Assembly: GCF_019195435.1 (NCBI RefSeq)
Contig: NZ_CP078069.1
Location: 1,550,001-1,614,000 of the forward strand
Source: Comamonas sp. NLF-1-9
GTDB taxonomy: Bacteria; Pseudomonadota; Gammaproteobacteria; Burkholderiales; Burkholderiaceae_C
Reading direction: 5' to 3'
DNA: 64,000 bases
Made by a program: the position numbers and the translations under genes. Of this stretch, positions 1 to 64,000 are shown piece after piece; within the stretch, counting starts at the first letter, position 1, and every line of letters begins with the position of its first letter. The notes under the pieces were generated by a model, which was not told where the DNA came from, made no database searches, and worked only from the letters and a program-made list of their open reading frames with translations.

Positions 1-355
1 CGAAATCGGCGTCCTCTTCCGCGTAGGCCGCATACACCTCGTCAAGCCGTGCGCGCGCGGCATTGACCTCCGCCATCGCGTCCTCAACCTCTTGGCGCAC
101 GGTGCGCGTCGGGTCGAGCTGGGGCTCCTGCGGCAGGTAGCCAATGCTCAGGCCCGGCATGGGCAGCGCTTCGCCCTCGAACTCCTTGTCCACGCCCGCC
201 ATGATCTTGAGCAGGCTGGACTTGCCCGAACCGTTCAGGCCCAGCACGCCGATCTTCGCGCCCGGGAAAAAAGACAGGGAAATGTCTTTCAGAATCTGCC
301 GCTTGGGTGGCACGGTCTTGGTCACGCGGTTCATCGAAAAAACATACTGGGCCAT
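1..355 (-). CDS. ettA: EttA, energy-dependent translational throttle ABC-F ATPase (N-terminal part)
   Basis: The reading frame starts at the ATG at 355 and runs off the left edge, giving about 118 N-terminal residues. It opens [20 protein letters not shown] and contains the Walker A motif GLNGSGKS followed by SLLKIMAG, then [10 protein letters not shown]. This is the close signature of EttA, a soluble ABC-F protein with two nucleotide-binding domains that binds the ribosomal E site and gates the first elongation steps according to ADP/ATP ratio. Only the first part of domain 1 is present. It is divergent from rhlE across about 260 bp that must hold both promoters. Confidence 0.95.
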
Positions 356-617
356 GGATTCCTTCTTGCAAAACGGGTGGTGTGGGGCCGGCAGGCTCGC
401 CGAGCGCTGACGTCGATTATCCGTGCATGCGACAATACGCATTTGCCGGGCCATCCAGTAGCCCCGGCAGAGGCGCTTCAGAAACGAAGCGCGGCGGGAC
501 TCCATCCGGGAGCCCACGCTTTCGCAAACCTCAGATCTGTTGTACTGGCCCGCCGGCTCGACGCAGCCGTGGCTTCGGTCTGATACCCCGCGCCCAGGAC
601 GGGTGCAGACACTACGC

Positions 618-2237
<1,620 letters not shown>

Positions 2238-2350
2238 GCAGCGCCCTAGCACCCAGGGGCGGCCGGGCGGCGGCACGCGGTTTGCCCGGGCCCGGGCCCG
2301 CATGTGTTTGTGGCAAGCTATCGGCACCGCCGATTTCCGCACCGACGTCC

Positions 2351-4078
2351 ATGAAGCTGCTGATCGACCCGCGCGCCACCGTGCGCCTTCCCTCCCCGCG
2401 CCCGCTCGCGGCCCTGGCCGCCCTGCTGCTGGCGGCCTGCGCCGGCACGCCGCTGCCGCCCTGGCCCGCGCAGCAGGCGCGGGTCGTGCCGCCGCCGCGC
2501 ACCGTGCCTGTGGGCCCGCCGCAGACCGGTATGCCGCAGCAGGATGGCGCCGCCGTGGGCGCGCCGGTCGTCCCGGCGCAGGAGCTGCCCACGGCCGCGC
2601 CGATGGAAAACCCTGGCGTGGCGGCGCTGTTCCCCGACCCGCCCGTGCGCTACGACACGCCCGGCCTGCGGCCGGACCGCCGCTCATGGACCACCAACGC
2701 CGAGCTGGCCCAATGGCTCGAAGGCCTGAGCGCCGCTGCCGGCGGCAGCACGCGGGTCGAGCTGCTGCGCGCCGGCAGAACGCAAAACGGCCTGCCGCTG
2801 CTGGCACTGGCGCTCGGTGATGCGCGCGACGGCAAGACGCTCGCCAGCAACGGGCGGCCTACCGTGTTGCTCGTGGGCCAGCAGCATGGCGACGAGCCCG
2901 CGAGCAGCGAAGCGCTGCTGGTGATCGCCCGCGAACTCTCGCAAGGACTTCTCGCGCCCATGCTGCAACGCATCAACGTAGTCATCGTGGCGCGCGCCAA
3001 CCCCGACGGGGCAGATGCCGGCGCGCACACGAGCGCCGACGCGACCGACCTCGACCGCGACCACCTCGCGCTGCAAACGCCCGAAGCCAGGGCGATCGCG
3101 CGGCTGGTGCGCGACTACCGTCCCGCCGTGGTCGCAGACGTGCACGAATATGCGGCGCAGCCAATCCACACGCCCATGGGCGAGCTGCTGCCCGCGCAAG
3201 ACCTGCTGGTGCAGGGCGCGAACACCGCCAACGTGCCGGAGTTCATCGGCAAGGCGACGCGCGAGTGGTACCTGCAGCCACTGATGCAGTCGCTGCAGGC
3301 GCAAGGGCTCACGCAGGAATGGCAATACACCTTGAGCGACAGCGGCGAGGGGCTCAGCGCCACGGCGGGCGACACCACGCCCGAGTCGCTGCACAACCTG
3401 GCTGCGCTGAGCAACGCCGTCGGGCTGTCGCTCGCCAGCCGCGGGGGAGCGGCGCTCGAACGTGCGCACGCCCAGCGCCGGGTGCACAGCCTGGTGGTGG
3501 CGCTGACCAGCGTGCTCAAGAGCACGGCCGAGCGCAGCGCCGATCTGCTGCAGGTGCAATCCTTCGTGGCGCGCGACATCGCCTCGCGCGCCTGCCAGGG
3601 CATGCTCACGGTGCAGGCCGCGCCGGCCGTTGCCGAGCACCAGCTGCGGCTGCTGGACGCGGCCAGCGGCGAGCTGCGTACGCTGCAGGTGCGCTGGGTC
3701 TCCAACCAGGTGCTGCGCCCCGAACTGGAGCGCCCGCGGCCCTGCGGCTACTGGTTCACGCAGGACAGCATCGCCGCGGAGCGGCTCGGCCTGCTCGGTC
3801 TGCAGGTGATGCGCGTGGCGGAGGAAGGCTCCATCCTCGCGGAAAGCTTTGCGGGCCCAGGCACGGCCGCGAGCCGCGAGCCGCTGCGCATGTCCATCGA
3901 TGCACCCGCCGGCAGCCACTACGTGGGCATGAACCAGCCGCTGGCCAATGTGGCCGCGGCAGCGCTCGAGCCCTCGACGGCTTTCAGCTACCAGGCCAAG
4001 GGCATCGTGCCGAACACGCCGGGTGCGAGCGCCCGTGTTCTGAACAACCCGAGCCTGGTCTTTGAAGCGACTGAATAA
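2351..4078 (+). CDS. Lipoprotein M14-family zinc carboxypeptidase-like protein
   Basis: A 575-residue protein starting at the ATG at 2351. The N-terminus is a lipoprotein signal: hydrophobic ALAALLLAAC with Cys30 as the lipidation residue, then a Pro-rich linker to about residue 90. The zinc site of M14 peptidases is recognisable as QQHGDE (His179, Glu182) plus the later His265 in DVHEY, with ARANPDGAD between them. The family hydrolyses C-terminal residues or deacylates small amides; the substrate cannot be told here. The lipid anchor places it in the periplasm on a membrane. A longer frame starting at 2282 exists, but it would put non-signal sequence before the lipobox. Confidence 0.8.
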   Translation: MKLLIDPRATVRLPSPRPLAALAALLLAACAGTPLPPWPAQQARVVPPPRTVPVGPPQTGMPQQDGAAVGAPVVPAQELPTAAPMENPGVAALFPDPPVRYDTPGLRPDRRSWTTNAELAQWLEGLSAAAGGSTRVELLRAGRTQNGLPLLALALGDARDGKTLASNGRPTVLLVGQQHGDEPASSEALLVIARELSQGLLAPMLQRINVVIVARANPDGADAGAHTSADATDLDRDHLALQTPEARAIARLVRDYRPAVVADVHEYAAQPIHTPMGELLPAQDLLVQGANTANVPEFIGKATREWYLQPLMQSLQAQGLTQEWQYTLSDSGEGLSATAGDTTPESLHNLAALSNAVGLSLASRGGAALERAHAQRRVHSLVVALTSVLKSTAERSADLLQVQSFVARDIASRACQGMLTVQAAPAVAEHQLRLLDAASGELRTLQVRWVSNQVLRPELERPRPCGYWFTQDSIAAERLGLLGLQVMRVAEEGSILAESFAGPGTAASREPLRMSIDAPAGSHYVGMNQPLANVAAAALEPSTAFSYQAKGIVPNTPGASARVLNNPSLVFEATE

Positions 4079-4153
4079 GAGCGGGCTGCTGCGCTGGCAC
4101 CCGGTGTGCGCGGCAGCCCGGAGCCCGCACCAGGCGATGGCGCCCGGGGCGGT

Positions 4154-5140
4154 TCACTCCTGGCGCGGGTCGCGCTCCATCAAGTGCGCTACCGCTTCGT
4201 GCGCCTGCAGCCGACCATCGAGCAGCCCGACCACCGCTTGGGTGATGGGCATGTCCACGCCGTGGGCGCGCGCGCGCTCGAGCACGGTGCGGGCGCTGTA
4301 GGCCCCCTCGGATACGTGGCCGAGCGAAGCGAGCACCTCGGGCAGCGCCAGCCCCTGGGCCAGCAGCAGACCCACCTTGCGGTTGCGTGACAGCTCCCCA
4401 GTGGCGGTGAGCACCAGGTCGCCCAGGCCAGAGAGGCCCATGAAGGTTTCACTACGCGCGCCAAGCGCGCAGCCCAGGCGCGACATTTCCGCAAGACCGC
4501 GGGTGATGAGCGCGGCGCGCGCATTCAGGCCGAGCTGCAAGCCGTCGCACAAGCCGGTGGCGATCGCCATCACGTTCTTGACCGCCCCGCCCACTTCGAC
4601 GCCGACCAGGTCGTCGTTGGCATAGACGCGCAAGGCGCCGCCGTGCAGCGCCTGCACCAGCTGCTCGCGCAGCTCGGCCTGCCGGCTTGCGGCCACCAGC
4701 GCAGTCGGCTGGCCCCGGGCCAGCTCCAGCGCAAAACTCGGGCCGCTGAGCGCGGCGGCGCGCAGGCGCGGCGCCACCTGTTCGCATACCTCGTGCGCCA
4801 GCAGACCGCTTTGCGCTTCAAAGCCCTTGCTCAGCCAGGCCAGCGGGGCTTGCACCCCTTGCAGCGCCTGCAGCATTTCGCGCAGCGCCGCCATCGGCGT
4901 GGCCAGCACCAGGAGATCGGCGCCCGCCGCCAGCGGCTCCAGCGGCCCGCTGGCCAGGCTCAGGCCCGCAGGCAAGGGCACGCCCTTGAGGTAGCGGGTG
5001 TTCTCGCGCCCGGCCTGCAGCGCCGCCATCTGGCGCGCGTCGCGGCCCCACAGCAGCACGCGGTGCCCCGCCGGATGGCGCGCCGCGTGGATGGCCATCG
5101 CGCTACCCCATGCGCCGGCGCCGACAACTACGATATCCAT
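4154..5140 (-). CDS. gpsA: NAD(P)H-dependent glycerol-3-phosphate dehydrogenase
   Basis: A 328-residue cytosolic enzyme that reduces dihydroxyacetone phosphate to sn-glycerol-3-phosphate for phospholipid synthesis. The start is the ATG at 5140 ([16 protein letters not shown]), which begins with the Rossmann GxGxxG. The frame can be extended to 5332, but that stretch overlaps secB and has no family similarity. Further family signatures are [37 protein letters not shown], and [11 protein letters not shown]. It lies 49 bp downstream of secB in the same direction, the order also seen in enterobacteria (grxC-secB-gpsA), so probably the three are co-transcribed. The start codon lies beside a degenerate short repeat. 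Confidence 0.96.
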
Positions 5141-5189
5141 AGCTGTTTGCGCAGACTGCACAAGGCTTTGGGCCAGAAAATACCTAGGT

Positions 5190-5654
5190 TTACTGCTGGG
5201 TGGCGCCGTTGGCACCCTGGGCGCTGGCTGCGGCCTGCTGCTGGTCGTACATGGCCTGGAAGTTGATCTCGGCCAGATGCACCGGCGGAAAGCCCGCGCG
5301 CGTGACCACGTCGGCCACATTGGCGCGCGCATAGGGGTAGATGATCTGCGGGCAGATCACGCGCACCACGTTGTCCATCTGCTCTTGCGGCACGTTGCGG
5401 ATCTCGAAGATGCCGGCCTGCTTGACCTCGACCAGGAACACCGTCTTGTCCTCGTGCTTGGCATGCACGGTAGCGGTCACGGTCACTTCATAGATGCCGT
5501 CGACCACGGTCTCGGCGCCCACCCCGAGCTGGATGTCCACGCTGGGCTGCTGCTGCTCGAGCAGGATTGCGGGGGAATTGGGCTGCTCCAAGGACACGTC
5601 CTTGAGGTACATGCGCTGGATCTGGAAAACCGGGTTAGCTTGTTCGTCGGCCAT
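5190..5654 (-). CDS. secB: Protein-export chaperone SecB
   Basis: A 154-residue tetrameric chaperone that keeps preproteins unfolded and hands them to SecA. Family signatures are [19 protein letters not shown] near the N-terminus, [20 protein letters not shown] in the core, and [20 protein letters not shown]. It continues to [20 protein letters not shown] and a Gln/Ala-rich tail. Length and ends match SecB. It is between grxC (115 bp upstream) and gpsA on the minus strand. Confidence 0.97.
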
Positions 5655-5769
5655 GGTGTCGATCTTGGAGAGGCAATGAAGATGAAGGCCCGCAGCAGGA
5701 CAAGCCGCGCGGGCGCGGGAAACCGCGCATTATGCAATGCGCCCCCGGGCGCGGGCACCCTGCCCTGGC

Positions 5770-6027
5770 TCAGCCCTGCAGCAGTGGCGTGAGGCCGCCG
5801 CGGGCGTCCAGCGCCATCAGGTCGTCGCAGCCGCCCACGTGTTGCTCGCCGATGAAGATCTGCGGCACGGTGCGCCGGCCGGTGATTTCCATCATTTCCT
5901 GGCGCGCGCGCGGGTCGGCGTCGACGCGGATTTCCTGCATGTCCTGCACGCCGCGCGACTGCAGCAGCGCCTTGGCGCGCAGGCAGTAGGGGCAGGTAGC
6001 GGTGGTGTAGATCTTGACGTTTTGCAT
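5770..6027 (-). CDS. grxC: Glutaredoxin 3 (GrxC type)
   Basis: An 85-residue thiol-disulfide oxidoreductase that uses glutathione to reduce protein disulfides. The redox motif CPYC is at residues 12-15, and the cis-proline signature RRTVPQIFIGEQHVGGCDDL follows. The start is the ATG at 6027 (MQNVKIYTT). It sits 38 bp downstream of a rhodanese gene and upstream of secB, the conserved proteobacterial rhodanese-grxC-secB arrangement. Confidence 0.95.
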   Translation of the reverse strand: MQNVKIYTTATCPYCLRAKALLQSRGVQDMQEIRVDADPRARQEMMEITGRRTVPQIFIGEQHVGGCDDLMALDARGGLTPLLQG

Positions 6028-6065
6028 GCCCCCATTCTTGCACCATGGGGGCAAACAGGCAGGGC

Positions 6066-6473
6066 TCAGGCTTTTTCGATGGGCATGTTGGCCTCGCGCC
6101 AGGCGCGCGTGCCGCCCGCCAGGGTCTGTGCCTTGTCGTAGCCGAGCTGGCGCGCCATTGCCGTCGCGCGGCGCGCGCGCATGCCGCGCTCGCACACCAG
6201 CACCAGCGGCACGCCTTTGTTCTTGACCACTTGCGGCAGACGCTCCTTGAACTGCGACAGCGGCACGCTGCGCGCCCCGCTGACGTGGCCGGCGGCGTAT
6301 TCGGCGGGCTCGCACACGTCGACGACCACCGCCTTCTCGCGGTTGATGAGCTGCACGGCTTGCGTCGGCGTGAGGCCTGCGCCGCCCCCTCCCGACAGCG
6401 TGGGCCAGGCCAGCATGCTGCCCGAGACCAGGGCCAGGACGATCAAATACCAGTTTTCGAGGAGGAAGTTCAC
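6066..6473 (-). CDS. Membrane-anchored single-domain rhodanese (YibN-like)
   Basis: A 135-residue protein with one N-terminal membrane segment (about residues 8-23) followed by a single rhodanese domain. The active-site loop CERGMRA has Cys94 as the expected persulfide-carrying residue. Preceding signatures are VVDVCEPAEYAAGHVSGARS. It probably transfers sulfane sulfur; the acceptor is unknown. It is first in the minus-strand run rhodanese-grxC-secB-gpsA and is divergent from gpmA (73 bp between starts). Confidence 0.88.
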   Translation of the reverse strand: MNFLLENWYLIVLALVSGSMLAWPTLSGGGGAGLTPTQAVQLINREKAVVVDVCEPAEYAAGHVSGARSVPLSQFKERLPQVVKNKGVPLVLVCERGMRARRATAMARQLGYDKAQTLAGGTRAWREANMPIEKA

Positions 6474-6546
6474 TGCGCTGCGTGCCCAAGGGGAAAGGCG
6501 TCGATTCTAGAATAGGCGGTTTTTCATTTGGCCAAGGTCTTGCTGC

Positions 6547-7290
6547 ATGCACAAGCTCGTTCTGATCCGACACGGTGAATCCACCTGGAACCTGGAAAAC
6601 CGCTTCACCGGCTGGACCGATGTGCCACTGACCGACACCGGCATTGCCCAGGCACGCAAGGCCGGACAGTTGCTGGCGGCCGAGGGCTACGAGTTTGACC
6701 TGGCCCACACCAGCATGCTGGCGCGCGCCACCCACACCCTCTGGCATTGTCTGGACGCGATGCAGCGCACCTGGCTGCCGGTGCAACACAGCTGGCGCCT
6801 GAACGAGCGCCACTACGGCGCGCTGCAGGGGCTGAACAAGGCCGAGACCGCGCGCCAGTACGGCGACGAGCAGGTGCACATCTGGCGGCGCAGCTACGAC
6901 GTGCCGCCGCCTGCGCTGGAGCCGGACGACCCGCGCAGCGAGCGCGGCGACCTGCGCTACGCCAGCCTGAACCCCGAGCAGATCCCGCTGACCGAATGCC
7001 TCAAGGACACCGTGGCGCGCGTGTTGCCCTACTGGCAGGAGGCGATCGCGCCAGCGATCCGCGCGGGCCAACGGGTGCTGATCGCGGCGCACGGCAATTC
7101 GATACGCGCGCTGGTCAAGTACCTGGACGGCATTTCCGACGCGGACATCGTCGGCTTGAACATCCCCAATGGCATCCCGCTGGTGTATGAGCTGGACGCC
7201 GAGCTCAAGCCGCTGCGCCGCCATTACCTGGGCGACGCCGAGGCCGCTGCCCAGGCGGCCGCTGCCGTGGCCGCACAGGGCAAGGCGTGA
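6547..7290 (+). CDS. gpmA: 2,3-bisphosphoglycerate-dependent phosphoglycerate mutase
   Basis: A 247-residue glycolytic enzyme interconverting 3- and 2-phosphoglycerate. It starts [15 protein letters not shown], where His9 of the RHG motif is the phosphorylated residue. [31 protein letters not shown] and [14 protein letters not shown] are the classic dPGM signatures. Length equals the family norm. The start ATG follows an AAGG ribosome-binding site. Confidence 0.97.
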
Positions 7291-7367
7291 TGCGGGCAAA
7301 CAGATACGCGCGGGCGCGTGCACGGGCGCCCAGGGTGTATATTGCCGCGACGCGGTAAAGGTGGTTT

Positions 7368-8804
7368 ATGGGGCACAAGTTCAAGGTTGCAGGATGGATT
7401 TCGGTAGGCGTGCTCGCGGGCGCGCTCACCACGGTGTCGTTGCAAACCGTCGCGCGCGGCGCGATGTCGCCGCTGCCACTGGAAGAGCTGCAGCAGCTTG
7501 CCGCGGTCTTCGGCCTGATCAAGACCGATTACGTCGAGCCGGTGGACGACAAGAAGCTCATCACCGACGCCATCTCGGGCATGGTCTCTGGGCTCGATCC
7601 GCATTCGCAGTATTTCGACAAAAAATCCTTCAAGGAATTTCGCGAGGGCACCTCGGGGCGCTTCGTTGGCGTGGGCATTGAGATCACCCAGGAAGACGGC
7701 CTGATCAAGGTGGTTTCCCCCATCGAAGGCTCGCCCGCTGACCGTGCGGGCCTGAAGACCGGCGACCTGATCACCAAGATCGGCGACGAGGCGGTGCGCG
7801 GCCTGCAGCTCAACGACGCGGTCAAGCGCATCCGCGGCGAGCCGGGCACCAAGGTGACGCTGACCATCTTCCGCAAGGAGGAAAGCCGCACCTTCCCGGT
7901 GACCATCACGCGCGAGGAGATCAAGACCCATTCGGTCAAGGCCAAGCTGATCGAGCCTGGCTACGCTTGGATGCGCATCTCGCAATTCCAGGACCGCACG
8001 CTCGACGACTTCGTGCGCAAGGCCGAGGACCTCTATCAGCAAGACCCCAAGCTCAAAGGCTTGGTGCTCGACCTGCGCAACGACCCGGGCGGCCTGCTGG
8101 ATGCGGCGGTGGGCATCTCGGCGGCCTTCCTGCCCCAGGGCGCCACGGTGGTCACCACCGACGGGCAACTGGCCGAAAGCAAGGCGATCTTCACCGCCTC
8201 GCCCGCGAACTACGCGCGCCGCGGCGGTGATCCGCTCAAGCGCTTGCCCGAGCTCTTTCACAGCATCCCCATGGTGGTGCTGGTCAACGAGGGCTCGGCC
8301 TCGGCCAGCGAGATCGTCGCCGGGGCGCTGCAGGACAACCACCGCGCCACCATCATGGGCAGCCAGACCTTCGGCAAGGGCTCGGTGCAGACCGTGCGCC
8401 CGTTGGGGCCGGACACCGGCATCAAGCTGACCACGGCGCGCTACTTCACGCCCAGCGGCAAATCCATCCAGGCGCGCGGCATCGTGCCCGACGTGATGCT
8501 CGACGAAACCGCCGAGGGCGACATCTATGCAGCACTGCGCCTGCGCGAGTCCGACCTGAGCAAGCACCTGGACAACACCCAGGGCGAGGAGCAGGCGCGC
8601 GACAAGGCGCTGGAGCAGGCACGCGAGGCGGCGCGCAAGAAGCTCGAGGAAGAGGCGCGCAACGCCAAGATCGAGCGCAAACTGCCCGAGTTCGGCTCGG
8701 ACAAGGACTTTCAGCTGCAGCAGGCGCTCAACCAGCTCAAGGGCTTGCCGGTGCTGGCCAGCAAGACGCTGACCGAGCGCAAGGAAGCCAAGAAGGAAGA
8801 CTGA
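7368..8804 (+). CDS. S41-family carboxyl-terminal processing protease (CtpA/Prc type)
   Basis: A 478-residue periplasmic serine protease. The N-terminus has an uncleaved-anchor or signal segment (WISVGVLAGALTTVSLQTVA). A PDZ domain follows (VGVGIEITQEDGLIKVVSPI through AGLKTGDLITKIG, about residues 100-180). The S41 catalytic core carries EGSASASEI (Ser312) and TFGKGSVQT (Lys337); the 25-residue Ser-Lys spacing matches the family dyad. The C-terminus is a charged, coiled-coil-like region rich in Lys, Glu and Ala. It likely trims periplasmic or cell-wall proteins. A good ribosome site (AAAGG) precedes the ATG; a strong terminator follows. Confidence 0.93.
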   Translation: MGHKFKVAGWISVGVLAGALTTVSLQTVARGAMSPLPLEELQQLAAVFGLIKTDYVEPVDDKKLITDAISGMVSGLDPHSQYFDKKSFKEFREGTSGRFVGVGIEITQEDGLIKVVSPIEGSPADRAGLKTGDLITKIGDEAVRGLQLNDAVKRIRGEPGTKVTLTIFRKEESRTFPVTITREEIKTHSVKAKLIEPGYAWMRISQFQDRTLDDFVRKAEDLYQQDPKLKGLVLDLRNDPGGLLDAAVGISAAFLPQGATVVTTDGQLAESKAIFTASPANYARRGGDPLKRLPELFHSIPMVVLVNEGSASASEIVAGALQDNHRATIMGSQTFGKGSVQTVRPLGPDTGIKLTTARYFTPSGKSIQARGIVPDVMLDETAEGDIYAALRLRESDLSKHLDNTQGEEQARDKALEQAREAARKKLEEEARNAKIERKLPEFGSDKDFQLQQALNQLKGLPVLASKTLTERKEAKKED

Positions 8805-8831
8805 AAGCCGCGCTCCTGCCCGCCCGGGAGC

Positions 8832-8858
8832 AAGGCCGGCGGCAGCCGGCCTTTTTTT
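8832..8858 (+). terminator. Rho-independent terminator after the S41 protease gene
   Basis: A 9-bp perfect stem (8832-8840 pairing with 8845-8853) with a 4-nt GGCA loop runs into a T tract at 8852-8858. It lies 28 bp after the protease stop codon and just before moeB, so moeB probably has its own promoter or relies on read-through. Confidence 0.85.
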
Positions 8859-8875
8859 CCATCCGCGCCCCGGCC

Positions 8876-9625
8876 ATGAACGACGACCAGTTGCTGCGCT
8901 ATTCGCGCCACATCATGCTCGAGGAGATCGGCATCGAGGGGCAGCAGCGCATCCTGGCCGCGCGGGTGCTGATCGTCGGCGCCGGCGGCCTGGGCGCGCC
9001 CGCGGCGCTGTTTCTGGCGTCGGCCGGCGTCGGCCGGATCACGCTGGTAGACGACGACGTGGTGGACCTGACCAACCTGCAGCGCCAGATCGCCCACACC
9101 ACGGCGCGCATTGGCCAAGCCAAGGTCGACTCCTGCGCCAGCGCGATGCTGGCGATCAACCCCGAAGTCGTGGTCGAGCGCCTGCGTGAGCGCGTCACGC
9201 GCGAGAGCCTCGCGCCGCTGGTGCAGGCGGCCGATGTGGTGCTGGACTGCAGCGACAACTACGCCACGCGCCACGCGATCAATGCCGCCTGCGTGGCGGC
9301 GCGCAAGCCGCTGGTGGCAGGCTCGGCCATCCGCCTGGACGCGCAGATCGCGGTGTACGACTTGCGCAACGCCGACGCGCCCTGTTATGCCTGTTTGTTC
9401 TCGCCCCATGCCGCGTTGGAAGAGGAAGCCTGCGCCACCCTCGGCGTTTTTGCGCCGCTGGTGGGCATCATCGGCAGCATGCAGGCGGCGGAAGCTCTCA
9501 AGTTGATAGCAAGCTTCGGCCAGACGCTGAGCGCTCGGCTGCTGATGCTCGACGGGCGCAGCATGCGCTGGACCGAGGTTGCGCTGGCGCGCGAGCCCGG
9601 CTGCAGCGTCTGCGCCGGGCGCTGA
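8876..9625 (+). CDS. moeB: MoeB/HesA/ThiF-family adenylyltransferase
   Basis: A 249-residue E1-like enzyme that adenylates the C-terminal Gly of a sulfur-carrier protein (MoaD for molybdopterin, ThiS for thiazole). The nucleotide-binding GAGGLGAP motif (about residues 37-44), DNLQRQ-like TNLQRQIAHTTARIGQAK, DCSDNYATRHAIN and two zinc CxxC pairs (CYAC and CSVC at the C-terminus) are present. MoeB and ThiF cannot be separated by sequence alone; no moa or thi genes are adjacent. It follows the protease gene after a terminator. Confidence 0.85.
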   Translation: MNDDQLLRYSRHIMLEEIGIEGQQRILAARVLIVGAGGLGAPAALFLASAGVGRITLVDDDVVDLTNLQRQIAHTTARIGQAKVDSCASAMLAINPEVVVERLRERVTRESLAPLVQAADVVLDCSDNYATRHAINAACVAARKPLVAGSAIRLDAQIAVYDLRNADAPCYACLFSPHAALEEEACATLGVFAPLVGIIGSMQAAEALKLIASFGQTLSARLLMLDGRSMRWTEVALAREPGCSVCAGR

Positions 9626-9692
9626 GCGCACGCTGCCCAAAGCCGGGCGGGTGGGCTAGGATCGCCCATCGGCATTCCTTGTCTGTCCGTCC

Positions 9693-11558
9693 ATGTTTCA
9701 TCCCCACTTCGTGGCCACCCATGTGCGCTACACCACTTTTGCCCTGTCCGTGGCCGCTGCCGTCATCAGCCTGCCGTGGATGGCGCTGCGCCCCGGGGCC
9801 TGGCCGCTGGGCATCTTCGTGCTTGCCTGCGTGCTGATCGCGGTGGGCGTGTACGACATGCAGCAGACGCGCCACGCCATCCTGCGCAACTACCCCATCC
9901 TCGGGCACATGCGCTTTTTCCTGGAGTTCATCCGCCCGGAAATCCGCCAGTACTTCATCGAGGGCGACATTGAAAAGGGCGAACCCTTCACGCGCGCGCA
10001 GCGCACCGTGGTCTACCAGCGCGCCAAGGGCGTGCCCGACGTGCGCCCCTTCGGCACCAAGCTGGACGTGGGCGCCAAGGGCTATGAGTGGATCAACCAC
10101 TCCATGCATCCCACGACCATCGATTCACACGACTTTCGCATCTGGATAGGTGGTCGGCCGGACACAGAGCGCGTAGGCGTTTCCCCTTGCACGCAGCCCT
10201 ACAACGCCAGCGTGTTCAACATCTCGGCGATGAGCTTTGGCGCACTCTCGGCCAATGCCATCCTGGCACTGAACCTGGGCGCCAAGATGGGCGACTTTGC
10301 CCACGACACCGGCGAAGGCGGCATCAGCCGCTACCACCGCGAGCACGGCGGCGACCTGATCTGGGAGATAGGCTCGGGCTACTTCGGCTGCCGCAATCCC
10401 GATGGCAGCTTCAGCGCCGAGCGCTTTGCCGAGCAGGCGACCAACGCCCAGGTGAAGATGATTGAGATCAAGCTCAGCCAGGGCGCCAAGCCCGGCCACG
10501 GCGGCATCCTGCCCGGTGCCAAGGTGACGGCCGAGATCGCCGCCGCGCGCGGCGTGCCCGAGGGCGAGGACTGCGTCTCGCCTTCCGCGCACAGCGCCTT
10601 TTCCACACCGGTGGAGATGATGCATTTCATCGCCCGGCTGCGCGAGCTCTCGGGCGGCAAGCCGGTGGGCTTCAAGCTGTGCATAGGCCACATCTGGGAG
10701 TGGTTCGGCATCGTCAAGGCCATGCTGGAGACCGGCATCACGCCCGACTACATCGTCGTCGACGGCGCCGAGGGCGGCACGGGCGCCGCGCCGATCGAAT
10801 TCGCCGACCACATGGGCGCGCCGGTGCAAGAGGGCCTGCACCTGGTGCACAACACGCTGATCGGCGTGGGTCTGCGCGAGCGCATCAAGATCGGCGCGGC
10901 GGGCAAGGTGATCACCTCGTTTGACCTGGCGCGCATGTTCGCGCTCGGGGCGGACTGGTGCAATTCGGGGCGCGGCTTCATGATGGCGCTGGGCTGCATC
11001 CAGGCGCAGGTCTGCCACACCGGTTTTTGCCCTACCGGCATCACCACGCAAGACCCGGTGCGCGAAAAGGCGCTGGTGGTCTCGGACAAGGCGCCGCGCG
11101 TGGCGCAGTACCACGCCAACACGCTGCATGCGCTCAAGGAGCTGCTGCAGGCCGCAGGCCTGATGCACCCGGACCAGCTCTCCACCCACCACATCGTGCG
11201 GCGCATAGACAGCGCGCGCATCCGCCTGCTCTCGGCGCTGATGCCGACGATAGAGCGGCGCGCGATCCTGGATGACCTGCAGAACCAGCACAACGTCTAC
11301 CGTCTGTACTGGCCGCTGGCGGACGCGCACAACTTCGCGCCGCATGTGCCCACGCCCGAGGAGCTGCGCTACAACCCCGACATCCTGCGCCCCACCGTGG
11401 GCGGGCGCCCGGCCTCGGCCGTGCAGATTGCCGAATCGCTCACGCGCCGGCGCGCGCCGCACCCGGCGCCGGTGAGCGCCATCGTTCCCGAGCAGGCCAA
11501 AAGCTCGCCGACCGCGACCGCGGGCTCGCAGGTGCCGGCGGACTGGACGGGCTCCTGA
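9693..11558 (+). CDS. FMN-binding glutamate synthase-family protein, membrane-anchored
   Basis: A 621-residue protein with two hydrophobic segments in the first 60 residues (TTFALSVAAAVISLPWM and WPLGIFVLACVLIAVGVYDM). They precede a domain like the FMN/Fe-S central domain of the glutamate synthase large subunit. Signatures include NISAMSFGALSANAILALNL, HDTGEGGISRYH, KPGHGGILPGAKV, VDGAEGGTGAAP and CHTGFCPTGITTQDP. It lacks the glutaminase domain and the C-terminal beta-helix, so it is not a full GltB. Proteins of this type are widespread in proteobacteria and their electron donor and substrate are not settled. Confidence 0.85.
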   Translation: MFHPHFVATHVRYTTFALSVAAAVISLPWMALRPGAWPLGIFVLACVLIAVGVYDMQQTRHAILRNYPILGHMRFFLEFIRPEIRQYFIEGDIEKGEPFTRAQRTVVYQRAKGVPDVRPFGTKLDVGAKGYEWINHSMHPTTIDSHDFRIWIGGRPDTERVGVSPCTQPYNASVFNISAMSFGALSANAILALNLGAKMGDFAHDTGEGGISRYHREHGGDLIWEIGSGYFGCRNPDGSFSAERFAEQATNAQVKMIEIKLSQGAKPGHGGILPGAKVTAEIAAARGVPEGEDCVSPSAHSAFSTPVEMMHFIARLRELSGGKPVGFKLCIGHIWEWFGIVKAMLETGITPDYIVVDGAEGGTGAAPIEFADHMGAPVQEGLHLVHNTLIGVGLRERIKIGAAGKVITSFDLARMFALGADWCNSGRGFMMALGCIQAQVCHTGFCPTGITTQDPVREKALVVSDKAPRVAQYHANTLHALKELLQAAGLMHPDQLSTHHIVRRIDSARIRLLSALMPTIERRAILDDLQNQHNVYRLYWPLADAHNFAPHVPTPEELRYNPDILRPTVGGRPASAVQIAESLTRRRAPHPAPVSAIVPEQAKSSPTATAGSQVPADWTGS

Positions 11559-11660
11559 CGTGCGGCCCACGGCGGACGCCACGCCGTGCACGGAATATGA
11601 ACAAAAAGTGGCTCAAACGATTGTTGGACAAGCGCTAACAGCTACTATAAAAATAGCGTT

Positions 11661-12188
11661 CTAACTCGCCTGCGCACCGGGCGAGTGCGCGCCCTGCTGC
11701 GCGCGCCCCACCTTGGCCAGCAGCGGCGCCAGCACCGCCGCGCTCACGAGGTCCTGCACCTTGCCGCCGAGCGTCGCGATCTCGCGCACCAGCGTGCTGC
11801 TGATGCTCTGCCAGCGCGCGTCGGGCGTAAGGAAGACGGTGTCCAGCTCGGGGCGCAGGTGGCGGTTCATGTCGGCCAACTGAAACTCGTAGTCAAAATC
11901 GCTGCCCGAACGCAGGCCGCGCACCATCACCTGCGCGCCCTGGGCGACGGCAAATTCGGTCACCAGTCCCTCGAAGGGCAGCACCTGCACCTGCGGCAGA
12001 TCGGCCAGCGCGGCGCGCGCAAGCGCCAGGCGCTCGTCCAGTGTGAACAGCGTCTTCTTGTGGTGCGCGATGGCCACCGCCAGAATCACCCGGTCAAACA
12101 GCGCGCAGGCGCGGCGCAGCATGTCCTCGTGGCCCAGGGTGATCGGGTCGAAGGTTCCGGGAAAGACGGCAAGGCGTTGGTCGGGCAC
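11661..12188 (-). CDS. coaD: Pantetheine-phosphate adenylyltransferase (PPAT)
   Basis: A 175-residue CoA-pathway enzyme that makes dephospho-CoA from 4'-phosphopantetheine and ATP. I chose a GTG start at 12188 (VPDQRLAVFPGTFDPITLGH) because an AGGAG ribosome site sits six bases upstream and the usual CoaD N-terminus begins there; the longer frame upstream covers a repeat-like spacer. Motifs are GTFDPITLGHEDML (nucleotidyltransferase HxGH equivalent), RGLRSGSDFDYE, and ISSTLVREIA. It follows rsmD by 94 bp. Confidence 0.94.
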   Translation of the reverse strand: MPDQRLAVFPGTFDPITLGHEDMLRRACALFDRVILAVAIAHHKKTLFTLDERLALARAALADLPQVQVLPFEGLVTEFAVAQGAQVMVRGLRSGSDFDYEFQLADMNRHLRPELDTVFLTPDARWQSISSTLVREIATLGGKVQDLVSAAVLAPLLAKVGRAQQGAHSPGAQAS

Positions 12189-12282
12189 GGTGCACTCCTG
12201 CGGGGGCCAGCGCACATTATGCTGGTCTTCAAAAGAAAAAGCGGTTTGCGCGCAGATGCAGCAAGCGCGGGCAGCTCTTGTT

Positions 12283-12873
12283 TCAATAGCTTTCGGCCGC
12301 ACGCCGCAGCAGGTGGGCGTGCGCCGCGCCGGCCTTGAGGTAGCGCTGGCAGACCAGGCCTGCGGGCTGCAGCGCGGCGGCGTCCCAGCACCGTGCGGCT
12401 TCCAGGTAGATCGAGCCGCCGGGGGCAAGCACTTGCGCCGCGCTCTTCAGCGCTGCGGGCAGCAGCTCTTGCGCATCAAACGGCGGATCCAGCAGCACCA
12501 GGTCCAGGCTGGCAGGCGCGCAGCGCGCAAGCTCGCTCAGCCCGTCGCCGCGGCGCACCTGCACGCTCGGCGCCTGCAGGCGCTGGGCCAGTTGCGTGAT
12601 CTGGCGCACCAGCAGCGCGTCCTGCTCGACCAGCAAGACCTGGGCCGCGCCGCGCGAAGCGGCTTCCAGCCCGAGTGCGCCGCTGCCCGCAAACACGTCG
12701 ATGCAGCGCCAGCCAGTCAGGTCCTGGCCCAGCCAGTTGAACAGGGTTTCACGCACCCGGTCGGGCGTGGGGCGCAGGCCGGGGCGATCCAGCACGGGCA
12801 CCCGGGTGCGCTTGTACTGCCCGCCGATGATGCGCACCTCGCCCGGTGCACGCGCGCCGGTGCGTGCCTTCAT
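12283..12873 (-). CDS. rsmD: 16S rRNA (guanine(966)-N2)-methyltransferase
   Basis: A 196-residue SAM-dependent methyltransferase that modifies G966 of 16S rRNA. It contains the RsmD-type RIIGGQYKRTRVPVLDRPGL opening, RPTPDRVRETLFNWL, the SAM-binding DVFAGSGALGLEAASRGA, and the catalytic LDPPFD. The start ATG at 12873 overlaps the stop codon of the upstream M16 peptidase gene by four bases, indicating translational coupling. Association with ftsY (divergent, 3 kb away) echoes the ftsY-rsmD pairing in other proteobacteria. Confidence 0.94.
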   Translation of the reverse strand: MKARTGARAPGEVRIIGGQYKRTRVPVLDRPGLRPTPDRVRETLFNWLGQDLTGWRCIDVFAGSGALGLEAASRGAAQVLLVEQDALLVRQITQLAQRLQAPSVQVRRGDGLSELARCAPASLDLVLLDPPFDAQELLPAALKSAAQVLAPGGSIYLEAARCWDAAALQPAGLVCQRYLKAGAAHAHLLRRAAESY

Positions 12874-14249
12874 GGCCGGCTGGCCGCCGTGGCGGCAGGC
12901 GCCGCGCCCAGCACCACGGTGACCATGCGCTCGGGTTGCAGCACGCGCGCCATCGCGGCCTTGACCTGCTCGGCGCTGAGCGCCTGCACGCGCTCGGTCC
13001 AGCCTTCCAGATAGTCCAGCGGCAGGCCGTTGCGCGCGATGTTGACCACATTGCCCAGCAGCTTGCGGTTGCTGTCGATGCGCAGCGCAAAGCCGCCGAT
13101 GAGGTTGTCCTTGGCGGCCTGCAGCTCGGCGTCGGTGGGGCCGTCGCGCACGAAGTCGGCAATCACCTGCTGCGTCACCTGCAGCGCCTGCGCGGCCTGG
13201 TCGGGGCGCGTCTGCAGGCCGGCGACGAAGCCGCCGACGTTCAGCCCGGGCGAGAAATCGCTGTACACGCTGTAGGACAGGCCGCGCTTTTCACGCACCT
13301 CTTCCATGAGGCGCGAGGCAAAACCGCCGCCGCCCAGAATGTGGTTGCCCACCAGCAGGGCCAGGAAGTCCGGGTCCTTGCGCGCAATGCCGGGCTGACC
13401 GATGAGCACATGCGCCTGGGCCGAGTTGAACGGGATGTCGATGCGCTGCGGCGCGCTCAGCGGCCGGACGCTGGGCACCTCCGGCAGCGGCGCGCAGCCG
13501 TCCGCCCCCCGGGCCGGCAGGCGCGCGAGCAGCGTATCGACCAGGCTCTGCGCCTGCGCCCTGTCCAGCGCGCCGACGATGGCCACGCGCGCCCTGCAGC
13601 GCTGCAGGTAGCGCGCGTGGTAGCTCTGCAGATCGGCCACGCTGATCGCCTGCAGCGTGGCGGCCGTGGTCTCGTAGCCATAGGGGTTGCCGCGGTAGAC
13701 CGCCTGCGCGAAGGCCTTGCCCGCGACCGTGCCCGGGCGCGTGTCGCTCTCGGCAATGGCGGCGCTCCAGCGCGCGCGCTCGCGCTGCCAGACCGCGGCG
13801 GGGTAGCTGGGCTCGCCGATCTGGCGCGCGGCCAGTTCTGCGGCGGGTGCCAGCAGTTCGGGCCGGGTGAGCGAGCGCAGCGAAAAGCTCAGCGCATCGC
13901 GCCCGGCGTCGGCGTTCAGGCTCGCGCCCAGGTCGGCCCAGGCCTCGCCGAGCTGGTTCTCGTCCATCGCTGGCCGGCCCCCGGCGGCGCGCACGCCCTT
14001 GGCGCTCATCAGCGCGGCGGCGCTGGCCAGACCGGCCTGGGCGGCGGGATCGCGGCGGCTGCCGGCGTCGAAGTCCACTTGCACATCCACCATGGGAATG
14101 GCCGGGCTTTGCACCAGCCAGACCTGCGCGCCGTCGGGCCGGCTCCAGTGTTCTATCGGCAACAGGGCAAACGCACTTTGTGCATAAAAAAGGCCGCAAA
14201 CGCCCGTCAGCATTGCGCCAGAAGCTATCTTTTTGACGGTTTTGATCAT
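12870..14249 (-). CDS. M16-family peptidase, non-catalytic-type subunit
   Basis: A 459-residue exported protein: an N-terminal signal (SGAMLTGVCGLFYAQSAFA) precedes an M16 fold. The HxxEH zinc motif is absent where it should lie (AQAGLASAAALMSAKG), so this looks like the partner subunit that completes the chamber of the catalytic neighbour. Family signatures such as SFSLRSLTRPELL and GGGGFASRLMEEVREKRGLS are retained. It is 11 bp downstream of the catalytic M16 gene. Its first codons coincide with a degenerate copy of the short repeat (GAAGCTATCTTTTTGA near 14221). Confidence 0.88.
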   Translation of the reverse strand: MIKTVKKIASGAMLTGVCGLFYAQSAFALLPIEHWSRPDGAQVWLVQSPAIPMVDVQVDFDAGSRRDPAAQAGLASAAALMSAKGVRAAGGRPAMDENQLGEAWADLGASLNADAGRDALSFSLRSLTRPELLAPAAELAARQIGEPSYPAAVWQRERARWSAAIAESDTRPGTVAGKAFAQAVYRGNPYGYETTAATLQAISVADLQSYHARYLQRCRARVAIVGALDRAQAQSLVDTLLARLPARGADGCAPLPEVPSVRPLSAPQRIDIPFNSAQAHVLIGQPGIARKDPDFLALLVGNHILGGGGFASRLMEEVREKRGLSYSVYSDFSPGLNVGGFVAGLQTRPDQAAQALQVTQQVIADFVRDGPTDAELQAAKDNLIGGFALRIDSNRKLLGNVVNIARNGLPLDYLEGWTERVQALSAEQVKAAMARVLQPERMVTVVLGAAPAATAASRP

Positions 14250-14260
14250 GCTCGCCCCCC

Positions 14261-15703
14261 TCAGCGCAGTGCGCCCTGGCCGGCGCCGTCCGCGCCCGCC
14301 TTGGGTTTGGCGCCCGCGGGCAGGGGCTGGGGCAGCAGCGTGCCCACGGTCAATTGCGCATCACCGAAGTAGCGCTGGGCCACGCTCTGCACCTCTTGCG
14401 GCGTGACCTGGGGCAGCAGCGCCAGCAGCCGCTCGTCGGCGTCGAGCGGCAGGCCTTGCACCCAGTTGCTGCCCAGCTCCATCGCCTGGCCCATGAGCGA
14501 GTCGCGCGCGTAGACCGTGGACGCGGCCCACTGCGCCTTCACCCGCGCCAGCTCCTGCGCGCTCACGCCTTCGCGGGCAACGCGCTGCACGCTGGCACGC
14601 AGCGCCTGTTCCACGTCCTCGGCGCTCTGGCCGCTTGCCGGCACGCCGGTGAGCATGAAGGTGGCCGCTCCGCGCCCGAAGATGGAAGCGTAGGCGCCGG
14701 CGCTGTCGGCCACGCGCTGCGGGCCCTGGGTCAGCTCCCGGTCCAGCCGGGCGCCGTCGTAGCCGCTGAGCAGCGCCGAGAGCACCAGCAGCGACAGCGC
14801 GTCCTTGTCCTCAGCTTGCAAGTGCTCGAGCCGCTGCATGCCCGGAATGCGGAAGGCGAGCGCCACATAAGCCTGCTCGGCCGGCGCCTTGTAGCTGACG
14901 CGGCGCATGCCGCGCTGCTCGGGCTCGGTCTGGGGCTTGCGCTCGGGCAGCGCCGCTGCGGGCTGCTTGCCGTAGATCTCTTCGGCCCAGGCGCGCACCT
15001 GTTCGGGGTCTACGTCGCCCGCCACCACCAGCGCGGCATTGCCCGGCACATACCACTGGCGATAGAAGGCGCGCGCGTCCGCCGGCTGCATGCTGTGCAG
15101 ATCGCTCATCCAGCCCACCACCGGATGGTGGTAGGGCGAGGCCATGAAGGTCGCGGCGTTGAGCTGCTCCATCAGCGCCGCGCGCGGCTGGTCTTCGGTG
15201 CGCATGCGCCGCTCTTCCTTCACCACTTCGAGTTCCCTGTGAAATTCCTCGTCGGGCCACTGGTTGTGCGCAAAGCGCTCAGCCTCCAGTTGCATCACGT
15301 CCCTGAGCTTGTCGGCCGGAATCTGCTGGAAGTAGCCGGTGTAGTCGCGCGTGGTAAAGGCGTTCTCGCGCCCGCCCAGCCTGGCCACCCGGCGCGAAAA
15401 CTCGCCCGGCCCGAGCGCTTGCGAGCCTTTGAACATCATGTGCTCGAGCATGTGCGCAAGGCCAGTACGGCCGTTGACCTCGTCCATGCTGCCCACGCGC
15501 ACCCAGAGCATCTGGATGGCAGTGGGCGCGCGGTGGTCGGGCTGCACCACCAGCTGCATGCCGTTGGACAGCGCAAACTGCTGCGCGCCCGAAGCAGTGC
15601 GCACGACGGGCTGGCTGGCGGCGGGAGGAGCGCCAGCGCCGGAGCTTTGTGCCAGCGCGCCTGCGCATGCCAGCACCCCGCAAAACAAGAGGGCGTGTTT
15701 CAT
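14261..15703 (-). CDS. M16-family zinc peptidase, catalytic subunit
   Basis: A 480-residue periplasmic metallopeptidase. A signal peptide (MKHALLFCGVLACAGALAQS) is followed by the inverted zinc motif HMLEHMMFKG, the hallmark of insulinase/mitochondrial-processing-peptidase-like enzymes. Conserved downstream acidic positions are present in LEVVKEERRMRTEDQPRAAL. It is first of a four-gene minus-strand run ending with coaD. Its start codon is only 29 bp from that of ftsY on the opposite strand. Confidence 0.92.
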   Translation of the reverse strand: MKHALLFCGVLACAGALAQSSGAGAPPAASQPVVRTASGAQQFALSNGMQLVVQPDHRAPTAIQMLWVRVGSMDEVNGRTGLAHMLEHMMFKGSQALGPGEFSRRVARLGGRENAFTTRDYTGYFQQIPADKLRDVMQLEAERFAHNQWPDEEFHRELEVVKEERRMRTEDQPRAALMEQLNAATFMASPYHHPVVGWMSDLHSMQPADARAFYRQWYVPGNAALVVAGDVDPEQVRAWAEEIYGKQPAAALPERKPQTEPEQRGMRRVSYKAPAEQAYVALAFRIPGMQRLEHLQAEDKDALSLLVLSALLSGYDGARLDRELTQGPQRVADSAGAYASIFGRGAATFMLTGVPASGQSAEDVEQALRASVQRVAREGVSAQELARVKAQWAASTVYARDSLMGQAMELGSNWVQGLPLDADERLLALLPQVTPQEVQSVAQRYFGDAQLTVGTLLPQPLPAGAKPKAGADGAGQGALR

Positions 15704-15732
15704 AGAATGGCTGCGATTCTAGAAACTCCGCA

Positions 15733-16860
15733 ATGTTCAGCTTCTTCAGGAAAAAAACCCCGCCAGCGCCCGCCCCTGCCGCGCCCGCAGCGTCCGATGC
15801 GGACAAGGTCCAGAGTCAGGGCAGTGGGCCGCCCCACTCGACTCCGGCTCCGTCGCCGGCTGCAGCCCCTGCCCCAGCCACGCCGGCAGCACCTTCGACA
15901 GCCGCGCCACCCACAGCCACCGCCGACGCCCAAGCCGCCCCGCCGGCCATGGCCGAGGCGCCCCGCCAGAGCTGGATGGCGCGCCTGTCGGCCGGTTTGC
16001 GCAAGACCGGCAGCAGCATCACCACCGTCTTTACCGGCACGCGCATCGACGAGGCCTTGTACGAAGAGCTCGAAGACGCCCTGCTCATGGCCGACACCGG
16101 CGTGAAGGCCACCACCGCGCTGTTGCAGACCCTGAGGCGCAAGGTCAAGGAACGCAAGGCCGCCGACCCGGCCGCCGTCAGGGCGCTGCTGGCCGAGGCG
16201 CTCGCCGAGCTGCTGCAACCGCTGGAAAAACCCCTGGTCATAGGCGCGCACCAGCCCACGGTAATCATGGTTGCGGGCGTCAATGGCGCGGGCAAGACCA
16301 CCTCCATCGGCAAGCTCACGCGGCACCTGGCCGACCACGGCCAGAGCGTGCTGCTGGCTGCGGCCGACACCTTCCGCGCCGCCGCGCGCGAGCAGCTCGG
16401 CGTCTGGGCCACGCGCAACACCGTGGACATCATCAGCCAGCAGGGGGGCGACCCGGCTGCGGTGAGCTTTGACGCAGTGAGCGCCGGCCGCGCCCGCGGC
16501 AAGGACGTGGTGCTGGTAGACACCGCCGGGCGCCTGCCCACGCAACTGCACCTGATGCAAGAGCTCACCAAGATCCGCCGCGTGATCACCAAGGCCGACG
16601 CCAGCGCCCCGCACGAGGTGCTGCTGGTCATCGACGGCAACACCGGCCAGAACGCCCTCGCCCAGGTCAAGGCCTTCGACGAGGCGCTGCAGCTCACCGG
16701 CCTGATCGTCACCAAACTCGACGGCACCGCCAAGGGCGGCGTGCTCGCCGCCATCGCGCAGGAGCGCCCGGTGCCGGTCTATTTCATCGGCGTGGGCGAG
16801 CAGGTGCAAGACTTGCAAACCTTCAAGGCACGGGAATTCGCCGACGCGCTGCTGGGCTGA
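15733..16860 (+). CDS. ftsY: Signal recognition particle receptor FtsY
   Basis: A 375-residue SRP-receptor GTPase that docks ribosome-SRP complexes at the membrane. After a Pro/Ala/Thr-rich linker of about 75 residues (a short version of the acidic A domain) comes the NG domain. G1 is GVNGAGKTTSIGKLT at about residue 182, followed by DTFRAAAREQL, DTAGRLPTQ and TKLDGTAKGG. The protein ends normally (REFADALLG). Start at 15733 is the first ATG and gives MFSFFRKK, a typical basic/hydrophobic N-terminus. Confidence 0.96.
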   Translation: MFSFFRKKTPPAPAPAAPAASDADKVQSQGSGPPHSTPAPSPAAAPAPATPAAPSTAAPPTATADAQAAPPAMAEAPRQSWMARLSAGLRKTGSSITTVFTGTRIDEALYEELEDALLMADTGVKATTALLQTLRRKVKERKAADPAAVRALLAEALAELLQPLEKPLVIGAHQPTVIMVAGVNGAGKTTSIGKLTRHLADHGQSVLLAAADTFRAAAREQLGVWATRNTVDIISQQGGDPAAVSFDAVSAGRARGKDVVLVDTAGRLPTQLHLMQELTKIRRVITKADASAPHEVLLVIDGNTGQNALAQVKAFDEALQLTGLIVTKLDGTAKGGVLAAIAQERPVPVYFIGVGEQVQDLQTFKAREFADALLG

Positions 16861-16881
16861 AGCGGCGCCCTGCAAGGCGCT

Positions 16882-17132
16882 TCACAGGTCTTTGAGCAGG
16901 CGGCGCAACACCTTGCCCGCACCGGTCGCCGGCAACGCATCGATGAAGCGCACGTGGCGCGGCGCAACCGAAAACACCATGCTCTGCTGCGGAAGTCCTT
17001 GGCCTGCGCGGTCGCCTCGGTCTTGAACAGGGCGTTGGCAAAGCTCAGCATCGCGCCCTTGGGCAGCCCGGTAATGCCGCTGGCATGGGTCATCAGCGCC
17101 ACGTCGTCCATGCCGCGCGCCGCGCCGCGCAC
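16882..17132 (-). pseudogene. Remnant of an AMP-binding acyl-CoA synthetase gene
   Basis: The minus strand encodes ALMTHASGITGLPKGAMLSF, matching the ATP/AMP-binding P-loop of long-chain acyl-CoA synthetases. Only about 60 bp later, in a different frame, it encodes VAPRHVRFIDALPATGAGKV then LRRLLKDL and a stop. This matches the C-terminal lysine motif of the same family. About 350 residues that should separate these motifs are missing and the frame is shifted, so this is a decayed gene with a large internal deletion. Nothing recognisable from it remains upstream of 17132. Confidence 0.75.
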
Positions 17133-17153
17133 ACGCCGCTACGCTTGTCAGCG

Positions 17154-17489
17154 CTACTCGCGCCGCTTTGGCTGGCTGCTCGGCAGCACGTGCTCTGACA
17201 TGATTTCGGCGGGTGGTGCCGTAGCGCCACTGTCGGCGCCCTCGTCGTCCCAGGTGCCGCCGGTGCGGCGCGTGTCGCCGCGCGGGTGCAGCAGCGTGGC
17301 GTCATCGAAGTCCAGCGGGCCATCCTGCGGAATGTCGTCCAGCGGGTGCGCGCTCACTTCGTCCATGCCGGCAGAGACGTCCTTCTCGGCGCTCATGGTG
17401 GCGTTGGCTTCGGCGCTGGTCTCGGCGCGCGCGGTGGCTTCGCTCGGCGTGTCGGCGGCTGCAGAGGCGGGGGTGCTCGGGGTTTTCAT
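17154..17489 (-). CDS. Small acidic protein of unknown function
   Basis: A 111-residue predicted protein starting at the ATG at 17489, which has a good AGAGGAAA ribosome site. The first half is Ala/Ser/Thr/Glu-rich and likely disordered. The second half is acidic with GGTWDDEGAD. There is no signal peptide or membrane segment and I recognise no domain. It lies just outside the left boundary of the integrative element and next to the synthetase remnant. Confidence 0.55.
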   Translation of the reverse strand: MKTPSTPASAAADTPSEATARAETSAEANATMSAEKDVSAGMDEVSAHPLDDIPQDGPLDFDDATLLHPRGDTRRTGGTWDDEGADSGATAPPAEIMSEHVLPSSQPKRRE

Positions 17490-17658
17490 GGCTGATTTCC
17501 TCTTGGGTCTTGCTATGCACACGGGGAGCAAGCCACGTGCCGGGCTGGCCTGGTGTTGGGCGCAACGCCAAGTACACAAACCGCAATGAAGGTCTGCGGC
17601 GGCCCTGAGGAAAGATGCGCATCCCCGGCGAGAAGGCCTGCGCAGAATCAGCGAAGGA

Positions 17659-17707
17659 TGGTGGGTCGTGCGCGACTCGAACGCGCGACCAACGGATTAA
17701 AAGTCCG
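17659..17707 (-). repeat. attL: displaced 3' half of tRNA-Lys
   Basis: 49 bases identical to 24917-24965. Read on the minus strand it gives the tRNA-Lys anticodon loop, T arm, acceptor strand and CCA, but the sequence continuing beyond 17707 is not tRNA. The crossover therefore falls within or next to the anticodon stem-loop, the usual target of P4-type integrases. Confidence 0.93.
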
Positions 17708-17736
17708 AAATCATGTATTTTTCTGGATTTTCGTGG

Positions 17737-17842
17737 ACTGTCACCAGAGATGCAACCCATTGATCTATATGGATTCATAATCCAATTAAGTCCGTAGGCG
17801 TACAATTCCATTCATGCCAAAACTGTCACCAGACTGTCACCA
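17737..17842 (+). repeat. Left-end repeats of ACTGTCACCA (putative integrase arm sites)
   Basis: The 10-mer ACTGTCACCA occurs at 17737-17746, 17822-17831 and 17833-17842, between attL and the integrase start. The last two are separated by one G and repeat at the right end in the same arrangement. I infer arm-type binding sites for the recombinase or its accessory factor. Confidence 0.6.
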
Positions 17843-17901
17843 AAAAAAACAAACGGACTAGCTTCGGACTGCTGCATGAAGGTCACCTTCCGGACTGAAA
17901 A

Positions 17902-19212
17902 ATGAGCTCCAAAACCATCGGCCAAAGCATCAACGACCTGGAGCCTGGCCAGTTCCTGAAAGTCGGCAAGGTCGCCCCTGTCGGCACCCTGGAGGCGCGC
18001 AAGCTGGTCAACGGCGTGACCACGTTCTATTGGCGCTTCACCATCAAGAGCAAGACGCACCGGGAGCCCATAGGCATCTACGATTCCGGCGCACCGCCCA
18101 AGAGCGTCAAACCCACCGCCAAGGGCTACAGCATCCAAGCGGCGATGCGCGCGGCTGAGGCGCTTTCTGAGCAGCACCATGCACGCCGGGACGATGGCGG
18201 CATCCTGGCCATCAAGGCCGAGGCGCAACAGGCCAGAACCGCAGCAGCGCAAGCCCAGGCCGAGGCACAGCAGTTCACCCTGGAGCACCTGCTGGGCGAC
18301 TACGCCGACCACCTGGAATTCCAAGGCCGCCGGTCCCATGCCGACGTGCGCAGCATCACCAAGTTGCACGTCTTGGAGCCATGGCCCCAGGTGGCCAGCC
18401 TGCCCGCCAACCAAGTGACCGGCGAGCAGATAGCGGACATGATGCGGCGCGTAGTGGATCTGGGCAAAGACCGCACGGCAAACAAGCTGCGCAGCTATGT
18501 CCGGGCGGCCTACCAGACCGCCAAGGCCGCGCGCTCCAAGGCCAGCATCCCGCTACGCTTCAAGGGCTACCGCGTCACCCAAAACCCGGCGGCGGACACC
18601 GAGCCCGACGAATCGGCCAATCGTGCCGACAAGAACCCCCTGAGCCTGGAGGAACTGCGCGCCTACTGGCTGGCCATCAAGACCATGGCGGGGCTCAAAG
18701 GAGCCGTGCTGCGCCTGCACCTGCTGACTGGTGGCCAGCGTATCGAGCAGTTGGTCAACCTGCGCACCGCTGATATTGACGCTGGCGCTATCACCCTCTA
18801 CGACGGCAAGGGCAGGCCGGGCAAGCCCCCCAGGCCGCACACCATCCCGTTGATCCCCGAGGCTGCCTTGGCGCTCCTGGCGTGCCAGCCCGAGGGCATC
18901 TATGCAATCAGCACCGACGGCGGCAATTCGCACCTGGCAGCGACTACCCTGAGCAATTGGGCAGTAGAGACCGCAGCAGGCATTGACGGTTTCCAGACCA
19001 AGCGCATTCGCTCAGGCGTGGAAACCCTGCTGGCCAGTGGCCGCGTGAGCTCAGACATTCGAGGCCGGTTGCAGTCCCACGGCATCGCCGGGGTGCAGGC
19101 GCGGCACTATGACGGGCACGACTACATGCAGGAAAAGCGCGATGCCCTGGCGCTGCTGCTGCGTCTGCTGCAAGAGCAAAGCGCCAATGTGGTGCATATC
19201 AAGACGGCATGA
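17902..19212 (+). CDS. int: Tyrosine recombinase (phage/P4-type integrase)
   Basis: A 436-residue site-specific recombinase that would integrate and excise the element at tRNA-Lys. The C-terminal catalytic domain shows Arg280 in GGQRIEQLVNL, HTIPLIPEA, the second Arg/His region KRIRSGVETLLA and LQSHGIAGVQARHYDGHDYM. Tyr408 in HDYMQEKRDAL is the likely nucleophile. An N-terminal DUF4102-like region and an Ala/Gln-rich coiled segment (about residues 95-130) precede a SAM-like core-binding domain. It reads away from the attL end, the position expected for a tRNA-targeting island integrase. Confidence 0.92.
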   Translation: MSSKTIGQSINDLEPGQFLKVGKVAPVGTLEARKLVNGVTTFYWRFTIKSKTHREPIGIYDSGAPPKSVKPTAKGYSIQAAMRAAEALSEQHHARRDDGGILAIKAEAQQARTAAAQAQAEAQQFTLEHLLGDYADHLEFQGRRSHADVRSITKLHVLEPWPQVASLPANQVTGEQIADMMRRVVDLGKDRTANKLRSYVRAAYQTAKAARSKASIPLRFKGYRVTQNPAADTEPDESANRADKNPLSLEELRAYWLAIKTMAGLKGAVLRLHLLTGGQRIEQLVNLRTADIDAGAITLYDGKGRPGKPPRPHTIPLIPEAALALLACQPEGIYAISTDGGNSHLAATTLSNWAVETAAGIDGFQTKRIRSGVETLLASGRVSSDIRGRLQSHGIAGVQARHYDGHDYMQEKRDALALLLRLLQEQSANVVHIKTA

Positions 19213-19290
19213 ATTTTTGAAAATGCCCCAAGGGGTACGCTACAAAACCTACAAAACCCCCTGGCGATGATCCCAGGCCATCGCAATGCA

Positions 19291-19306
19291 GTATCTTTTA
19301 GAATAC
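19291..19306. promoter_or_regulatory. Possible toxin-antitoxin operator (imperfect dyad)
   Basis: GTATCTTTTAGAATAC is an imperfect palindrome (outer GTAT/ATAC) ending five bases before the toxin start codon. Its TAGAAT could serve as a -10 element. Toxin-antitoxin pairs are commonly autoregulated through such dyads, but no protein contact can be shown here. Confidence 0.4.
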
Positions 19307-19310
19307 CATT

Positions 19311-19634
19311 ATGGATGTTCGCATCTACACCGACAGTCAAGGCCATGCACCGTTTGAGAGCTGGCTGGATGCGCTGCCCGACCGAATGGCGAGGGCCAAA
19401 ATCCGCGCCCGCCTGGCACGGGTAGAAGCCGGGAACATGGGCGATTGCAAGCCCCTGCGCGATGGCGTGCAAGAGCTGCGCATAGACCATGGGCCGGGCT
19501 ATCGCGTGTATCTGAGCAGGCAAGGTGCCGTGCTGGTGCTGCTGCTGTGCGGTAGCGACAAGGGCAGTCAAAGCCGCGAAATTGCGCGCGCCATTGACTA
19601 TCTGAGCGATTGGAAAGAAAGAGGCAGGCCATGA
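19311..19634 (+). CDS. RelE/ParE-family toxin (phage Gp49/HigB-like)
   Basis: A 107-residue protein with the compact RelE/HigB fold signature: FESWLDALPDRMARAKIRAR, the central GDCKPLRDGVQELRIDHGPG, YRVYLSRQG and a hydrophobic strand VLVLLLCGSDKG. HigB-like toxins cleave mRNA on ribosomes. The gene overlaps the antitoxin gene through ATGA at 19631-19634. It belongs to the toxin-first type of addiction module often carried by mobile elements, here right after the integrase. Confidence 0.85.
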   Translation: MDVRIYTDSQGHAPFESWLDALPDRMARAKIRARLARVEAGNMGDCKPLRDGVQELRIDHGPGYRVYLSRQGAVLVLLLCGSDKGSQSREIARAIDYLSDWKERGRP

Positions 19635-19924
19635 ATGCACCACCCGACAAGAGCTTTTCTGCATCCCTGGAGCGGGCGCTGACAGACCCGGCTGAGGCAG
19701 CAGCCTACATCGATGCAGCCATGGAGCTTGATGATCCAGCCGCCCTGCTGGTGGCGCTGCGCCACGTCGCCAAGGCCCACGGCATGGCCGAGGTGGCCCG
19801 GCGCGCGGACGTGGGCGACAAGACGCTGTTCAAGGCCCTGAGCGACAAGGGCAACCCCACATTGGAGACGGTCAACAAGGTATTGCATGCCGTGGGGTTG
19901 CGCCTGAGTGTTGCGCCAGTGTGA
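19631..19924 (+). CDS. HigA-like antitoxin with HTH domain
   Basis: A 97-residue putative addiction-module antidote. I chose ATG 19631, which overlaps the toxin stop codon and follows an AGAGG ribosome site, rather than 19610. The C-terminal half is an HTH: ALRHVAKAHGMAEVARRADV, then KTLFKALSDKGNPTLETVNK, then VLHAVGLRLSV. The N-terminal part would wrap the toxin. A rho-independent terminator follows 45 bp downstream. Confidence 0.85.
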   Translation: MNAPPDKSFSASLERALTDPAEAAAYIDAAMELDDPAALLVALRHVAKAHGMAEVARRADVGDKTLFKALSDKGNPTLETVNKVLHAVGLRLSVAPV

Positions 19925-19969
19925 GGCCGTTTCCCCCTGGCCTGATCCTCTCCCCCGGTCAGAACGACG

Positions 19970-19992
19970 CCCGCCTAGATGGCGGGTTTTTT
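19970..19992 (+). terminator. Rho-independent terminator after the toxin-antitoxin pair
   Basis: Stem CCCGCC/GGCGGG with a 5-nt TAGAT loop is followed by six T residues. It closes the integrase-toxin-antitoxin unit and separates it from the next promoter. Confidence 0.85.
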
Positions 19993-20007
19993 GTGCGTAA
20001 ACGCTAT

Positions 20008-20076
20008 ATGCAGTGATACTTATCAGTCCAAGACACTGCATGTAGTGTTGCAGGGTATCGAATTGGTTTATAGAAT
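20008..20076 (+). promoter_or_regulatory. Promoter with overlapping dyad operator upstream of the AlpA-like operon
   Basis: TTGCAG (20048-20053) and TAGAAT (20071-20076) with a 17-bp spacer resemble a sigma-70 promoter. Just upstream, ATGCAGTG (20008-20015) and CACTGCAT (20034-20041) form an inverted repeat. The second arm lies in a further near-palindrome, ACACTGCATGTAGTGT (20033-20048), touching the -35 box. This layout suits repression of the operon that starts at 20151. Confidence 0.5.
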
Positions 20077-20150
20077 GCCGACGCCATCCGTGGATGAATG
20101 GATGGAAACACAGTACCCACAACGCCCGCAATGGGCAGAAAGGGAACCAC

Positions 20151-20693
20151 ATGCGAGCTGAAAAAATGATCTTGCCGCTGGGCGATGACCGCAGTTTCTA
20201 CGAAAAGGTTATGCGGGCCTTGTATGAAACCGGCTACATCAAAGAGTACCGCGCAATCACCGGACGCGACCATGCGCCCAGCATCACCAACGACATGCCC
20301 GAAGCTGGCGGCGGCGGCGCAAGCGCTGGCGTGACCGATGGCCCTGACGTGGCTGCTTCGGATGATGACGATGGCGGCGATGGCGACGGGGAGGACGACT
20401 GTCGGCGCTTACGTTCCAAACACAAACACCCCTCACCCGGCCCTGCGCCACACAAACGCGGCAACGCCCGCACCGGCACGCACAACGCTGCCACCAAGCC
20501 CCCTCAATCTGTTGATCCTCTGCTGCTCAAACTGCCAGCAGTACTGAGCACGTTCCCTGTTTCCCGTTCCGCCTGGTTCCAAGGCGTGAAGGATGGCCGT
20601 TACCCCAAGCCTGTGCGCTTAGGCGCGCGTGCCGTAGCCTGGAAATCGAGCGATATCCGCGCCCTCGTTGATTCTTTGGCCGCTGGCCAGTGA
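20151..20693 (+). CDS. AlpA-like DNA-binding protein with long N-terminal extension
   Basis: A 180-residue protein. The C-terminal segment (about residues 125-180) reads LPAVLSTFPVSRSAWFQGVK, then DGRYPKPVRLGARAVAWK and SSDIRALVDSLAAG. That is the prophage regulator AlpA/excisionase winged-helix pattern. The N-terminal part is unrelated, with a Gly/Asp-rich low-complexity stretch (residues 52-85). I chose ATG 20151 because AAGGGA lies just upstream; 20094 is an in-frame alternative. Such proteins act as activators of integrase or excision in P4-like elements. Confidence 0.7.
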   Translation: MRAEKMILPLGDDRSFYEKVMRALYETGYIKEYRAITGRDHAPSITNDMPEAGGGGASAGVTDGPDVAASDDDDGGDGDGEDDCRRLRSKHKHPSPGPAPHKRGNARTGTHNAATKPPQSVDPLLLKLPAVLSTFPVSRSAWFQGVKDGRYPKPVRLGARAVAWKSSDIRALVDSLAAGQ

Positions 20694-20703
20694 GGGGAAC
20701 GCA

Positions 20704-20952
20704 ATGCAGAAATTCAACCCACACCGGGTAGGCGCAGCCCTGCCCGCTCAGAACCCTCTCGACCTGCTGCACCTGGCGCAAGCCGCTATCCAATATGCCC
20801 AGGCCGTGGCCGATACCGCGCACTGCAAGGACGTGCTGAAGGCCGCCTGGCCTGGCGCACTGCCGACATTCGGCAATTGCTGGGGGTGGCGCAATGATGG
20901 TCGCCGCGTTCTATCTGCTGCTGTGCTGGCGCACCCGGAGGCCGCGAAATGA
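20704..20952 (+). CDS. Small protein of unknown function in the element
   Basis: An 82-residue reading frame with a GAGGGGAA ribosome site, 10 bp after the AlpA-like gene. Its stop overlaps the next start by ATGA, which supports it being translated. It contains the helical LDLLHLAQAAIQYAQAVADT and no motif I recognise. Confidence 0.5.
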   Translation: MQKFNPHRVGAALPAQNPLDLLHLAQAAIQYAQAVADTAHCKDVLKAAWPGALPTFGNCWGWRNDGRRVLSAAVLAHPEAAK

Positions 20953-21326
20953 AAAAGCGCCCGACCCGTGAAACCACAAAGCCGAGCGCTATTCCTGAAC
21001 CGAACAGCGCCATTGTTACCGACACCACACCCAAGGGCAATTGCCTGAGATTGTCACCCCGTCAGGCGCGCGTACTTTATGCGCTGGAGCTGCGCGCAAA
21101 CCAACTGATGCCCTGGCTATGGCGCGAGGAAGTTGACCGCGTGGCGAAGGCATCGAACGGGCCTGACGTAGTGTTCAGATTGCGCGGCAAGCTGGGCGAT
21201 GACGCCATCGACACCCAAATCGTGGAGGCCGTGGACAGCGATGGCAAGCCCTCACGACCGGGGCGTTATCGCTTGACCGGCATTGGGCTCGCCAGACTGG
21301 CGAAATCCGATTGGAGGCCCGCATGA
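20949..21326 (+). CDS. Unknown protein, possible winged-helix
   Basis: A 125-residue protein coupled by ATGA overlaps to genes on both sides. The segment LSPRQARVLYALELRANQLM PWLWREEVD continues to VVFRLRGKLGDDAIDTQIVE and PGRYRLTGIGLARLA. This resembles a small winged-helix DNA-binding domain found in element-encoded proteins. The function is not recognised; position before the primase suggests a replication or control role. Confidence 0.55.
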   Translation: MKKRPTRETTKPSAIPEPNSAIVTDTTPKGNCLRLSPRQARVLYALELRANQLMPWLWREEVDRVAKASNGPDVVFRLRGKLGDDAIDTQIVEAVDSDGKPSRPGRYRLTGIGLARLAKSDWRPA

Positions 21327-21604
21327 TTGGCGCCATCGACCACGCCCTGCAAACCGGCGTTGCCGCCGCCTGGCGCAACCTCTACGCTGATGAGCGCCCC
21401 GCCCGCTGCATGGCTTGCCTGCGCATGCGCCCTGTCGCACCCGGCTGGTGCGTTGGCACCTACAAGCCCTATCACCCGGCGCACCCGCCCATCGTCTATC
21501 TGCTGTGCCCCAAGTGCGCGCAAAGCGAGGGCGCCATCAGGCGAGCCAAGCAAACGATTGAAACCCGTTCACGGGCGATTGCCGAGGGGGAGCGCATCAA
21601 ATGA
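21323..21604 (+). CDS. Small zinc-ribbon-like protein
   Basis: A 93-residue protein with two cysteine pairs, CMAC (near residue 33) and CPKC (near residue 68), plus another Cys between, suggesting a zinc ribbon. The C-terminus is a charged helix (GAIRRAKQTIETRSRAIAEG). It overlaps the previous gene and the primase gene by ATGA, so it is probably made together with the primase. The function is unknown. Confidence 0.55.
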   Translation: MIGAIDHALQTGVAAAWRNLYADERPARCMACLRMRPVAPGWCVGTYKPYHPAHPPIVYLLCPKCAQSEGAIRRAKQTIETRSRAIAEGERIK

Positions 21605-23721
21605 GTATTGAAGACGAAGCCTTGCGCCTCGCCGCCGCTGGCTGGCCGGTGTTTCCACTGATGGCAAATGGCAAGAGGCCAGCGACCGCTCACGGCCTGA
21701 AGGATGCCACGACCGATGAGGCAACCATCAGGCAATGGTGGCAGCGCATGCCTGCCGCGAACGTTGGCATGGTCGTGCCGCCCGGATTCGTCGCGATTGA
21801 CGTGGACATGAAGAACGGCATCGATGGCTTTGCAGCACTGGCTGCGTTGCAAGAAGACCATGGGCCACTGCCTGCCACGCGCACCGTGCAGACACCCAGC
21901 GGGGGGCAGCACCTGGTGTTCACCGCGCCCGAGCACCTGCGCATCAAAAACCGCGTCGCCATCCGCCCCGGCTTGGACGTGCGCGCTTTTGGCGGCTACC
22001 TTGTGGCACCACCGAGCGCCATTGATGGCGGGGTCTATCAAGTGCTCAACGACTGCGGCCCGGCCCCTGCGCCGCAGTGGCTTTTGGACGTGCTGACCGA
22101 GGAGAAAACCAAAGCCCCGGCAAACCCTTCAGAAGCCCCGCTACAGCGTCAAAGCATCGCGCATGATGCCTACACCCAGCGAGCCATAGAACGCGCCACA
22201 AGCGCCGTTCTGAGCGCCGGGGAGGGTGCGCGCAATGACTGCCTGAACGCCAGCGCCTACGGCCTTGCGCGGCTGGCTGGGGCCGGGCGCTTGGATTGGC
22301 ACCAAGTAAGTGCAGCTCTGGAACGCGCTGCGCTGGGTGCTGGCCTGCAACCGGCGGAAATTCGCGCCACGTTAGAGAGTGCCAGCGAGGGCAGGAGCCA
22401 TCCGAGCTATGAGGGACTGCCGCGCGGCGATGCGCCTGTCTGGCCTACCTGGACCGGACAAGACGATGATGAAGCGCTCGCGCCCGAGGAGCACCCGCTG
22501 GCGTGCATCATCAACCCGGGTGAGCAGCTACAGCCGCCGCGCTGGTTGTTGCCCGGCTTCATGGCCGAAGGGCTGACGCTGATTGCAGGAGGGCACGGCG
22601 TAGGCAAGTCAACCGCCTTGCTGCCGCTGGCCTGCGCTGTCGCTGGTATCCACGAACACGGCTGCGAACTGGCACCGAAGCACTGGCGTGAAGTGGTCTA
22701 CATCACCGAAGACGTGCATCAGGCCGCGCGGATTTTGCACGGGCTGGCCTGGCACCTGCAAACCACCGTGCAGACGATAGGCGAGCGCCTGCACCTGGTT
22801 GACGCGCGCCGCCTGCCGCCCGCGTACCTGGTGCAAGTGGGGCAAACCTACCGCGACCGTTACAGCCGCACCGTGCAAGACGTGGAGCTGCCGCCGCTCG
22901 TGGTTCTCGACACCCAAGCCGCAACGATTGCGCTGGAAAGCGAGAACGACAACGCCGAAGCATCCGCCGCCGTTGCCGCGTTGAAACAACACTTTGCCGG
23001 GCTGCCCATCTGGCTGGTGGCACACCTGGCAAAGCAGAACTTGAACCGAAGCGACGCGCAACACCTGACAAGCCGGGGCGCTAGCGCATGGGAAGCCGAC
23101 GCGAACTGCACCGCGTTTCTGGTGAAAGAAGGCGATGGCATCAGCGCCACGCGCTGGCTGGTGCTGGGCAAGCGCCGGTTTGAGCCACGCTGGCCTGAGC
23201 TACAGCTTGAAAGCCATTTCCTCGAAACCACCGGCTATGACGTATGGGGTGATCCTGAGCCGCTCGTGCTGCGATGGGCCATCGCCCGCCCAAGCGAAGG
23301 CACGCGCCAAGAGCAGGCGCAGAAGGAAAAGGAAGAACGCGCTCAGGCCGAGGAGGCAAAACTGAGGCAGGAAATCCGCGACGCGGTGCAGATTGCCTGG
23401 CAAGAGGGCAATCCGCTGAACCGCGCCGGGGTGAAGGCCAGGGTGCGGCACAAGACCGCCGAGGTTGTTGACTGCATCGAGCGACTGCTGTCCGAGCGCT
23501 GGCTTGTGGAGATTGAAGTTCCAACGCGGGAGCGCACCAACAACAGGCGAGCAAGATTCATCGTCAATCTGAGCACGGAAGAGCACGAAGCCGTGCTTGG
23601 TGGCAAGCCTGTCCCGGAGGAAAAGAGTGCCATCCCCGCCGCGTGGAAAAAGCCAATTCCGTCCGTTCCCGAAAATTCTGAGAACGCTACAAAAAATGAA
23701 GCAACTTCCGAGGCTGCCTGA
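21601..23721 (+). CDS. Bifunctional primase-polymerase / AAA (RepA-like) ATPase
   Basis: A 706-residue replication protein. The N-terminal domain (residues about 1-165) is a PriPol domain: AAAGWPVFPLMANGKRP, catalytic acidic AIDVDMKNG, TPSGGQHLVF and GYLVAPPS. A helical linker follows, then a RepA/AAA_25 ATPase with Walker A GGHGVGKST at about residue 331, VVYITED and LPPLVVLDTQAATIALES. The C-terminal region has a Glu/Lys coiled segment and a likely winged helix. It probably primes and unwinds the element's DNA. Low-copy repeats begin within its last codons and continue downstream. Confidence 0.85.
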   Translation: MSIEDEALRLAAAGWPVFPLMANGKRPATAHGLKDATTDEATIRQWWQRMPAANVGMVVPPGFVAIDVDMKNGIDGFAALAALQEDHGPLPATRTVQTPSGGQHLVFTAPEHLRIKNRVAIRPGLDVRAFGGYLVAPPSAIDGGVYQVLNDCGPAPAPQWLLDVLTEEKTKAPANPSEAPLQRQSIAHDAYTQRAIERATSAVLSAGEGARNDCLNASAYGLARLAGAGRLDWHQVSAALERAALGAGLQPAEIRATLESASEGRSHPSYEGLPRGDAPVWPTWTGQDDDEALAPEEHPLACIINPGEQLQPPRWLLPGFMAEGLTLIAGGHGVGKSTALLPLACAVAGIHEHGCELAPKHWREVVYITEDVHQAARILHGLAWHLQTTVQTIGERLHLVDARRLPPAYLVQVGQTYRDRYSRTVQDVELPPLVVLDTQAATIALESENDNAEASAAVAALKQHFAGLPIWLVAHLAKQNLNRSDAQHLTSRGASAWEADANCTAFLVKEGDGISATRWLVLGKRRFEPRWPELQLESHFLETTGYDVWGDPEPLVLRWAIARPSEGTRQEQAQKEKEERAQAEEAKLRQEIRDAVQIAWQEGNPLNRAGVKARVRHKTAEVVDCIERLLSERWLVEIEVPTRERTNNRRARFIVNLSTEEHEAVLGGKPVPEEKSAIPAAWKKPIPSVPENSENATKNEATSEAA

Positions 23722-23876
23722 CTGCGATTCCGTTCGTTCCCATTCCGTTCGTTCCCCTATAGGAAAAAAGACGGGAACGGACGGAAATGACTAAGGCCCA
23801 TTTCCTGTCCATCCGTTCATTCCCATGGTCAAGGGAATGGACGGGAATGAACGGGAACGGACGGGAACGGACGGGC
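23657..23876. repeat. Iteron-like repeat cluster, candidate replication origin
   Basis: At least nine copies of TTCCGTCCGTTCCC or its reverse complement occur in 220 bp. Forward copies are at 23657-23670, 23728-23741, 23743-23756 and 23811-23824. Reverse copies are at 23773-23786 and in a 10-bp-period tandem array, GGGAAYGRAC repeated four times, at 23833-23872. An AT-rich stretch (CTATAGGAAAAAAG) lies between the inverted blocks. It starts in the 3' end of the primase gene and fills the following intergenic space. I infer an origin bound by the element's replication protein. Confidence 0.6.
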
Positions 23877-23933
23877 CGCGCAAGGGTCGAGCTCCCTGCT
23901 TGGCAAGACCTGATTGGAAAGAGGAAGTCAACG

Positions 23934-24566
23934 ATGGCAACGAAGAAGATCACCAAGACCGCCAATCCGGGCAAGCCTGACCCGAACGCCTTCAAGGTCG
24001 AGGAAAGCAAGGACACGATGTCTCAGACACTTGCAAAGCTGGTGACCGGCGGGGCGCTGTCTGCGACAACCCTGAAGCAATTCTCGGGCGGTGGCGAGAA
24101 CCTGGACGTGTCTGATCTGGTGGCCCAGATGAAGAAGGCCGGGGACGAGGTAGTGACAGGCGACATGAGGCGCGTCGAGCGAATGCTGTCAAACCAGATG
24201 CTCACACTGGACTTGCTCTTCAACACCCTCGCGCAAAAATCAGGGCGGCAGGACACATTCAAGGGCATCGAGGTATTGCTGCGCCTGGCGCTGAAGGCAC
24301 AAGCACAAGCGCGAGCGACGGCGGAAACCCTATCCATTGTCAAGAACCCCATGCCCTACATCCGGCAAGCGAACATCGCGCATGGGCCGCAGCAGGTCAA
24401 CAACGGCGCATCCATCGCGGGCGCGGGCAATTCCCAAAGCGAACCAGACAAACTATTGGAGCAGCAGCATGGCAACGTCTTGGACACCCGAGCGCAGACA
24501 GCGGCAAGCCGAATTGATCCGGCAATGGAGACCGTGGGAGCGCAGCACCGGCCCGAAAAGCCCTGA
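23934..24566 (+). CDS. Unknown phage-type protein
   Basis: A 210-residue basic, soluble protein; start ATG 23934 follows AGAGGAAG. The central and C-terminal parts, LLRLALKAQAQARATAETLS, then VKNPMPYIRQANIAHGPQQV and NNGA, match a type of small protein common in prophages and integrative elements of proteobacteria. The function has not been assigned to my knowledge. A Ser/Gly/Gln-rich tail follows. It overlaps the next small gene's start in another frame. Confidence 0.65.
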   Translation: MATKKITKTANPGKPDPNAFKVEESKDTMSQTLAKLVTGGALSATTLKQFSGGGENLDVSDLVAQMKKAGDEVVTGDMRRVERMLSNQMLTLDLLFNTLAQKSGRQDTFKGIEVLLRLALKAQAQARATAETLSIVKNPMPYIRQANIAHGPQQVNNGASIAGAGNSQSEPDKLLEQQHGNVLDTRAQTAASRIDPAMETVGAQHRPEKP

Positions 24567-24693
24567 AGGCAAGGCGACGGTATCGCGCAACGCCTACAAG
24601 GGCGGGCGCCGTGCCATGCTGCGGGCGCTGGCGCGAGAGGTGCGGGCGGAATTGGCAGAAATGCAGCGGCTGCGCGACGTGGTGCGGGGGTGA
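24469..24693 (+). CDS. Small basic protein with RPWERSTGPKSPEGK motif
   Basis: A 74-residue protein starting at ATG 24469 (GGAG upstream). The motif RPWERSTGPKSPEGKATVSR with NAYKGG following is a recurrent signature of small proteins in phages and integrative elements. The remainder is a basic amphipathic helix (MLRALAREVRAELAEMQRLR). The same frame stays open past the stop, from 24694 to about 24823, encoding LVLVSFTEMNAKLGRMQLRL. The gene may therefore have been longer and been cut by a nonsense change, or two adjacent pieces may exist. Confidence 0.6.
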   Translation: MATSWTPERRQRQAELIRQWRPWERSTGPKSPEGKATVSRNAYKGGRRAMLRALAREVRAELAEMQRLRDVVRG

Positions 24694-24847
24694 GTTTGCT
24701 CCACGCATCGCGCGCGCGAGGGCTTGCAGGCGCGCCATGATGCGCTGGTGCTGGTGTCGTTCACCGAAATGAATGCCAAGCTGGGGCGCATGCAGTTGCG
24801 GTTGGACAACATGCGGCGGGGCTGAGACAGAGTTCATCAAGCCAAAA

Positions 24848-24868
24848 ACTGTCACCAGACTGTCACCA
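24848..24868 (+). repeat. Right-end repeats of ACTGTCACCA (putative arm sites)
   Basis: ACTGTCACCA occurs at 24848-24857 and 24859-24868, separated by one G, the same pair as at the left end (17822-17842) in the same orientation and with matching flanks. I infer recombinase arm sites near attR. Confidence 0.6.
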
Positions 24869-24873
24869 AGAAA

Positions 24874-24904
24874 AAAGCGCACTATTGTTTACATAGCGCG
24901 CTTT
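24874..24904 (-). terminator. Rho-independent terminator downstream of tRNA-Lys
   Basis: AAAGCGC (24874-24880) pairs with GCGCTTT (24898-24904); on the minus strand the stem is followed by a T-rich run. It lies just 3' of the reconstituted tRNA-Lys and is element-supplied, so the integrated element both restores the tRNA end and provides its terminator. Confidence 0.65.
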
Positions 24905-24916
24905 CTTTGTCTGCCT

Positions 24917-24992
24917 TGGTGGGTCGTGCGCGACTCGAACGCGCGACCAACGGATTAAAAGTCCGCTGCTCTACCGACTGAGCTAACGACCC
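24917..24992 (-). tRNA. tRNA-Lys (anticodon UUU)
   Basis: A 76-nt cloverleaf on the minus strand: 5' GGGTCGTTAGCTCAGTCGGT, anticodon loop CTTTTAA with TTT at 24957-24959, T loop TTCGAGT, acceptor strand CGACCC and encoded CCA. Bases 24917-24965 duplicate 17659-17707. It lies 19 bp downstream of tcdA in the same direction. Confidence 0.97.
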
Positions 24993-25011
24993 GGGCGAAG
25001 AAAACCGTCGA

Positions 25012-25806
25012 TTATAGAAAGCTTTTGCGCTGCTCCGGCCGGGCCAAGGTGCGCAGTACCCAGCCCGCGGCGGTCATGCCGAAGGTGGCGGTCACGGCCA
25101 CGCTGGAGCCATAGCCGTGGCAGTTCAGGCTGCCGTCGCTTTGCTGGACGGCGCAGGAGGGGTCGGGCGCGGCCACGGCTTCGCGGCTGAAGACGCAGGG
25201 GATGCCTATGGGCGTGTCGCCGCGCGCGCCGCCGTGGTGGCGGCGCAGGGTGTAGCGCAGCTTGGCCAGCAGCGGGTCGTGGCTCACTTGGGCCAGGTCG
25301 GCCACTTCCACGCGCTCGGCCTGCTGCTTGCCGCCGGCGGCGCCCACGCTGATGAAGACGCCGCTGCCTTGCAGCGCCCAGGCGGCCAGCGCGGCCTTGG
25401 CGCTGAGCTGGTCGCAGGCGTCGATGACGGCATCGGCGGGTTCGGGCAGCAGCCGGGGCCAGTTCTGCGGACCGGCAAAGTCGTCCACGCAGTGCACCGT
25501 GCAAGCGGGGTGGATCAGCGCGATGCGCTCGGCCATGGCGCGCACCTTGGCCTGGCCCAGCGTGGTGTCCAGCGCGTGGGCCTGGCGGTTGATGTTGGAT
25601 TCGACCACGTGGTCCATGTCGATCAGGCTCAGGCGGCCGACGCCGCTGCGTGCCAGTGCCTCGGCAGCCCAGGAGCCGACGCCGCCGATGCCGACGACGG
25701 CCACGTGGCTCGCGCGGATGCGCTCGGCCCCGGCCACGCCGTACAGGCGCTCGAGCGCGCCAAAGCGCCGCTGCACGTCCACGCCTTGCGGGGCCGCTGC
25801 GCTCAC
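25012..25806 (-). CDS. tcdA: tRNA threonylcarbamoyladenosine dehydratase (TcdA/CsdL)
   Basis: A 264-residue E1-like enzyme that cyclises t6A at tRNA position 37 to ct6A using ATP. Signatures are RFGALERLYGVAGAERIRAS, nucleotide-binding GIGGVGSWAAEALARSGVG, DMDHVVESNINRQAHAL and VIDACDQLSAKAALAAW. The start is GTG at 25806, overlapping the cpoB stop by GTGA. This is clearly the TcdA branch rather than MoeB/ThiF because it lacks the CxxC zinc pairs and carries the long C-terminal tail. Confidence 0.92.
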   Translation of the reverse strand: MSAAAPQGVDVQRRFGALERLYGVAGAERIRASHVAVVGIGGVGSWAAEALARSGVGRLSLIDMDHVVESNINRQAHALDTTLGQAKVRAMAERIALIHPACTVHCVDDFAGPQNWPRLLPEPADAVIDACDQLSAKAALAAWALQGSGVFISVGAAGGKQQAERVEVADLAQVSHDPLLAKLRYTLRRHHGGARGDTPIGIPCVFSREAVAAPDPSCAVQQSDGSLNCHGYGSSVAVTATFGMTAAGWVLRTLARPEQRKSFL

Positions 25807-26558
25807 TTCAGGCGGGCCAGGCGTTCCTTGGCGGCGCTGGCGGCCTCGGACTGGGGGTAGACGCGAATCAGATCTTCCAGGGTCTTGCGCGCGGCCTTGG
25901 TGTCCTTGAGCTCGACCTGGCAGTTGGCAATCGACAGAGCCGCCTCGGGCGCGCGCGCGTGCTCGGGGGCGGCCGCCAGCAGCGCCTTGAAGTTGTCGAT
26001 CGCGCTCTTGTAGTCGCGCGTGGCGTACTGGGCGTTGCCCAGCCAGAAGCGCGCCGAAGGCAGGTAGCCGGACTTCGGGTACTTGCCCATGAAGCCCTGG
26101 AAGGCGCTGGCGGCCTCGGCGAACTTGCCGGTGCGAAAGACGGCAAGCGCCGCTTCGTAGTCGGCCTTCTCGGCCGGTTCGGCCTTGAATTCGCGCCCGT
26201 CCACCTGCACGGTTTCGGGCTCGAACTTGCGCAGGCGCTCGTCCACGCTGGTGGCTACGTCCTTCTGGCGCTGCTGCAGCTCGCTCAGGTCGCGGCGCAG
26301 TTTTTCGTTCTGGCCGCGCAGCTCGGCGGTTTCGGCGCGCAGCGTCTCGATCTGCGACTGCAGGTCAAGCACGCTGCGGCGCAACTGCGCCGCATCGCCG
26401 CCCGAGTTCTGCTGCATCTGGTCGATGCGCTGGCGCATCTCCAAAATGGCCCGGCGCGCCTCGTCGTCCTCGAACAGCGCCGCGTGGCTCACGCTGGAGC
26501 CCAGCGCCAGCAGTGCGCATGCGACGGCCAGCCACCAGCGGGAAGTCTTCGCTTGCAT
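25803..26558 (-). CDS. cpoB: Cell division coordinator CpoB (YbgF), Tol-Pal associated
   Basis: A 251-residue periplasmic protein. A signal peptide (WWLAVACALLALGSSVSHA) is followed by a coiled-coil trimerisation region (about residues 30-100, rich in heptad Leu/Ile and Gln/Arg). C-terminal TPR repeats follow (YEAALAVFRTGKFAEAASAF and LGNAQYATRDYKSAIDNF). It coordinates peptidoglycan synthesis with outer-membrane constriction. The gene order tolB-pal-cpoB fits. Confidence 0.93.
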   Translation of the reverse strand: MQAKTSRWWLAVACALLALGSSVSHAALFEDDEARRAILEMRQRIDQMQQNSGGDAAQLRRSVLDLQSQIETLRAETAELRGQNEKLRRDLSELQQRQKDVATSVDERLRKFEPETVQVDGREFKAEPAEKADYEAALAVFRTGKFAEAASAFQGFMGKYPKSGYLPSARFWLGNAQYATRDYKSAIDNFKALLAAAPEHARAPEAALSIANCQVELKDTKAARKTLEDLIRVYPQSEAASAAKERLARLK

Positions 26559-26571
26559 GCGCTGCGCCCTT

Positions 26572-27102
26572 TCAGTGGTAGCTCAGCTCGACGCGGCGGT
26601 TTTGCGCGTAGGCATCTTCGGAGTTGCCCGGCACGGCCGGCTTTTCCTTGCCGAAGCTCACCGCTTCCATCTGCGCCTCGGGCACGCCGAGCAGCCCCAG
26701 GGCGCGGCGCACGGCTTCAGCGCGCTTCTGGCCCAAGGCGAGGTTGTATTCGCGCCCGCCGCGCTCGTCGGTATTTCCTTCGAGGGTGACGCGGCGCGCG
26801 TTGTTGCTCTTGAGGTAGCGCGCGTGGGCGTCGAGCACCGACTGGTATTCGGGCTTGACGGAGTAGCTGTCAAAGTCGAAATAGATCACGCGGGCCACGC
26901 CCACCGGGCCCTGGGCCGTGCCCTGGGTGGCGTTCAGGTCCACCGGCGCAACCGCGCTCTGGCTGCCGCCGTTGTTGCTGGTGGAGGCCGCGCCCTGGTC
27001 GGTGACCGGCACGTCGTTGAGCTTGACGCCGGAACTGCAGCCAACCACCAGGGCGGTGGCGATCAGGGCCAGGGACATGCGACTGAACTTGAGGTGTTTC
27101 AC
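26572..27102 (-). CDS. pal: Peptidoglycan-associated lipoprotein Pal
   Basis: A 176-residue outer-membrane lipoprotein. I chose the GTG at 27102, which gives a basic n-region (VKHLKFSRMSL) before the hydrophobic LALIATALVVGC lipobox and the usual Pal length. ATG 27078 would leave a very short signal. The C-terminal OmpA-like domain shows GNTDERGGREYNLALGQKRA and AVRRALG, with conserved Asp and Arg for diaminopimelate binding. It is between tolB and cpoB. Confidence 0.94.
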   Translation of the reverse strand: MKHLKFSRMSLALIATALVVGCSSGVKLNDVPVTDQGAASTSNNGGSQSAVAPVDLNATQGTAQGPVGVARVIYFDFDSYSVKPEYQSVLDAHARYLKSNNARRVTLEGNTDERGGREYNLALGQKRAEAVRRALGLLGVPEAQMEAVSFGKEKPAVPGNSEDAYAQNRRVELSYH

Positions 27103-27148
27103 TTTGGACTCTCGTGGATGAAATGAAAAGGACAGGAAAAGAAAAGAC

Positions 27149-28441
27149 TCACTTCTGGAACGGGCCCCAGGCGGGTTCGCGGATGTCACCGCCCTGCCCG
27201 GCCAGGCGCGCCTTGATCTTGCCGTCCAGGGTGGTGGTCATGAGCATTTCCTTGCCCTGGTTGCGCGTGGCGTAGACGATGAGCTTGCCGTTGGGCGCAA
27301 AGCTCGGACGCTCGTCGGCGCTGGTGTCGGTGATGGAGGTGCTGGTGTGCGATTTCAGGTCCATCACCTGCAGCTTGAAGGCGCCGCCGCTGCGCGTGAT
27401 GTAGGCCAGCGTCTGCCCGTCGGGACTGACCGAGGGCGAGATGTTGTAGTTGCCCTGGAAGGTGACGCGCTCGGCCGCGCCGCCGCTGGCGGCCACGCGG
27501 TAGATTTGCGGCGAACCGCCGCGGTCGCTCACGAAGTAGATGCGTCCGTCGCTGGCGTAGGTGGGTTCGGTGTCTATGCCGGCGCTTTGCATCAGGCGCG
27601 TGGCTTCGCCGCCGTTGGCGCTGATGGTGTAGAGCTGCGAGCCGCCGTCGCGGCTGAGCGTCACCGCCAGCGTGCGGCCATCGGGCGACCAGGCGGGAGC
27701 GCTGTTGGAGCCGCGGAAGTTGGCGATCAGGCGCCGACGGCCGCTGGCGATGTCGTGCACGTAGACCACGGGCTTGCGCGACTCGAAGGACACGTAGGCC
27801 AGCTGCGTGCCCGAGGGCGACCAGGCGGGCGAGATGATGGGCTCGGGGCTGGAGAGCGCGGACTGTGCGTTCTCGCCATCGGCGTCGGCCACCCACAGGC
27901 TGTAGCGGCTGCCGACCTTGGTGATGTAGGCGATGCGCGTGGAGAAGACGCCGCGCTCGCCGGTGAGTTTTTCGTAGATGTAGTCGGAGATGCGGTGCGC
28001 CGCCAGGCGCAGGTCGGCGCGCGTGACGGCATAGCTCTGGCCGCTCAGGTCTTCGCCGCGCACCACGTCCCAGAGACGAAAACGGGTATCGAAGCGCCCG
28101 TCGGCCAGCGCCGTGATGCTGCCCACGCTGAGCGCGTCGGCCTTGCGCTCGCGCCACAGCGACAAGTCGGGGCGCGAAGCCTCGTCGAGCGTGGCGCCCG
28201 AGGCGTCGATGCCGACGAAGCGGCCGCTGCGCTCCAGGTCGGCCAGCACGATGCGCGAGATCTTCTGCGGCGCCGCCTCTTCGCCGCGCAACGGCGCGAT
28301 CGCGATCGGCAGTTGCGTGAGGCCGACACCGGTGATTTCCACGCGAAACTGCGCCAGCGCGGGGAGGCTCCCCAGCGCAAGGCCGGCGGCGATCAGGTCG
28401 CGGCGCGACGGCCGCGGCGACAGGGAGTGGTCAAGCATCAT
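27149..28441 (-). CDS. tolB: Tol-Pal system periplasmic beta-propeller TolB
   Basis: A 430-residue periplasmic protein starting at ATG 28441. The N-terminus has a twin-arginine-like signal, PSRRDLIAAGLALGSLPALA, followed by FRVEITGVGLTQLPIAIAPL. Six beta-propeller blades are marked by repeated SPDG/SPSG/SPAWSPSG motifs (SPDGRTLAVTLSRDGGSQLY, SDGRIYFVSDRGGSPQIY). It binds Pal and TolA. tolQRA are not in the window; msbA is divergent upstream. Confidence 0.94.
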   Translation of the reverse strand: MMLDHSLSPRPSRRDLIAAGLALGSLPALAQFRVEITGVGLTQLPIAIAPLRGEEAAPQKISRIVLADLERSGRFVGIDASGATLDEASRPDLSLWRERKADALSVGSITALADGRFDTRFRLWDVVRGEDLSGQSYAVTRADLRLAAHRISDYIYEKLTGERGVFSTRIAYITKVGSRYSLWVADADGENAQSALSSPEPIISPAWSPSGTQLAYVSFESRKPVVYVHDIASGRRRLIANFRGSNSAPAWSPDGRTLAVTLSRDGGSQLYTISANGGEATRLMQSAGIDTEPTYASDGRIYFVSDRGGSPQIYRVAASGGAAERVTFQGNYNISPSVSPDGQTLAYITRSGGAFKLQVMDLKSHTSTSITDTSADERPSFAPNGKLIVYATRNQGKEMLMTTTLDGKIKARLAGQGGDIREPAWGPFQK

Positions 28442-28560
28442 GCCCAAGTTCGACTCGAAAAAAGCCTGGAGACAAAGCCTTGGATGTTACACATGGCGCA
28501 GCAAACCATGTGACAAACTGTGCCGCCCCCTGAACCACCCCAACGTAGAATTTGCCCGCA

Positions 28561-30333
28561 ATGCAAAGCGACAATTCTACGGCCGGCCCTGCGGGCGCAC
28601 CGGCGCCGACGCTGCGTGCACGGCTGCGGCGGCTGCAGCCCTACTTCGGCGACCAGCGGCTGGAATGGGCGGTGGCGCTGCTCACCACCATCGTCGCCGC
28701 CGCTACCGAACCCCTGATTCCGGCGCTGCTCAAACCGCTGCTCGATGAAGGTTTCACCGAAGGGTCGCTGCCGCTGTGGCTGGTTCCGGTGGCCATCATC
28801 GGCGTCTTCCTGGTGCGCGGGCTGGCGCAGTTCAGCGGCAAGTACGCGCTGGCGCGCATTGCCAACGAAGGCATGGTGCGCCTGCGCGCGGTGCTGTTTC
28901 AGCGCCTGCTGGTAGCGCGCATGCGCGTGTTTGGCGAGCAATCGGCCAGCGCGCTGTCCAACACCGTGGTCTACGAGGTGCAAAACGGCTTCACCGTGCT
29001 GGTGCAGGCGTTGCTGGGTGCCTCGCGCGATGGCTTCACGGTGCTCGCGCTGCTCGGCTATCTGCTGTATCTGAACTGGCAGCTCACGCTGATCGTGGCG
29101 GTGATGGTGCCGGCGGTGGCCTGGGTGATGACCACGCTGTCGCGGCGGCTGTACCGCATCACCAAGAGCAGCCAGAGCGCCACCGACGACCTGGCCTACG
29201 TGGTGGAAGAGAACGTGCTGGCGCATCGCATGGTGCGCCTGCACGGCGCACAGGCGCAGGAGGCTGAGCGCTTTGCCACGCTCAGCGAGCGTCTGCGCCA
29301 CCTGGCGATGAAGTCCACGGTCGCCTCGGGCGCGATGACGCCGGCGATCCAGCTGCTGGCCGCGGCCGCGCTCTCCACGGTGATCTGCATCGCGCTGTGG
29401 CAGGGGCGCAGCAGCGGCGGCCAGGCGGTGAGCGTGGGCGGTTTTGCCGCCTTCATCGCGGCGATGCTGATGCTGATCTCGCCGATCAAACGCCTGGCCG
29501 ATATCGCCAACCCCATCACCCGCGGCGCGGCGGCGCTGGAGCGCGGCCTGCGCCTGCTCGAAGACACCGAGCCCGAGACCGAGGGCGCGCACGAGGCGGC
29601 GCGTGCGCGCGGCGCCATCGCGCTGCACGCGGTGCGCGTGCACTACGACGCGCGGCAGACGCCGGCGCTCGACGGCGTGAGCCTTCAGGTGGCGCCCGGC
29701 GAGGTGGTGGCGCTGGTCGGGCCTTCGGGCTCGGGCAAGAGCACGCTGGTGAATCTGCTGGCGCGCTTCATCGAGCCCGACGGCGGGCAGATCACGCTCG
29801 ACGGCGTTGCGCTGGCCGACTGGCGCCTGGCGGCGCTGCGCCGGCAGTTCGCGCTGGTCGGGCAAGAGGTGGTGATGTTCAACGCCAGCGTCGCCGCCAA
29901 CGTGGCGCTGGGCGAGGCGGTGGACGAAGCGCGCGTGCAGCAATGTCTGGAGGCGGCCAATCTGGCCGAGCACGTGGCCAGCCTGCCACGCGGCATGCAC
30001 ACCGAGCTCGGGCACAACGCGGCGCAGCTCTCGGGCGGACAGCGCCAGCGCCTGGCGATTGCGCGCGCGCTCTACAAGGACGCGCCGGTGCTGCTGCTGG
30101 ATGAGGCCACCTCGGCGCTGGACACGCATTCCGAACGCTTGGTGCAGGACGCGCTGCAGCGCCTGATGCGCGGGCGCACCACGCTCATCGTCGCGCATCG
30201 GCTGTCGACCATAGAACACGCCGACCGCGTGGTGGTGATGGAGCAAGGCCACATCGTCGAGCAAGGCACGCACGCCGAGCTGATGGCCGCAGGCGGGCTG
30301 TATGCGCGCCTGCAGACCTCAAAAAAAGCATAG
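28561..30333 (+). CDS. msbA: MsbA-type lipid A exporter, ABC permease-ATPase
   Basis: A 590-residue half-transporter that flips lipid A-core across the inner membrane. Start ATG 28561 is chosen over the TTG at 28552. Six membrane segments occupy roughly residues 30-320. The ATPase domain carries Walker A GPSGSGKST, Q-loop GQEVVMFNASVAANVALGE, signature LSGGQRQRLAIARAL, Walker B VLLLDEATSALD and the His switch IVAHRLSTI. MsbA is the best family call; other ABCB exporters cannot be wholly excluded. Confidence 0.88.
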   Translation: MQSDNSTAGPAGAPAPTLRARLRRLQPYFGDQRLEWAVALLTTIVAAATEPLIPALLKPLLDEGFTEGSLPLWLVPVAIIGVFLVRGLAQFSGKYALARIANEGMVRLRAVLFQRLLVARMRVFGEQSASALSNTVVYEVQNGFTVLVQALLGASRDGFTVLALLGYLLYLNWQLTLIVAVMVPAVAWVMTTLSRRLYRITKSSQSATDDLAYVVEENVLAHRMVRLHGAQAQEAERFATLSERLRHLAMKSTVASGAMTPAIQLLAAAALSTVICIALWQGRSSGGQAVSVGGFAAFIAAMLMLISPIKRLADIANPITRGAAALERGLRLLEDTEPETEGAHEAARARGAIALHAVRVHYDARQTPALDGVSLQVAPGEVVALVGPSGSGKSTLVNLLARFIEPDGGQITLDGVALADWRLAALRRQFALVGQEVVMFNASVAANVALGEAVDEARVQQCLEAANLAEHVASLPRGMHTELGHNAAQLSGGQRQRLAIARALYKDAPVLLLDEATSALDTHSERLVQDALQRLMRGRTTLIVAHRLSTIEHADRVVVMEQGHIVEQGTHAELMAAGGLYARLQTSKKA

Positions 30334-30386
30334 CTTCTCGCGCAAGCGGCAAGCCGATTTCAAACCAGTTTCACATTGAAACCATT

Positions 30387-30427
30387 GGTAGCACTACGCT
30401 ACCAGCTCTTTTTTGCGTAGCGCTACC
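30387..30427. terminator. Inverted repeat between convergent msbA and ankyrin genes
   Basis: GGTAGCACTACGC (30387-30399) pairs with GCGTAGCGCTACC (30415-30427) with a single mismatch. The 15-nt loop includes a T run, and a smaller GGTAGC/GCTACC hairpin followed by T residues is nested inside. A bidirectional transcription terminator is the simplest reading. Confidence 0.6.
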
Positions 30428-31088
30428 ACTGGCCCTTGTTCGGGCGTTGGCGCTGCATGGCGCGCACGATGTCTTGCACCAGGCCGTCGCGCTCGGCCTT
30501 GCGCGCGAAGTCCAGCGCGCTCAGGCCCTGCTGGTTCTTGATGCTCGGGTCTGCGCCTTCGGCCAGCAGCAGGCGCGCCACGTCGATCTGGCCGTACTGC
30601 GCCGCCATCATCAGCGGCGTGCTGCCGTTGGGCGAGCCGGCGTCGATGTAGGCAGCGTGCTCCAGCAGCAGGCGCACCATGTCGGCCGCGCTGTCGGCGC
30701 TGCTGCTGGCGGCGTAGTGCAGCGGCGTCCAGCCGGTCTTGTTCACGTCGGCATCGCGCGCGATCAGGGTGCGCGCGGCCTGCAGGTTGCCGCGCATCGC
30801 CGCCATCATCAACGGGCTTTCGTCCTTGGCGTTGCGCGCTTCCACCTGCAGCCGGCGGCTGGCAAGCAGCACCGCCGCCGCCTTGCGTGAATCCTTGAAC
30901 AGCGCCACGGTGATCGCCGGCTGGCGGCGCGCGTCGCGCGCATTGGGATCAAAGCCGCGGCGCAGCAGACTGGCGACGGTGCGCTCATCGTCGAGTTCGA
31001 TGGCCTGAAAGAAGTCTTCCCAGGCGCCGGCGTGCACCTGCGCACCGGCCAGTGCGGCGCCCGCCAGCAGCAAGGCCCGCCGGCGCAT
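30423..31088 (-). CDS. Exported ankyrin-repeat protein
   Basis: A 221-residue protein with a signal peptide (RALLLAGAALAGAQVHAG) and four to five ankyrin repeats, for example DESPLMMAAMRGNLQAARTL, TGWTPLHYAASSSADSAADM and NGSTPLMMAAQYGQIDVARL. Such repeats mediate protein binding; the partner is unknown. I chose the ATG at 31088, which overlaps the stop codon of tatD; a GTG three bases upstream is possible. It is last in the mltG-to-tatD run. Confidence 0.85.
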   Translation of the reverse strand: MRRRALLLAGAALAGAQVHAGAWEDFFQAIELDDERTVASLLRRGFDPNARDARRQPAITVALFKDSRKAAAVLLASRRLQVEARNAKDESPLMMAAMRGNLQAARTLIARDADVNKTGWTPLHYAASSSADSAADMVRLLLEHAAYIDAGSPNGSTPLMMAAQYGQIDVARLLLAEGADPSIKNQQGLSALDFARKAERDGLVQDIVRAMQRQRPNKGQW

Positions 31089-31897
31089 CACGCAGCCTGC
31101 CCCGCCAGGAAGAGGCGTTCGAAGTTGCGGCTGGTGGCCTCGGCGATCAGGCCCACCTCGACGCCGCGCACCTGCGCGATCTGCTGCGCCACGTAGGGCA
31201 CGTAGGACGGGTTGTTGACCTTGCCGCGCATGGGCACGGGCGCGAGATAGGGGCTGTCGGTTTCGATCAGCATGCGATCGAGCGGCACGAAAGCGGCGAC
31301 CTCGCGCAGCTCCTGCGCCTTCTTGAAGGTGAGGATGCCGGAAAACGAGATGTAGTAGCCCAGTTCGAGCGCGGCGCGCGCCACCTCCAGGGTTTCGGTG
31401 AAGCAGTGGAACACGCCGCCCGCGCTGGCGGGGCCGCCGTCCTCGCCCTCGTCGCGCAGGATGGCCAGCGTGTCGGCGCTGGCGCTGCGCGTGTGGATCA
31501 CCAGCGGGCGCTGCGCCGCGCGCGCCGCGCGGATGTGGTTGCGAAAGCGCTCGCGCTGCCAGTCCATCTGGGCCACGGTGCGTCCGCCCTTGCGCTCGTC
31601 CATCTGGTAGTAGTCCAGCCCGGTCTCGCCCACGGCCACGACGCGCGGCAGCCGGGCCAGGCGGATGAGCTCATCGACAGCGGGCTCGGCCATGTCCTCG
31701 GTTTCGGGGTGCACGCCGACCGAGGCCCAGAAGTTGTCGTGCGTGAGCGCCAGCTCGTGCACCTCAGGGAATTCTTCCAGCGTGGTGCAGATGCACAGCG
31801 CCCGGTCCACCTGCGCGGCCTGCATGGCGGCGCGGATGTCGGCAAGCTGCGGGCGCAGCAGCGGGTCGTTCAAATGGCAATGGGAATCTACGAACAT
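31088..31897 (-). CDS. TatD-family metal-dependent hydrolase (YcfH type)
   Basis: A 269-residue TIM-barrel enzyme with metal ligands in FVDSHCHLND, VGETGLDYYQMD, the HTRSA loop and IETDSPYLAPVPMRGKVNNP. The family has 3'-5' exonuclease or deoxyribonuclease activity. The neighbours pilZ, holB and tmk match the position of ycfH after holB in enterobacteria, which supports the YcfH assignment. Confidence 0.92.
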   Translation of the reverse strand: MFVDSHCHLNDPLLRPQLADIRAAMQAAQVDRALCICTTLEEFPEVHELALTHDNFWASVGVHPETEDMAEPAVDELIRLARLPRVVAVGETGLDYYQMDERKGGRTVAQMDWQRERFRNHIRAARAAQRPLVIHTRSASADTLAILRDEGEDGGPASAGGVFHCFTETLEVARAALELGYYISFSGILTFKKAQELREVAAFVPLDRMLIETDSPYLAPVPMRGKVNNPSYVPYVAQQIAQVRGVEVGLIAEATSRNFERLFLAGQAA

Positions 31898-31940
31898 GCG
31901 ACACGGGCGGCCGGCGCGCGGGCCGGCCAGGGGTAGGAGC

Positions 31941-32300
31941 TCAGAGCGTCTGGGTCTGGCGGTCGGCGCCGAGGGCGCTGCCCAGCAGCTCCTCTATCCT
32001 GGCCTTGAGCTGCTGGGATTTTTCATCGGCGGGAAAGCGCACGCCCACGCCCTGCACCCGCCCGCCGCCCACGCGCGCCGGGTTGATCCAGGCGACCTTG
32101 CCGGCCACCGGGTAGCGCTGTGCCTGCTCGGGCAGCGACAGCAGCACGTAGACATCGTCGCCCAGGCGGTATTCGCGCGTGGTCGGCACGAAGATGCCAC
32201 CCTCCTTGAACAGGCGGATGTAGGACATGAACAACTGCGTCTTGTCCTTGATGTTGAGCTGCATCACGCTGGGGCGCGGGGCATTGGCGGGTGTGGCCAT
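31941..32300 (-). CDS. pilZ: PilZ-domain protein of type IV pilus assembly
   Basis: A 119-residue single-domain PilZ protein: FKEGGIFVPTTREYRLGDDV, YVLLSLPEQAQRYPVAGKVA, WINPARVGGGRVQGVGVRF. It lacks an obvious RxxxR c-di-GMP motif, as in the founding PilZ that works with PilB and FimX-type partners instead of binding c-di-GMP directly. It is directly downstream of holB, the order known from Pseudomonas and Xanthomonas. Confidence 0.9.
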   Translation of the reverse strand: MATPANAPRPSVMQLNIKDKTQLFMSYIRLFKEGGIFVPTTREYRLGDDVYVLLSLPEQAQRYPVAGKVAWINPARVGGGRVQGVGVRFPADEKSQQLKARIEELLGSALGADRQTQTL

Positions 32301-32313
32301 GGCGAGTGGGGCT

Positions 32314-33348
32314 TCAGCGGCGGTGAGGGTGCGGCAAGTTTAGCGCCAGGGCCTCGCGCGCCTGCGCTACCAGCGCCTGCAGCATCAGCCCGGCGTTGTA
32401 GGGGTGCTCGGCGCTGCGCGCCTCCTGGCGCAGCAGCGCGCCCCAGCGGGTGAGCACCGCCAGCGAGGGCAACTGCGCCGGCGCCGGCAGGTCGGCCGCG
32501 GCAAAGTAGCGCGGCGCGCCGCCCACGCCCAGCACCAGCAGGTCGTGGCAGAGCTTTTGCAGCACCGTGACGAGCTGCGGCGGCGTCAGCTCGGCCAGCG
32601 CCGCGTGGTCGCCCGCGGCGAGCGCGCGCGGAATGCGCGCCCAGGCCTCGGGGCTGCGGCCGCTGCGCGCCAGGGCCAGCGCGTCGTCCGGGCGCGCGCC
32701 CGCGGCGCGCAGCCAGACCTCGGCGGCTTGCGGGGCCACGCCCTGCTGGTGCAGCCAGTCCAGCGCCTCCTGCGGCGCGGGCCAGTGCAGCGCGTGCGCC
32801 TGGCAGCGGCTGCGGATGGTAGGCAGCAGCTGGTGCGCGGCTTCGCTTGCGAGCACGAAGCGCACCTCGCCGGGCGGCTCTTCCAGGGTCTTGAGCAGCG
32901 CGTTGGCGCTGATCGCATTCATCTGCTCGGCCGGGTAGATCAGCACCACCTTGCCGCGCCCGCGCGCGCTGGTGCGCTGGGCGAATTCCACCGCGTCGCG
33001 CAGCGCGTCCACGCGGATCTCGCGGCTGGGTTTGCGCTTTTTCTCGTCCAGCTCGGCCTGGGCTTTTTCGGGCAGCGGCCAGCCCAGCTCTTGCATCTGC
33101 ACCTCGGGCATGAGCACGCGCAGGTCGGCGTGGGTGCGCACCGCAATGCCGTGGCAACTGGCGCACTGGCCGCAGGCGCCCGCGGGCGTGGGCGATTCGC
33201 ACAGCCAGGCGCGCGCCAGCTCCAGCGCCAGCGTGTACTGGCCCAGGCCCGAGGGGCCGTGCAGCAGCCAGGCGTGGCCGCGCTGCGCGAGCAGCTGCTG
33301 GCGCTGGCGCTGCAGCCACGGGGCAAGCGCTGCGGCGGCTTCAGCCAC
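32314..33348 (-). CDS. holB: DNA polymerase III delta-prime subunit
   Basis: A 344-residue clamp-loader subunit. The GTG at 33348 overlaps the tmk stop and gives a typical N-terminus ([20 protein letters not shown]). The P-loop reads GPSGLGQYT, with Gln in place of the catalytic Lys, as expected for delta-prime, which does not hydrolyse ATP. Zinc-module cysteines (CGQCASC) and [20 protein letters not shown] are present. The frame runs open to 33495, but that overlaps tmk. It lies between tmk and pilZ. Confidence 0.9.
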
Positions 33349-33997
33349 GGCCAGCGCCCCCGAGCCAGCCGCGCGCGGCCACCGCAGCCAGCATCTGGCT
33401 TGCGACGTGTTCGCGCTGCTGCGCGGCGTCGATGCGCACCATGCGCCCTTCGGCCTGCGCCGCGCGCTCGGCGTAGCCGCGCGCCACGCGGGCAAAGAAG
33501 GCCTGGGGCTGGGTCTCGAAGCGGTCGGGCGCGCGCGTGCCGGCCAGGCGCTCGGCGGCCAGCTCGGCCGGCAGGTCGAACCACAAGGTCAAATCGGGTT
33601 GCAGCATCAAATCAGGCTCTGGCGCAATGCCAGTCTGCGCGAGGAGCTCCAATTTTGATAGTTCCGCGCGGTCAAAGCCGCGGCCTGCGCCCTGGTAGGC
33701 GAAGCTCGCGTCGGTGAAGCGGTCGCACAGCACCACGTCGCCGCGCGCCAGCGCAGGCCCTATCACCTGCACCAGATGCTCGCGGCGCGCGGCAAAGACC
33801 AGCAGCACCTCGGTGAGCACGTCCATGCGCTCGTACAGCAGCAACTGGCGCAGCTTTTCCGCCAGCGGCGTGCCGCCCGGTTCGCGCGTGAGCAGCACGC
33901 TGCGCCCGGCCGCGCGCAGCGCATCGGCCAGCGTGGTGAGGTGCGAGGACTTGCCCGCGCCGTCTATGCCTTCAAAGCTGATGAATGGTCCGCGCAT
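33341..33997 (-). CDS. tmk: Thymidylate kinase
   Basis: A 218-residue dTMP kinase. The P-loop [30 protein letters not shown] and DLTLWFDLP are diagnostic. Two overlapping ATGs exist (34000 and 33997); the second has the better spacing from the GGGGGG ribosome site. Between the LSKLELLAQ helix and PDLTLWFDL sits an unusual insert ([12 protein letters not shown]). It coincides with a 65-bp repeat (33597-33661) shared with cobC. The gene overlaps mltG and holB, so is translationally coupled. Confidence 0.93.
33597..33661. repeat. 65-bp repeat inside tmk, matching one inside cobC
   Basis: These 65 bases align without gaps to 43558-43622 in cobC and are read in the same frame. Translations are [20 protein letters not shown] here and LSRCELLALDAQGLRPDLVL in cobC. 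The ends (CTATC and TCAAATCAGG-like) match best. It accounts for a Tmk insert before PDLTLWFDL. Confidence 0.6.
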
Positions 33998-34989
33998 CAT
34001 TTCCCCCCTGCGCGCTGGTAGCGGTTGACCGCGCGGTTGTGTTCGTCCAGCGAGGCGCTGAAATGGCTGCTGCCGTCGCCGCGCGCCACGAAGTACAGCG
34101 CCTTGGTCGGCTCGGGCTGCACCGCCGCCAGCAGCGCGGCGCGCCCGGGCATGGCAATCGGCGTGGGCGGCAGGCCCGGCCGGGTGTAGGTGTTCCAGGG
34201 GGTGTCGGTCTGCAAGTCGCGCTTTCTCAGGTTGCCGTCGAATTTCTCGCCCATGCCGTAAATCACGCTGGGGTCGGTCTGCAGCAGCATGCCCAGGCGC
34301 AGGCGGTTGATGAAGACACCGGCGATCTGCGCGCGGTCCTGCGCGCGCCCGGTTTCCTTCTCGACGATGCTCGCGAGGATCAGCGCCTGCTCCGGGCTCT
34401 TGAGCGGCAGCTCGGGCGCGCGCGCCGCCCAGGCGGCCTCCAGGCGCCGGTCCATCTGGCGCAGCGCGCGGGCCAGCACGGCCATGTCGCTGCTGCCCCG
34501 CACGTAGGCATAGGTGTCCGGAAAGAAGCGCCCCTCGGGCGCCAGCCCCGGGCGCCCGAGCGCGGCCATCAGCGCCGCGTCGTCCATGCCGGCGCTGTCG
34601 GGCTTGAGCCCGTCGGCATGCGCCAGCGCGGCGCGCACCTGGCGGAAGGTCCAGCCCTCGATCAGCGTGAGGCTGCGCATGCTGGCGTCGCCGCGCACCA
34701 GCTTGCGCAACAGCAGCCGCGGCGTGGTGCCCGGCGGAATCTCGTAGTTGCCGGCCTTGATCTGGCGGTCCTTGCCCGAGAGGCGAAACCACAGCCACAA
34801 CAGGCGCGGCGGCACCTGCACGCCCGCCCCGGCGGCCGCATGCGCCACGCCCAGCGGCGTGGTGCCGGGTTCGATCTCCAGCTCCAGCGCCTGCCCCTGG
34901 GCCAGCGGCAGCGGCGCGTTCAGCCACCACGCGCAGGCAGCAGCCAGCACGGCGGCGAGCAACAAAAGGGAAAGGAAAAATCGGCGCAT
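33997..34989 (-). CDS. mltG: Endolytic murein transglycosylase MltG (YceG)
   Basis: A 330-residue membrane-anchored enzyme that cuts nascent glycan strands. An N-terminal membrane segment ([20 protein letters not shown]) precedes a LysM-like region ([18 protein letters not shown]) and the catalytic YceG domain. Signatures are [29 protein letters not shown] (with the catalytic Glu), [12 protein letters not shown] and [13 protein letters not shown]. The ATG at 34989 is chosen; the frame extends to 35235 without family similarity. It leads the tmk-holB-pilZ run. Confidence 0.93.
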
Positions 34990-35081
34990 CCGGAGGCGGT
35001 GCTGCAAGAGCTGAGGAAGCCGACTATGGTAATTCAGCCACCTGCCCAGGCCGCGCCACGCGGCACGCGGCACGCGCCGGA

Positions 35082-36437
35082 TCAGCGCACCGTGAGCGAG
35101 AGTTCCGCCGTGTCCGTGCCCCGCGCGTTGCGGGCATGCAGCAGCACCGCATACGTGCCCGGCGCATGTGCCTTGCCTTCGAGCACGCCGGTCTGCTGGT
35201 TCAAACGCAGGCCTTGCGGCAAGCCGTCGGCCCAAAAACGGCTGGCTCGCGTGGCCGTACGCACGCGCCAGCGCACCGGCTTGCCGCGCTCTACCGCAAG
35301 CGCTGCCGTCGGGCCGATGAGCGGCACTTGCACATCGTCGCGCTGGCGCAGGAAGGTGTTCAGGCGCAGGCGGGCGTTTTCGCGGATATCGACCCAGAAC
35401 AGGCTGATGTCGAACACGTGGTAGTTCTCGCCCCCAAAGAGCCCGCCGTCGTCAAACAGCTCCTTGGGCAGCAATGGCGAGACGAAGGCATAGCCGCGTT
35501 CGTCGCTCACGTTCACCAGCCCCGCCAAGGGATTGGTGAAAAACGTGGTTCGCGTCTTGCCAAAGGGCGCGGCGCCCCGGTGCGCGGAAGCGGGCGTGCG
35601 CGGCTGGCGCTTGCTCCAGCTCACGGGGTTGATGTTCTCCATCTGCGCGCCATGGCGCGCGGTCCAGCGCTGGCCGGCAGCATCCCAGTGCACCACGTCC
35701 GACCACTCCATCAGATCGTCACCCCCGCCCATGCCAAAGCTGCCCCAGACGGCAGCGCAGCCGATCTGCGCTGGCTGGTGGCATGGCGGTATCTGGCGCA
35801 GGTCATCGCGAAACACCGAGCGCGGCAGCGGAATGCCCGGGATGTAAGCCGCCACCAGGCGCTCTTGAATCGGCTGGCCCTGGATCACCTCGCTGAGCAG
35901 GCGCTGCGCGTGGTTGGCGCCCTGGCTGTGCCCTACCAGAAAGAACGGACGGCCATGGTTGTGGTTGCGGACGTAGAACTCGAACGCCGCCTTGACGTCG
36001 GCATAGGCCCGGTTGCTCGGTACCTGCTGCTCCTCCTCGGAGAGAAAGTAGACATGCAGCGCGGTCTGGCGATAGCGCGGCGCGTAGACGCGCGCGATGC
36101 CGTTGAACGGCGTGGCCTGCGTCATCAGCATGATTGCGTCCATCTCGACCACCTCGGGGTCGTCTATGGGCGTGTTCAGCACGTCCTTGCGGCTGACCGA
36201 GGTAGTGGGATGGATGTAGAACACATCAGCCTTGGCCACACCCTGCAGGTTGCTGAAACCGCTGCCTGCGGGCACGCGGCTCGCGACCGAGGTCTTGCCG
36301 GGCAGCGCCAGCCAGGCGTCGTCGCGCGCGTAATCCAACGGCGCCAGGTCTTGCGCATGCAACGCCACGCCGCAAAAAAGCGCGAAAGCCAGGCCGATGG
36401 CGGCGCAGCGGAAATTGACCCAAATCAAGGCGACCAT
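35082..36437 (-). CDS. DUF3089-family exported alpha/beta hydrolase
   Basis: A 451-residue protein. ATG 36437 gives a signal peptide (CAAIGLAFALFCGVALHAQ). The body has FYIHPTTSVSRKDVLNTPID, Tyr/Arg-rich YAPRYRQTALHVYF and the nucleophile elbow GHSQGANHAQRLL, all typical of DUF3089 hydrolases. The C-terminal part (VPLIGPTAALAVERGKPVRW, NQQTGVLEGKA) resembles an Ig-like putative sugar/cadherin-type fold. The substrate is unknown. It is divergent from another predicted exported hydrolase at 36530. Confidence 0.82.
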   Translation of the reverse strand: MVALIWVNFRCAAIGLAFALFCGVALHAQDLAPLDYARDDAWLALPGKTSVASRVPAGSGFSNLQGVAKADVFYIHPTTSVSRKDVLNTPIDDPEVVEMDAIMLMTQATPFNGIARVYAPRYRQTALHVYFLSEEEQQVPSNRAYADVKAAFEFYVRNHNHGRPFFLVGHSQGANHAQRLLSEVIQGQPIQERLVAAYIPGIPLPRSVFRDDLRQIPPCHQPAQIGCAAVWGSFGMGGGDDLMEWSDVVHWDAAGQRWTARHGAQMENINPVSWSKRQPRTPASAHRGAAPFGKTRTTFFTNPLAGLVNVSDERGYAFVSPLLPKELFDDGGLFGGENYHVFDISLFWVDIRENARLRLNTFLRQRDDVQVPLIGPTAALAVERGKPVRWRVRTATRASRFWADGLPQGLRLNQQTGVLEGKAHAPGTYAVLLHARNARGTDTAELSLTVR

Positions 36438-36529
36438 GGTTTTGCCTTTACCCGAACAAAGAAACAAACCATCATAAAAATTCCGCTTGGCAATTCTTTG
36501 CGTCATGTCAAGATTTGGAAAGGCGCCCC

Positions 36530-37879
36530 GTGTCAAGAATCAACCCGCCCTGGCCAGCGCGACGCGACGTCCTGCGCGCGCTGGCCGCCAGCTCGCTCGC
36601 GCCCGCCTTGTCGTGGGCAACACAGCCCACCCCCACTTCGGAGCCCCCCATGGATACCAAACTGGAGCGCAGTCGCACACGGGTTGCCGGTTTTGCCGAC
36701 GCGGAAATGGACTATCAACTCATGCGCCAGCTTGGCGCCGTGCGCTATGGGGGCGCCTCGGTCGGCGAATGCCTGGCGCTGGCGCAGCGCATCAAGAATG
36801 CCGATCCGGCCAGTTGGGTCAACGAGTTCACCGCGGCCGGCCAGCGCCAGCAAACCGACGCGGCGGCCCGCCTGGCGCGCCAGCACCTGCTGAGCGCCGC
36901 CGATCAATACCTCGTGGCCAGCAACAACTACCGCGCGGCCGAGTACTACTGCGCGGTCAACGATCCCCGGCACGCCCGGCTCGGGCTCCAGAGCCGCGAG
37001 TGCTTCCTGGCGGCGCTGCGCGCGCGGGGCGTGGCCTGCGAGGCGTTCTCGCTGCCGCTGGACGACCTGGCACTGCCCGCCTACTACTTTCCTTCCCCGA
37101 ACGCCGGCAGTGGCAAGAACAAGACGCTGATGATCATCAGCGGCTACGACGGCACGCTGGAAGAGACGTGGCTTGCTTATGGCTACGCGGCGCTCGAACG
37201 CGGCTACCACCTGATGCTCTTCACCGGCCCGGGGCAGATGGATACCTTGCGCTTCTATCCGATGGTGCACTTCATCCCCGAGTTCGAGCGCATCGGCCGC
37301 GTCGCGCTCGATCACGTGCTGGCACGTCCGCAGACCGACCCTGACCGCCTGGCGCTGATGGGCATCAGCTTCGGCGGCTATTTCTCGACCCGCATCGCCG
37401 CGCACGACGACCGGGTGCGCGCGCTCATCCCCAATTCGCCCATCATCGACCTGCACCGCTACATGGCCTCATTCGTCGGGTTCGATCCGGCCGAGCTGCC
37501 CGACAGCGAGGACGTTCGCCTGCAGGATATCGACCACCTGCCCGATGCAGCCGTCCCGCCGCAAACGCGCACCATGATGCGCAATCTGATGCTGCGTCTG
37601 GGGCGGACAAGCTTCAAAGCCGCCTACCAGCGCCTGCGCGAATTTCACGTCGCGGACGAGGCTCTGGTCCGCATCCGCTGCCCTTCGCTGGCCTTGGTCG
37701 GCGAAGGCGAAGGCAAGGACCCGCTGGCACAAAGCGAGCATTTCTGCCAGCACGTCGGCGGCCCGGTACGCCAGCACGTCTTCACCGCCGACGAAGGCGC
37801 GGACGCGCACTGCCAGAACACCAACCTGGCCTACTCGGCGGCGGTGTCGATGGACTGGCTGGACGAGACCTTCGCCTGA
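36530..37879 (+). CDS. Exported alpha/beta-fold hydrolase with Tat-type signal
   Basis: A 449-residue hydrolase. GTG 36530 is chosen because a GGAAAGG site lies seven bases upstream and it yields a twin-arginine-like signal (ARRDVLRALAASSLAPALSWA). ATG 36650 would give a cytosolic form. The catalytic domain is FrsA/2,6-dihydropseudooxynicotine-hydrolase-like: MIISGYDGTLEETWLAYGYA, the nucleophile elbow GISFGGYFSTRIAAHD and a late VGEGEGKDPLAQSEHFC region. The substrate is unknown. Confidence 0.75.
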   Translation: MSRINPPWPARRDVLRALAASSLAPALSWATQPTPTSEPPMDTKLERSRTRVAGFADAEMDYQLMRQLGAVRYGGASVGECLALAQRIKNADPASWVNEFTAAGQRQQTDAAARLARQHLLSAADQYLVASNNYRAAEYYCAVNDPRHARLGLQSRECFLAALRARGVACEAFSLPLDDLALPAYYFPSPNAGSGKNKTLMIISGYDGTLEETWLAYGYAALERGYHLMLFTGPGQMDTLRFYPMVHFIPEFERIGRVALDHVLARPQTDPDRLALMGISFGGYFSTRIAAHDDRVRALIPNSPIIDLHRYMASFVGFDPAELPDSEDVRLQDIDHLPDAAVPPQTRTMMRNLMLRLGRTSFKAAYQRLREFHVADEALVRIRCPSLALVGEGEGKDPLAQSEHFCQHVGGPVRQHVFTADEGADAHCQNTNLAYSAAVSMDWLDETFA

Positions 37880-38115
37880 TACGGCTTTGCCGCCAGCGAG
37901 CGTGACCTGTGGCTTCACTTCCGCGCGCTTCGGTACATCACCGAGCGCAGGCCATGCTGGATGTGGCGGGCAGGCAGTGGCCAGTTTGCGCTCCGACAGA
38001 CCGCTGCTCATCCGGCCGGCCGACGTCTTCGTCGAGGTGCAAAGGCTGATCCAAGGCGACTACAACGCCGGGCTCAGGATCACCGGGAACAGCGATGACA
38101 GAACTCTGACGTCTG

Positions 38116-39000
38116 TCAGACAGGCACGGCAGGTGTCGGATTCAAGTGTCTTCGCATCGCCACGTGCGCAATGCCCGCCTCCTCGAACACCTCGCCTTCG
38201 GGCGTGAAGCCGGCGCGCTCGTAAAAACCGCGGGCATGGCATTGGGCGTGCAGCAGCACGCTGGCGTCGCCGCGCTCGCGGGCGGCCTGCACCAGCGCGT
38301 CCAGCAGCAGCCGGCCGTAGCGCTGGCCGCGCAGCGTGCGCTCCACCGCCATGCGGCCTATGCGTCCCTCGCCCGCTTCGGCGGGCAGCAGCCGCCCGGT
38401 GGCCACCGCGTGGCCCAGGCGGTTGGTGGCGACGGCGTGCAGCGCCTGGGCGTCGAGCGCGTCCATCTCGATCTCGGGCGCCACGCCCTGCTCCTGCACG
38501 AAGACGCTGGTGCGCAGCGGCGTGGCGGCGGCGCCAAGCTCGGCCCAGCTGCCTACGCGCAGGCGCACCATCTCGCCGCCGGCCTCGTAATCTTCGAACA
38601 GCGCGCGCAGCGCTGGCGGCACCGCGCGCTTGCTCTGGGTGGCAGGGTCGGCAAAGACGTAGACCAGCTCGACCGAGGCGAGCAGCGCATCGGCGCGGAA
38701 GATGCCGCAGTCAAACACCATGGAGCTCGTGCCCACGCGCGCGCAGCGCATGCCGATGTCCAGCACGTCGTCGAGCCGGGCCGAGGCGTGGTATTGAACG
38801 CTCGCCTTCTTCAGATAGACCTCGCCGCCGAGTGCGCGCATCGTCGACTCGTAGGGCAGCGCCAGCGCGCGCCAGTATTCGGTGATGGCGCAATCGGCGT
38901 AAGTCAGGTAGTGGGCGTTGAAGACGATGGCCTGCGCGTCGATTTCCGACCAGCGCACGCGCAGGCGCAGGTGGCAGCGGTAGTCGCGGGGCTTGTTCAT
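38116..39000 (-). CDS. Fusion of a hotdog acyl-CoA thioesterase and a GNAT acetyltransferase
   Basis: A 294-residue two-domain protein. Residues about 1-140 form a 4HBT hotdog domain (LRVRWSEIDAQAIVFNAHYL, VYLKKASVQYHASARLDDVL) of the YbgC/FadM thioesterase type. Residues about 150-294 form an ElaA-like GNAT domain (LRTSVFVQEQGVAPEIEMDA, RIGRMAVERTLRGQRYGRLL, AQCHARGFYERAGFTPEG). The RGQRYG acetyl-CoA-binding motif is intact. A natural guess is hydrolysis and acetyl-CoA chemistry on related substrates. It lies 4 bp after an esterase gene. Confidence 0.88.
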   Translation of the reverse strand: MNKPRDYRCHLRLRVRWSEIDAQAIVFNAHYLTYADCAITEYWRALALPYESTMRALGGEVYLKKASVQYHASARLDDVLDIGMRCARVGTSSMVFDCGIFRADALLASVELVYVFADPATQSKRAVPPALRALFEDYEAGGEMVRLRVGSWAELGAAATPLRTSVFVQEQGVAPEIEMDALDAQALHAVATNRLGHAVATGRLLPAEAGEGRIGRMAVERTLRGQRYGRLLLDALVQAARERGDASVLLHAQCHARGFYERAGFTPEGEVFEEAGIAHVAMRRHLNPTPAVPV

Positions 39001-39004
39001 GGTT

Positions 39005-39979
39005 TCAGTCCAGTGCAAAGGCGCTGCGCAAGGCCTGCGCGGCGTCGTGGTGGGCGCGGCGCGCCTCGGGCAGCGCGCGGCCCATCTTGATGAATTCGTG
39101 GGTTACGCCGCGGTATATCTCCAGATCGACCGCCACGCCCGCCATGCGCAGGCGGTCGGCCCAGGCGATGCCCTCGTCGACCAGCGGGTCGAACTCCGCC
39201 AGCCCTATCCAGGCGGGCGCCAGGCCTTCGAGATCGGGCGCGAGCAGCGGTGCAAAGCGCCAGTCTTCGCGCTGGTCCTGGTCGATGTAGTTGGCAAAAA
39301 ACCAGTCGATCGCGGCCTTGCCCAGGATGGGGCCGTCGGCAAAGCGCGCGTGCGAGGGCGTGTCCTGGTGCGCTGTGGTGCCGGGGTAGAAGAGCAATTG
39401 CAGCGCAAGCTCGAGCCCGGCGTCGCGCGCCATGATGGCCGCGGCCGCCGCCAGCGTGCCGCCCGCGCTGTCGCCGCCGACCGCCAAGCGCGTGGCGTCG
39501 AGCCCGAGCTCGGCAGCGTTGTCCGCCAGCCACTCGAGCGCGTCCCAGGTGTCGTTGCTGGCCGTGGGAAAGCGGTGCTCGGGCGCGAGCCGGTAGTCCA
39601 GCGACACCACCGCCGCGCCGCTCAGGTGCGCAAGCTCGCGGCACAGCACGTCGTGCGTCTGCACGCTGCCTATGGTGAAGCCGCCGCCGTGCAGGTACAG
39701 CAGCAGCGGCAGCGCCTGGCTGGCGTCGGGCGCGTACAGGCGCGCGGGCAGGCGCGCGCCGTCGCGTGCGGGCAGCCGCAGCTCTTGCACGCGGGCAAGC
39801 TGCGCCGGGTCGATTTCGAGCACGCCGGCGCCGGCGGCGTAGGCGGCGCGCGCGGCCGCCGGCTCCAGGGTGTGCAGCAAGGGGCGCGCGGCGCGTGCCA
39901 TGCCCTTGAGCACCGCGCGCATCTGCGGCGTCAGCGCCAGGGCGGCAAAGCCGGTGTCGGCGGCGGGCGGGGCGTTCAA
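39005..39979 (-). CDS. Alpha/beta hydrolase of the hormone-sensitive lipase family
   Basis: A 324-residue esterase with the oxyanion motif HGGGFTIGS, nucleophile GDSAGGTLAAAAA, catalytic Asp in AEFDPLVDEG and His in GVTHEFIKMG. This is the HSL/GDXG family that hydrolyses short-chain esters. The likely start is a TTG at 39979, whose TTGA overlaps the stop of the MscS gene; no ATG lies nearby. It is followed 4 bp later by the thioesterase-GNAT fusion gene. Confidence 0.88.
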   Translation of the reverse strand: MNAPPAADTGFAALALTPQMRAVLKGMARAARPLLHTLEPAAARAAYAAGAGVLEIDPAQLARVQELRLPARDGARLPARLYAPDASQALPLLLYLHGGGFTIGSVQTHDVLCRELAHLSGAAVVSLDYRLAPEHRFPTASNDTWDALEWLADNAAELGLDATRLAVGGDSAGGTLAAAAAIMARDAGLELALQLLFYPGTTAHQDTPSHARFADGPILGKAAIDWFFANYIDQDQREDWRFAPLLAPDLEGLAPAWIGLAEFDPLVDEGIAWADRLRMAGVAVDLEIYRGVTHEFIKMGRALPEARRAHHDAAQALRSAFALD

Positions 39980-41037
39980 TGCGGCTCCTCGGCCGCGTGC
40001 AGCACGCGCGTGGGGGTGATCAGGCGCACCTGCAGGCGCTCGAGCAGCGCCAGGATGCCGAGCGTGATCTGCTGCTGCACGTCGCGGTGCAGCGCAAAGT
40101 CGGGGCTGAGCACGTAGTAGATGAATTCATAGTCGAGCGCGCTGCTGCCAAAGCCGATCAGGTGCGCGCGGTCCAGGCGCACCGTCTCCATCGCCTCGAT
40201 GAGCGCGCGCACTTCGGGCACGATGCGCTCGGCCTGCGCGCGCGGCGTATCGAGCGCAATGCTCAGCCGATAGGCCACGCGCCGCTCTTGCATGCGTGCG
40301 TAGTTGTGCACCAGCTTGCCCAGCAACTGGGCGTTGGAGATGGCCAGCTCCTCGCCCGAGAGCGAGGCGATGCGCGTGCTCTTGATGCCCACGTGGCTCA
40401 CCGTGCCCGAGATGTCGTCAAAGGCGATGTATTCGCCCACCTCGAAGGGCTTGTCCAGGCCGATGCTGATCGAAGCCAGCAGATCACCGAGAACGCTTTG
40501 CGCCGCCAGCGCCACCGCCACGCCGCCAATGCCCAGGCTGGCGATGAAGGCGTTGACGTTGACCCCGGCGTTGGACAGCACCGACAGCAGCAACACCACC
40601 CAGACGACGAGCTGGGTGCTCCACTTGATGATGCCCAGCATGACCGGGTTGCGCGGCGCGCCGTCCTGGTGCGCCAGGTGCTCCAGCGAGCACACCAGCA
40701 GGCGCGACAGCCACAACGCCAGCTGCACGCCCACCAGCACGTAGATGAGCTGGCTCAGCACCTCGGGCAGCGGGCGCGACAGGTGCAGCGTGCGCAGCGC
40801 CACCGCCACGCTCAGCAGCAGCAGCAGCCAGCCGCGCGTGGCCTTGACCACCGCCTCGGCGATGGTGAGCGCGCTGCCCGGGCGCTGGCGCGCAAGCTTT
40901 TCCAGCCGCCGAGCCAGCAGCACGGCCAGCGCATGCACCAGCACGTAGGCCAGCAGCGCCGCCGCCAGCGCCAGCGCCCAGGCCAGCGCGGTTTCACCCA
41001 GCCACAGCGGCTCCTTCCACCAGTCCTGCACCTGCAT
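39976..41037 (-). CDS. MscS-family mechanosensitive ion channel
   Basis: A 353-residue membrane protein. Four to five N-terminal membrane helices precede the pore-lining and beta-domain signature GIGGVAVALAAQSVLGDLLA, then SISIGLDKPFEVGEYI and HVGIKSTRIASLSGEELAIS. The C-terminal beta domain follows (SIALDTPRAQAERIVPEVRA). It opens on membrane tension to release osmolytes. ATG 41037 follows AAGGGG and overlaps the stop of the K+ channel gene upstream. Confidence 0.92.
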   Translation of the reverse strand: MQVQDWWKEPLWLGETALAWALALAAALLAYVLVHALAVLLARRLEKLARQRPGSALTIAEAVVKATRGWLLLLLSVAVALRTLHLSRPLPEVLSQLIYVLVGVQLALWLSRLLVCSLEHLAHQDGAPRNPVMLGIIKWSTQLVVWVVLLLSVLSNAGVNVNAFIASLGIGGVAVALAAQSVLGDLLASISIGLDKPFEVGEYIAFDDISGTVSHVGIKSTRIASLSGEELAISNAQLLGKLVHNYARMQERRVAYRLSIALDTPRAQAERIVPEVRALIEAMETVRLDRAHLIGFGSSALDYEFIYYVLSPDFALHRDVQQQITLGILALLERLQVRLITPTRVLHAAEEPH

Positions 41038-42290
41038 CAAGCCCCTTCTCCCTGTGGTGCAGCGGCGCTCTTCTGGAACACACGCTGCATGACAAAGTCC
41101 GCCTTCACCTCCTCGCCGCAGACCAGCATGGCGGCCAGTTCACCGCCCAGGATCTGCGGAGCGATCACCACATCCGGCTGCACCAGCTTGACGCGCGCCA
41201 GGTGCGCCGCATCGTTCACCGCCGCCACGGTGCGCGCGCTGCCGCCGAGCTCGCGCACCGCCAGCACGACGAAGGCGTTTTCCGAATCGTCGTCGAGCAT
41301 GGCCATCACCGCGCTCGCCTGGTGCGCGCCGGCTTCGCGCAGCACCTCGACGCTGCCGGGGTCGCCCACCACCAGGTCCACCTCGCCCGGCTCTTCGACC
41401 GGCACCTGGCGCAGCAGGCGGGTGACGTTCTGGCCACGGCGCACCAGCTCGCGCCAGGTGTTGACCGCCAGCGGCGTGTTGCCGATGACGACGAAATGGT
41501 GTTCGCGCTTCATGCGCCCTCCCTTGCGATTGACGATGCGCTGCAGGCTGTTGCCCACCATGGGCGCTATCACTGCAGTGAGCGAAGTGGCAAACACCGC
41601 CACGCCCAGCACGATCACCGACACGGTGAACAGCCGCGCCTCGCTGGTCGCGGGCGCGATGTCGCCATAGCCGACTGTGGTCATGGTCACCATCGCGAAG
41701 TACAGCGCGCTCACCAGGTCGGTGATGGGCGGCTTGAACTGCGCGCCCAGGTAGTAGTTGCCAAAAGTGGCATAGAGCACCAGCATCACCACGGAAGTGA
41801 GCGCAAACAGCGTGCTCGCGGCGATGCTGGCATGGTCGAACTGGCGCCAGGCGGCCGACAGCAGCACCAGCAGCAGCACGAAGTAGCCCAGCAGCAGATG
41901 GCCGTTTCGGTGCGTTCCAAACAACATGCTCACCGCCGCCGTGGCGGCCAGCAGCAGCGCCATCACCCAGGCCACGCGCGAGCGCAGCAGCAGGCCCAAA
42001 GCCATGGTGAGCATGCCGCTGCCTATGAGCAGCGGCGGCAGCAGGCTGGGCGTGATCTGCGGCTGGCCCGCAAGCAGGTCTTGCAGGAAGGGCTGCCAGC
42101 GCGCGCCCAGGTCCACCTGCAGCAGCCACACCCCGCCCAGGCCCAGCGCCAGCGCCAGCGGCAGGTGCGGAAACCACAGCGGCCCGCGCACCAGGCGGTG
42201 CAGGCGCTGGGCGGCAATGCGCAGGCGCTGCAGGCCGCCCACCAGCAGCAGGCGCTGCTGCCAGCCGGCCATGGGGAGCACGGGCCGCAC
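41037..42290 (-). CDS. Potassium channel with RCK/TrkA-N domain
   Basis: A 417-residue protein: several hydrophobic segments, a selectivity filter TVGYGD inside MVTMTTVGYGDIAPATSEAR, and a cytosolic NAD-binding TrkA-N domain. The latter begins HHFVVIGNTPLAVNTWREL and continues to VDLVVGDPGSVEVLREAGAH. It looks like a Kch-type channel gated by ligand binding. The first in-frame start is GTG 42290; ATG 42272 is equally possible. It is followed by MscS in an overlapping pair. Confidence 0.88.
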   Translation of the reverse strand: MRPVLPMAGWQQRLLLVGGLQRLRIAAQRLHRLVRGPLWFPHLPLALALGLGGVWLLQVDLGARWQPFLQDLLAGQPQITPSLLPPLLIGSGMLTMALGLLLRSRVAWVMALLLAATAAVSMLFGTHRNGHLLLGYFVLLLVLLSAAWRQFDHASIAASTLFALTSVVMLVLYATFGNYYLGAQFKPPITDLVSALYFAMVTMTTVGYGDIAPATSEARLFTVSVIVLGVAVFATSLTAVIAPMVGNSLQRIVNRKGGRMKREHHFVVIGNTPLAVNTWRELVRRGQNVTRLLRQVPVEEPGEVDLVVGDPGSVEVLREAGAHQASAVMAMLDDDSENAFVVLAVRELGGSARTVAAVNDAAHLARVKLVQPDVVIAPQILGGELAAMLVCGEEVKADFVMQRVFQKSAAAPQGEGA

Positions 42291-42294
42291 GCGC

Positions 42295-43164
42295 TTACTG
42301 GAAGTTCACCTTCACCGGCTGGGCGCCCGCAAGGCCCTCGTAGCTCACGGTCACGGACAGCCCGGGCTTGGGCGGAATCAGCGCGGAGAACGAACCCAGG
42401 CTGATCAGGTCGCCCGGCTTCATCGCGCGATGCTCCTTGCGCAGCGCCTGCGCCAGCCAGACCACGGCGTTGAGCGGATGCTCCAGGATGTCGCTGCCCT
42501 TGCCCTGGCCGATCTGCTCGCCCTGGCCGTTGGTGACCTTGATGTTCATGTTGGCCAGTTGCGCCAGCATGACGTAGCGGTCCATGCCCGCGGCCGGCAC
42601 CGGGATCGGCGTGCCCGCCACGCCCAGGCGCGCACCGACGTTGATCGCGTTCACGCCCGCGCCGTCGAGCTTCGGGGGAGCCTGCACGATCAGGTCGGGC
42701 AGCTCGATGAAGGGAATCACCTGGTCGATGTGCGCGATGACTTCTTCAGGCGTCCTGGCCTGGTTGATGCCCGCGTCCTTCACGCGCACCAGCATGTCGG
42801 CCTCGAACAGCGGCCGCGCGCCGAAATTGGTCGCAGTGGTGAAGCCATTGGGCTGGATCATGCCCTCGTAGAGCACGCCCCAGGTCGGCTGGTTGGTGTT
42901 GAACTTCTTTTGCGTCGCGGGGTTGGTAAGGCCCGCCTTGTAGCCCACCACCTTGCCGTAGTGCGCGGCCAGCAGCTTGTTGAATCTGGCGCGCGTGCAG
43001 GCGGCGTCCTTGTCGCTTTGCTTGTCAAAATTGGGCGCGGGCGTCTTGGCGAAGTAGTGGTCCGCCATCTGCTGCACCTGGGCGTTGCTCAGGCACGCGG
43101 CTTGCGCGCCGAGCGCCAGCATGGCCGTGGCGGCGCCAGCGGTCAGGGTCTTGATGAAACGCAT
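42295..43164 (-). CDS. Exported FAH-family hydratase-like protein
   Basis: A 289-residue protein with a clear signal peptide (KTLTAGAATAMLALGAQAAC) followed by a fold like 2-oxopent-4-enoate/2-oxohept-3-enedioate hydratase (MhpD/HpaH) and 4-oxalocrotonate decarboxylase. Signatures are VVGYKAGLTNPATQKKF, ARPLFEADMLVRVKDAGINQ, IPFIELPDLIVQAPPKLDGA, and PGDLISLGSFSALIPPKPG. Family members act on aromatic meta-cleavage intermediates and are normally cytosolic, so the exported form is odd. The function is not certain. Confidence 0.75.
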   Translation of the reverse strand: MRFIKTLTAGAATAMLALGAQAACLSNAQVQQMADHYFAKTPAPNFDKQSDKDAACTRARFNKLLAAHYGKVVGYKAGLTNPATQKKFNTNQPTWGVLYEGMIQPNGFTTATNFGARPLFEADMLVRVKDAGINQARTPEEVIAHIDQVIPFIELPDLIVQAPPKLDGAGVNAINVGARLGVAGTPIPVPAAGMDRYVMLAQLANMNIKVTNGQGEQIGQGKGSDILEHPLNAVVWLAQALRKEHRAMKPGDLISLGSFSALIPPKPGLSVTVSYEGLAGAQPVKVNFQ

Positions 43165-43229
43165 GGGCCAGTCTCCTTCTTCTCTCGGTTGAAAGCGGCA
43201 ATGCTAGCGCGAGCGCGGCGCGCGGCGTG

Positions 43230-43778
43230 TCAGCGCTCGATCACGAGGGCTTCGCCCCAGGGCACGGCCTGCACCGGCCAGTCGCTCGCCCGCGCCACGC
43301 TGCGCACGCCGCGCGCGATCAGGCTGGCGGCGCGGACCACCCCGGCATGTGTGACCCAGGCCGCGTCGCGCCCGCTCGCCAGCCAGTCGTCGAAAGCCGC
43401 CGCCACGCGCGCCATCAGCGCGGCCACGCTCTCGCCCGTGCCGCCGGGGCGGGCGCGGGAGAAGTCCGCCAGCCAGGCGTCGAAAGCCGCACGCTCGATC
43501 GCCGACCAGGGCCGCCCTTCCCACGCGCCGAAATCCAGCTCGCGCAGCCGCGCATCGGGTTTGAGCACCAAATCAGGCCGCAGCCCTTGTGCATCCAGCG
43601 CAAGCAGCTCGCATCGCGATAGCGGAGAGTGCCACACCGCTAGCATTGGCGGCCAAGCCTGCACCAAGGCCCGGGCGGCCGCGCGGGTGTGTGCGCGATC
43701 GGCGGGCACCTCGCTCGCGCCATAGCAAACGCCTTCGGGCAGCGCCACGCGCGCATGGCGCACCAGCCACAGCTTCAC
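43230..43778 (-). CDS. cobC: Histidine phosphatase, alpha-ribazole phosphatase (CobC type)
   Basis: A 182-residue enzyme of the phosphoglycerate-mutase fold. LVRHARVALPEGVCYGASEV has the catalytic RHA/RHG motif; SPLSRCELLA and FGAWEGRPWSAI follow and ATHAG-like VTHAGVVRA closes it. It removes the 5'-phosphate from alpha-ribazole in B12 loop assembly. GTG 43778 overlaps the cobS stop. The region 43558-43622 is a 65-bp repeat also found inside tmk in the same frame, so this part of the protein is unusual. Confidence 0.85.
   Translation of the reverse strand: MKLWLVRHARVALPEGVCYGASEVPADRAHTRAAARALVQAWPPMLAVWHSPLSRCELLALDAQGLRPDLVLKPDARLRELDFGAWEGRPWSAIERAAFDAWLADFSRARPGGTGESVAALMARVAAAFDDWLASGRDAAWVTHAGVVRAASLIARGVRSVARASDWPVQAVPWGEALVIER
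43558..43622. repeat. 65-bp repeat inside cobC, matching one inside tmk
   Basis: The plus-strand copy contains ACCAAATCAGGCCGCAGCCC, then CAAGCAGCTCGCATCGCGAT. Similar but more decayed stretches are seen at 12226-12296 (between rsmD and coaD), 43929-43992, 48241-48300 and 54225-54295. Confidence 0.6.
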
Positions 43779-44581
43779 GGCAGCACCGCGCAAGCCAGGC
43801 CCAAGTACAGCGCCAGCTCGCACAACTGCTGAACGGCGCCCAGGGTGTCGCCGGTAAAGCCCTGCAGGCGGCGGCGCAAGAGATGCAGCAGCGCCATCAG
43901 CATGACCATCCAGAACAGCAAGGCAGCCATCAAACCGATAGCGCCTTGCGCAAGCCCCATCAGCGCCAGAGCCGGAATCGACCAAAAAATACCAAGCACC
44001 AAACTGGCGCCCGAGACCGAATCCGCCAGCGGCTTGGACTTGGCCGTGCCGCTCTCGCTCACGTAGGGCAGCCGACGCATCACCCACAGCGGCGCCAGGC
44101 GCGAGAGTACCTGCGCGCCCATGAGCGCCAGCGCCGCGCGCGCCGCGCCCTGCTGCACCAAGAGCGCCAGCAGCGTGCACTTGAGCAGCAGCACCAGCAC
44201 CAGCGTCACCGCGCCATAGCTGCCGATGCGCGAATCCTTCATGATTTCCAGCGCACGCGCGCGCTCAACGGCGCCGCCCAGGCCGTCGCCGGTATCGGCC
44301 AGGCCATCTTCATGAAACGCGCCGGTGAGCCAGGCGGTCGCCGCCAGGCTGAGCAAGGCCGCCAGCAGCGCGCCCAGGGGCGAAGCGCCAAAGCGCGCGC
44401 CTGCGGCCCACAGCACCAGCGCGCCCACACCGCCCACAACCCAGCCGACGCCGGGAAAATGCCCGCTTGCGCGGTTGAGCATCGCCGGGCTGTAGCCCAC
44501 CCAGGCGGCCAGGCGCCCGGTCACCGGAATGCGCGTGAAGAATTGCAACGCGAGCAGGAAGTGGCGCAGGCCCTCGCTCAT
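43775..44581 (-). CDS. cobS: Adenosylcobinamide-GDP ribazoletransferase (cobalamin synthase)
   Basis: A 268-residue integral membrane enzyme that joins adenosylcobinamide-GDP to alpha-ribazole. Recognised by FFTRIPVTGRLAAWVGYSPA, the acidic FHEDGLADTGDGLGGA motif, MKDSRIGSYGAVTLVL and several membrane helices. It overlaps cobT upstream by four bases and cobC downstream by four bases. A stretch near 43929-43992 (IFWSIPALALMGLAQGAIG) looks like a degenerate repeat copy. Confidence 0.94.
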   Translation of the reverse strand: MSEGLRHFLLALQFFTRIPVTGRLAAWVGYSPAMLNRASGHFPGVGWVVGGVGALVLWAAGARFGASPLGALLAALLSLAATAWLTGAFHEDGLADTGDGLGGAVERARALEIMKDSRIGSYGAVTLVLVLLLKCTLLALLVQQGAARAALALMGAQVLSRLAPLWVMRRLPYVSESGTAKSKPLADSVSGASLVLGIFWSIPALALMGLAQGAIGLMAALLFWMVMLMALLHLLRRRLQGFTGDTLGAVQQLCELALYLGLACAVLP

Positions 44582-45615
44582 TGCTTGTCCGACACCCCGG
44601 CCGACTCAAAGCTCGCCATCTCGTTGAGGATGCGGCAGGCCGATTCCAGCAGCGGCCAGGCCAGCGCCGCGCCGCTGCCCTCGCCCACGCGCAGGTGCAA
44701 ATCCAGCAGGGGCTGCGCGCCCAGCCATTGCAGCAGCCGGTCATGTCCGCGCTCGTCAGAGCGGTGCGCGAACACGCAGCGCTGCAACACGGCTGGCGCC
44801 AGCCGCATCGCCACCAGCACCGCGCTGCTGGCGATGAAGCCATCGACGACGATCACGCGCCGCTCGCTGGCGGCCTGCACGATGGCGCCGACCATCGTGG
44901 CGATTTCGAAACCGCCCAGCGCCGCGAGCGCATCCAGCGGCTCGCTGGCACCGGCGTGCCGCGCCAGCGCCCCGCGCAGCACCGCCGTCTTGCGCGCGAT
45001 GCCCTCGGCGTCGAGCCCCGTGCCCGCGCCCACCACCTGCGCGATGTCCAGGCCCGCAAGCCGTGCCACGAGCAAACTTGCCGCGCTGGTATTGCCTATG
45101 CCCATCTCGCCCAGCAGCAGGGCATTGCCCGGCAGATCCTTGAGCAACTGCATGCCGTTCGCCAGCGCCTGCGCGCACTGATCGCGCGTCATCGCGGGAC
45201 TGCTGGAACTGTCGGCCGTGCCGTGGGCGATCTTGCGGATGACGAGACCTTCGGCGGGCGCGAAATCGTGGCGCACGCCGCAATCGACCACGGTCTGGGT
45301 GATGCCGTGCTGGCGCGCGAGCACGCTCACCGCCGCGCCGCCAGCGAGGAAGTTGCCCACCATCTGCCAGGTCACGTCGCTCGGATACGCCGAAACGCCG
45401 CGCGCGGCGATGCCGTGATCAGCGGCGAAGACCACGAGCTGGGGCTCTACCAAGCGCGGCTCCAGCGTGCCCAGGATCAGCGCGATGCGCCGCGCCAGCG
45501 CGGCCAACTGGCCCAGCGCGCCGTGCGGCACCGTCTTGCCATCGATCTTGCGTTGCAGCCGGGCATCGAGATCGGGATCATCGATGGCGGGAACGGCGGG
45601 CAGGGGCAGGCTCAT
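44578..45615 (-). CDS. cobT: Nicotinate-nucleotide-dimethylbenzimidazole phosphoribosyltransferase
   Basis: A 345-residue enzyme that makes alpha-ribazole-5'-phosphate from nicotinate mononucleotide and the lower ligand. Diagnostic stretches are LDARLQRKIDGKTVPHGALG, VFAADHGIAARGVSAYPSDV, TWQMVGNFLAGGAAVSVLAR, LLGEMGIGNTSAASLLVARL and ALGGFEIATMVGAIVQAASE. It is 12 bp downstream of cobQ and overlaps cobS. Confidence 0.95.
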   Translation of the reverse strand: MSLPLPAVPAIDDPDLDARLQRKIDGKTVPHGALGQLAALARRIALILGTLEPRLVEPQLVVFAADHGIAARGVSAYPSDVTWQMVGNFLAGGAAVSVLARQHGITQTVVDCGVRHDFAPAEGLVIRKIAHGTADSSSSPAMTRDQCAQALANGMQLLKDLPGNALLLGEMGIGNTSAASLLVARLAGLDIAQVVGAGTGLDAEGIARKTAVLRGALARHAGASEPLDALAALGGFEIATMVGAIVQAASERRVIVVDGFIASSAVLVAMRLAPAVLQRCVFAHRSDERGHDRLLQWLGAQPLLDLHLRVGEGSGAALAWPLLESACRILNEMASFESAGVSDKQ

Positions 45616-45627
45616 GAAATGCTTCCT

Positions 45628-47106
45628 CTATCGGGGGGCGGCGAGCATATCAAGCGCGCCCGGCGCAAACGCCTCGCATACCTGCGCCGCGAGGGCGTCA
45701 AACACCGCGTCCAGCGGCCGTGCGTCGGCGCCGAACAGCGCGCGCAGCACGGCGGCGTCTTCCAGCAGGCCGTGCACGTACAGGCCAAGCACGTTGCCCG
45801 CGCCGTTCTGCCAGGCCAGGCCCTCGATCAGCGTGCGCGCCACGTCGCCCTTGGCCGCCATCGCCGGGTGCTGCACGGTCTGGCCGCTGTGGATTTCGTA
45901 GCCTGAAAATTCCACGCCAGAGAGCGCCGCCCACGGCCCGGCGACCTCGGGCCAGCGCCAGCTTCCCCGGCGCACGGTCTTGCGCGGCGCAAAGCGCGTG
46001 ACCAGCGGCAGCAGCCCCAGCCCCGGGCCACAGCCGCCGGGCTCCACACCGTGCGGATCGATCAGCGCCTCACCCAGCACCTGCAAGCCGCCGCAGATGC
46101 CCAGCACCCGAGCACCCTGCCCGGCATGGCGAGCAATCGCCGCATCCATCTTGCGCGCGCGCAGCCAGGCAAGGTCCGACACCGTGGCCTTGCTGCCGGG
46201 CAGGATGATCCAGTCGGCCCCCGCCAGCTCGGCGCCAGAGCGCGCCCAGCGAAGTTGCACGCCCGGCAGGTTCTTCAAGGGCTGGAATTCGTCCAGATTG
46301 CTGATGTGCGGCCAGGCGACGATGGCAATGCGCGTGAATGGACTGGGGGAAGGAGCCCAGGCCGGGCGGTCGTCGAACACGCCGTCTTCCTCGGGCAGGC
46401 CGTGGTCAAAGCGCATCGGCACCACCGCCAGCGTCGGCACGCCGGTAAGCTGGCGCAACTGCTCGGGCGCGGGCGCAAGCAGGCTCGCGTCACCACGAAA
46501 CTTGTTGAGCACGAAGCCCTGGATGCGCGCGCGATCGTCTTGCGCCAGCAGCGCCCAGGTGCCGTACAGGTGCGCAAACGCGCCGCCGCGGTCGATGTCG
46601 GCGACCAGCAGGCAGCGCGCATCGGCATGGCGCGCCACGCGCAGGTTCACCACGTCGCTGGCCATCAGGTTGATCTCGGCGGGCGAGCCCGCGCCCTCGA
46701 TCACCACCAGGTCGTTCTCGGCGCGCAGCGCATCGAGCGCGCCGGCGATCGTCGGCCACACGCGCTCGCTGCGCCCGCGCCAGGGCAGGCGCGAGAGTTC
46801 TTCACTGACCTGCCCCATCAGCACCACCTGGCTGCGCGTGTCGGCCTCGGGCTTGAGCAGCAGCGGGTTCATGCGCACATCCGGCTCGGCGCGCGCGGCC
46901 AGCGCCTGGAAGTACTGCGCGCTGCCGATCTCGCCCTGCACCCCGCCCGGCGCGGCCACCACGCGCGCGTTGTTGCTCATGTTCTGCGCCTTGAAGGGCG
47001 CGACCTTCAGGCCCTGGCTGGCGTAGTGGCGGCACAGCGCGGTCGCGAGCCAGCTCTTGCCCGCGCCGCTGCTGGTGCCCAGCACCATGATGCAAGGGGC
47101 GCTCAT
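45628..47106 (-). CDS. cobQ: Cobyric acid synthase (glutamine-hydrolysing)
   Basis: A 492-residue amidotransferase that amidates four carboxylates of adenosylcobyrinate a,c-diamide. ATG 47106 gives MSAPCIMVLGTSSGAGKS with the P-loop-like motif. Further signatures are FKAQNMSNNARVV, EIGSAQYFQALAARAEPDVR, VVIEGAGSPAEINLMASDVV, the glutaminase LGICGGLQVLGEAL (Cys nucleophile) and GLYVHGLLED (His). Longer frame to 47283 has no similarity. It leads cobQ-cobT-cobS-cobC; no B12 riboswitch box is visible in its 5' region. Confidence 0.95.
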   Translation of the reverse strand: MSAPCIMVLGTSSGAGKSWLATALCRHYASQGLKVAPFKAQNMSNNARVVAAPGGVQGEIGSAQYFQALAARAEPDVRMNPLLLKPEADTRSQVVLMGQVSEELSRLPWRGRSERVWPTIAGALDALRAENDLVVIEGAGSPAEINLMASDVVNLRVARHADARCLLVADIDRGGAFAHLYGTWALLAQDDRARIQGFVLNKFRGDASLLAPAPEQLRQLTGVPTLAVVPMRFDHGLPEEDGVFDDRPAWAPSPSPFTRIAIVAWPHISNLDEFQPLKNLPGVQLRWARSGAELAGADWIILPGSKATVSDLAWLRARKMDAAIARHAGQGARVLGICGGLQVLGEALIDPHGVEPGGCGPGLGLLPLVTRFAPRKTVRRGSWRWPEVAGPWAALSGVEFSGYEIHSGQTVQHPAMAAKGDVARTLIEGLAWQNGAGNVLGLYVHGLLEDAAVLRALFGADARPLDAVFDALAAQVCEAFAPGALDMLAAPR

Positions 47107-47355
47107 GACGATAGTGCTGATGGCATTGATGTCATCCGGCGGGGGAGATGTCGAGTCATGGAGGCGAGGCTGTAATGGACGCAACCCGCAGCGTAACCGA
47201 GCGGCTGCCGCATCGTTGAAACGCGCCGACTTCAGGCCGCATCCAATGCTGCAACTCGCCTCGATGAGCGCAAGGGATGCCATGCATCCCCAGAAAAACG
47301 AGTTGCCGCAATGAACCTGTCACTGCGGCGTCATCAACGATTTGGAGAATTCACC

Positions 47356-48018
47356 ATGAAGATGAAGATGCAAACACTGGCCATTGCCTGCGCCGCCTTG
47401 CTCGGCCTGGGCTTCAGCGTCGCCACCCCGGCTCTGGCGCAGGGGCACGCGCACGCCGCTACCACGCAGGCTGCGCCCGCCGCGCCCAATCTGCACAAGG
47501 CCATGCGTGCGCTCTGGCATGGGCACGTAGTCACCACGCGCGACTACGCGCTGGCGGTGTTCGCCAATGATTCGGCAGCGGCCAAGAAGGCCGAAGACGC
47601 CGTGGTCGCCAACGCCAAGGACATCAGCGGCGCGGTCGCGGGCTTTTACGGCCAGCCTGCGGGCGACGCGCTGCTCAAGCTGCTGGCCGGCCACTGGGGC
47701 GCGGTCAAGGCGCTGACCGACTCGGCGCACGCGGGCAACAAGGCGGGCGAGGAAAAGGCCTTGAACGACGCCGTGGCCAACGCCGGCGAGATCTCCAAAT
47801 TCCTCGCCGGTGCCAACCCGAACTGGAAAGAGGCGGACTTGAACAGCGGCTTGGTCGCCCACTTTGGCCACCACAAATCGCAAGTCGATCTGATGGCCGA
47901 GAAAGCGCCGCAGGACAAGCAGGACGCCGAATGGAAAGCCATGCAGGCGCACATGGACGCGATCGCCGACGTGCTGTCCGACGGCATCGCCAAGCAGTTC
48001 CCCGACAAGGCCAACTGA
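47356..48018 (+). CDS. Exported helical protein of unknown function
   Basis: A 220-residue protein. ATG 47356 follows TTGGAG and yields a signal peptide (TLAIACAALLGLGFSVATPA) with cleavage near LAQG. The mature part is Ala/His/Lys-rich and mostly helical, with HKAMRALWHGHVVTTRDYAL, then FANDSAAAKKAEDAVVANAK. It is His-rich at the mature N-terminus (GHAHAA) and near HFGHHKSQVD, so metal binding is possible. It lies between the two cobalamin blocks on the opposite strand; I see no link to B12. Confidence 0.7.
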   Translation: MKMKMQTLAIACAALLGLGFSVATPALAQGHAHAATTQAAPAAPNLHKAMRALWHGHVVTTRDYALAVFANDSAAAKKAEDAVVANAKDISGAVAGFYGQPAGDALLKLLAGHWGAVKALTDSAHAGNKAGEEKALNDAVANAGEISKFLAGANPNWKEADLNSGLVAHFGHHKSQVDLMAEKAPQDKQDAEWKAMQAHMDAIADVLSDGIAKQFPDKAN

Positions 48019-48102
48019 CGCCGCACCGCTAACCGGCCCCGTCGCCAGGGGCTTGCGTACCCACGGCCGCGCCCAGGCCGACAAGGCCGCGGCGCGGCTT
48101 TC

Positions 48103-49116
48103 TCAGTGCGCCTGCAGCGCAGCCAGCAGCGCATCCTGCACCGGCGGCGCTACCACGGCCATGCGCACGCGCCCGGGCAGGCCGAAGCTTTCGGCATCGC
48201 GCAGCTTGATGCCGCGCTGGCGCAGCGATGCGAGCAGTTTTTTTACGTCAAAACTGCCTGAATCGCTTGCTGCACAAGCGCCAGAAGCTATGAAAAAGTT
48301 GGCTTCGCTCGGCTCTGTCCACCAGCCCAGGCTCTGCAGCAGCGCCAGCTGACGCGCCTTCCAGGCGCGCAGGGTCTCGTGGCAGGTTTGCAGCCAATCC
48401 CGGCATGCGGGCGTGGCCCAGGTCTGCAGCAGCGCCACGCCATGCGCGCCCAGCGGCCAGGACGGCGTGAGCGCACGCAGCCGCGCCAGCAAGCGCTCAT
48501 CCACCGGCGCCGGCGCAATCGCATAGGCCGCGCGCACGCCGGTCAGTGCCAGCGCCTTGTTCGGGGTAATGAGGCGCCAGACGCGCTGCAACTGCGCGGC
48601 GCTCAGGCTGGACGCGCCACTCAGGCGCAGCGGCTCGTAGGCCTGATCCAGCACCAGGGTCTGATGGGCGCGCAGCGCATCCACGCGCCGCGCCAGCCCC
48701 GGCTCGGCCTGGCCCAGCGGGCTGCCGGGCTCGCAGGCCCAGAGCAGCGCGGCCTCCTGCGCGTCCTCCGTGGGCAACAAGCCTGCGGCCTGCGCGGCGC
48801 GGGCGTAGTCGCCATAGGCAGGCTCGGGCAGCCACACGCGCACGCCCGGCCCCGCCTGCAGCGCCAGCGCCAGGCTGATGCGCTGGATGAAGGCGCTGGC
48901 GCTCTCGGCCAGCACGATGCGCGCGGGCGCTACGCCGTGCCATGCGGCCAGTTGCGCGGTGAGTGCGGTGTAGGCCGGGTCGGGGTAGTGGCGGGCGTCA
49001 CAGTTTTGCAGCGCCTGCACGGCAGCACGGTAGGGCCCGCAGGCGTTGGCGTTGGTGGACAAGTCGTGCAGCGGCACGCCCAGCGCGTCCGGCCCGCCAT
49101 GCAGCGGCACTACCAC
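48103..49116 (-). CDS. cobD: PLP-dependent threonine-phosphate decarboxylase-like (CobD/CobC family)
   Basis: A 337-residue fold-type I aminotransferase relative. In B12 synthesis such enzymes make aminopropanol phosphate from threonine phosphate. Signatures are LHDLSTNANACGPYRAAVQA, LAESASAFIQRISLAL, VWLPEPAYGDYARAAQAAG, VLDQAYEPLRL and TPNKALALTGVRAAY with the PLP Lys. GTG 49116 is chosen for its GGGGG site seven bases upstream; GTG 49110 is an alternative. It overlaps cbiB. A segment near 48241-48300 (FIASGACAASDSGSFDVKKL) looks repeat-derived. Confidence 0.87.
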   Translation of the reverse strand: MVVPLHGGPDALGVPLHDLSTNANACGPYRAAVQALQNCDARHYPDPAYTALTAQLAAWHGVAPARIVLAESASAFIQRISLALALQAGPGVRVWLPEPAYGDYARAAQAAGLLPTEDAQEAALLWACEPGSPLGQAEPGLARRVDALRAHQTLVLDQAYEPLRLSGASSLSAAQLQRVWRLITPNKALALTGVRAAYAIAPAPVDERLLARLRALTPSWPLGAHGVALLQTWATPACRDWLQTCHETLRAWKARQLALLQSLGWWTEPSEANFFIASGACAASDSGSFDVKKLLASLRQRGIKLRDAESFGLPGRVRMAVVAPPVQDALLAALQAH

Positions 49117-50096
49117 GGCGCGGCCCCCGCCAGCAGCGCGGCGCAGGTCAGCAAAGTGGCGGCGATGGCCACGCGCGAGCCCAGGGCGCAGGCGCGCAGC
49201 AGGTCGGCCGGCTGCGGGCTGCGCCCGGTCTCGTTCAACCGGTAGACGCCGGGTTTGCCCAGGCGCACACCCAGCGCCAGCGCCATGGCGGCCATGGGCC
49301 AGCCGCCATTGGGCGAAGGGGTGCGCCGCGCCTGTGTGGGCAACTGGCGCCAGTCGCGCAAGACGCCCAGGGCGACCAGCAGGACGGCGGTGATGCGCGC
49401 GGGCAGCCAGGCCAGCACGTCGTCGGCGCGCGCGGCCCAGCGGCCGGCCCAGGTCCAGTCGCGCGCCACGCCCGCGAGTGAGCGAGCGCCGCGATAGCCC
49501 CACATTGCATCGGCGGTATTGGCAAAGCGAAACAGCGCCGCCCCCGGCAGGCCCAGCAGCATGAACCACAGCAGCGGCGCGACCAGCGAATCGTTGAGGT
49601 TTTCCGCCAGGCTCTCGATCGCGCTCTCGCGCACCTCGGCCTCGCTCAGCGCCGACACATCGCGGCTGACCAGGCGCGCCAGTTGCGCACGGCCATCGGC
49701 CAGCGAACGGGCCAGCGCCTGCTCCACCGCCAGCACCTCGTCGTGCAGCAGCGCCCAGGCGAGCAAAGGCTTGAGCAGCAGCGCCAGCAGCAGTGCGCCG
49801 GCCCAGTCGGGCAGGCGCAGAACGCCGGTCTGCAACCCAAAGGCCAAGGTCGTCACCGCCAGTGCGCCCAGGCACCACGCCGCCGCACCGCGCCAGAACA
49901 CCGGCGCCCGCCCCGCCTCGGGCAGATCCGCCGGCGGCGCGACGCGCGCGCCCGCCCAGGCAAGATAGCGCCCCATCCAGACGACGGGGTGCCAGCGCGC
50001 AGCCGGCTCGCCCAGCGAGCGGTCTATGACCAGCGCCAGCGCCGGCACCAGGGCCAGCCACGCCAGCGATGCGGGCGATGCCGAGAAGAAAATCAA
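49110..50096 (-). CDS. cbiB: Adenosylcobinamide-phosphate synthase CbiB
   Basis: A 328-residue membrane enzyme that attaches aminopropanol (phosphate) to adenosylcobyrate. Signatures are DRSLGEPAARWHPVVWMGRY, SALSEAEVRESAIESLAENL, NDSLVAPLLWFMLLGLPGAA and YRGARSLAGVARDWTWAGRW, AARADDVLAWLPARI. No ATG is near the family N-terminus; TTG at 50096 overlaps the ogt stop by TTGA and is the best start. It lies between ogt and cobD. Confidence 0.92.
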   Translation of the reverse strand: MIFFSASPASLAWLALVPALALVIDRSLGEPAARWHPVVWMGRYLAWAGARVAPPADLPEAGRAPVFWRGAAAWCLGALAVTTLAFGLQTGVLRLPDWAGALLLALLLKPLLAWALLHDEVLAVEQALARSLADGRAQLARLVSRDVSALSEAEVRESAIESLAENLNDSLVAPLLWFMLLGLPGAALFRFANTADAMWGYRGARSLAGVARDWTWAGRWAARADDVLAWLPARITAVLLVALGVLRDWRQLPTQARRTPSPNGGWPMAAMALALGVRLGKPGVYRLNETGRSPQPADLLRACALGSRVAIAATLLTCAALLAGAAPW

Positions 50097-50620
50097 TGCA
50101 GCACGGGCAGATCGCGCTCGCCGCGCTCCAGCGCCAGCAGCCAGTGCTTGCGCGGCACACCGCCGCCGTAGCCGGTGAGGCTGCCGTCCGAGCCGATCAC
50201 CCGATGGCAGGGCACGACGATGCTGATCTTGTTGGCCCCGTTGGCCGCCGCCACCGCGCGCATGGCAGTAGGGCGCCCCACCTGGTGCGCCTGCGCGGCA
50301 TAGCTGCGCGTCTGCCCGTAGGCGATGGTCAGCAGCGCGCGCCAGACGTCTTGCTGAAAGGGCGTGCCCACCATGTCCAGCGGCACCGTAAAGTTCTGGC
50401 GCCGGCCGGCGAAGTACTCGGCCAGCTCCTGGCCGAGCTGGCGCGAGAGCGCACTCTCGCCCGGCTCGGCGGGCCCGCCGCGCGCCGCCTGCACCTGGCC
50501 GATTTCACGCGCCAGGCCGCGGGTGTTTTCGGAAAATTCCAGCAGGCACAGACCGCGCTCGGAAATGAGCGCAGTCATCTCGCCCAGCGGCGTCGGGTAG
50601 GTGTGGGAAAGCAGCCTCAT
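50093..50620 (-). CDS. ogt: Methylated-DNA-[protein]-cysteine S-methyltransferase
   Basis: A 175-residue DNA-repair protein that takes alkyl groups from O6-alkylguanine onto its own cysteine. The active-site PCHRVIGSDGSLTGYGGG, the helix-turn-helix AYGQTRSYAAQAHQVGRPTA, and RAVAAANGANKISIVVPCHR are diagnostic. I chose ATG 50620 (AGGA eight bases upstream) over ATG 50629. It is inserted between cobO and cbiB in the B12 operon and overlaps cbiB, so it is transcribed with B12 genes. Confidence 0.94.
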   Translation of the reverse strand: MRLLSHTYPTPLGEMTALISERGLCLLEFSENTRGLAREIGQVQAARGGPAEPGESALSRQLGQELAEYFAGRRQNFTVPLDMVGTPFQQDVWRALLTIAYGQTRSYAAQAHQVGRPTAMRAVAAANGANKISIVVPCHRVIGSDGSLTGYGGGVPRKHWLLALERGERDLPVLH

Positions 50621-50649
50621 GGGCAGCATCCTAGCGCGGTCGCCGCGCT

Positions 50650-51231
50650 TCAGTCTTCGATGCCGCGCTGCGCCGGCACGCCCGCCTTGAAGGCGTGCTT
50701 GACCAGCGTCATCTCGGTCACCGTGTCGGCCAGCGCGATGATTTCCTCGGGGCAGCGCCGCCCGGTCAGGCATACGTGCACGTCCCTCGGGCGCTCGCGC
50801 AAGGTCTGCAGCACCGGGTCGAGCGGCAGCCAGCCGTAGATCAGCGGGTAGGTGATTTCATCGAGCACGACGAGGAAGTGCTGGCCATCCATGATGGCGG
50901 CGCGCGCACGCTCCCAGCCATCGCGCGCAAGCTGGGCGGAATGCTCCAGGTCGCGGCTCTTCCAGGAAAAGCCGTCGCCCAGCCCGTGGATCGGCAGGCC
51001 GATGTGCTCGAACATGCGGTGCTCGCCAAAGCGCGCGGTGGGCACCTTCATGAACTGGAAGATCTCCACCTGCTTGCCATGCACATGCTGGCGCCCGAAG
51101 GCGCGCAGCGCCAGGCCGAAGGCGGCGGTGCTCTTGCCCTTGCCGTCGCCGGTATGCACGAGGATGAGGCCGCGGCGCTCGCCCTCGGGGCGTTCGTAGC
51201 GTTTTTCGGTCGGTGGGGTTTCAATCTGCAT
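50650..51231 (-). CDS. cobO: Corrinoid adenosyltransferase (CobO/BtuR/CobA)
   Basis: A 193-residue ATP:cob(I)alamin or cob(I)yrinic acid a,c-diamide adenosyltransferase. The P-loop reads [20 protein letters not shown], and [38 protein letters not shown] and [20 protein letters not shown] follow. ATG 51231 lies inside the end of btuD. The enzyme adds the upper adenosyl ligand before or after salvage. Confidence 0.95.
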
Positions 51232-52006
51232 GGGCAGCCTCCTGAGGTAGTGCAATCCATTGCCCTTGCACGGGGTGGATGGCGATGCGGTGAGCGAACG
51301 CGGCCTGCAGCGCGCGGTGGGTGGCGCTACTGGCCGCAGCGCCAAAGTGCGCCAGGCGTCCGGCGTGGATGATCGCGATGTCGTCGGCCTGCAGCGCCAT
51401 GTTCAGCTCGTGCAGCACGCTCACCACGGTGGCGCCACCGGCGACCAGCGCGCGCACGCTGGCCAGCCAGTCGGCCTGGTGCGGCGGATCCAGATGCGCC
51501 AGCGGCTCATCCATCAGCGCCACCTGCGCCTGCACCGCCAGCAGCCGCGCGAGCAGCACGCGCTGGCGCTCGCCGCCCGAGAGCTCGCCCAGACGCCGCC
51601 CGCGCAAGGCCCAGGCCTGGCTTGCGCGCAGCGCCGCCTGCACCGCCGCGCAGTCCTGCGCCGTAGGCGCGGCCAGCCAGGCGCGGTGCGGCAGGCGCCC
51701 GAGCATTGCCACATCCCAGGCCAGCAAGTCTTCGCCGCCGCCTTCCTGCTGGCCCAGCCAGGCCAGGCGCCGCGCACGCTCGCGCGCCGGCCAGTCGGCC
51801 AGCGGGCGGCCGAGCAACTGCACCTGGCCGGTGCATGGCTGCAGGCCGGCGAGCACGCGCAAGAGCGTGGATTTGCCCGCGCCATTGGGGCCGACGATGG
51901 CGGTCCAGCGCCCCGCCGCCAGCGACAGGCGCAGGTCTTGCAGGATGGGGCGCCCGCCCAGCAGCACCTGTTGCAGCTGCGCCTGCAGCGCCGCCACCGG
52001 CCTCAT
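51221..52006 (-). CDS. btuD: ABC transporter ATPase for vitamin B12 (BtuD)
   Basis: A 261-residue FecE-type ATPase: Walker [18 protein letters not shown], signature [17 protein letters not shown], Walker [17 protein letters not shown] and the His switch [18 protein letters not shown] 52006 overlaps the btuC stop codon by ATGA. The context with btuB, btuF and btuC makes B12 or a related corrinoid the likely substrate. Confidence 0.9.
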
Positions 52007-53079
52007 TGCACGCCCCGCACGCCGGCGCGCCGGTTCATCAGCCACAGCAGGTAGGCGCCGCCCAGCACGGCGGTGAGCACGCCCACCGGCAGTTCCTGCG
52101 GCGCCACCAGCAGGCGCGAAGCCACGTCCGCCAGCATCAGCAGCAGCCCGCCGACCAGCGTGGACAGCAGCAGCAGGGCCGCATGCGTGCAACGCACCAT
52201 GGAGCGCGCCAGGTGCGGCGCCACCAGCCCGACAAAGCCGATCAGCCCGGTCTGCGCCACCGCCGCGCCCGTGGCCAGTGCCAGCACGCCCACGAGCAGC
52301 GCGCGCAGCGGCGCCAGCGGCAGACCCAGGCTGAGCGCAGTGGCTTCGCCCAGGCTCAGCGCATCGAGCACCCGCGCCAGCGCCCAGGCCAGCAGCAACA
52401 GCGGCGCCAGCACCGCAGCCATCAGCGCGCAGCCGCCCCAGCCGACAAAACCCGTCACGCCCAGGGTGAAGCCCTGCATGGCCTGCAGCACGTCGGGCTG
52501 GGCCAGTTGCACCAGGTCGCGCACCGCGCCCAGCACAAAGCCCACCACCACCCCGGCCAGCAGCAGGCGCAGCGTCTGCTGCACGCCGCGCGCCAGCACC
52601 AGCGCCAGCAGCACGCCGGCCAGCGCCCCCAGAAACGCCGCGCCGGTAAAACCCAGGCGCGCAAGCCACGGCGTGGCCGCCTGCAACAGCGCCACGCTGC
52701 CGCCGCCCGCCACCATGCCGCCCACGCCCAGCGCGGCATAGGCCAGCGCCACGCCGAGCGCCGCGCCCGAGGCGCTGCCCAGCAGAAAGGGGTCGGCCAG
52801 CGGATTGCGAAACAGGCCTTGCGCCACCGCCCCGGCCAGCGCCAGCAGGGCCCCTGCCAGCCAGGCGCCCAGAGTGCGCGGCAGGCGGATGTCCCAGACG
52901 ATCTGCCAGGCCGCCGGGTCCTCGCGCACGCGCAGCAGGCTGTCAAAACCGGTGCTGCCCACGCTCGCGCCCCAGGCCAGCGCGAGCAGCGAAGCGAGCG
53001 CCAGCGCCAGCACCAGCCAGGGCAGGCGCAAGCCCGCGTCGCGCGGCGGGTCCATGGTGTGGCTGGCCAGGCTGGTCAT
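52003..53079 (-). CDS. btuC: FecCD-family permease for vitamin B12 (BtuC)
   Basis: A 358-residue inner-membrane permease with about ten hydrophobic segments. Diagnostic stretches are WDIRLPRTLGAWLAGALLAL, AGAVAQGLFRNPLADPFLLG, SASGAALGVALAYA and GLIGFVGLVAPHLAR. It lies 57 bp downstream of btuF and overlaps btuD. The family also serves siderophores, but the operon points to corrinoids. Confidence 0.91.
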   Translation of the reverse strand: MTSLASHTMDPPRDAGLRLPWLVLALALASLLALAWGASVGSTGFDSLLRVREDPAAWQIVWDIRLPRTLGAWLAGALLALAGAVAQGLFRNPLADPFLLGSASGAALGVALAYAALGVGGMVAGGGSVALLQAATPWLARLGFTGAAFLGALAGVLLALVLARGVQQTLRLLLAGVVVGFVLGAVRDLVQLAQPDVLQAMQGFTLGVTGFVGWGGCALMAAVLAPLLLLAWALARVLDALSLGEATALSLGLPLAPLRALLVGVLALATGAAVAQTGLIGFVGLVAPHLARSMVRCTHAALLLLSTLVGGLLLMLADVASRLLVAPQELPVGVLTAVLGGAYLLWLMNRRAGVRGVQ

Positions 53080-53136
53080 GGTCGAATCATTGGCATCAAA
53101 TCGTGCTGCAACGCTTGTCCATCGTGCGCTGACAGC

Positions 53137-54039
53137 TCACTTTTCAGAAGCGCCCGTGCGCGCCGCGCAATCGGCCATCAGGCGCGCCGCCTCGGGCATG
53201 CGCGGGCCGGGGCGCACCAGAATGTTGCGCTCGTCGGCGCTGAACTCGCACACCTTGCCACGGCGCAGCGCGCGCAGCCGCGCCCAGCCGGGGCGGCGCG
53301 CGAGATCTGCCGCGCTCTGCTGGCTGACCATGATGAGGTCGGGGTCCAGGCGCACCACCAGCTCGGGATTGATCTTGGGGTAGGGGCCCAGCGCCGGGTC
53401 GATGACGTTCACCAGGCCCAGCGCCTCGATCAGCTCATCGATGAAGGTGCCGCGCCCGGCCGCGTGCGGCGCCGGCGTGATCTCGTAGTACACGCGCTGG
53501 CCGCGCGCATCGGGCGGCACGCTGGCGGCCGCGGCCTGTACGCCCGCGTCGATGCTTGCGAGCAACGCCTTGGCGCCGTCCACCTGCAGCAGCTCGCCCA
53601 GCAGCTCGGTGCTGTGGCGCATGGCCGAGCGGGTCTTGGGTTCGAGCGCCAGCACCTTCAGGCCGAGCGCGCGCAGGCGCACGCTGGCGCGCGACGAGGT
53701 GCCGATCAACACCACGTCGGGTTTGAGCGCGACCACGGCTTCGATGCTCGGATCGAGCCCGCCACCCACCGAGGGCAGACGCTGCACCGATTCGGGCCAA
53801 TTGGAATAGCGGTCCACGCCCACCAGCCGCTCGCAGGCGCCCAGAGCGCAGACGGTTTCGGTGAGCGAGGGCAGCAGGCTGACGATGCGCGCGGGCGGCG
53901 CGTCGAAGTGCTGGCGCTGGCCGGTGTCGTCGGTGATCTCCCGGGCGTGGGCGCCGCTCATCAGCAGCAAGGCCAGGCAGGCCCCCACCCCGGCCCTCCC
54001 CCAGCGGAGGAGGGAGAAGAGAACACCGCGCCGGTTCAT
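53137..54039 (-). CDS. btuF: Periplasmic cobalamin-binding protein (BtuF)
   Basis: A 300-residue class III substrate-binding protein: signal peptide followed by REITDDTGQRQHFDAPPARI, VSLLPSLTETVCALGACERL, GVDRYSNWPESVQRLPSVGG and NPELVVRLDPDLIMVSQQ. The signal-peptide codons (LFSLLRWGRAGVGACLALLL) coincide with a G/C-rich repeat-like sequence at 53982-54024. ATG 54039 overlaps the cobU stop. It delivers corrinoid to BtuCD. Confidence 0.9.
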   Translation of the reverse strand: MNRRGVLFSLLRWGRAGVGACLALLLMSGAHAREITDDTGQRQHFDAPPARIVSLLPSLTETVCALGACERLVGVDRYSNWPESVQRLPSVGGGLDPSIEAVVALKPDVVLIGTSSRASVRLRALGLKVLALEPKTRSAMRHSTELLGELLQVDGAKALLASIDAGVQAAAASVPPDARGQRVYYEITPAPHAAGRGTFIDELIEALGLVNVIDPALGPYPKINPELVVRLDPDLIMVSQQSAADLARRPGWARLRALRRGKVCEFSADERNILVRPGPRMPEAARLMADCAARTGASEK

Positions 54040-54617
54040 GGCTGTCCTTTCAGCGTGAGCGGCAGGCCGGCCGCCATCAGCGTCACGCGCGCGCAGGCGG
54101 CGGCCGCGCGCTGGTTCAGCAGGCCCAGCGCGTCGACGAACTCGCGCACCTCGCGCCCCATTGGAATCACCCCCAGACCGATCTCGTTGCCCACCAGGAC
54201 GATCGGCCCGGGGGAGTGCTCCAAAACTTCAAAAAACAGAGCTTTTTGCGCGCTCCAGTCCTGCGTTTGCGCCGGTTTTTGTTCTTCTTTTCCCGTCAGC
54301 GGCATGAGCCAGTTGGTGAGCCACACGGTAAGGCAGTCGACCACCACCAGGGTGCGCGCATCGCCATAGCGCTGCAGGGCGCGCGCCAGGTTGCGCGGTG
54401 CGTGCACCGTCATCAACTGCGGCACGCGCGCCCGGCGGTCGGCCTGATGGCGCGCAATGCGCGCGCGCATCTCCTCGTCGTGCGCGCTGGCAGTGGCCAG
54501 CAACAGCGCCTGATGGTCGGCGCCCTGCTGCAGCCATTGGGCGGCCAGAGCCTCGGCGCGGCGCGACTTGCCGCTCTTCTGGCCACCCAGGATGAGTTCG
54601 CTGCGCGCGATGTTCAT
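54036..54617 (-). CDS. cobU: Adenosylcobinamide kinase / adenosylcobinamide-phosphate guanylyltransferase
   Basis: A 193-residue bifunctional enzyme. Walker A GGQKSGKS is at residues 11-18, with SRRAEALAAQW, LLLATASAHDEEMRARIARH and VVVDCLTVWLTNWL following. VLVGNEIGLGVIPMGREVRE is the classic CobU/CobP signature. It activates cobinamide to GDP-cobinamide for CobS. A lysine/glutamine-rich insert (EEQKPAQTQDWSAQKALFFE) corresponds to a possible degenerate repeat at 54225-54295. It overlaps cbiA and btuF. Confidence 0.94.
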   Translation of the reverse strand: MNIARSELILGGQKSGKSRRAEALAAQWLQQGADHQALLLATASAHDEEMRARIARHQADRRARVPQLMTVHAPRNLARALQRYGDARTLVVVDCLTVWLTNWLMPLTGKEEQKPAQTQDWSAQKALFFEVLEHSPGPIVLVGNEIGLGVIPMGREVREFVDALGLLNQRAAAACARVTLMAAGLPLTLKGQP

Positions 54618-55987
54618 TGCGCCGCACCCTGCCCCGCCGCGCCGAACAAGCCGGCCGTGGCCAGCGGGTCCGAAGCAAACCAGGGGTGAAAAAAACTTGC
54701 GCGCACCGCCGGCTGATCGGGCGCCGCATGGATGGCCTCGCCCTGCGCGCGCGCACTGCCGGGGGCCGCTCGGGTGTGTGCCAGCGGCGCGATGGCGGTC
54801 TGCACCTGAGCAAAGTGAAACGCATGGCCGCGCAGGCCGGCGCCCGCGTGCGCGCCCTCCCAGGTCTGCATGCCAAGGCCGGCCAGGCGCGCCTGCATCT
54901 GCCCCTGGGCGGGCAGCAGGCCCCACATCGGCCAGGTCTCGCCGCCGCGGGTGCGCAGCGACTCGCACAGGGCGAGCAGTCCCCCGCCTTCGGCCCAGAC
55001 GGGCTTGCCGGCCTGGGCATGGCGGTGCAACTGCATGGCAAGGTCGGTGCGCGCGGCCAGCGCCGGGGCGTGCAGCTCGGGGTAGCCGCCGGGCAGCCAC
55101 AGTGCGTCGCAGGCGGGCAATGACTCGCCCGCCAGCGGCGAGAAGAACACCAGGCGCGCGCCCAGCGCCTGCAGCGCATGCAAATTGGCCGGGTAGATGA
55201 AGGCAAAGGCCGCGTCGCGCGCCACCGCCACGGTGCGCCCGGCCAGCAGCGGCGCGGGCGCGGGCGGCACGGGCGCCGGCGCAGCAAAGTCCCGCGCCCA
55301 GCGCGCGCGCCAATCGTCGATGCTGAGCTGCCCCAGCGGCGTTGCGGCCAGTGCGTCGGCCGCCGCATCGAGCCGCGCCAGCGCCTGCGCGCGCCCCAGC
55401 TCCTGCGCCGCGACCAGGCCCAGATGGCGCTCGGGCAGGCGCATCGCCTCGTCATGCGGCAAGGCGCCCAGCCAGGTGTCGCCGGGCGACAGCGCCTCGC
55501 GCAGCAGCCGGGCATGGCCTCCGCCGGCGACGCCGTTGGCCAGCACGCCGGCCCAGGGCAGCGGGCCGGCTTCGGCCTCGCGGTAGCGGCGCAGACCATG
55601 GGCGACGGCGCCCAGGGTCTGGGCCATGGCCCCCGCCTGCACCACGGCCAGCACCGGCAGGCCGCAGCGGCGCGCCAGATCGGCATTGCTCGGCGTGCCG
55701 TCGTGCAGACCCATCACGCCTTCGACCAGCAGCACCTGCGCCTGCCGCGCTGCCGCGTGCAGGCGCAGGCTGACGTCGGCCTCTCCTCCCATCCAAGCGT
55801 CCAGGTTGTCCACCGGCTGGCCGCTGGCCAGCTCATGCCAGAACGGATCGAGAAAATCCGGCCCGCTCTTGAACACCCGCACCGCGATCCCGCGGCGCGT
55901 GAGCAGGCGCGCGAGCGCCGCCACCACCGTGGTCTTGCCCTGGCCCGAGGCCGGGGAGGCCACCATGAGCGCGGCGCAAGTCGCCAT
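54614..55987 (-). CDS. cbiA: Cobyrinate a,c-diamide synthase
   Basis: A 457-residue glutamine amidotransferase that amidates the a and c carboxylates of cobyrinic acid (CbiA/CobB). Signatures are MVASPASGQGKTTVVAALAR, FKSGPDFLDPFWHELASGQP, VDNLDAWMGGEADVSLRLHA and the GATase LWLPGGYPELHAPALA. I chose ATG 55987; a GTG directly upstream is possible. It follows btuB by 10 bp and overlaps cobU. Confidence 0.94.
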   Translation of the reverse strand: MATCAALMVASPASGQGKTTVVAALARLLTRRGIAVRVFKSGPDFLDPFWHELASGQPVDNLDAWMGGEADVSLRLHAAARQAQVLLVEGVMGLHDGTPSNADLARRCGLPVLAVVQAGAMAQTLGAVAHGLRRYREAEAGPLPWAGVLANGVAGGGHARLLREALSPGDTWLGALPHDEAMRLPERHLGLVAAQELGRAQALARLDAAADALAATPLGQLSIDDWRARWARDFAAPAPVPPAPAPLLAGRTVAVARDAAFAFIYPANLHALQALGARLVFFSPLAGESLPACDALWLPGGYPELHAPALAARTDLAMQLHRHAQAGKPVWAEGGGLLALCESLRTRGGETWPMWGLLPAQGQMQARLAGLGMQTWEGAHAGAGLRGHAFHFAQVQTAIAPLAHTRAAPGSARAQGEAIHAAPDQPAVRASFFHPWFASDPLATAGLFGAAGQGAAQ

Positions 55988-55997
55988 CACCCGGCCT

Positions 55998-57845
55998 TCA
56001 ACGCCCCGTCCAGCGCAGGCCGACGAAGAAGCTGCGCGGCGGCGTGGCGTAGCCGCCGGTCAACTGATAGGCCTTGTCGCCGAGGTTGTCGATGCGCGCA
56101 AGCAAATCCCACTGGCGCGCGATGGTCGTGCTGGCGTACAGATTCACCAGCCCATAGCCGCCCAGGCGCTTGGTGTTGGCGGCGTTGTCCCAGCGGTGGC
56201 TCACCAGTTGCCATTCGCCGCCCAGAGTCCACTGCGCCACGCGGGTGTTGGCGCTGAGCTTGAGCAGGCGCTGGGCACGGCGCGCCAGCAGCTTGCCGCT
56301 GTCCACGTTCTTCGGCTGCTGCAGATCGAGCGATGCGCCCAGGTTCACCCCGCCCAGGCGGTGTGCGGCGGACAGGGTGAGGCCTTGCATGCGCGCGTTG
56401 CCCGCGTTTTCATAGCAGCCAAAGCTGCCCGCGCAAGGGCCGGGCGCGCCGAAGTTGATCAGGTTGCTGACGCGGTTGCGGTAGAGGGTGGCATCCACGC
56501 GCGAGCTGCCCCGCGCCCAGTGCAGGCCCAGCTCCAGATTGCGGCCCTTCTCGGGCTGCAGCGCAGGCTGGCCGTACTGCGAGAAGCGCTGGTAGAGCGT
56601 GGGCACGCGAAACGCGGTGCCGGCCGCTGCCGTCGCCCGCCAGCCCGGCGCAAATGCATAGCCGTAGGCCAGGCCCCCGGTGGTCTGGCCGCCGAACTCG
56701 CTGTCGCGGTCGTGGCGCAGATTGGCCTGCAGCGTGTGCGCCCCGGCCACATAGCCCCAGCCCAGCGCCAACGCGTCCTGGTGGCGCCCGCGCTCTATCG
56801 GGTCGTTCACCAGATGGTCTTCACGCCGCTCCAGCGCCGCGCTCAGGGTGTGCGCGCCCTCCTTCCATTCGTTTTGCAGCAGGTAGTTGCGCAGCCGCGT
56901 CTTGGACAGATAGGGCGAGGGCAGGGTCTCGTAGCGCTGCGCCGATTCGCTCACCGCCAGGCGCGTGCGGTAGCGCTCGCTCCATTGGGCGGACCAGCTC
57001 ACGCCCAGGGTGGCCAGGCGATTGAGCCCATGGTCGTCGAGCCCGGATGGCGTGGTGGAGGCGTCGTACTGCGCGTCCATGTCGGTCCAGGTGCCGCTCA
57101 GGTCCACCCGGTGCGCGGCATTGAGCTGCATGCCCAGGCGGGCGCTGGCCGCGCTTTGGCGGTAGCCGTCGCGGTCGGGCGTGGAGCCGGGGCGCGCGTC
57201 GTAGCCGCGGCTCACGTCGCGCTGCACGCCGAGCGAATAATCGACCGCGCCCTGCCCGCCCGAAAAGCCCGCCTCCAGTCGGCCTGTGCGATGGCTGCCC
57301 GCACCCACGCCCACGTAAGGCGTGAACGGGCCTTCGCCCTGGCGCGTGAAGATCTGGATCACGCCCGCTACCGCGTCCGAGCCGTACACGGCCGCGGCCG
57401 GGCCGCGCACGATCTCGATGCGCTCGACCTGGCCGAGCGCGATCGCCTCCCAGGGCGCGCCGCCGGTGGATTGCGAATCCACGCGCACGCCGTCGATGTA
57501 GACCGCGGTAAAGCGCGTCTCCGCGCCGCGCAGAAACATGCTGGTGGCCGTGCCCGGCCCGCCGTTGCGCGACAGCTCCATGCCGGGCTGGCGCGCGAGC
57601 AGGTCGGTGATGGTCACCGCGCCGCTTTGCTCGATCTGCGCGCGATCGATCAGGGTGACGTCGGCCAGCACGTCCGACAGCGGCTGGGCGGTGCGCGTGG
57701 CAGTGACCACCATCTGCGACAGCTCGGGCGCCTGGGCCAGCAGCAAGGGCTCGGCACCGGCGTCCTGCGCCAGGGTCGGGGCAGCGGCGCAGGCCAGCAC
57801 GGACAGCAACAGGCCTGCGCGCGCAGGGTTCAAACGATTCATCAT
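55998..57845 (-). CDS. btuB: TonB-dependent vitamin B12 receptor BtuB
   Basis: A 615-residue outer-membrane receptor. The signal peptide (ARAGLLLSVLACAAAPTLAQ) is followed by a TonB box-like SQMVVTATRTAQPLSD, a plug (DRAQIEQSGAVTITDLLARQ, RGPAAAVYGSDAVAGVIQIF) and a 22-stranded barrel. It ends FFVGLRWTGR, so the very last residue is Arg instead of the usual aromatic. Start is ATG 57845 or 57842. It leads the B12 operon directly downstream of a cobalamin riboswitch, which strongly supports corrinoid as the ligand. Confidence 0.93.
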   Translation of the reverse strand: MMNRLNPARAGLLLSVLACAAAPTLAQDAGAEPLLLAQAPELSQMVVTATRTAQPLSDVLADVTLIDRAQIEQSGAVTITDLLARQPGMELSRNGGPGTATSMFLRGAETRFTAVYIDGVRVDSQSTGGAPWEAIALGQVERIEIVRGPAAAVYGSDAVAGVIQIFTRQGEGPFTPYVGVGAGSHRTGRLEAGFSGGQGAVDYSLGVQRDVSRGYDARPGSTPDRDGYRQSAASARLGMQLNAAHRVDLSGTWTDMDAQYDASTTPSGLDDHGLNRLATLGVSWSAQWSERYRTRLAVSESAQRYETLPSPYLSKTRLRNYLLQNEWKEGAHTLSAALERREDHLVNDPIERGRHQDALALGWGYVAGAHTLQANLRHDRDSEFGGQTTGGLAYGYAFAPGWRATAAAGTAFRVPTLYQRFSQYGQPALQPEKGRNLELGLHWARGSSRVDATLYRNRVSNLINFGAPGPCAGSFGCYENAGNARMQGLTLSAAHRLGGVNLGASLDLQQPKNVDSGKLLARRAQRLLKLSANTRVAQWTLGGEWQLVSHRWDNAANTKRLGGYGLVNLYASTTIARQWDLLARIDNLGDKAYQLTGGYATPPRSFFVGLRWTGR

Positions 57846-57924
57846 GGGAAACACGCATCCACAAAGCGCCCGTACCAGCTTCCCCGCCGGCAGTGGGCAA
57901 CACGGCTGCGTCGCCAGGCGCGGC

Positions 57925-58045
57925 GCAGCCACCTCGTTGGCCGGTATCCGGGCTGGCGGAGCGCCGCTGCAGCGCCTTCCCAGGCGCTTGTTCAAGGCGC
58001 CCAGTGGCTGTGTTGCTGCAAAGGTGAATCGAAACCGATTCGTCC
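57925..58045 (-). promoter_or_regulatory. Cobalamin riboswitch controlling the btuB operon
   Basis: On the minus strand upstream of btuB the conserved elements appear in order: an ATTCACC segment near 58026, the B12 box GCCACTGG (about 57999-58009), GGGAAGG (57975-57981) and GGATACCGGCC (57938-57948). Spacing and order match the cobalamin riboswitch. It should repress btuB and downstream genes when adenosylcobalamin is abundant. Exact ends are approximate. Confidence 0.9.
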
Positions 58046-58203
58046 GCTGACCGTTGCGGGGGCAGCGCAGGCACGGCAGCCGCTTCATGGCGAAGGGCGC
58101 CTCCCTGCTTCCCGTTGAACTGCGGCGTGTGAACCACGGCCGCGAGCACCAACAGCGCGCGATTCTACCGGCGCCGTGGCAGGCTCTCTACAATCGCGAT
58201 CCC

Positions 58204-58425
58204 ATGACCCAAGCGCCCACTCTGGAGCAGTTTGCCGAGCGCGTGGAGCGGCTGCTGCTGCGCCACGCCGAGATCCAGCGCGCCAACGCGCTGCTGAGCG
58301 CGCAGTTGAGTGAACTCACGCAGGAGCGCGACTCGCTGCGCTCGCGCCTGCAGGCCGCGCGGGCGCGCATCGACGCGCTCATCGACCGTCTGCCCACCGC
58401 CAGCGACCCCGAGGACACGCCATGA
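58204..58425 (+). CDS. Small coiled-coil protein, ZapB-like (TIGR02449 type)
   Basis: A 73-residue coiled coil (EQFAERVERLLLRHAEIQRA, LLSAQLSELTQERDSLRSRL). Such short proteins lie directly before zapA in many proteobacteria and are thought to act in cell division. Its stop overlaps the zapA start by ATGA. The first ATG with a proper spacing is 58204. Confidence 0.8.
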   Translation: MTQAPTLEQFAERVERLLLRHAEIQRANALLSAQLSELTQERDSLRSRLQAARARIDALIDRLPTASDPEDTP

Positions 58426-58763
58426 GCAGCAAGCAGCTGGAAGTGCAGATCATGCAGCAGACCTATCTGCTGGCCTGCCCCGAGGGTCAGGAGCCGCGCC
58501 TGCTCGACGCTGTCGAGCGCGTGGACACCGCCATGACGCGCATCCGTGACGCCGGCAAGGTGCGCGCACGCGAGCGCATCGCGGTGCTGGCCGCGCTCAA
58601 CCTCGCCTTCGAGCTGGCCGACCAGCAGGAGCGACTGGCCGAAGCCGCCCCGCGCACCGCCGCGCCCCAGGGCGAAGCCCAGCCGGCCGACGCCGAACAA
58701 CTGCTGCTGTCTCTGGTGCAACGCCTGGACGATGCGCTGGGCAGCGACGGGCAGTTGATATAG
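58422..58763 (+). CDS. zapA: Cell division protein ZapA
   Basis: A 113-residue FtsZ-associated protein. VQIMQQTYLLACPEGQEPRL, LDAVERVDTAMTRIRDAGKV and RARERIAVLAALNLAFELAD are the ZapA signatures, followed by a coiled coil. It crosslinks FtsZ filaments. A 6S RNA candidate lies immediately downstream, the order known from other proteobacteria. Confidence 0.92.
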   Translation: MSSKQLEVQIMQQTYLLACPEGQEPRLLDAVERVDTAMTRIRDAGKVRARERIAVLAALNLAFELADQQERLAEAAPRTAAPQGEAQPADAEQLLLSLVQRLDDALGSDGQLI

Positions 58764-58796
58764 AACAAGCTGTCACAGCTGGCGGCGCAAAGGCGC

Positions 58797-58824
58797 TGGA
58801 CATCGCCTGCTGCAGCCCTACAAT
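58797..58824 (+). promoter_or_regulatory. Promoter of the 6S RNA candidate
   Basis: TGGACA (58797-58802) and TACAAT (58819-58824) with a 16-bp spacer form a good sigma-70 promoter whose predicted start is close to 58831, where the RNA closing stem begins. Confidence 0.65.
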
Positions 58825-58830
58825 GAACTT

Positions 58831-59000
58831 GTCTGCGGTGCCGTCGGGCTTTAATTGCCTTGAACCAATGCTCTTAGAGCACGGACTAGGTACATCACCC
58901 GGCGGGCGTGATCATCTCGCGTCAGATGAACCCAACGCCTGGTTGCCCTGGCCCACCTGAACTCCGGTTCAGGATGACGGTCCGGCGGCGCGCCGCAGAC
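58831..59000 (+). ncRNA. ssrS: 6S RNA candidate (ssrS)
   Basis: About 170 nt downstream of zapA, the usual location of 6S RNA in proteobacteria. The ends pair (GTCTGCGG at 58831-58838 with CCGCAGAC at 58993-59000). A long imperfect hairpin with a central open region can be drawn, including CTTGAACC near 58859 and TGAACTCCGGTTCAGG near 58959. A promoter sits directly upstream and no protein frame explains the segment. 6S RNA binds sigma-70 RNA polymerase in stationary phase. Confidence 0.75.
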
Positions 59001-59026
59001 ACCCTCGCTGCCTGCACCCCAAGCTG

Positions 59027-60433
59027 TCACCCCGCCCTGCCGGCATGCGCCTTCTTTGCCGGGCGCGGCATGCGCGCAAAAAAGTAGCACATCTGCTGGC
59101 CGGGCATGAAGAATTCCAGCGCCTCGTCCGACAGCGCATCAAACTTCACGCTGCGCCGGATGCCCCCATGCTCGCTCTGACCCAGGTCGGTCACACGCGC
59201 CTCCTGCTGCGTCACGCCCGAGGCAAACGCCAGCACGCTGGGGCGCAGGGGCGAGAGCGAATTGCTTGACACCACGCGCGCAAAACGCCCGTCGTCGAGC
59301 TGCACGATGGAGCCCGGCGGATAGACGCCCAGCAGCCGGATGAAGGCCGCGAGCACCGAGGTCGCGTCAAAGCGCTTGCGCTCCTGCGCAAACAGCCGCG
59401 CCAGCGCCTCGTGCGGGGTATGCGCACGCTCGCCATGCAGCGGATTGCACAGCCGGTCGTAGCGGTTCACCAGCGCCAGGATCTGCCCATGCAGGCTGAT
59501 CTGCGCGCCCTGCAGCCGCGCCGGAAAGCCGCTGCCGTCGACCATCTCGTGGTGCTCGCTGATGGCACGCACCACGCAGGGCTGCAGCCCCATGCGCTGC
59601 GCCAGGTCGACCGAGCGCTGCACGTGCTCTTCATAGAGCTGGCGCTCTGCACCGCTGAGCGCCTGCGCCGGCTCGGCGATGTGCGCGGGCAACTCCAGCT
59701 TGCCGACGTCGTGCAGCAGGCCCGCCGTCGCCAAGTGGCACAGCTGCGCCGCACCCAGCCCGAGCGAGCGGCCCAGCAGCATGGACAGCACCATCACGTT
59801 CACGCTGTGCTTGACCTGGCGGCGCCCGCCCATCTGCGCCAGCAGGTGCACCGCGTAGTTCTCGGCCGCCATCAATTCGGCCACCTCGCCGCGCACCAGC
59901 GCCTGCACGCGCTCGCCCGAAGCCACCGGTTCAGCCCGCACGTTCGCGAGCACCTGCGCATACAGCTCGGCCGCGGCCTGAAAGCGGGCGCGCGCATGCG
60001 CTTGGGGCGACTCCTCGGCTTGCTCCTCGGCGGGCTCCGGGGCCTGCGCCGGACCGCCAATCTGCCAAGCGGGTGCGCCGAGCGAAGGCGGACCGTCAGT
60101 GGCTGCAGCGTGCTCGAGCGGCGGGTCGCCCTGTGATTGCCCTGGCTCTGCTGCCGGCTCGGGTGCCTGCGGCGGTTCTGCCGGCACCGGTGCCTGCAGC
60201 GGCTGCTGCGCCCCCGCCTCGGGCGCCTGCAGCGCCTCCAGCGCCTGCGGGTCGCTGCGGGACGGCACGCAGCGCACCTGCTTCAAGCCCAGCTCGCGCA
60301 GCACCTCGATCTGCGCCGGCGAGGACAGGCGAAAGCTGCTGGTCGCGAACGGGTGGTTCATCCAGCCGACATCCAGCTGGACATACATGCCCACGCGGAG
60401 CATCTCGATGTTGATCAGAACGGACTCGGGCAC
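59027..60433 (-). CDS. HD-GYP domain protein (c-di-GMP phosphodiesterase family)
   Basis: A 468-residue protein. The N-terminal DUF3391-type region (LRVGMYVQLDVGWMNHPFAT) is followed by a long Pro/Glu/Ala/Gln linker (about residues 70-165). The HD-GYP domain shows GLLHDVGKLELPAHI and EHHEMVDGSGFPARLQGAQI, then LVNRYDRLCNPL. The metal-binding His/Asp residues appear intact, but the GYP triplet reads GFP. It may hydrolyse c-di-GMP. The start is a GTG at 60433; no ATG lies near. Confidence 0.87.
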   Translation of the reverse strand: MPESVLINIEMLRVGMYVQLDVGWMNHPFATSSFRLSSPAQIEVLRELGLKQVRCVPSRSDPQALEALQAPEAGAQQPLQAPVPAEPPQAPEPAAEPGQSQGDPPLEHAAATDGPPSLGAPAWQIGGPAQAPEPAEEQAEESPQAHARARFQAAAELYAQVLANVRAEPVASGERVQALVRGEVAELMAAENYAVHLLAQMGGRRQVKHSVNVMVLSMLLGRSLGLGAAQLCHLATAGLLHDVGKLELPAHIAEPAQALSGAERQLYEEHVQRSVDLAQRMGLQPCVVRAISEHHEMVDGSGFPARLQGAQISLHGQILALVNRYDRLCNPLHGERAHTPHEALARLFAQERKRFDATSVLAAFIRLLGVYPPGSIVQLDDGRFARVVSSNSLSPLRPSVLAFASGVTQQEARVTDLGQSEHGGIRRSVKFDALSDEALEFFMPGQQMCYFFARMPRPAKKAHAGRAG

Positions 60434-60547
60434 GGTGGCGGCAGTTTACAGGCGCGCGCGCCCTCGCCAGGCCAATATTCGCGCTGCACGCCACAGCCCG
60501 GCCGACCGCCGCGCCGCAGCCCGCAGCGACGCGTTAGCGGCAATGGA

Positions 60548-60581
60548 AAGGGCCGCCGGACGGGTGTCCTTGGCGGCCCTT
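60548..60581. terminator. Long hairpin in an otherwise gene-free spacer
   Basis: AAGGGCCGCC (60548-60557) pairs perfectly with GGCGGCCCTT (60572-60581), loop 14 nt, followed by GTTTT on the plus strand. The spacer 60434-60781 holds no reading frame I can support. The hairpin could be a leftover terminator of a lost plus-strand gene. Confidence 0.45.
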
Positions 60582-60781
60582 GTTTTGCTGGTTGGCGGCA
60601 CAACACGCAAGCGAACCCACGTGCGCAAACCAGGCCAGATGGGAGCGCTTTGGCCTCGAGGGCGTGGATTCGACGATTTGGCCGCTCTTTTCCTCATCCA
60701 GCCTCTGGCCCTGGTTCACCGCCGTATGGGAAAATTGGCAATTCTTGGCAATCCATATTCATCATCGGCAAAGGCGAGACG

Positions 60782-60994
60782 ATGGCAAACCCGGAAGGTG
60801 AAATCCTGACCCTGGACGAGGTGGCCGCCTATTTGAAGGCTGGCAAGCGCACCGTCTACCGCCTCGCGGCCGAAGGCAAACTTCCCGCTTTCAAGCTGGG
60901 CGGCACGTGGCGCTTTCGCCGCAGCGACCTGCACGAGTGGATTGCCGCCAATCTGACCAACAAGGATTCGAGGGCAAGCGACCGATGGAACTGA
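60782..60994 (+). CDS. Excisionase/AlpA-type HTH DNA-binding protein
   Basis: A 70-residue HTH_17/excisionase family protein: EILTLDEVAAYLKAGKRTVY, RLAAEGKLPAFKLGGTWRFR and RSDLHEWIAAN. Start ATG 60782 follows AAAGGCGAG. Proteins of this kind occur in front of type III and other restriction loci, where they may bind the operon's promoter. The reading frame overlaps the helicase remnant that follows. Confidence 0.88.
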   Translation: MANPEGEILTLDEVAAYLKAGKRTVYRLAAEGKLPAFKLGGTWRFRRSDLHEWIAANLTNKDSRASDRWN

Positions 60995-61245
60995 GCGACA
61001 ACATCAGCCGGCTGCGTGGCGGCGATCTCAAGACGACCCTCCAGCCAAGCGTACGCCTGGCCGCGGGGTGCAGCCCTGCTCCGATCCGTTGAGCAAGACC
61101 ATCCGTTCGATGATCGAGGTAAAGAAAGCAAAAGGATATGGACAGCCTGTTCACCGGTGGCACGATCACGGCACGGACAAGCACCATCTGCGGGCTGGAC
61201 GACTTCGAATTCACCAGCTCACTTGCGGTTCAGGAGGCCGGATGA
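60985..61245 (+). pseudogene. Remnants of a helicase-like gene of the restriction locus
   Basis: ATG 60985 opens MELSDNISRLRGGDLKTTLQ, ending at a stop at 61090-61092. In my experience SNF2/DEAD helicase genes that accompany DUF4391 and type III Mod genes open with a similar N-terminus (M-L-DNI-RLL-DLK). A second piece at 61138-61245 (MDSLFTGGTITARTSTICGL, then DDFEFTSSLAVQEAG) ends by ATGA overlap with the DUF4391 start and could be the original C-terminus. Reading frames in between are shifted. Family identity is from memory and needs a search. Confidence 0.5.
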
Positions 61246-61934
61246 GCCAAGGAGCGACCATACAAAAATCAGCGCCGATCGCCTACCCTTGGCAAGCTGC
61301 TTTCGGGCGCGCTCTACCCAAGAAAAAAATCCGTGAGCACAGCGGGGCCAACTCCCGGCTGAAGGAATGGTTCGTCGAACAGGTCGAGCAAATCGTCTGG
61401 CAGTACATGCTCGCCCCCAAGACGATCAAGCTGCCTGCGCGACCCGGCGTGCCTGAAGTCCAGGTCTTCGGCCTCCGGCTCAGGCCCACCGGACTGCACG
61501 AAAACGTGCTCCGCCATATTGATGGCGCGGTGCAGTTCCCTGTCCTGTTTGAACGGAACCACGGCCAAGGCGATCAAGCGAAAACGCAGGCGGCGGCGTA
61601 CAAGCGCCCGAGCCAAACCAATGCAAATCGCTGGGTGCTGTTCAGCTACTTCGCCACTGACTGGATGCTTGCGGCCACTGCTCGCACGACCAAGCCGTGG
61701 GCCTTCCACATCGCTCAGCTTTACTACGCCTCGCTGCAAGGCTTGATTCCGTTGCCTGCGCGCCCTCAGGAGGCCTTGTCCGGTTGGATCGCGCGCGTCG
61801 AACTGACGGCGAGTACGCGCAGCGAAGACAAAAAACAAGACGAAGCTGGTCAAGGAAAACAAGTCGACCGGCAGGCCGAAAGCAGCGCGACGCAACGGCG
61901 ACCAAAAACCGAATGTGAACAATTGAGTCGCTGA
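61242..61934 (+). CDS. DUF4391-domain protein associated with type III restriction loci
   Basis: A 230-residue protein. ATG 61242 has a strong AGGAGG site; the frame upstream to 61068 does not belong. YPWQAAFGRALPKKKIREHS, SRLKEWFVEQVEQIVWQYML and APKTIKLPARPGVPEVQVFG match DUF4391, as does FATDWMLAATA. The function is unknown, but DUF4391 genes recur next to site-specific methyltransferase and helicase or Res genes. The C-terminus is a charged Gln/Lys-rich tail. Confidence 0.8.
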   Translation: MSQGATIQKSAPIAYPWQAAFGRALPKKKIREHSGANSRLKEWFVEQVEQIVWQYMLAPKTIKLPARPGVPEVQVFGLRLRPTGLHENVLRHIDGAVQFPVLFERNHGQGDQAKTQAAAYKRPSQTNANRWVLFSYFATDWMLAATARTTKPWAFHIAQLYYASLQGLIPLPARPQEALSGWIARVELTASTRSEDKKQDEAGQGKQVDRQAESSATQRRPKTECEQLSR

Positions 61935-61971
61935 CCCCGACAGCAGAAACACGGCGAACCGAAGAAATAAA

Positions 61972-63873
61972 ATGGAAAAATTGAAGATGCACTCGCGCAA
62001 ACTCACCCAAGTCAACATTGCTCGTATCGCCGAGCTGTTTCCGAACTGCGTGACGGAAGCCATGGGTCGCGACGGAAGCATGACGCAGGCAGTGAATTTC
62101 GATCAATTAAAGCAAGAATTGTCAGATTCAATTGTCGAAGGCCCGCAAGAGCGCTATTTTCTCAATTGGCCCGGAAAGCGGGAAGCCCTGCTTGCCGCGA
62201 ATTCTCCAATATCCAGAACTCTGCGCCCCCTTGAAGAAGAGAGCGTAAATTTCGAACATACAAGAAACATCTTCATTGAAGGCGACAATCTTGAGGCCCT
62301 CAAACTGCTGCAGGAATCCTATCTGGGTCGCGTGAAAATGATCTACATTGACCCGCCATATAATACGGGTCATGATTTTCTATACGAAGACGACTTCGCC
62401 GAAAACTCACAAGACTACTTGATTCGAACCAAGCAAAAAAGCAATCAAGGTGTAATTCTTACCGCGAATACCGATGCAAACGGGAGGTTTCATTCAGACT
62501 GGCTTTCGATGATCTACCCAAGGCTGAAATTGGCACGATTGCTTTTGACGGACGACGGAATCATATTCGCATCCATTGACGACAATGAAGTTGCCAACCT
62601 CAGGAAAGTACTTGACGAGATATTCGGGGAAGACAATTTTTTACAACAACTCGTATGGAAAAGACATGCAGGCGGCGGAAATGATTCGAGACATTTCGCA
62701 ACCGACCACGAATACATACTCGCTTATGCAAAGAACAAGGATTCGTTAGGCCGCCTGCGCATGCCGTTAACAGATGAGGACAAACAAGACTACAAGTCAA
62801 AAGACCGGCATTTTGACGCACTCGGTCCATACAAGACAAAATCATTTTGTCGAATGCGCCCTGATGACCCTCGTCCAACTCTCACCTACGACATCACTAC
62901 TCCCGATGGAACCACGCTCAGAGATACATGGAAATGGGAAGAGTCCAGGTTCCTGAAAGCACTGGAAGAGGAAAAGGTTCAAATCAGAAAGGACCGAAAT
63001 GGCAAGTGGCAGGTTGAATACAAGATATACTTGAACGCGGTTGATGATGAAGAAGGTCAGGCGGAGGAAAAGACAAAAGTACCACGATCGCTTCTAATTG
63101 ACATCGAAAGAAACTCCGAAGGGAAAAAACAATTAAGGGAAGCCATTGGGAAAGACAACATATTCAACAATCCAAAGCCTACCGGGTTGATCAAGCACTT
63201 GATGTCATTCGGCAGCGGGCCCAATGACATAATTCTTGACTTCTTTGCAGGTTCGGGAAGCACCGGACAAGCAGTCATGGAGTTGAATCATGCCCAGAAC
63301 TCCAGCCGTCGTTTTATTTTGATTCAGCTACCCGAGTTGTGCGATGAAAAATCCGCAGCATTCAAAGCTGGCTACAAGGCAATTCCTGAGATAACCAAGG
63401 AACGACTTCGCTCCGTCGGCAACACCATTAAATCAGGACAACCTGAAGGAGTTCGTAACGATACAGGCTTTCGCGTCCTGAAGATTGACACTTCAAACAT
63501 GGCAGATGTTTATTACTCGCCAGACGTCTTTGAGCAGTCAAACCTTGAGCTGTTTGTCGACAACATCAAGACGGACCGCAAACCGGCAGATCTGCTGTTT
63601 CAGGTAATGCTGGACTGGGGTGTTGATCTCGCAATGCCGATTACCAAGGAGACGATTCAGGGCAACGAAGTGTTCTTTGTTGATGGCAACGCACTAGCTG
63701 CTTGCCTTGACGCGCACAGCGGCATCGACGAAGCTTTTGTGAGAGAACTTGCCAGGCGCCAGCCGCTGCGCGTGGTGTTCCGCGATGCGGGCTTTCGGGA
63801 CGACGCCGCCAAAATCAACGTGGAGCAAATCTTCAGGCTTCTGTCGCCTGCCTCCGACATAAAGTGCATCTGA
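61972..63873 (+). CDS. mod: Type III restriction-modification methyltransferase (Mod subunit)
   Basis: A 633-residue adenine N6-methyltransferase of the beta class. Motif IV DPPYNTG is at residues 127-133 and motif [17 protein letters not shown] near residue 424, the order typical of Mod. The target-recognition region lies between them. The gene is clearly lower in GC than its neighbours, suggesting transfer. ATG 61972 or the ATG five codons later may be used. It is followed 10 bp later by res. Confidence 0.93.
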
Positions 63874-63883
63874 GGGGCGCGCG

Positions 63884-64000
63884 ATGAAGCTGAAGTTCAA
63901 GACACAGGCCTACCAGACGGCGGCAGTGCAGGCAGTAGTCGGCTGCTTCAAGGGACAAATTCCGCATCACGGCGGCCTCCGCTATCGGCTCGACCCCGGG
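63884..64000 (+). CDS. res: Type III restriction endonuclease Res subunit (N-terminal part)
   Basis: Only 39 residues are present before the window ends: [20 protein letters not shown] then [11 protein letters not shown]. This matches the N-terminus of type III Res helicase-nuclease subunits (LKFKxQxYQxxAVxxVVDxF). It is 10 bp downstream of mod, the expected mod-res order. Res would provide DNA translocation and cleavage. Confidence 0.85.

Follow-up and report, generated by a model that had tools for sequence, protein, structure and literature searches.

A small integrative element in tRNA-Lys of Comamonas sp. NLF-1-9, probably satellite-like, ends in a conserved pair of unnamed genes

Small islands that occupy tRNA genes and lack transfer genes are common, and their mode of movement is mostly not understood. 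Satellites of phages offer the nearest models. P4-like satellites are tRNA-borne and combine an integrase, an AlpA-type regulator and a primase-helicase with the genes psu, sid and delta. PICIs carry terS or another gene that redirects packaging, or else a cos or pac site, and cfPICIs bring capsid, protease, portal and terminase with them. The latter are capsid-forming phage-inducible islands (PMC11389934). In the phage-inducible chromosomal minimalist islands (PICMIs) of Vibrionaceae, an integrase, AlpA and a primase occur without transfer genes, and their phage-dependent transfer has been demonstrated (PMC10803314). The PICMI model given there comprises an integrase with PF00589, PF00239 or PF07508, an AlpA with PF05930 or PF12728 and a DUF3987/DUF5906 primase, beside fis (PMC10803314). 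Similarly, the tmRNA islands I23, I44 and I55 are moved by a jumbo phage, and for one of them transduction as a satellite was demonstrated (PMC12595487).

Here we describe an element of 7,258 bp (whole span about 7.3 kb) within a 64,000-nucleotide stretch of the Comamonas sp. NLF-1-9 genome, referred to as the window. It is bounded by a perfect 49-bp direct repeat in tRNA-Lys(TTT), the only tRNA gene that ARAGORN finds in the window, and we consider it probable that it is a helper-dependent, phage-satellite-like integrative element. Its features are:

17659 to 17707, + strand: left 49-bp copy, the attL core; left-over tRNA-Lys 3' half, exact repeat, single copy at the G008 empty site
17737 to 17842, + strand: three ACTGTCACCA motifs (17737, 17822, 17833) from a motif search, candidate integrase arm sites
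17902 to 19212, + strand: tyrosine-recombinase-type integrase of 436 aa, a distinct clade (phrog_1, E 4.5e-23; conserved alignment)
19311 to 19634, + strand: RelE/HigB-type toxin (TIGR02683)
19631 to 19924, + strand: antidote protein (TIGR02684)
20151 to 20693, + strand: AlpA-type regulator and excisionase candidate (PF05930, E 1.1e-10)
20704 to 20952, + strand: small protein sm1, an ORF with BLAST homologs in loci L009, L012, L014 and L167
20949 to 21326, + strand: small protein sm2, an ORF with BLAST homologs in L029, L049 and L060
21323 to 21604, + strand: small protein sm3, an ORF without family match in Pfam, PHROGs or NCBIfam
21601 to 23721, + strand: PrimPol-AAA replication protein of 706 aa (Prim-Pol, PF09250, E 9.2e-47; AAA_25, PF13481, E 3.4e-24)
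23659 to 23874, both strands: nine exact GGRAAYGRACGG repeats from a repeat search, at and behind the primase gene, candidate origin
23934 to 24566, + strand: p9, an unnamed conserved protein of 210 aa (2024 homologs; dN/dS 0.11-0.35 among the 33 pairs listed, all with dS under 1.2)
24469 to 24693, + strand: sm4, an unnamed conserved protein of 74 aa; its reading frame differs from that of p9, whose end it overlaps
24848 to 24868, + strand: two ACTGTCACCA motifs (24848, 24859) from the same kind of search, candidate arm sites of the right end
24917 to 24965, + strand: right 49-bp copy, the attR core; exact repeat within the intact tRNA
24917 to 24992, - strand: tRNA-Lys(TTT), the integration target (ARAGORN, Rfam tRNA)

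First, comparison of the sequences strongly supports the reading of this segment as foreign DNA integrated into tRNA-Lys. The repeat is the 3' half of tRNA-Lys(TTT), whose duplication the preliminary description had reported correctly, and no copy beyond these two occurs in the complete 3.03-Mb genome with up to 3 mismatches allowed. The closest congener, G008, holds a single 49-bp copy at the same locus and lacks the element, so that the core is single where the site is empty and double where it is occupied, as in a site-specific integrative element. The proposal of such an element in tRNA-Lys is thereby borne out, and element-free relatives with both copies, which had been named as evidence against it, were not what G008 presented. 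Two further congeners, G005 and G002, carry decayed relatives of the element in the same tRNA-Lys site, and together with the empty site these argue for the satellite-like reading. With a near-identical congener that has an empty site, integration and transfer are open to direct test. An Rfam scan returned, besides the tRNA, a plastid model matched in antisense; this match scored below the gathering cut-off and was taken as an artefact.

Second, the ten ORFs of the element were scanned against Pfam, PHROGs and NCBIfam. The toxin-antitoxin pair, the AlpA-like regulator and the PriPol/AAA ATPase of the preliminary description all stand, with TIGR02683 and TIGR02684 over the NCBIfam cut-offs and PF05930, PF09250 and PF13481 over the Pfam gathering scores. 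The integrase, however, had been called P4-type, and this is not borne out: Pfam gives Phage_int_M below threshold (E 0.0011), the sub-threshold PF22022 being the sole match up to E 0.1, and PF00589 and the arm-binding domain are missing, whereas all three are matched in the P4-like integrase of the related island L008. The protein is an integrase by PHROGs (phrog_1), and its profile matches lambda Int chains weakly (E 0.004). As described before, the ten ORFs match no family of capsid or conjugation genes, and none of portals or relaxases either; nor do the three databases reveal a packaging or capsid-remodelling gene, which counts against the satellite-like reading, and the sole packaging-type match, of sm4 to the terminase small subunit (E 0.067), is at chance level. 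PADLOC matches no known defence gene among the ten proteins. The PrimPol-AAA protein finds any match in only 1 of 99 relatives besides its own genome, at 35-37% identity, which does not suit the core genes that had been considered as a contrary outcome for the interior.

Third, the relatives of the integrase link the element to phage-like islands. Four other genomes of the taxonomic family have the same clade flanked by 48-49-bp repeats at tRNA-Lys, where the preliminary description had advised looking for relatives and for empty sites like that of G008, and this recurrence supports the satellite-like reading. One of the four, which belongs to a different genus, shows 94.6% identity across 2,271 bases that cover the attachment site, the integrase and the toxin-antitoxin pair, and differs in its replication module. 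HK97-type capsid genes (capsid, protease, portal) lie behind the integrase in five of seven viral contigs that carry it, which likewise favours a satellite. PHROGs confirmed this block in loci L088 and L089, which also have terminase genes, and L088 additionally encodes AlpA and a half-length relative of the PrimPol-AAA protein, although a single-sequence scan of the viral contigs with that protein returned nothing.

The far end of the element is formed by p9 and sm4. In 77 of 80 genome loci sm4 lies at most 700 bp behind p9, and many Pseudomonadota have small islands whose far end is formed by the pair, frequently together with an integrase, AlpA and a primase. These three accompany p9 in 44, 37 and 37, respectively, of 58 loci with enough upstream sequence, as counted with profiles that derive from this very set of loci, and the association again supports the satellite-like reading; gene counts were taken from profile or BLAST matches because greedy ORF lists of GC-rich loci hold false frames. 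The pair also stands directly behind ejection-protein (DNA-ejection) genes in ten viral contigs and two genome islands, a further argument for a satellite. Against it count the absence of both proteins from 50,697 phage records in a single-sequence search and the presence of the pair on five plasmids, three of them cyanobacterial and one with a MOBV relaxase, so that p9-sm4 need not concern phages. Neither protein could be assigned to a known family. Each PHROG matches at most 1 of 53 p9 relatives and each Pfam family at most three, for sm4 the maximum among 45 relatives is 3 with PHROGs and 1 with Pfam, all at chance-level E, and the terminase small subunit profile reaches 1 of these 45. In NCBIfam the window's own sm4 and p9, the latter scanned as a longer frame (23787-24566), match no family, and a p9 profile matches no PDB chain at E up to 1. 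Nor is p9 a core gene: it is present in just 29 of 399 genomes of the taxonomic family, its own included, and occurs with this integrase only in the window element and, decayed, in one congener. The suspicion of a little-described family is thus supported, and the family is wider than had been guessed. The p9-sm4 pair did not figure in the preliminary description.

How, then, does the locus compare with the described systems? Like P4-like satellites it is tRNA-borne and has an integrase, an AlpA-type regulator and a primase-helicase, but it is much smaller, its integrase is not P4-type by Pfam, and PHROGs match no psu, sid or delta in its ten ORFs. For the terS of PICIs, the point of comparison is the match of sm4 to the terminase small subunit profile (E 0.067). 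The cousins L088 and L089 resemble cfPICIs in that genes for capsid, protease, portal and terminase accompany the same integrase clade, whereas the window element has no capsid-block gene among its ten ORFs (Pfam, PHROGs), and where cfPICI-like L088 has capsid genes behind the primase it has p9-sm4. From the accessible part of the report, PICMIs are alike in size (about 6-7 kb), integrase, AlpA, primase, few further genes, direct repeats and the lack of capsid or packaging genes, and because the element has this set of integrase, AlpA and primase without transfer genes the satellite-like reading gains support (PMC10803314). Many p9-sm4 islands (for example L012 and L011), and also L167, which has no p9, have a DUF3987 primase as well. 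The element's AlpA agrees with the PICMI model (PF05930, 41.6 bits, cut-off 21); its integrase does not, giving only sub-threshold PF22022 though an integrase by PHROGs. PICMIs, as described in that part, lie beside fis and use DUF3987/DUF5906 primases, whereas the element lies inside tRNA-Lys, judged from the insertion site itself, and has a PrimPol-AAA_25 protein (PF09250 and PF13481 only); the comparison covers site, integrase, AlpA and primase. With I23, I44 and I55 the element shares a tyrosine integrase, AlpA, direct repeats and the lack of transfer genes, but these islands are larger, sit at tmRNA and share YqaJ, RadC and inovirus Gp2-like genes, and p9-sm4 is not reported in the available text (PMC12595487). 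Our best reading is that the element works like PICMIs and cfPICIs yet belongs to neither.

In the satellite-like reading, the element would excise, replicate and be transferred by a helper. Comparison with the empty site shows that its tyrosine recombinase fused a 49-bp core with the tRNA-Lys 3' half and that the tRNA stayed intact. Judging from the gene families, excision is probably triggered by AlpA, the PrimPol-AAA protein probably replicates the resulting circle with the repeat cluster at 23659-23874 as its origin, and the toxin-antitoxin pair probably stabilises the element. Since no exit machinery is recognised, helper-phage particles would be the most likely vehicle. The earlier satellite-like proposal gains indirect support, through capsid-encoding cousins with the same integrase and p9-sm4 islands with DNA-ejection genes; against it counts that no long stretch of its DNA recurs elsewhere in its own genome, where the best match, in the toxin gene, spans 157 bases at 71% and a helper was not found.

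The five plasmids with p9-sm4, and the plasmid-type functions of the toxin-antitoxin pair and the replication protein, would also suit a plasmid-like integrative element that has no dedicated exit route, excises and replicates, and depends on transformation, generalised transduction or lysis for its passive spread, and the available text on another system has satellites movable by natural competence (PMC13376191). We regard this as unlikely, given that cousins with the same integrase, AlpA and the PrimPol half encode capsids and that p9-sm4 islands hold ejection genes. Mobilisation by a conjugative helper, with an oriT as the element's sole contribution, is more doubtful still: many elements move by oriT alone, according to one review (PMC11389934), and one p9-sm4 plasmid has the MOBV relaxase, but Pfam finds no relaxase family, the mark of an integrative mobilizable element, in the ten ORFs, and the relatives point towards phage modules. 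That the element is the inactive residue of some larger island or prophage that encoded a capsid, as L088 and L089 with the same left part plus capsid genes and the decayed remnants in congeners might suggest, is very improbable in view of its ten open ORFs, identical 49-bp repeats, complete end motifs and repeat cluster, and an int-AlpA-primase-p9-sm4 layout that recurs in other loci.

Within the satellite-like reading, a wide class of elements shares p9-sm4 as its conserved end module, which probably serves replication or delivery. It is conceivable, if rather doubtful, that this usually overlapping unnamed pair defines a large group of helper-dependent replicons across phyla, comprising tRNA islands, small plasmids and islands that encode DNA-ejection proteins themselves, and that it acts as a virion-delivery or packaging module in place of the cousins' capsid block. 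A role in delivery would amount to a new satellite mechanism, and one in replication to an accessory factor common to plasmids and islands. The pair is a marker that finds such islands without the need of integrase or primase likeness, and its range takes in many Pseudomonadota, plasmids of cyanobacteria and a subset that has DNA-ejection genes.

Finally, two sets of short motifs had gone unmentioned in the preliminary description. The GGRAAYGRACGG cluster at the primase gene, a candidate replication origin from its sequence, is missing from the related loci examined, bar one stray copy in L081; repeats before p9 are not a general origin, since, with the window counted in, just 6 of the 81 segments lie above 50 shuffles. 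The end motifs ACTGTCACCA, which may be integrase arm sites, number five perfect copies in 64 kb against 0.01 expected and are confined to the two ends of the element. The left triplet is missing from L169 and L171 and recurs in L167, L168, L166 and L089, and at the right end L167 has two such motifs and L168 one.

Perfect 49-bp direct repeats bound a unit of 7,258 bp and, in agreement with the preliminary description, derive from the 3' half of a tRNA, here tRNA-Lys(TTT), the sole tRNA gene in the window; the complete genome contains this repeat twice. The element is laid out as follows:

17659-17707, left 49-bp repeat
plus strand, integrase (PHROGs assignment; Pfam scores under threshold)
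plus strand, toxin
plus strand, antitoxin
plus strand, AlpA regulator
plus strand, three small unknown genes
plus strand, PrimPol-AAA replication protein
23659-23874, nine exact GGRAAYGRACGG repeats, at the primase gene end and behind it
plus strand, p9
plus strand, sm4
24917-24965, right 49-bp repeat

Comparison with an empty-site relative had been proposed as a check, and G008, another genome of the genus, provided it: window 17128-17707 and 24917-28000 match adjoining stretches (93.8-93.9%) that have exactly one 49-bp copy in common, and its site is therefore empty. The G008 alignment breaks off at a short frame beside the left repeat (16779-17132), which carries a motif of the AMP-binding enzyme type and, given this break, looks like a gene remnant. 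The right flank is present in all eight other genus genomes compared. The site in G005 is occupied by a decayed relative, with the integrase part at 85.5%, the p9 part at 77.6% and the right end at 91%; G002 retains an integrase tail (90%), G004 retains 45 bases of the right end, and in G003 the right end lies at a different tRNA-Lys, CTT. The empty site and these remnants together identify the tRNA-Lys site as a target hit repeatedly, and integration there is demonstrably site-specific. The window's left flank was not found in the stretches retrieved from G001, G003 (main copy), G004, G006 and G007, which only lack a second 49-bp copy and are uninformative on an empty site.

The integrase is widespread, with profile matches at E 1e-60 in 28/399 family genomes, own included. 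Among 11 surrounding regions (L166-L176, L172 and L176 being cut by contig ends), six have a far-end tRNA with a 45-49-bp repeat, four at tRNA-Lys and two at tRNA-Met. In L167, which belongs to another genus, 2,271 bases spanning attachment site, integrase and toxin-antitoxin are 94.6% identical to the window; beyond this part a Toprim/DUF3987 protein replaces PrimPol, and p9 was not found. The motif ACTGTCACCA has five perfect copies in 64 kb (0.01 expected), every one at the element's two ends, which makes these copies candidate integrase arm sites. L167 carries the same set, three plus two, L168 has three plus one, and the left three are present in L166 and the viral contig L089; the exact motif was not found in L169 and L171, although these share integrase clade and target. 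Close to p9, this integrase clade was seen only in the window and, decayed, in G005, and those loci of the genome collection whose p9 is most similar (L007-L018) carry different integrases. The element is thus a mosaic of two widespread modules, outside any single tight lineage.

The second module is the p9-sm4 pair. At E 1e-3 the homologs of p9 number 2024, counting p9 itself; the gene is present in 29/399 family genomes, own included, and is under purifying selection (dN/dS 0.11-0.35, 33 pairs). Among 53 relatives, no Pfam or PHROG family was matched consistently. Screening one genome per species yielded 101 p9-bearing stretches, of which 80 were kept. sm4 usually overlaps the p9 end in another frame and follows within 700 bp in 77/80 genome loci; L044 and L072 (at a contig end) gave no match, and in L043 sm4 lies further away. 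For the 58 kept loci whose upstream sequence extends 6.5 kb or more, profiles built from these same loci placed a same-strand integrase within 8.2 kb in 44, AlpA in 37, a primase in 37, integrase plus primase in 29, and none of the three in a few. In the main integrase cluster, 55/58 members lie on the strand of p9. A tRNA stands just before the integrase in 17/52 integrase-bearing loci, and its end is repeated behind p9 in nine of the 17, exceeding shuffled controls; three more loci (L030, L047, L060) resemble the window, with the tRNA at the p9 side and a 36-48-base repeat beside the integrase. Several Pseudomonas loci, including L025, have large genes after p9-sm4 (clusters 9 and 19), island cargo that we take to be type I restriction-modification subunits.

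The replication gene varies among p9 loci, being DUF3987 with Toprim in L011 and L012, PrimPol with D5_N and DUF5906 in L026, and PriCT_2 with AAA_25 in L030. Modules are demonstrably exchanged: L012 and L013, two islands in one Acidovorax temperans genome, have rep-p9-sm4 blocks 95.7% identical yet integrases only 67.6% alike, and therefore represent a recent exchange. Front and back domains are also swapped among PrimPol-AAA relatives: close relatives keep the AAA half but have PF16793 (P0012), PF13362 (P0015) or PF08707 (P0018) as front domain, and P0040 and P0048 combine the PrimPol half with another type of AAA half. The GGRAAYGRACGG cluster is a candidate origin; own copies aside, 192 loci gave one stray match, which marks the motif as specific to the window element.

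Among known satellites, cfPICI differ by a capsid block and P4 by P4 genes, both absent here. The PICMI model, as excerpted from PMC10803314, requires a PF00589, PF00239 or PF07508 integrase, AlpA, a DUF3987 or DUF5906 primase, and fis. The window element has AlpA and differs from this excerpted model in integrase model, primase and site; it works like a PICMI, yet is not one by the model test. Searches of open-access papers listed no account of tRNA-Lys islands that combine these genes, and since p9-sm4 is nameless we do not claim that none is in print.

Excision may be controlled by AlpA, PrimPol would replicate the element from the repeat cluster, and helper particles would transfer it. The strongest counterpoint to a phage connection is the presence of p9-sm4 on plasmids, which agrees at least as well with a role in replication. 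Two Polaromonas plasmids (L006, L193; one typed mobilizable, MOBV relaxase) and three cyanobacterial plasmids (L194, L195, L196) carry the pair, the latter as profile matches in a small test set (p9 E 6e-11 to 5e-17, sm4 E 2.5e-24 to 1.9e-25), and in Anabaena pANA03 it lies directly behind a DUF3987 gene. These plasmids are small and come from the same family and from another phylum. Neither protein matched any of 50,697 phage records in a single-sequence search, which would miss distant forms.

The strongest pointers to phage are capsid-encoding cousins and ejection genes. Seven viral contigs encode the window's integrase; with L088-derived probes, genes for capsid, protease and portal were located behind it in five, four of which also have terminase, and L090 and L093 matched none of the four. 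PHROGs confirmed major head protein, maturation protease, portal and terminase large subunit in L088 and L089. L088, encoding Prim-Pol plus AAA_25, resembles the window element in AlpA, at 36% over 151 aa, and in one half of the PrimPol protein, at 54% over 348 aa; its layout is that of capsid-forming satellites. Profile-led IMG/VR scans found p9 in 20 contigs and sm4 in 24 (35 distinct by contig name). DNA-ejection genes, for internal virion proteins and presumably P22-like, stand just before p9-sm4 in 10/35 viral contigs (L202, L204-L207, L209-L213) and 2/80 genome loci (L073, L086, both Stenotrophomonas maltophilia), on PHROG matches for L211 spread to the others by tblastn. Both the D457 island and the L211 record (G443) additionally encode a P4-type integrase and AlpA. 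In a test covering phrog_2 alone among terminase families and capsid genes, that terminase was absent from three viral records (G443-G445), and D457 has it solely at a long distance from the island. An island that encodes ejection proteins itself would make an unusual satellite. A tape-measure gene adjoins p9-sm4 of L236.

Elsewhere in the genome, an HK97-type major head protein, a phrog_2373 helicase and a weak AlpA match lie close together at ~1717000-1729000 (L187, L188), a second candidate satellite. A prophage at ~2650000-2689000 (L189, L191), with phrog_2 terminase and phrog_113 portal and presumably Mu-like by its motifs, is a possible helper.
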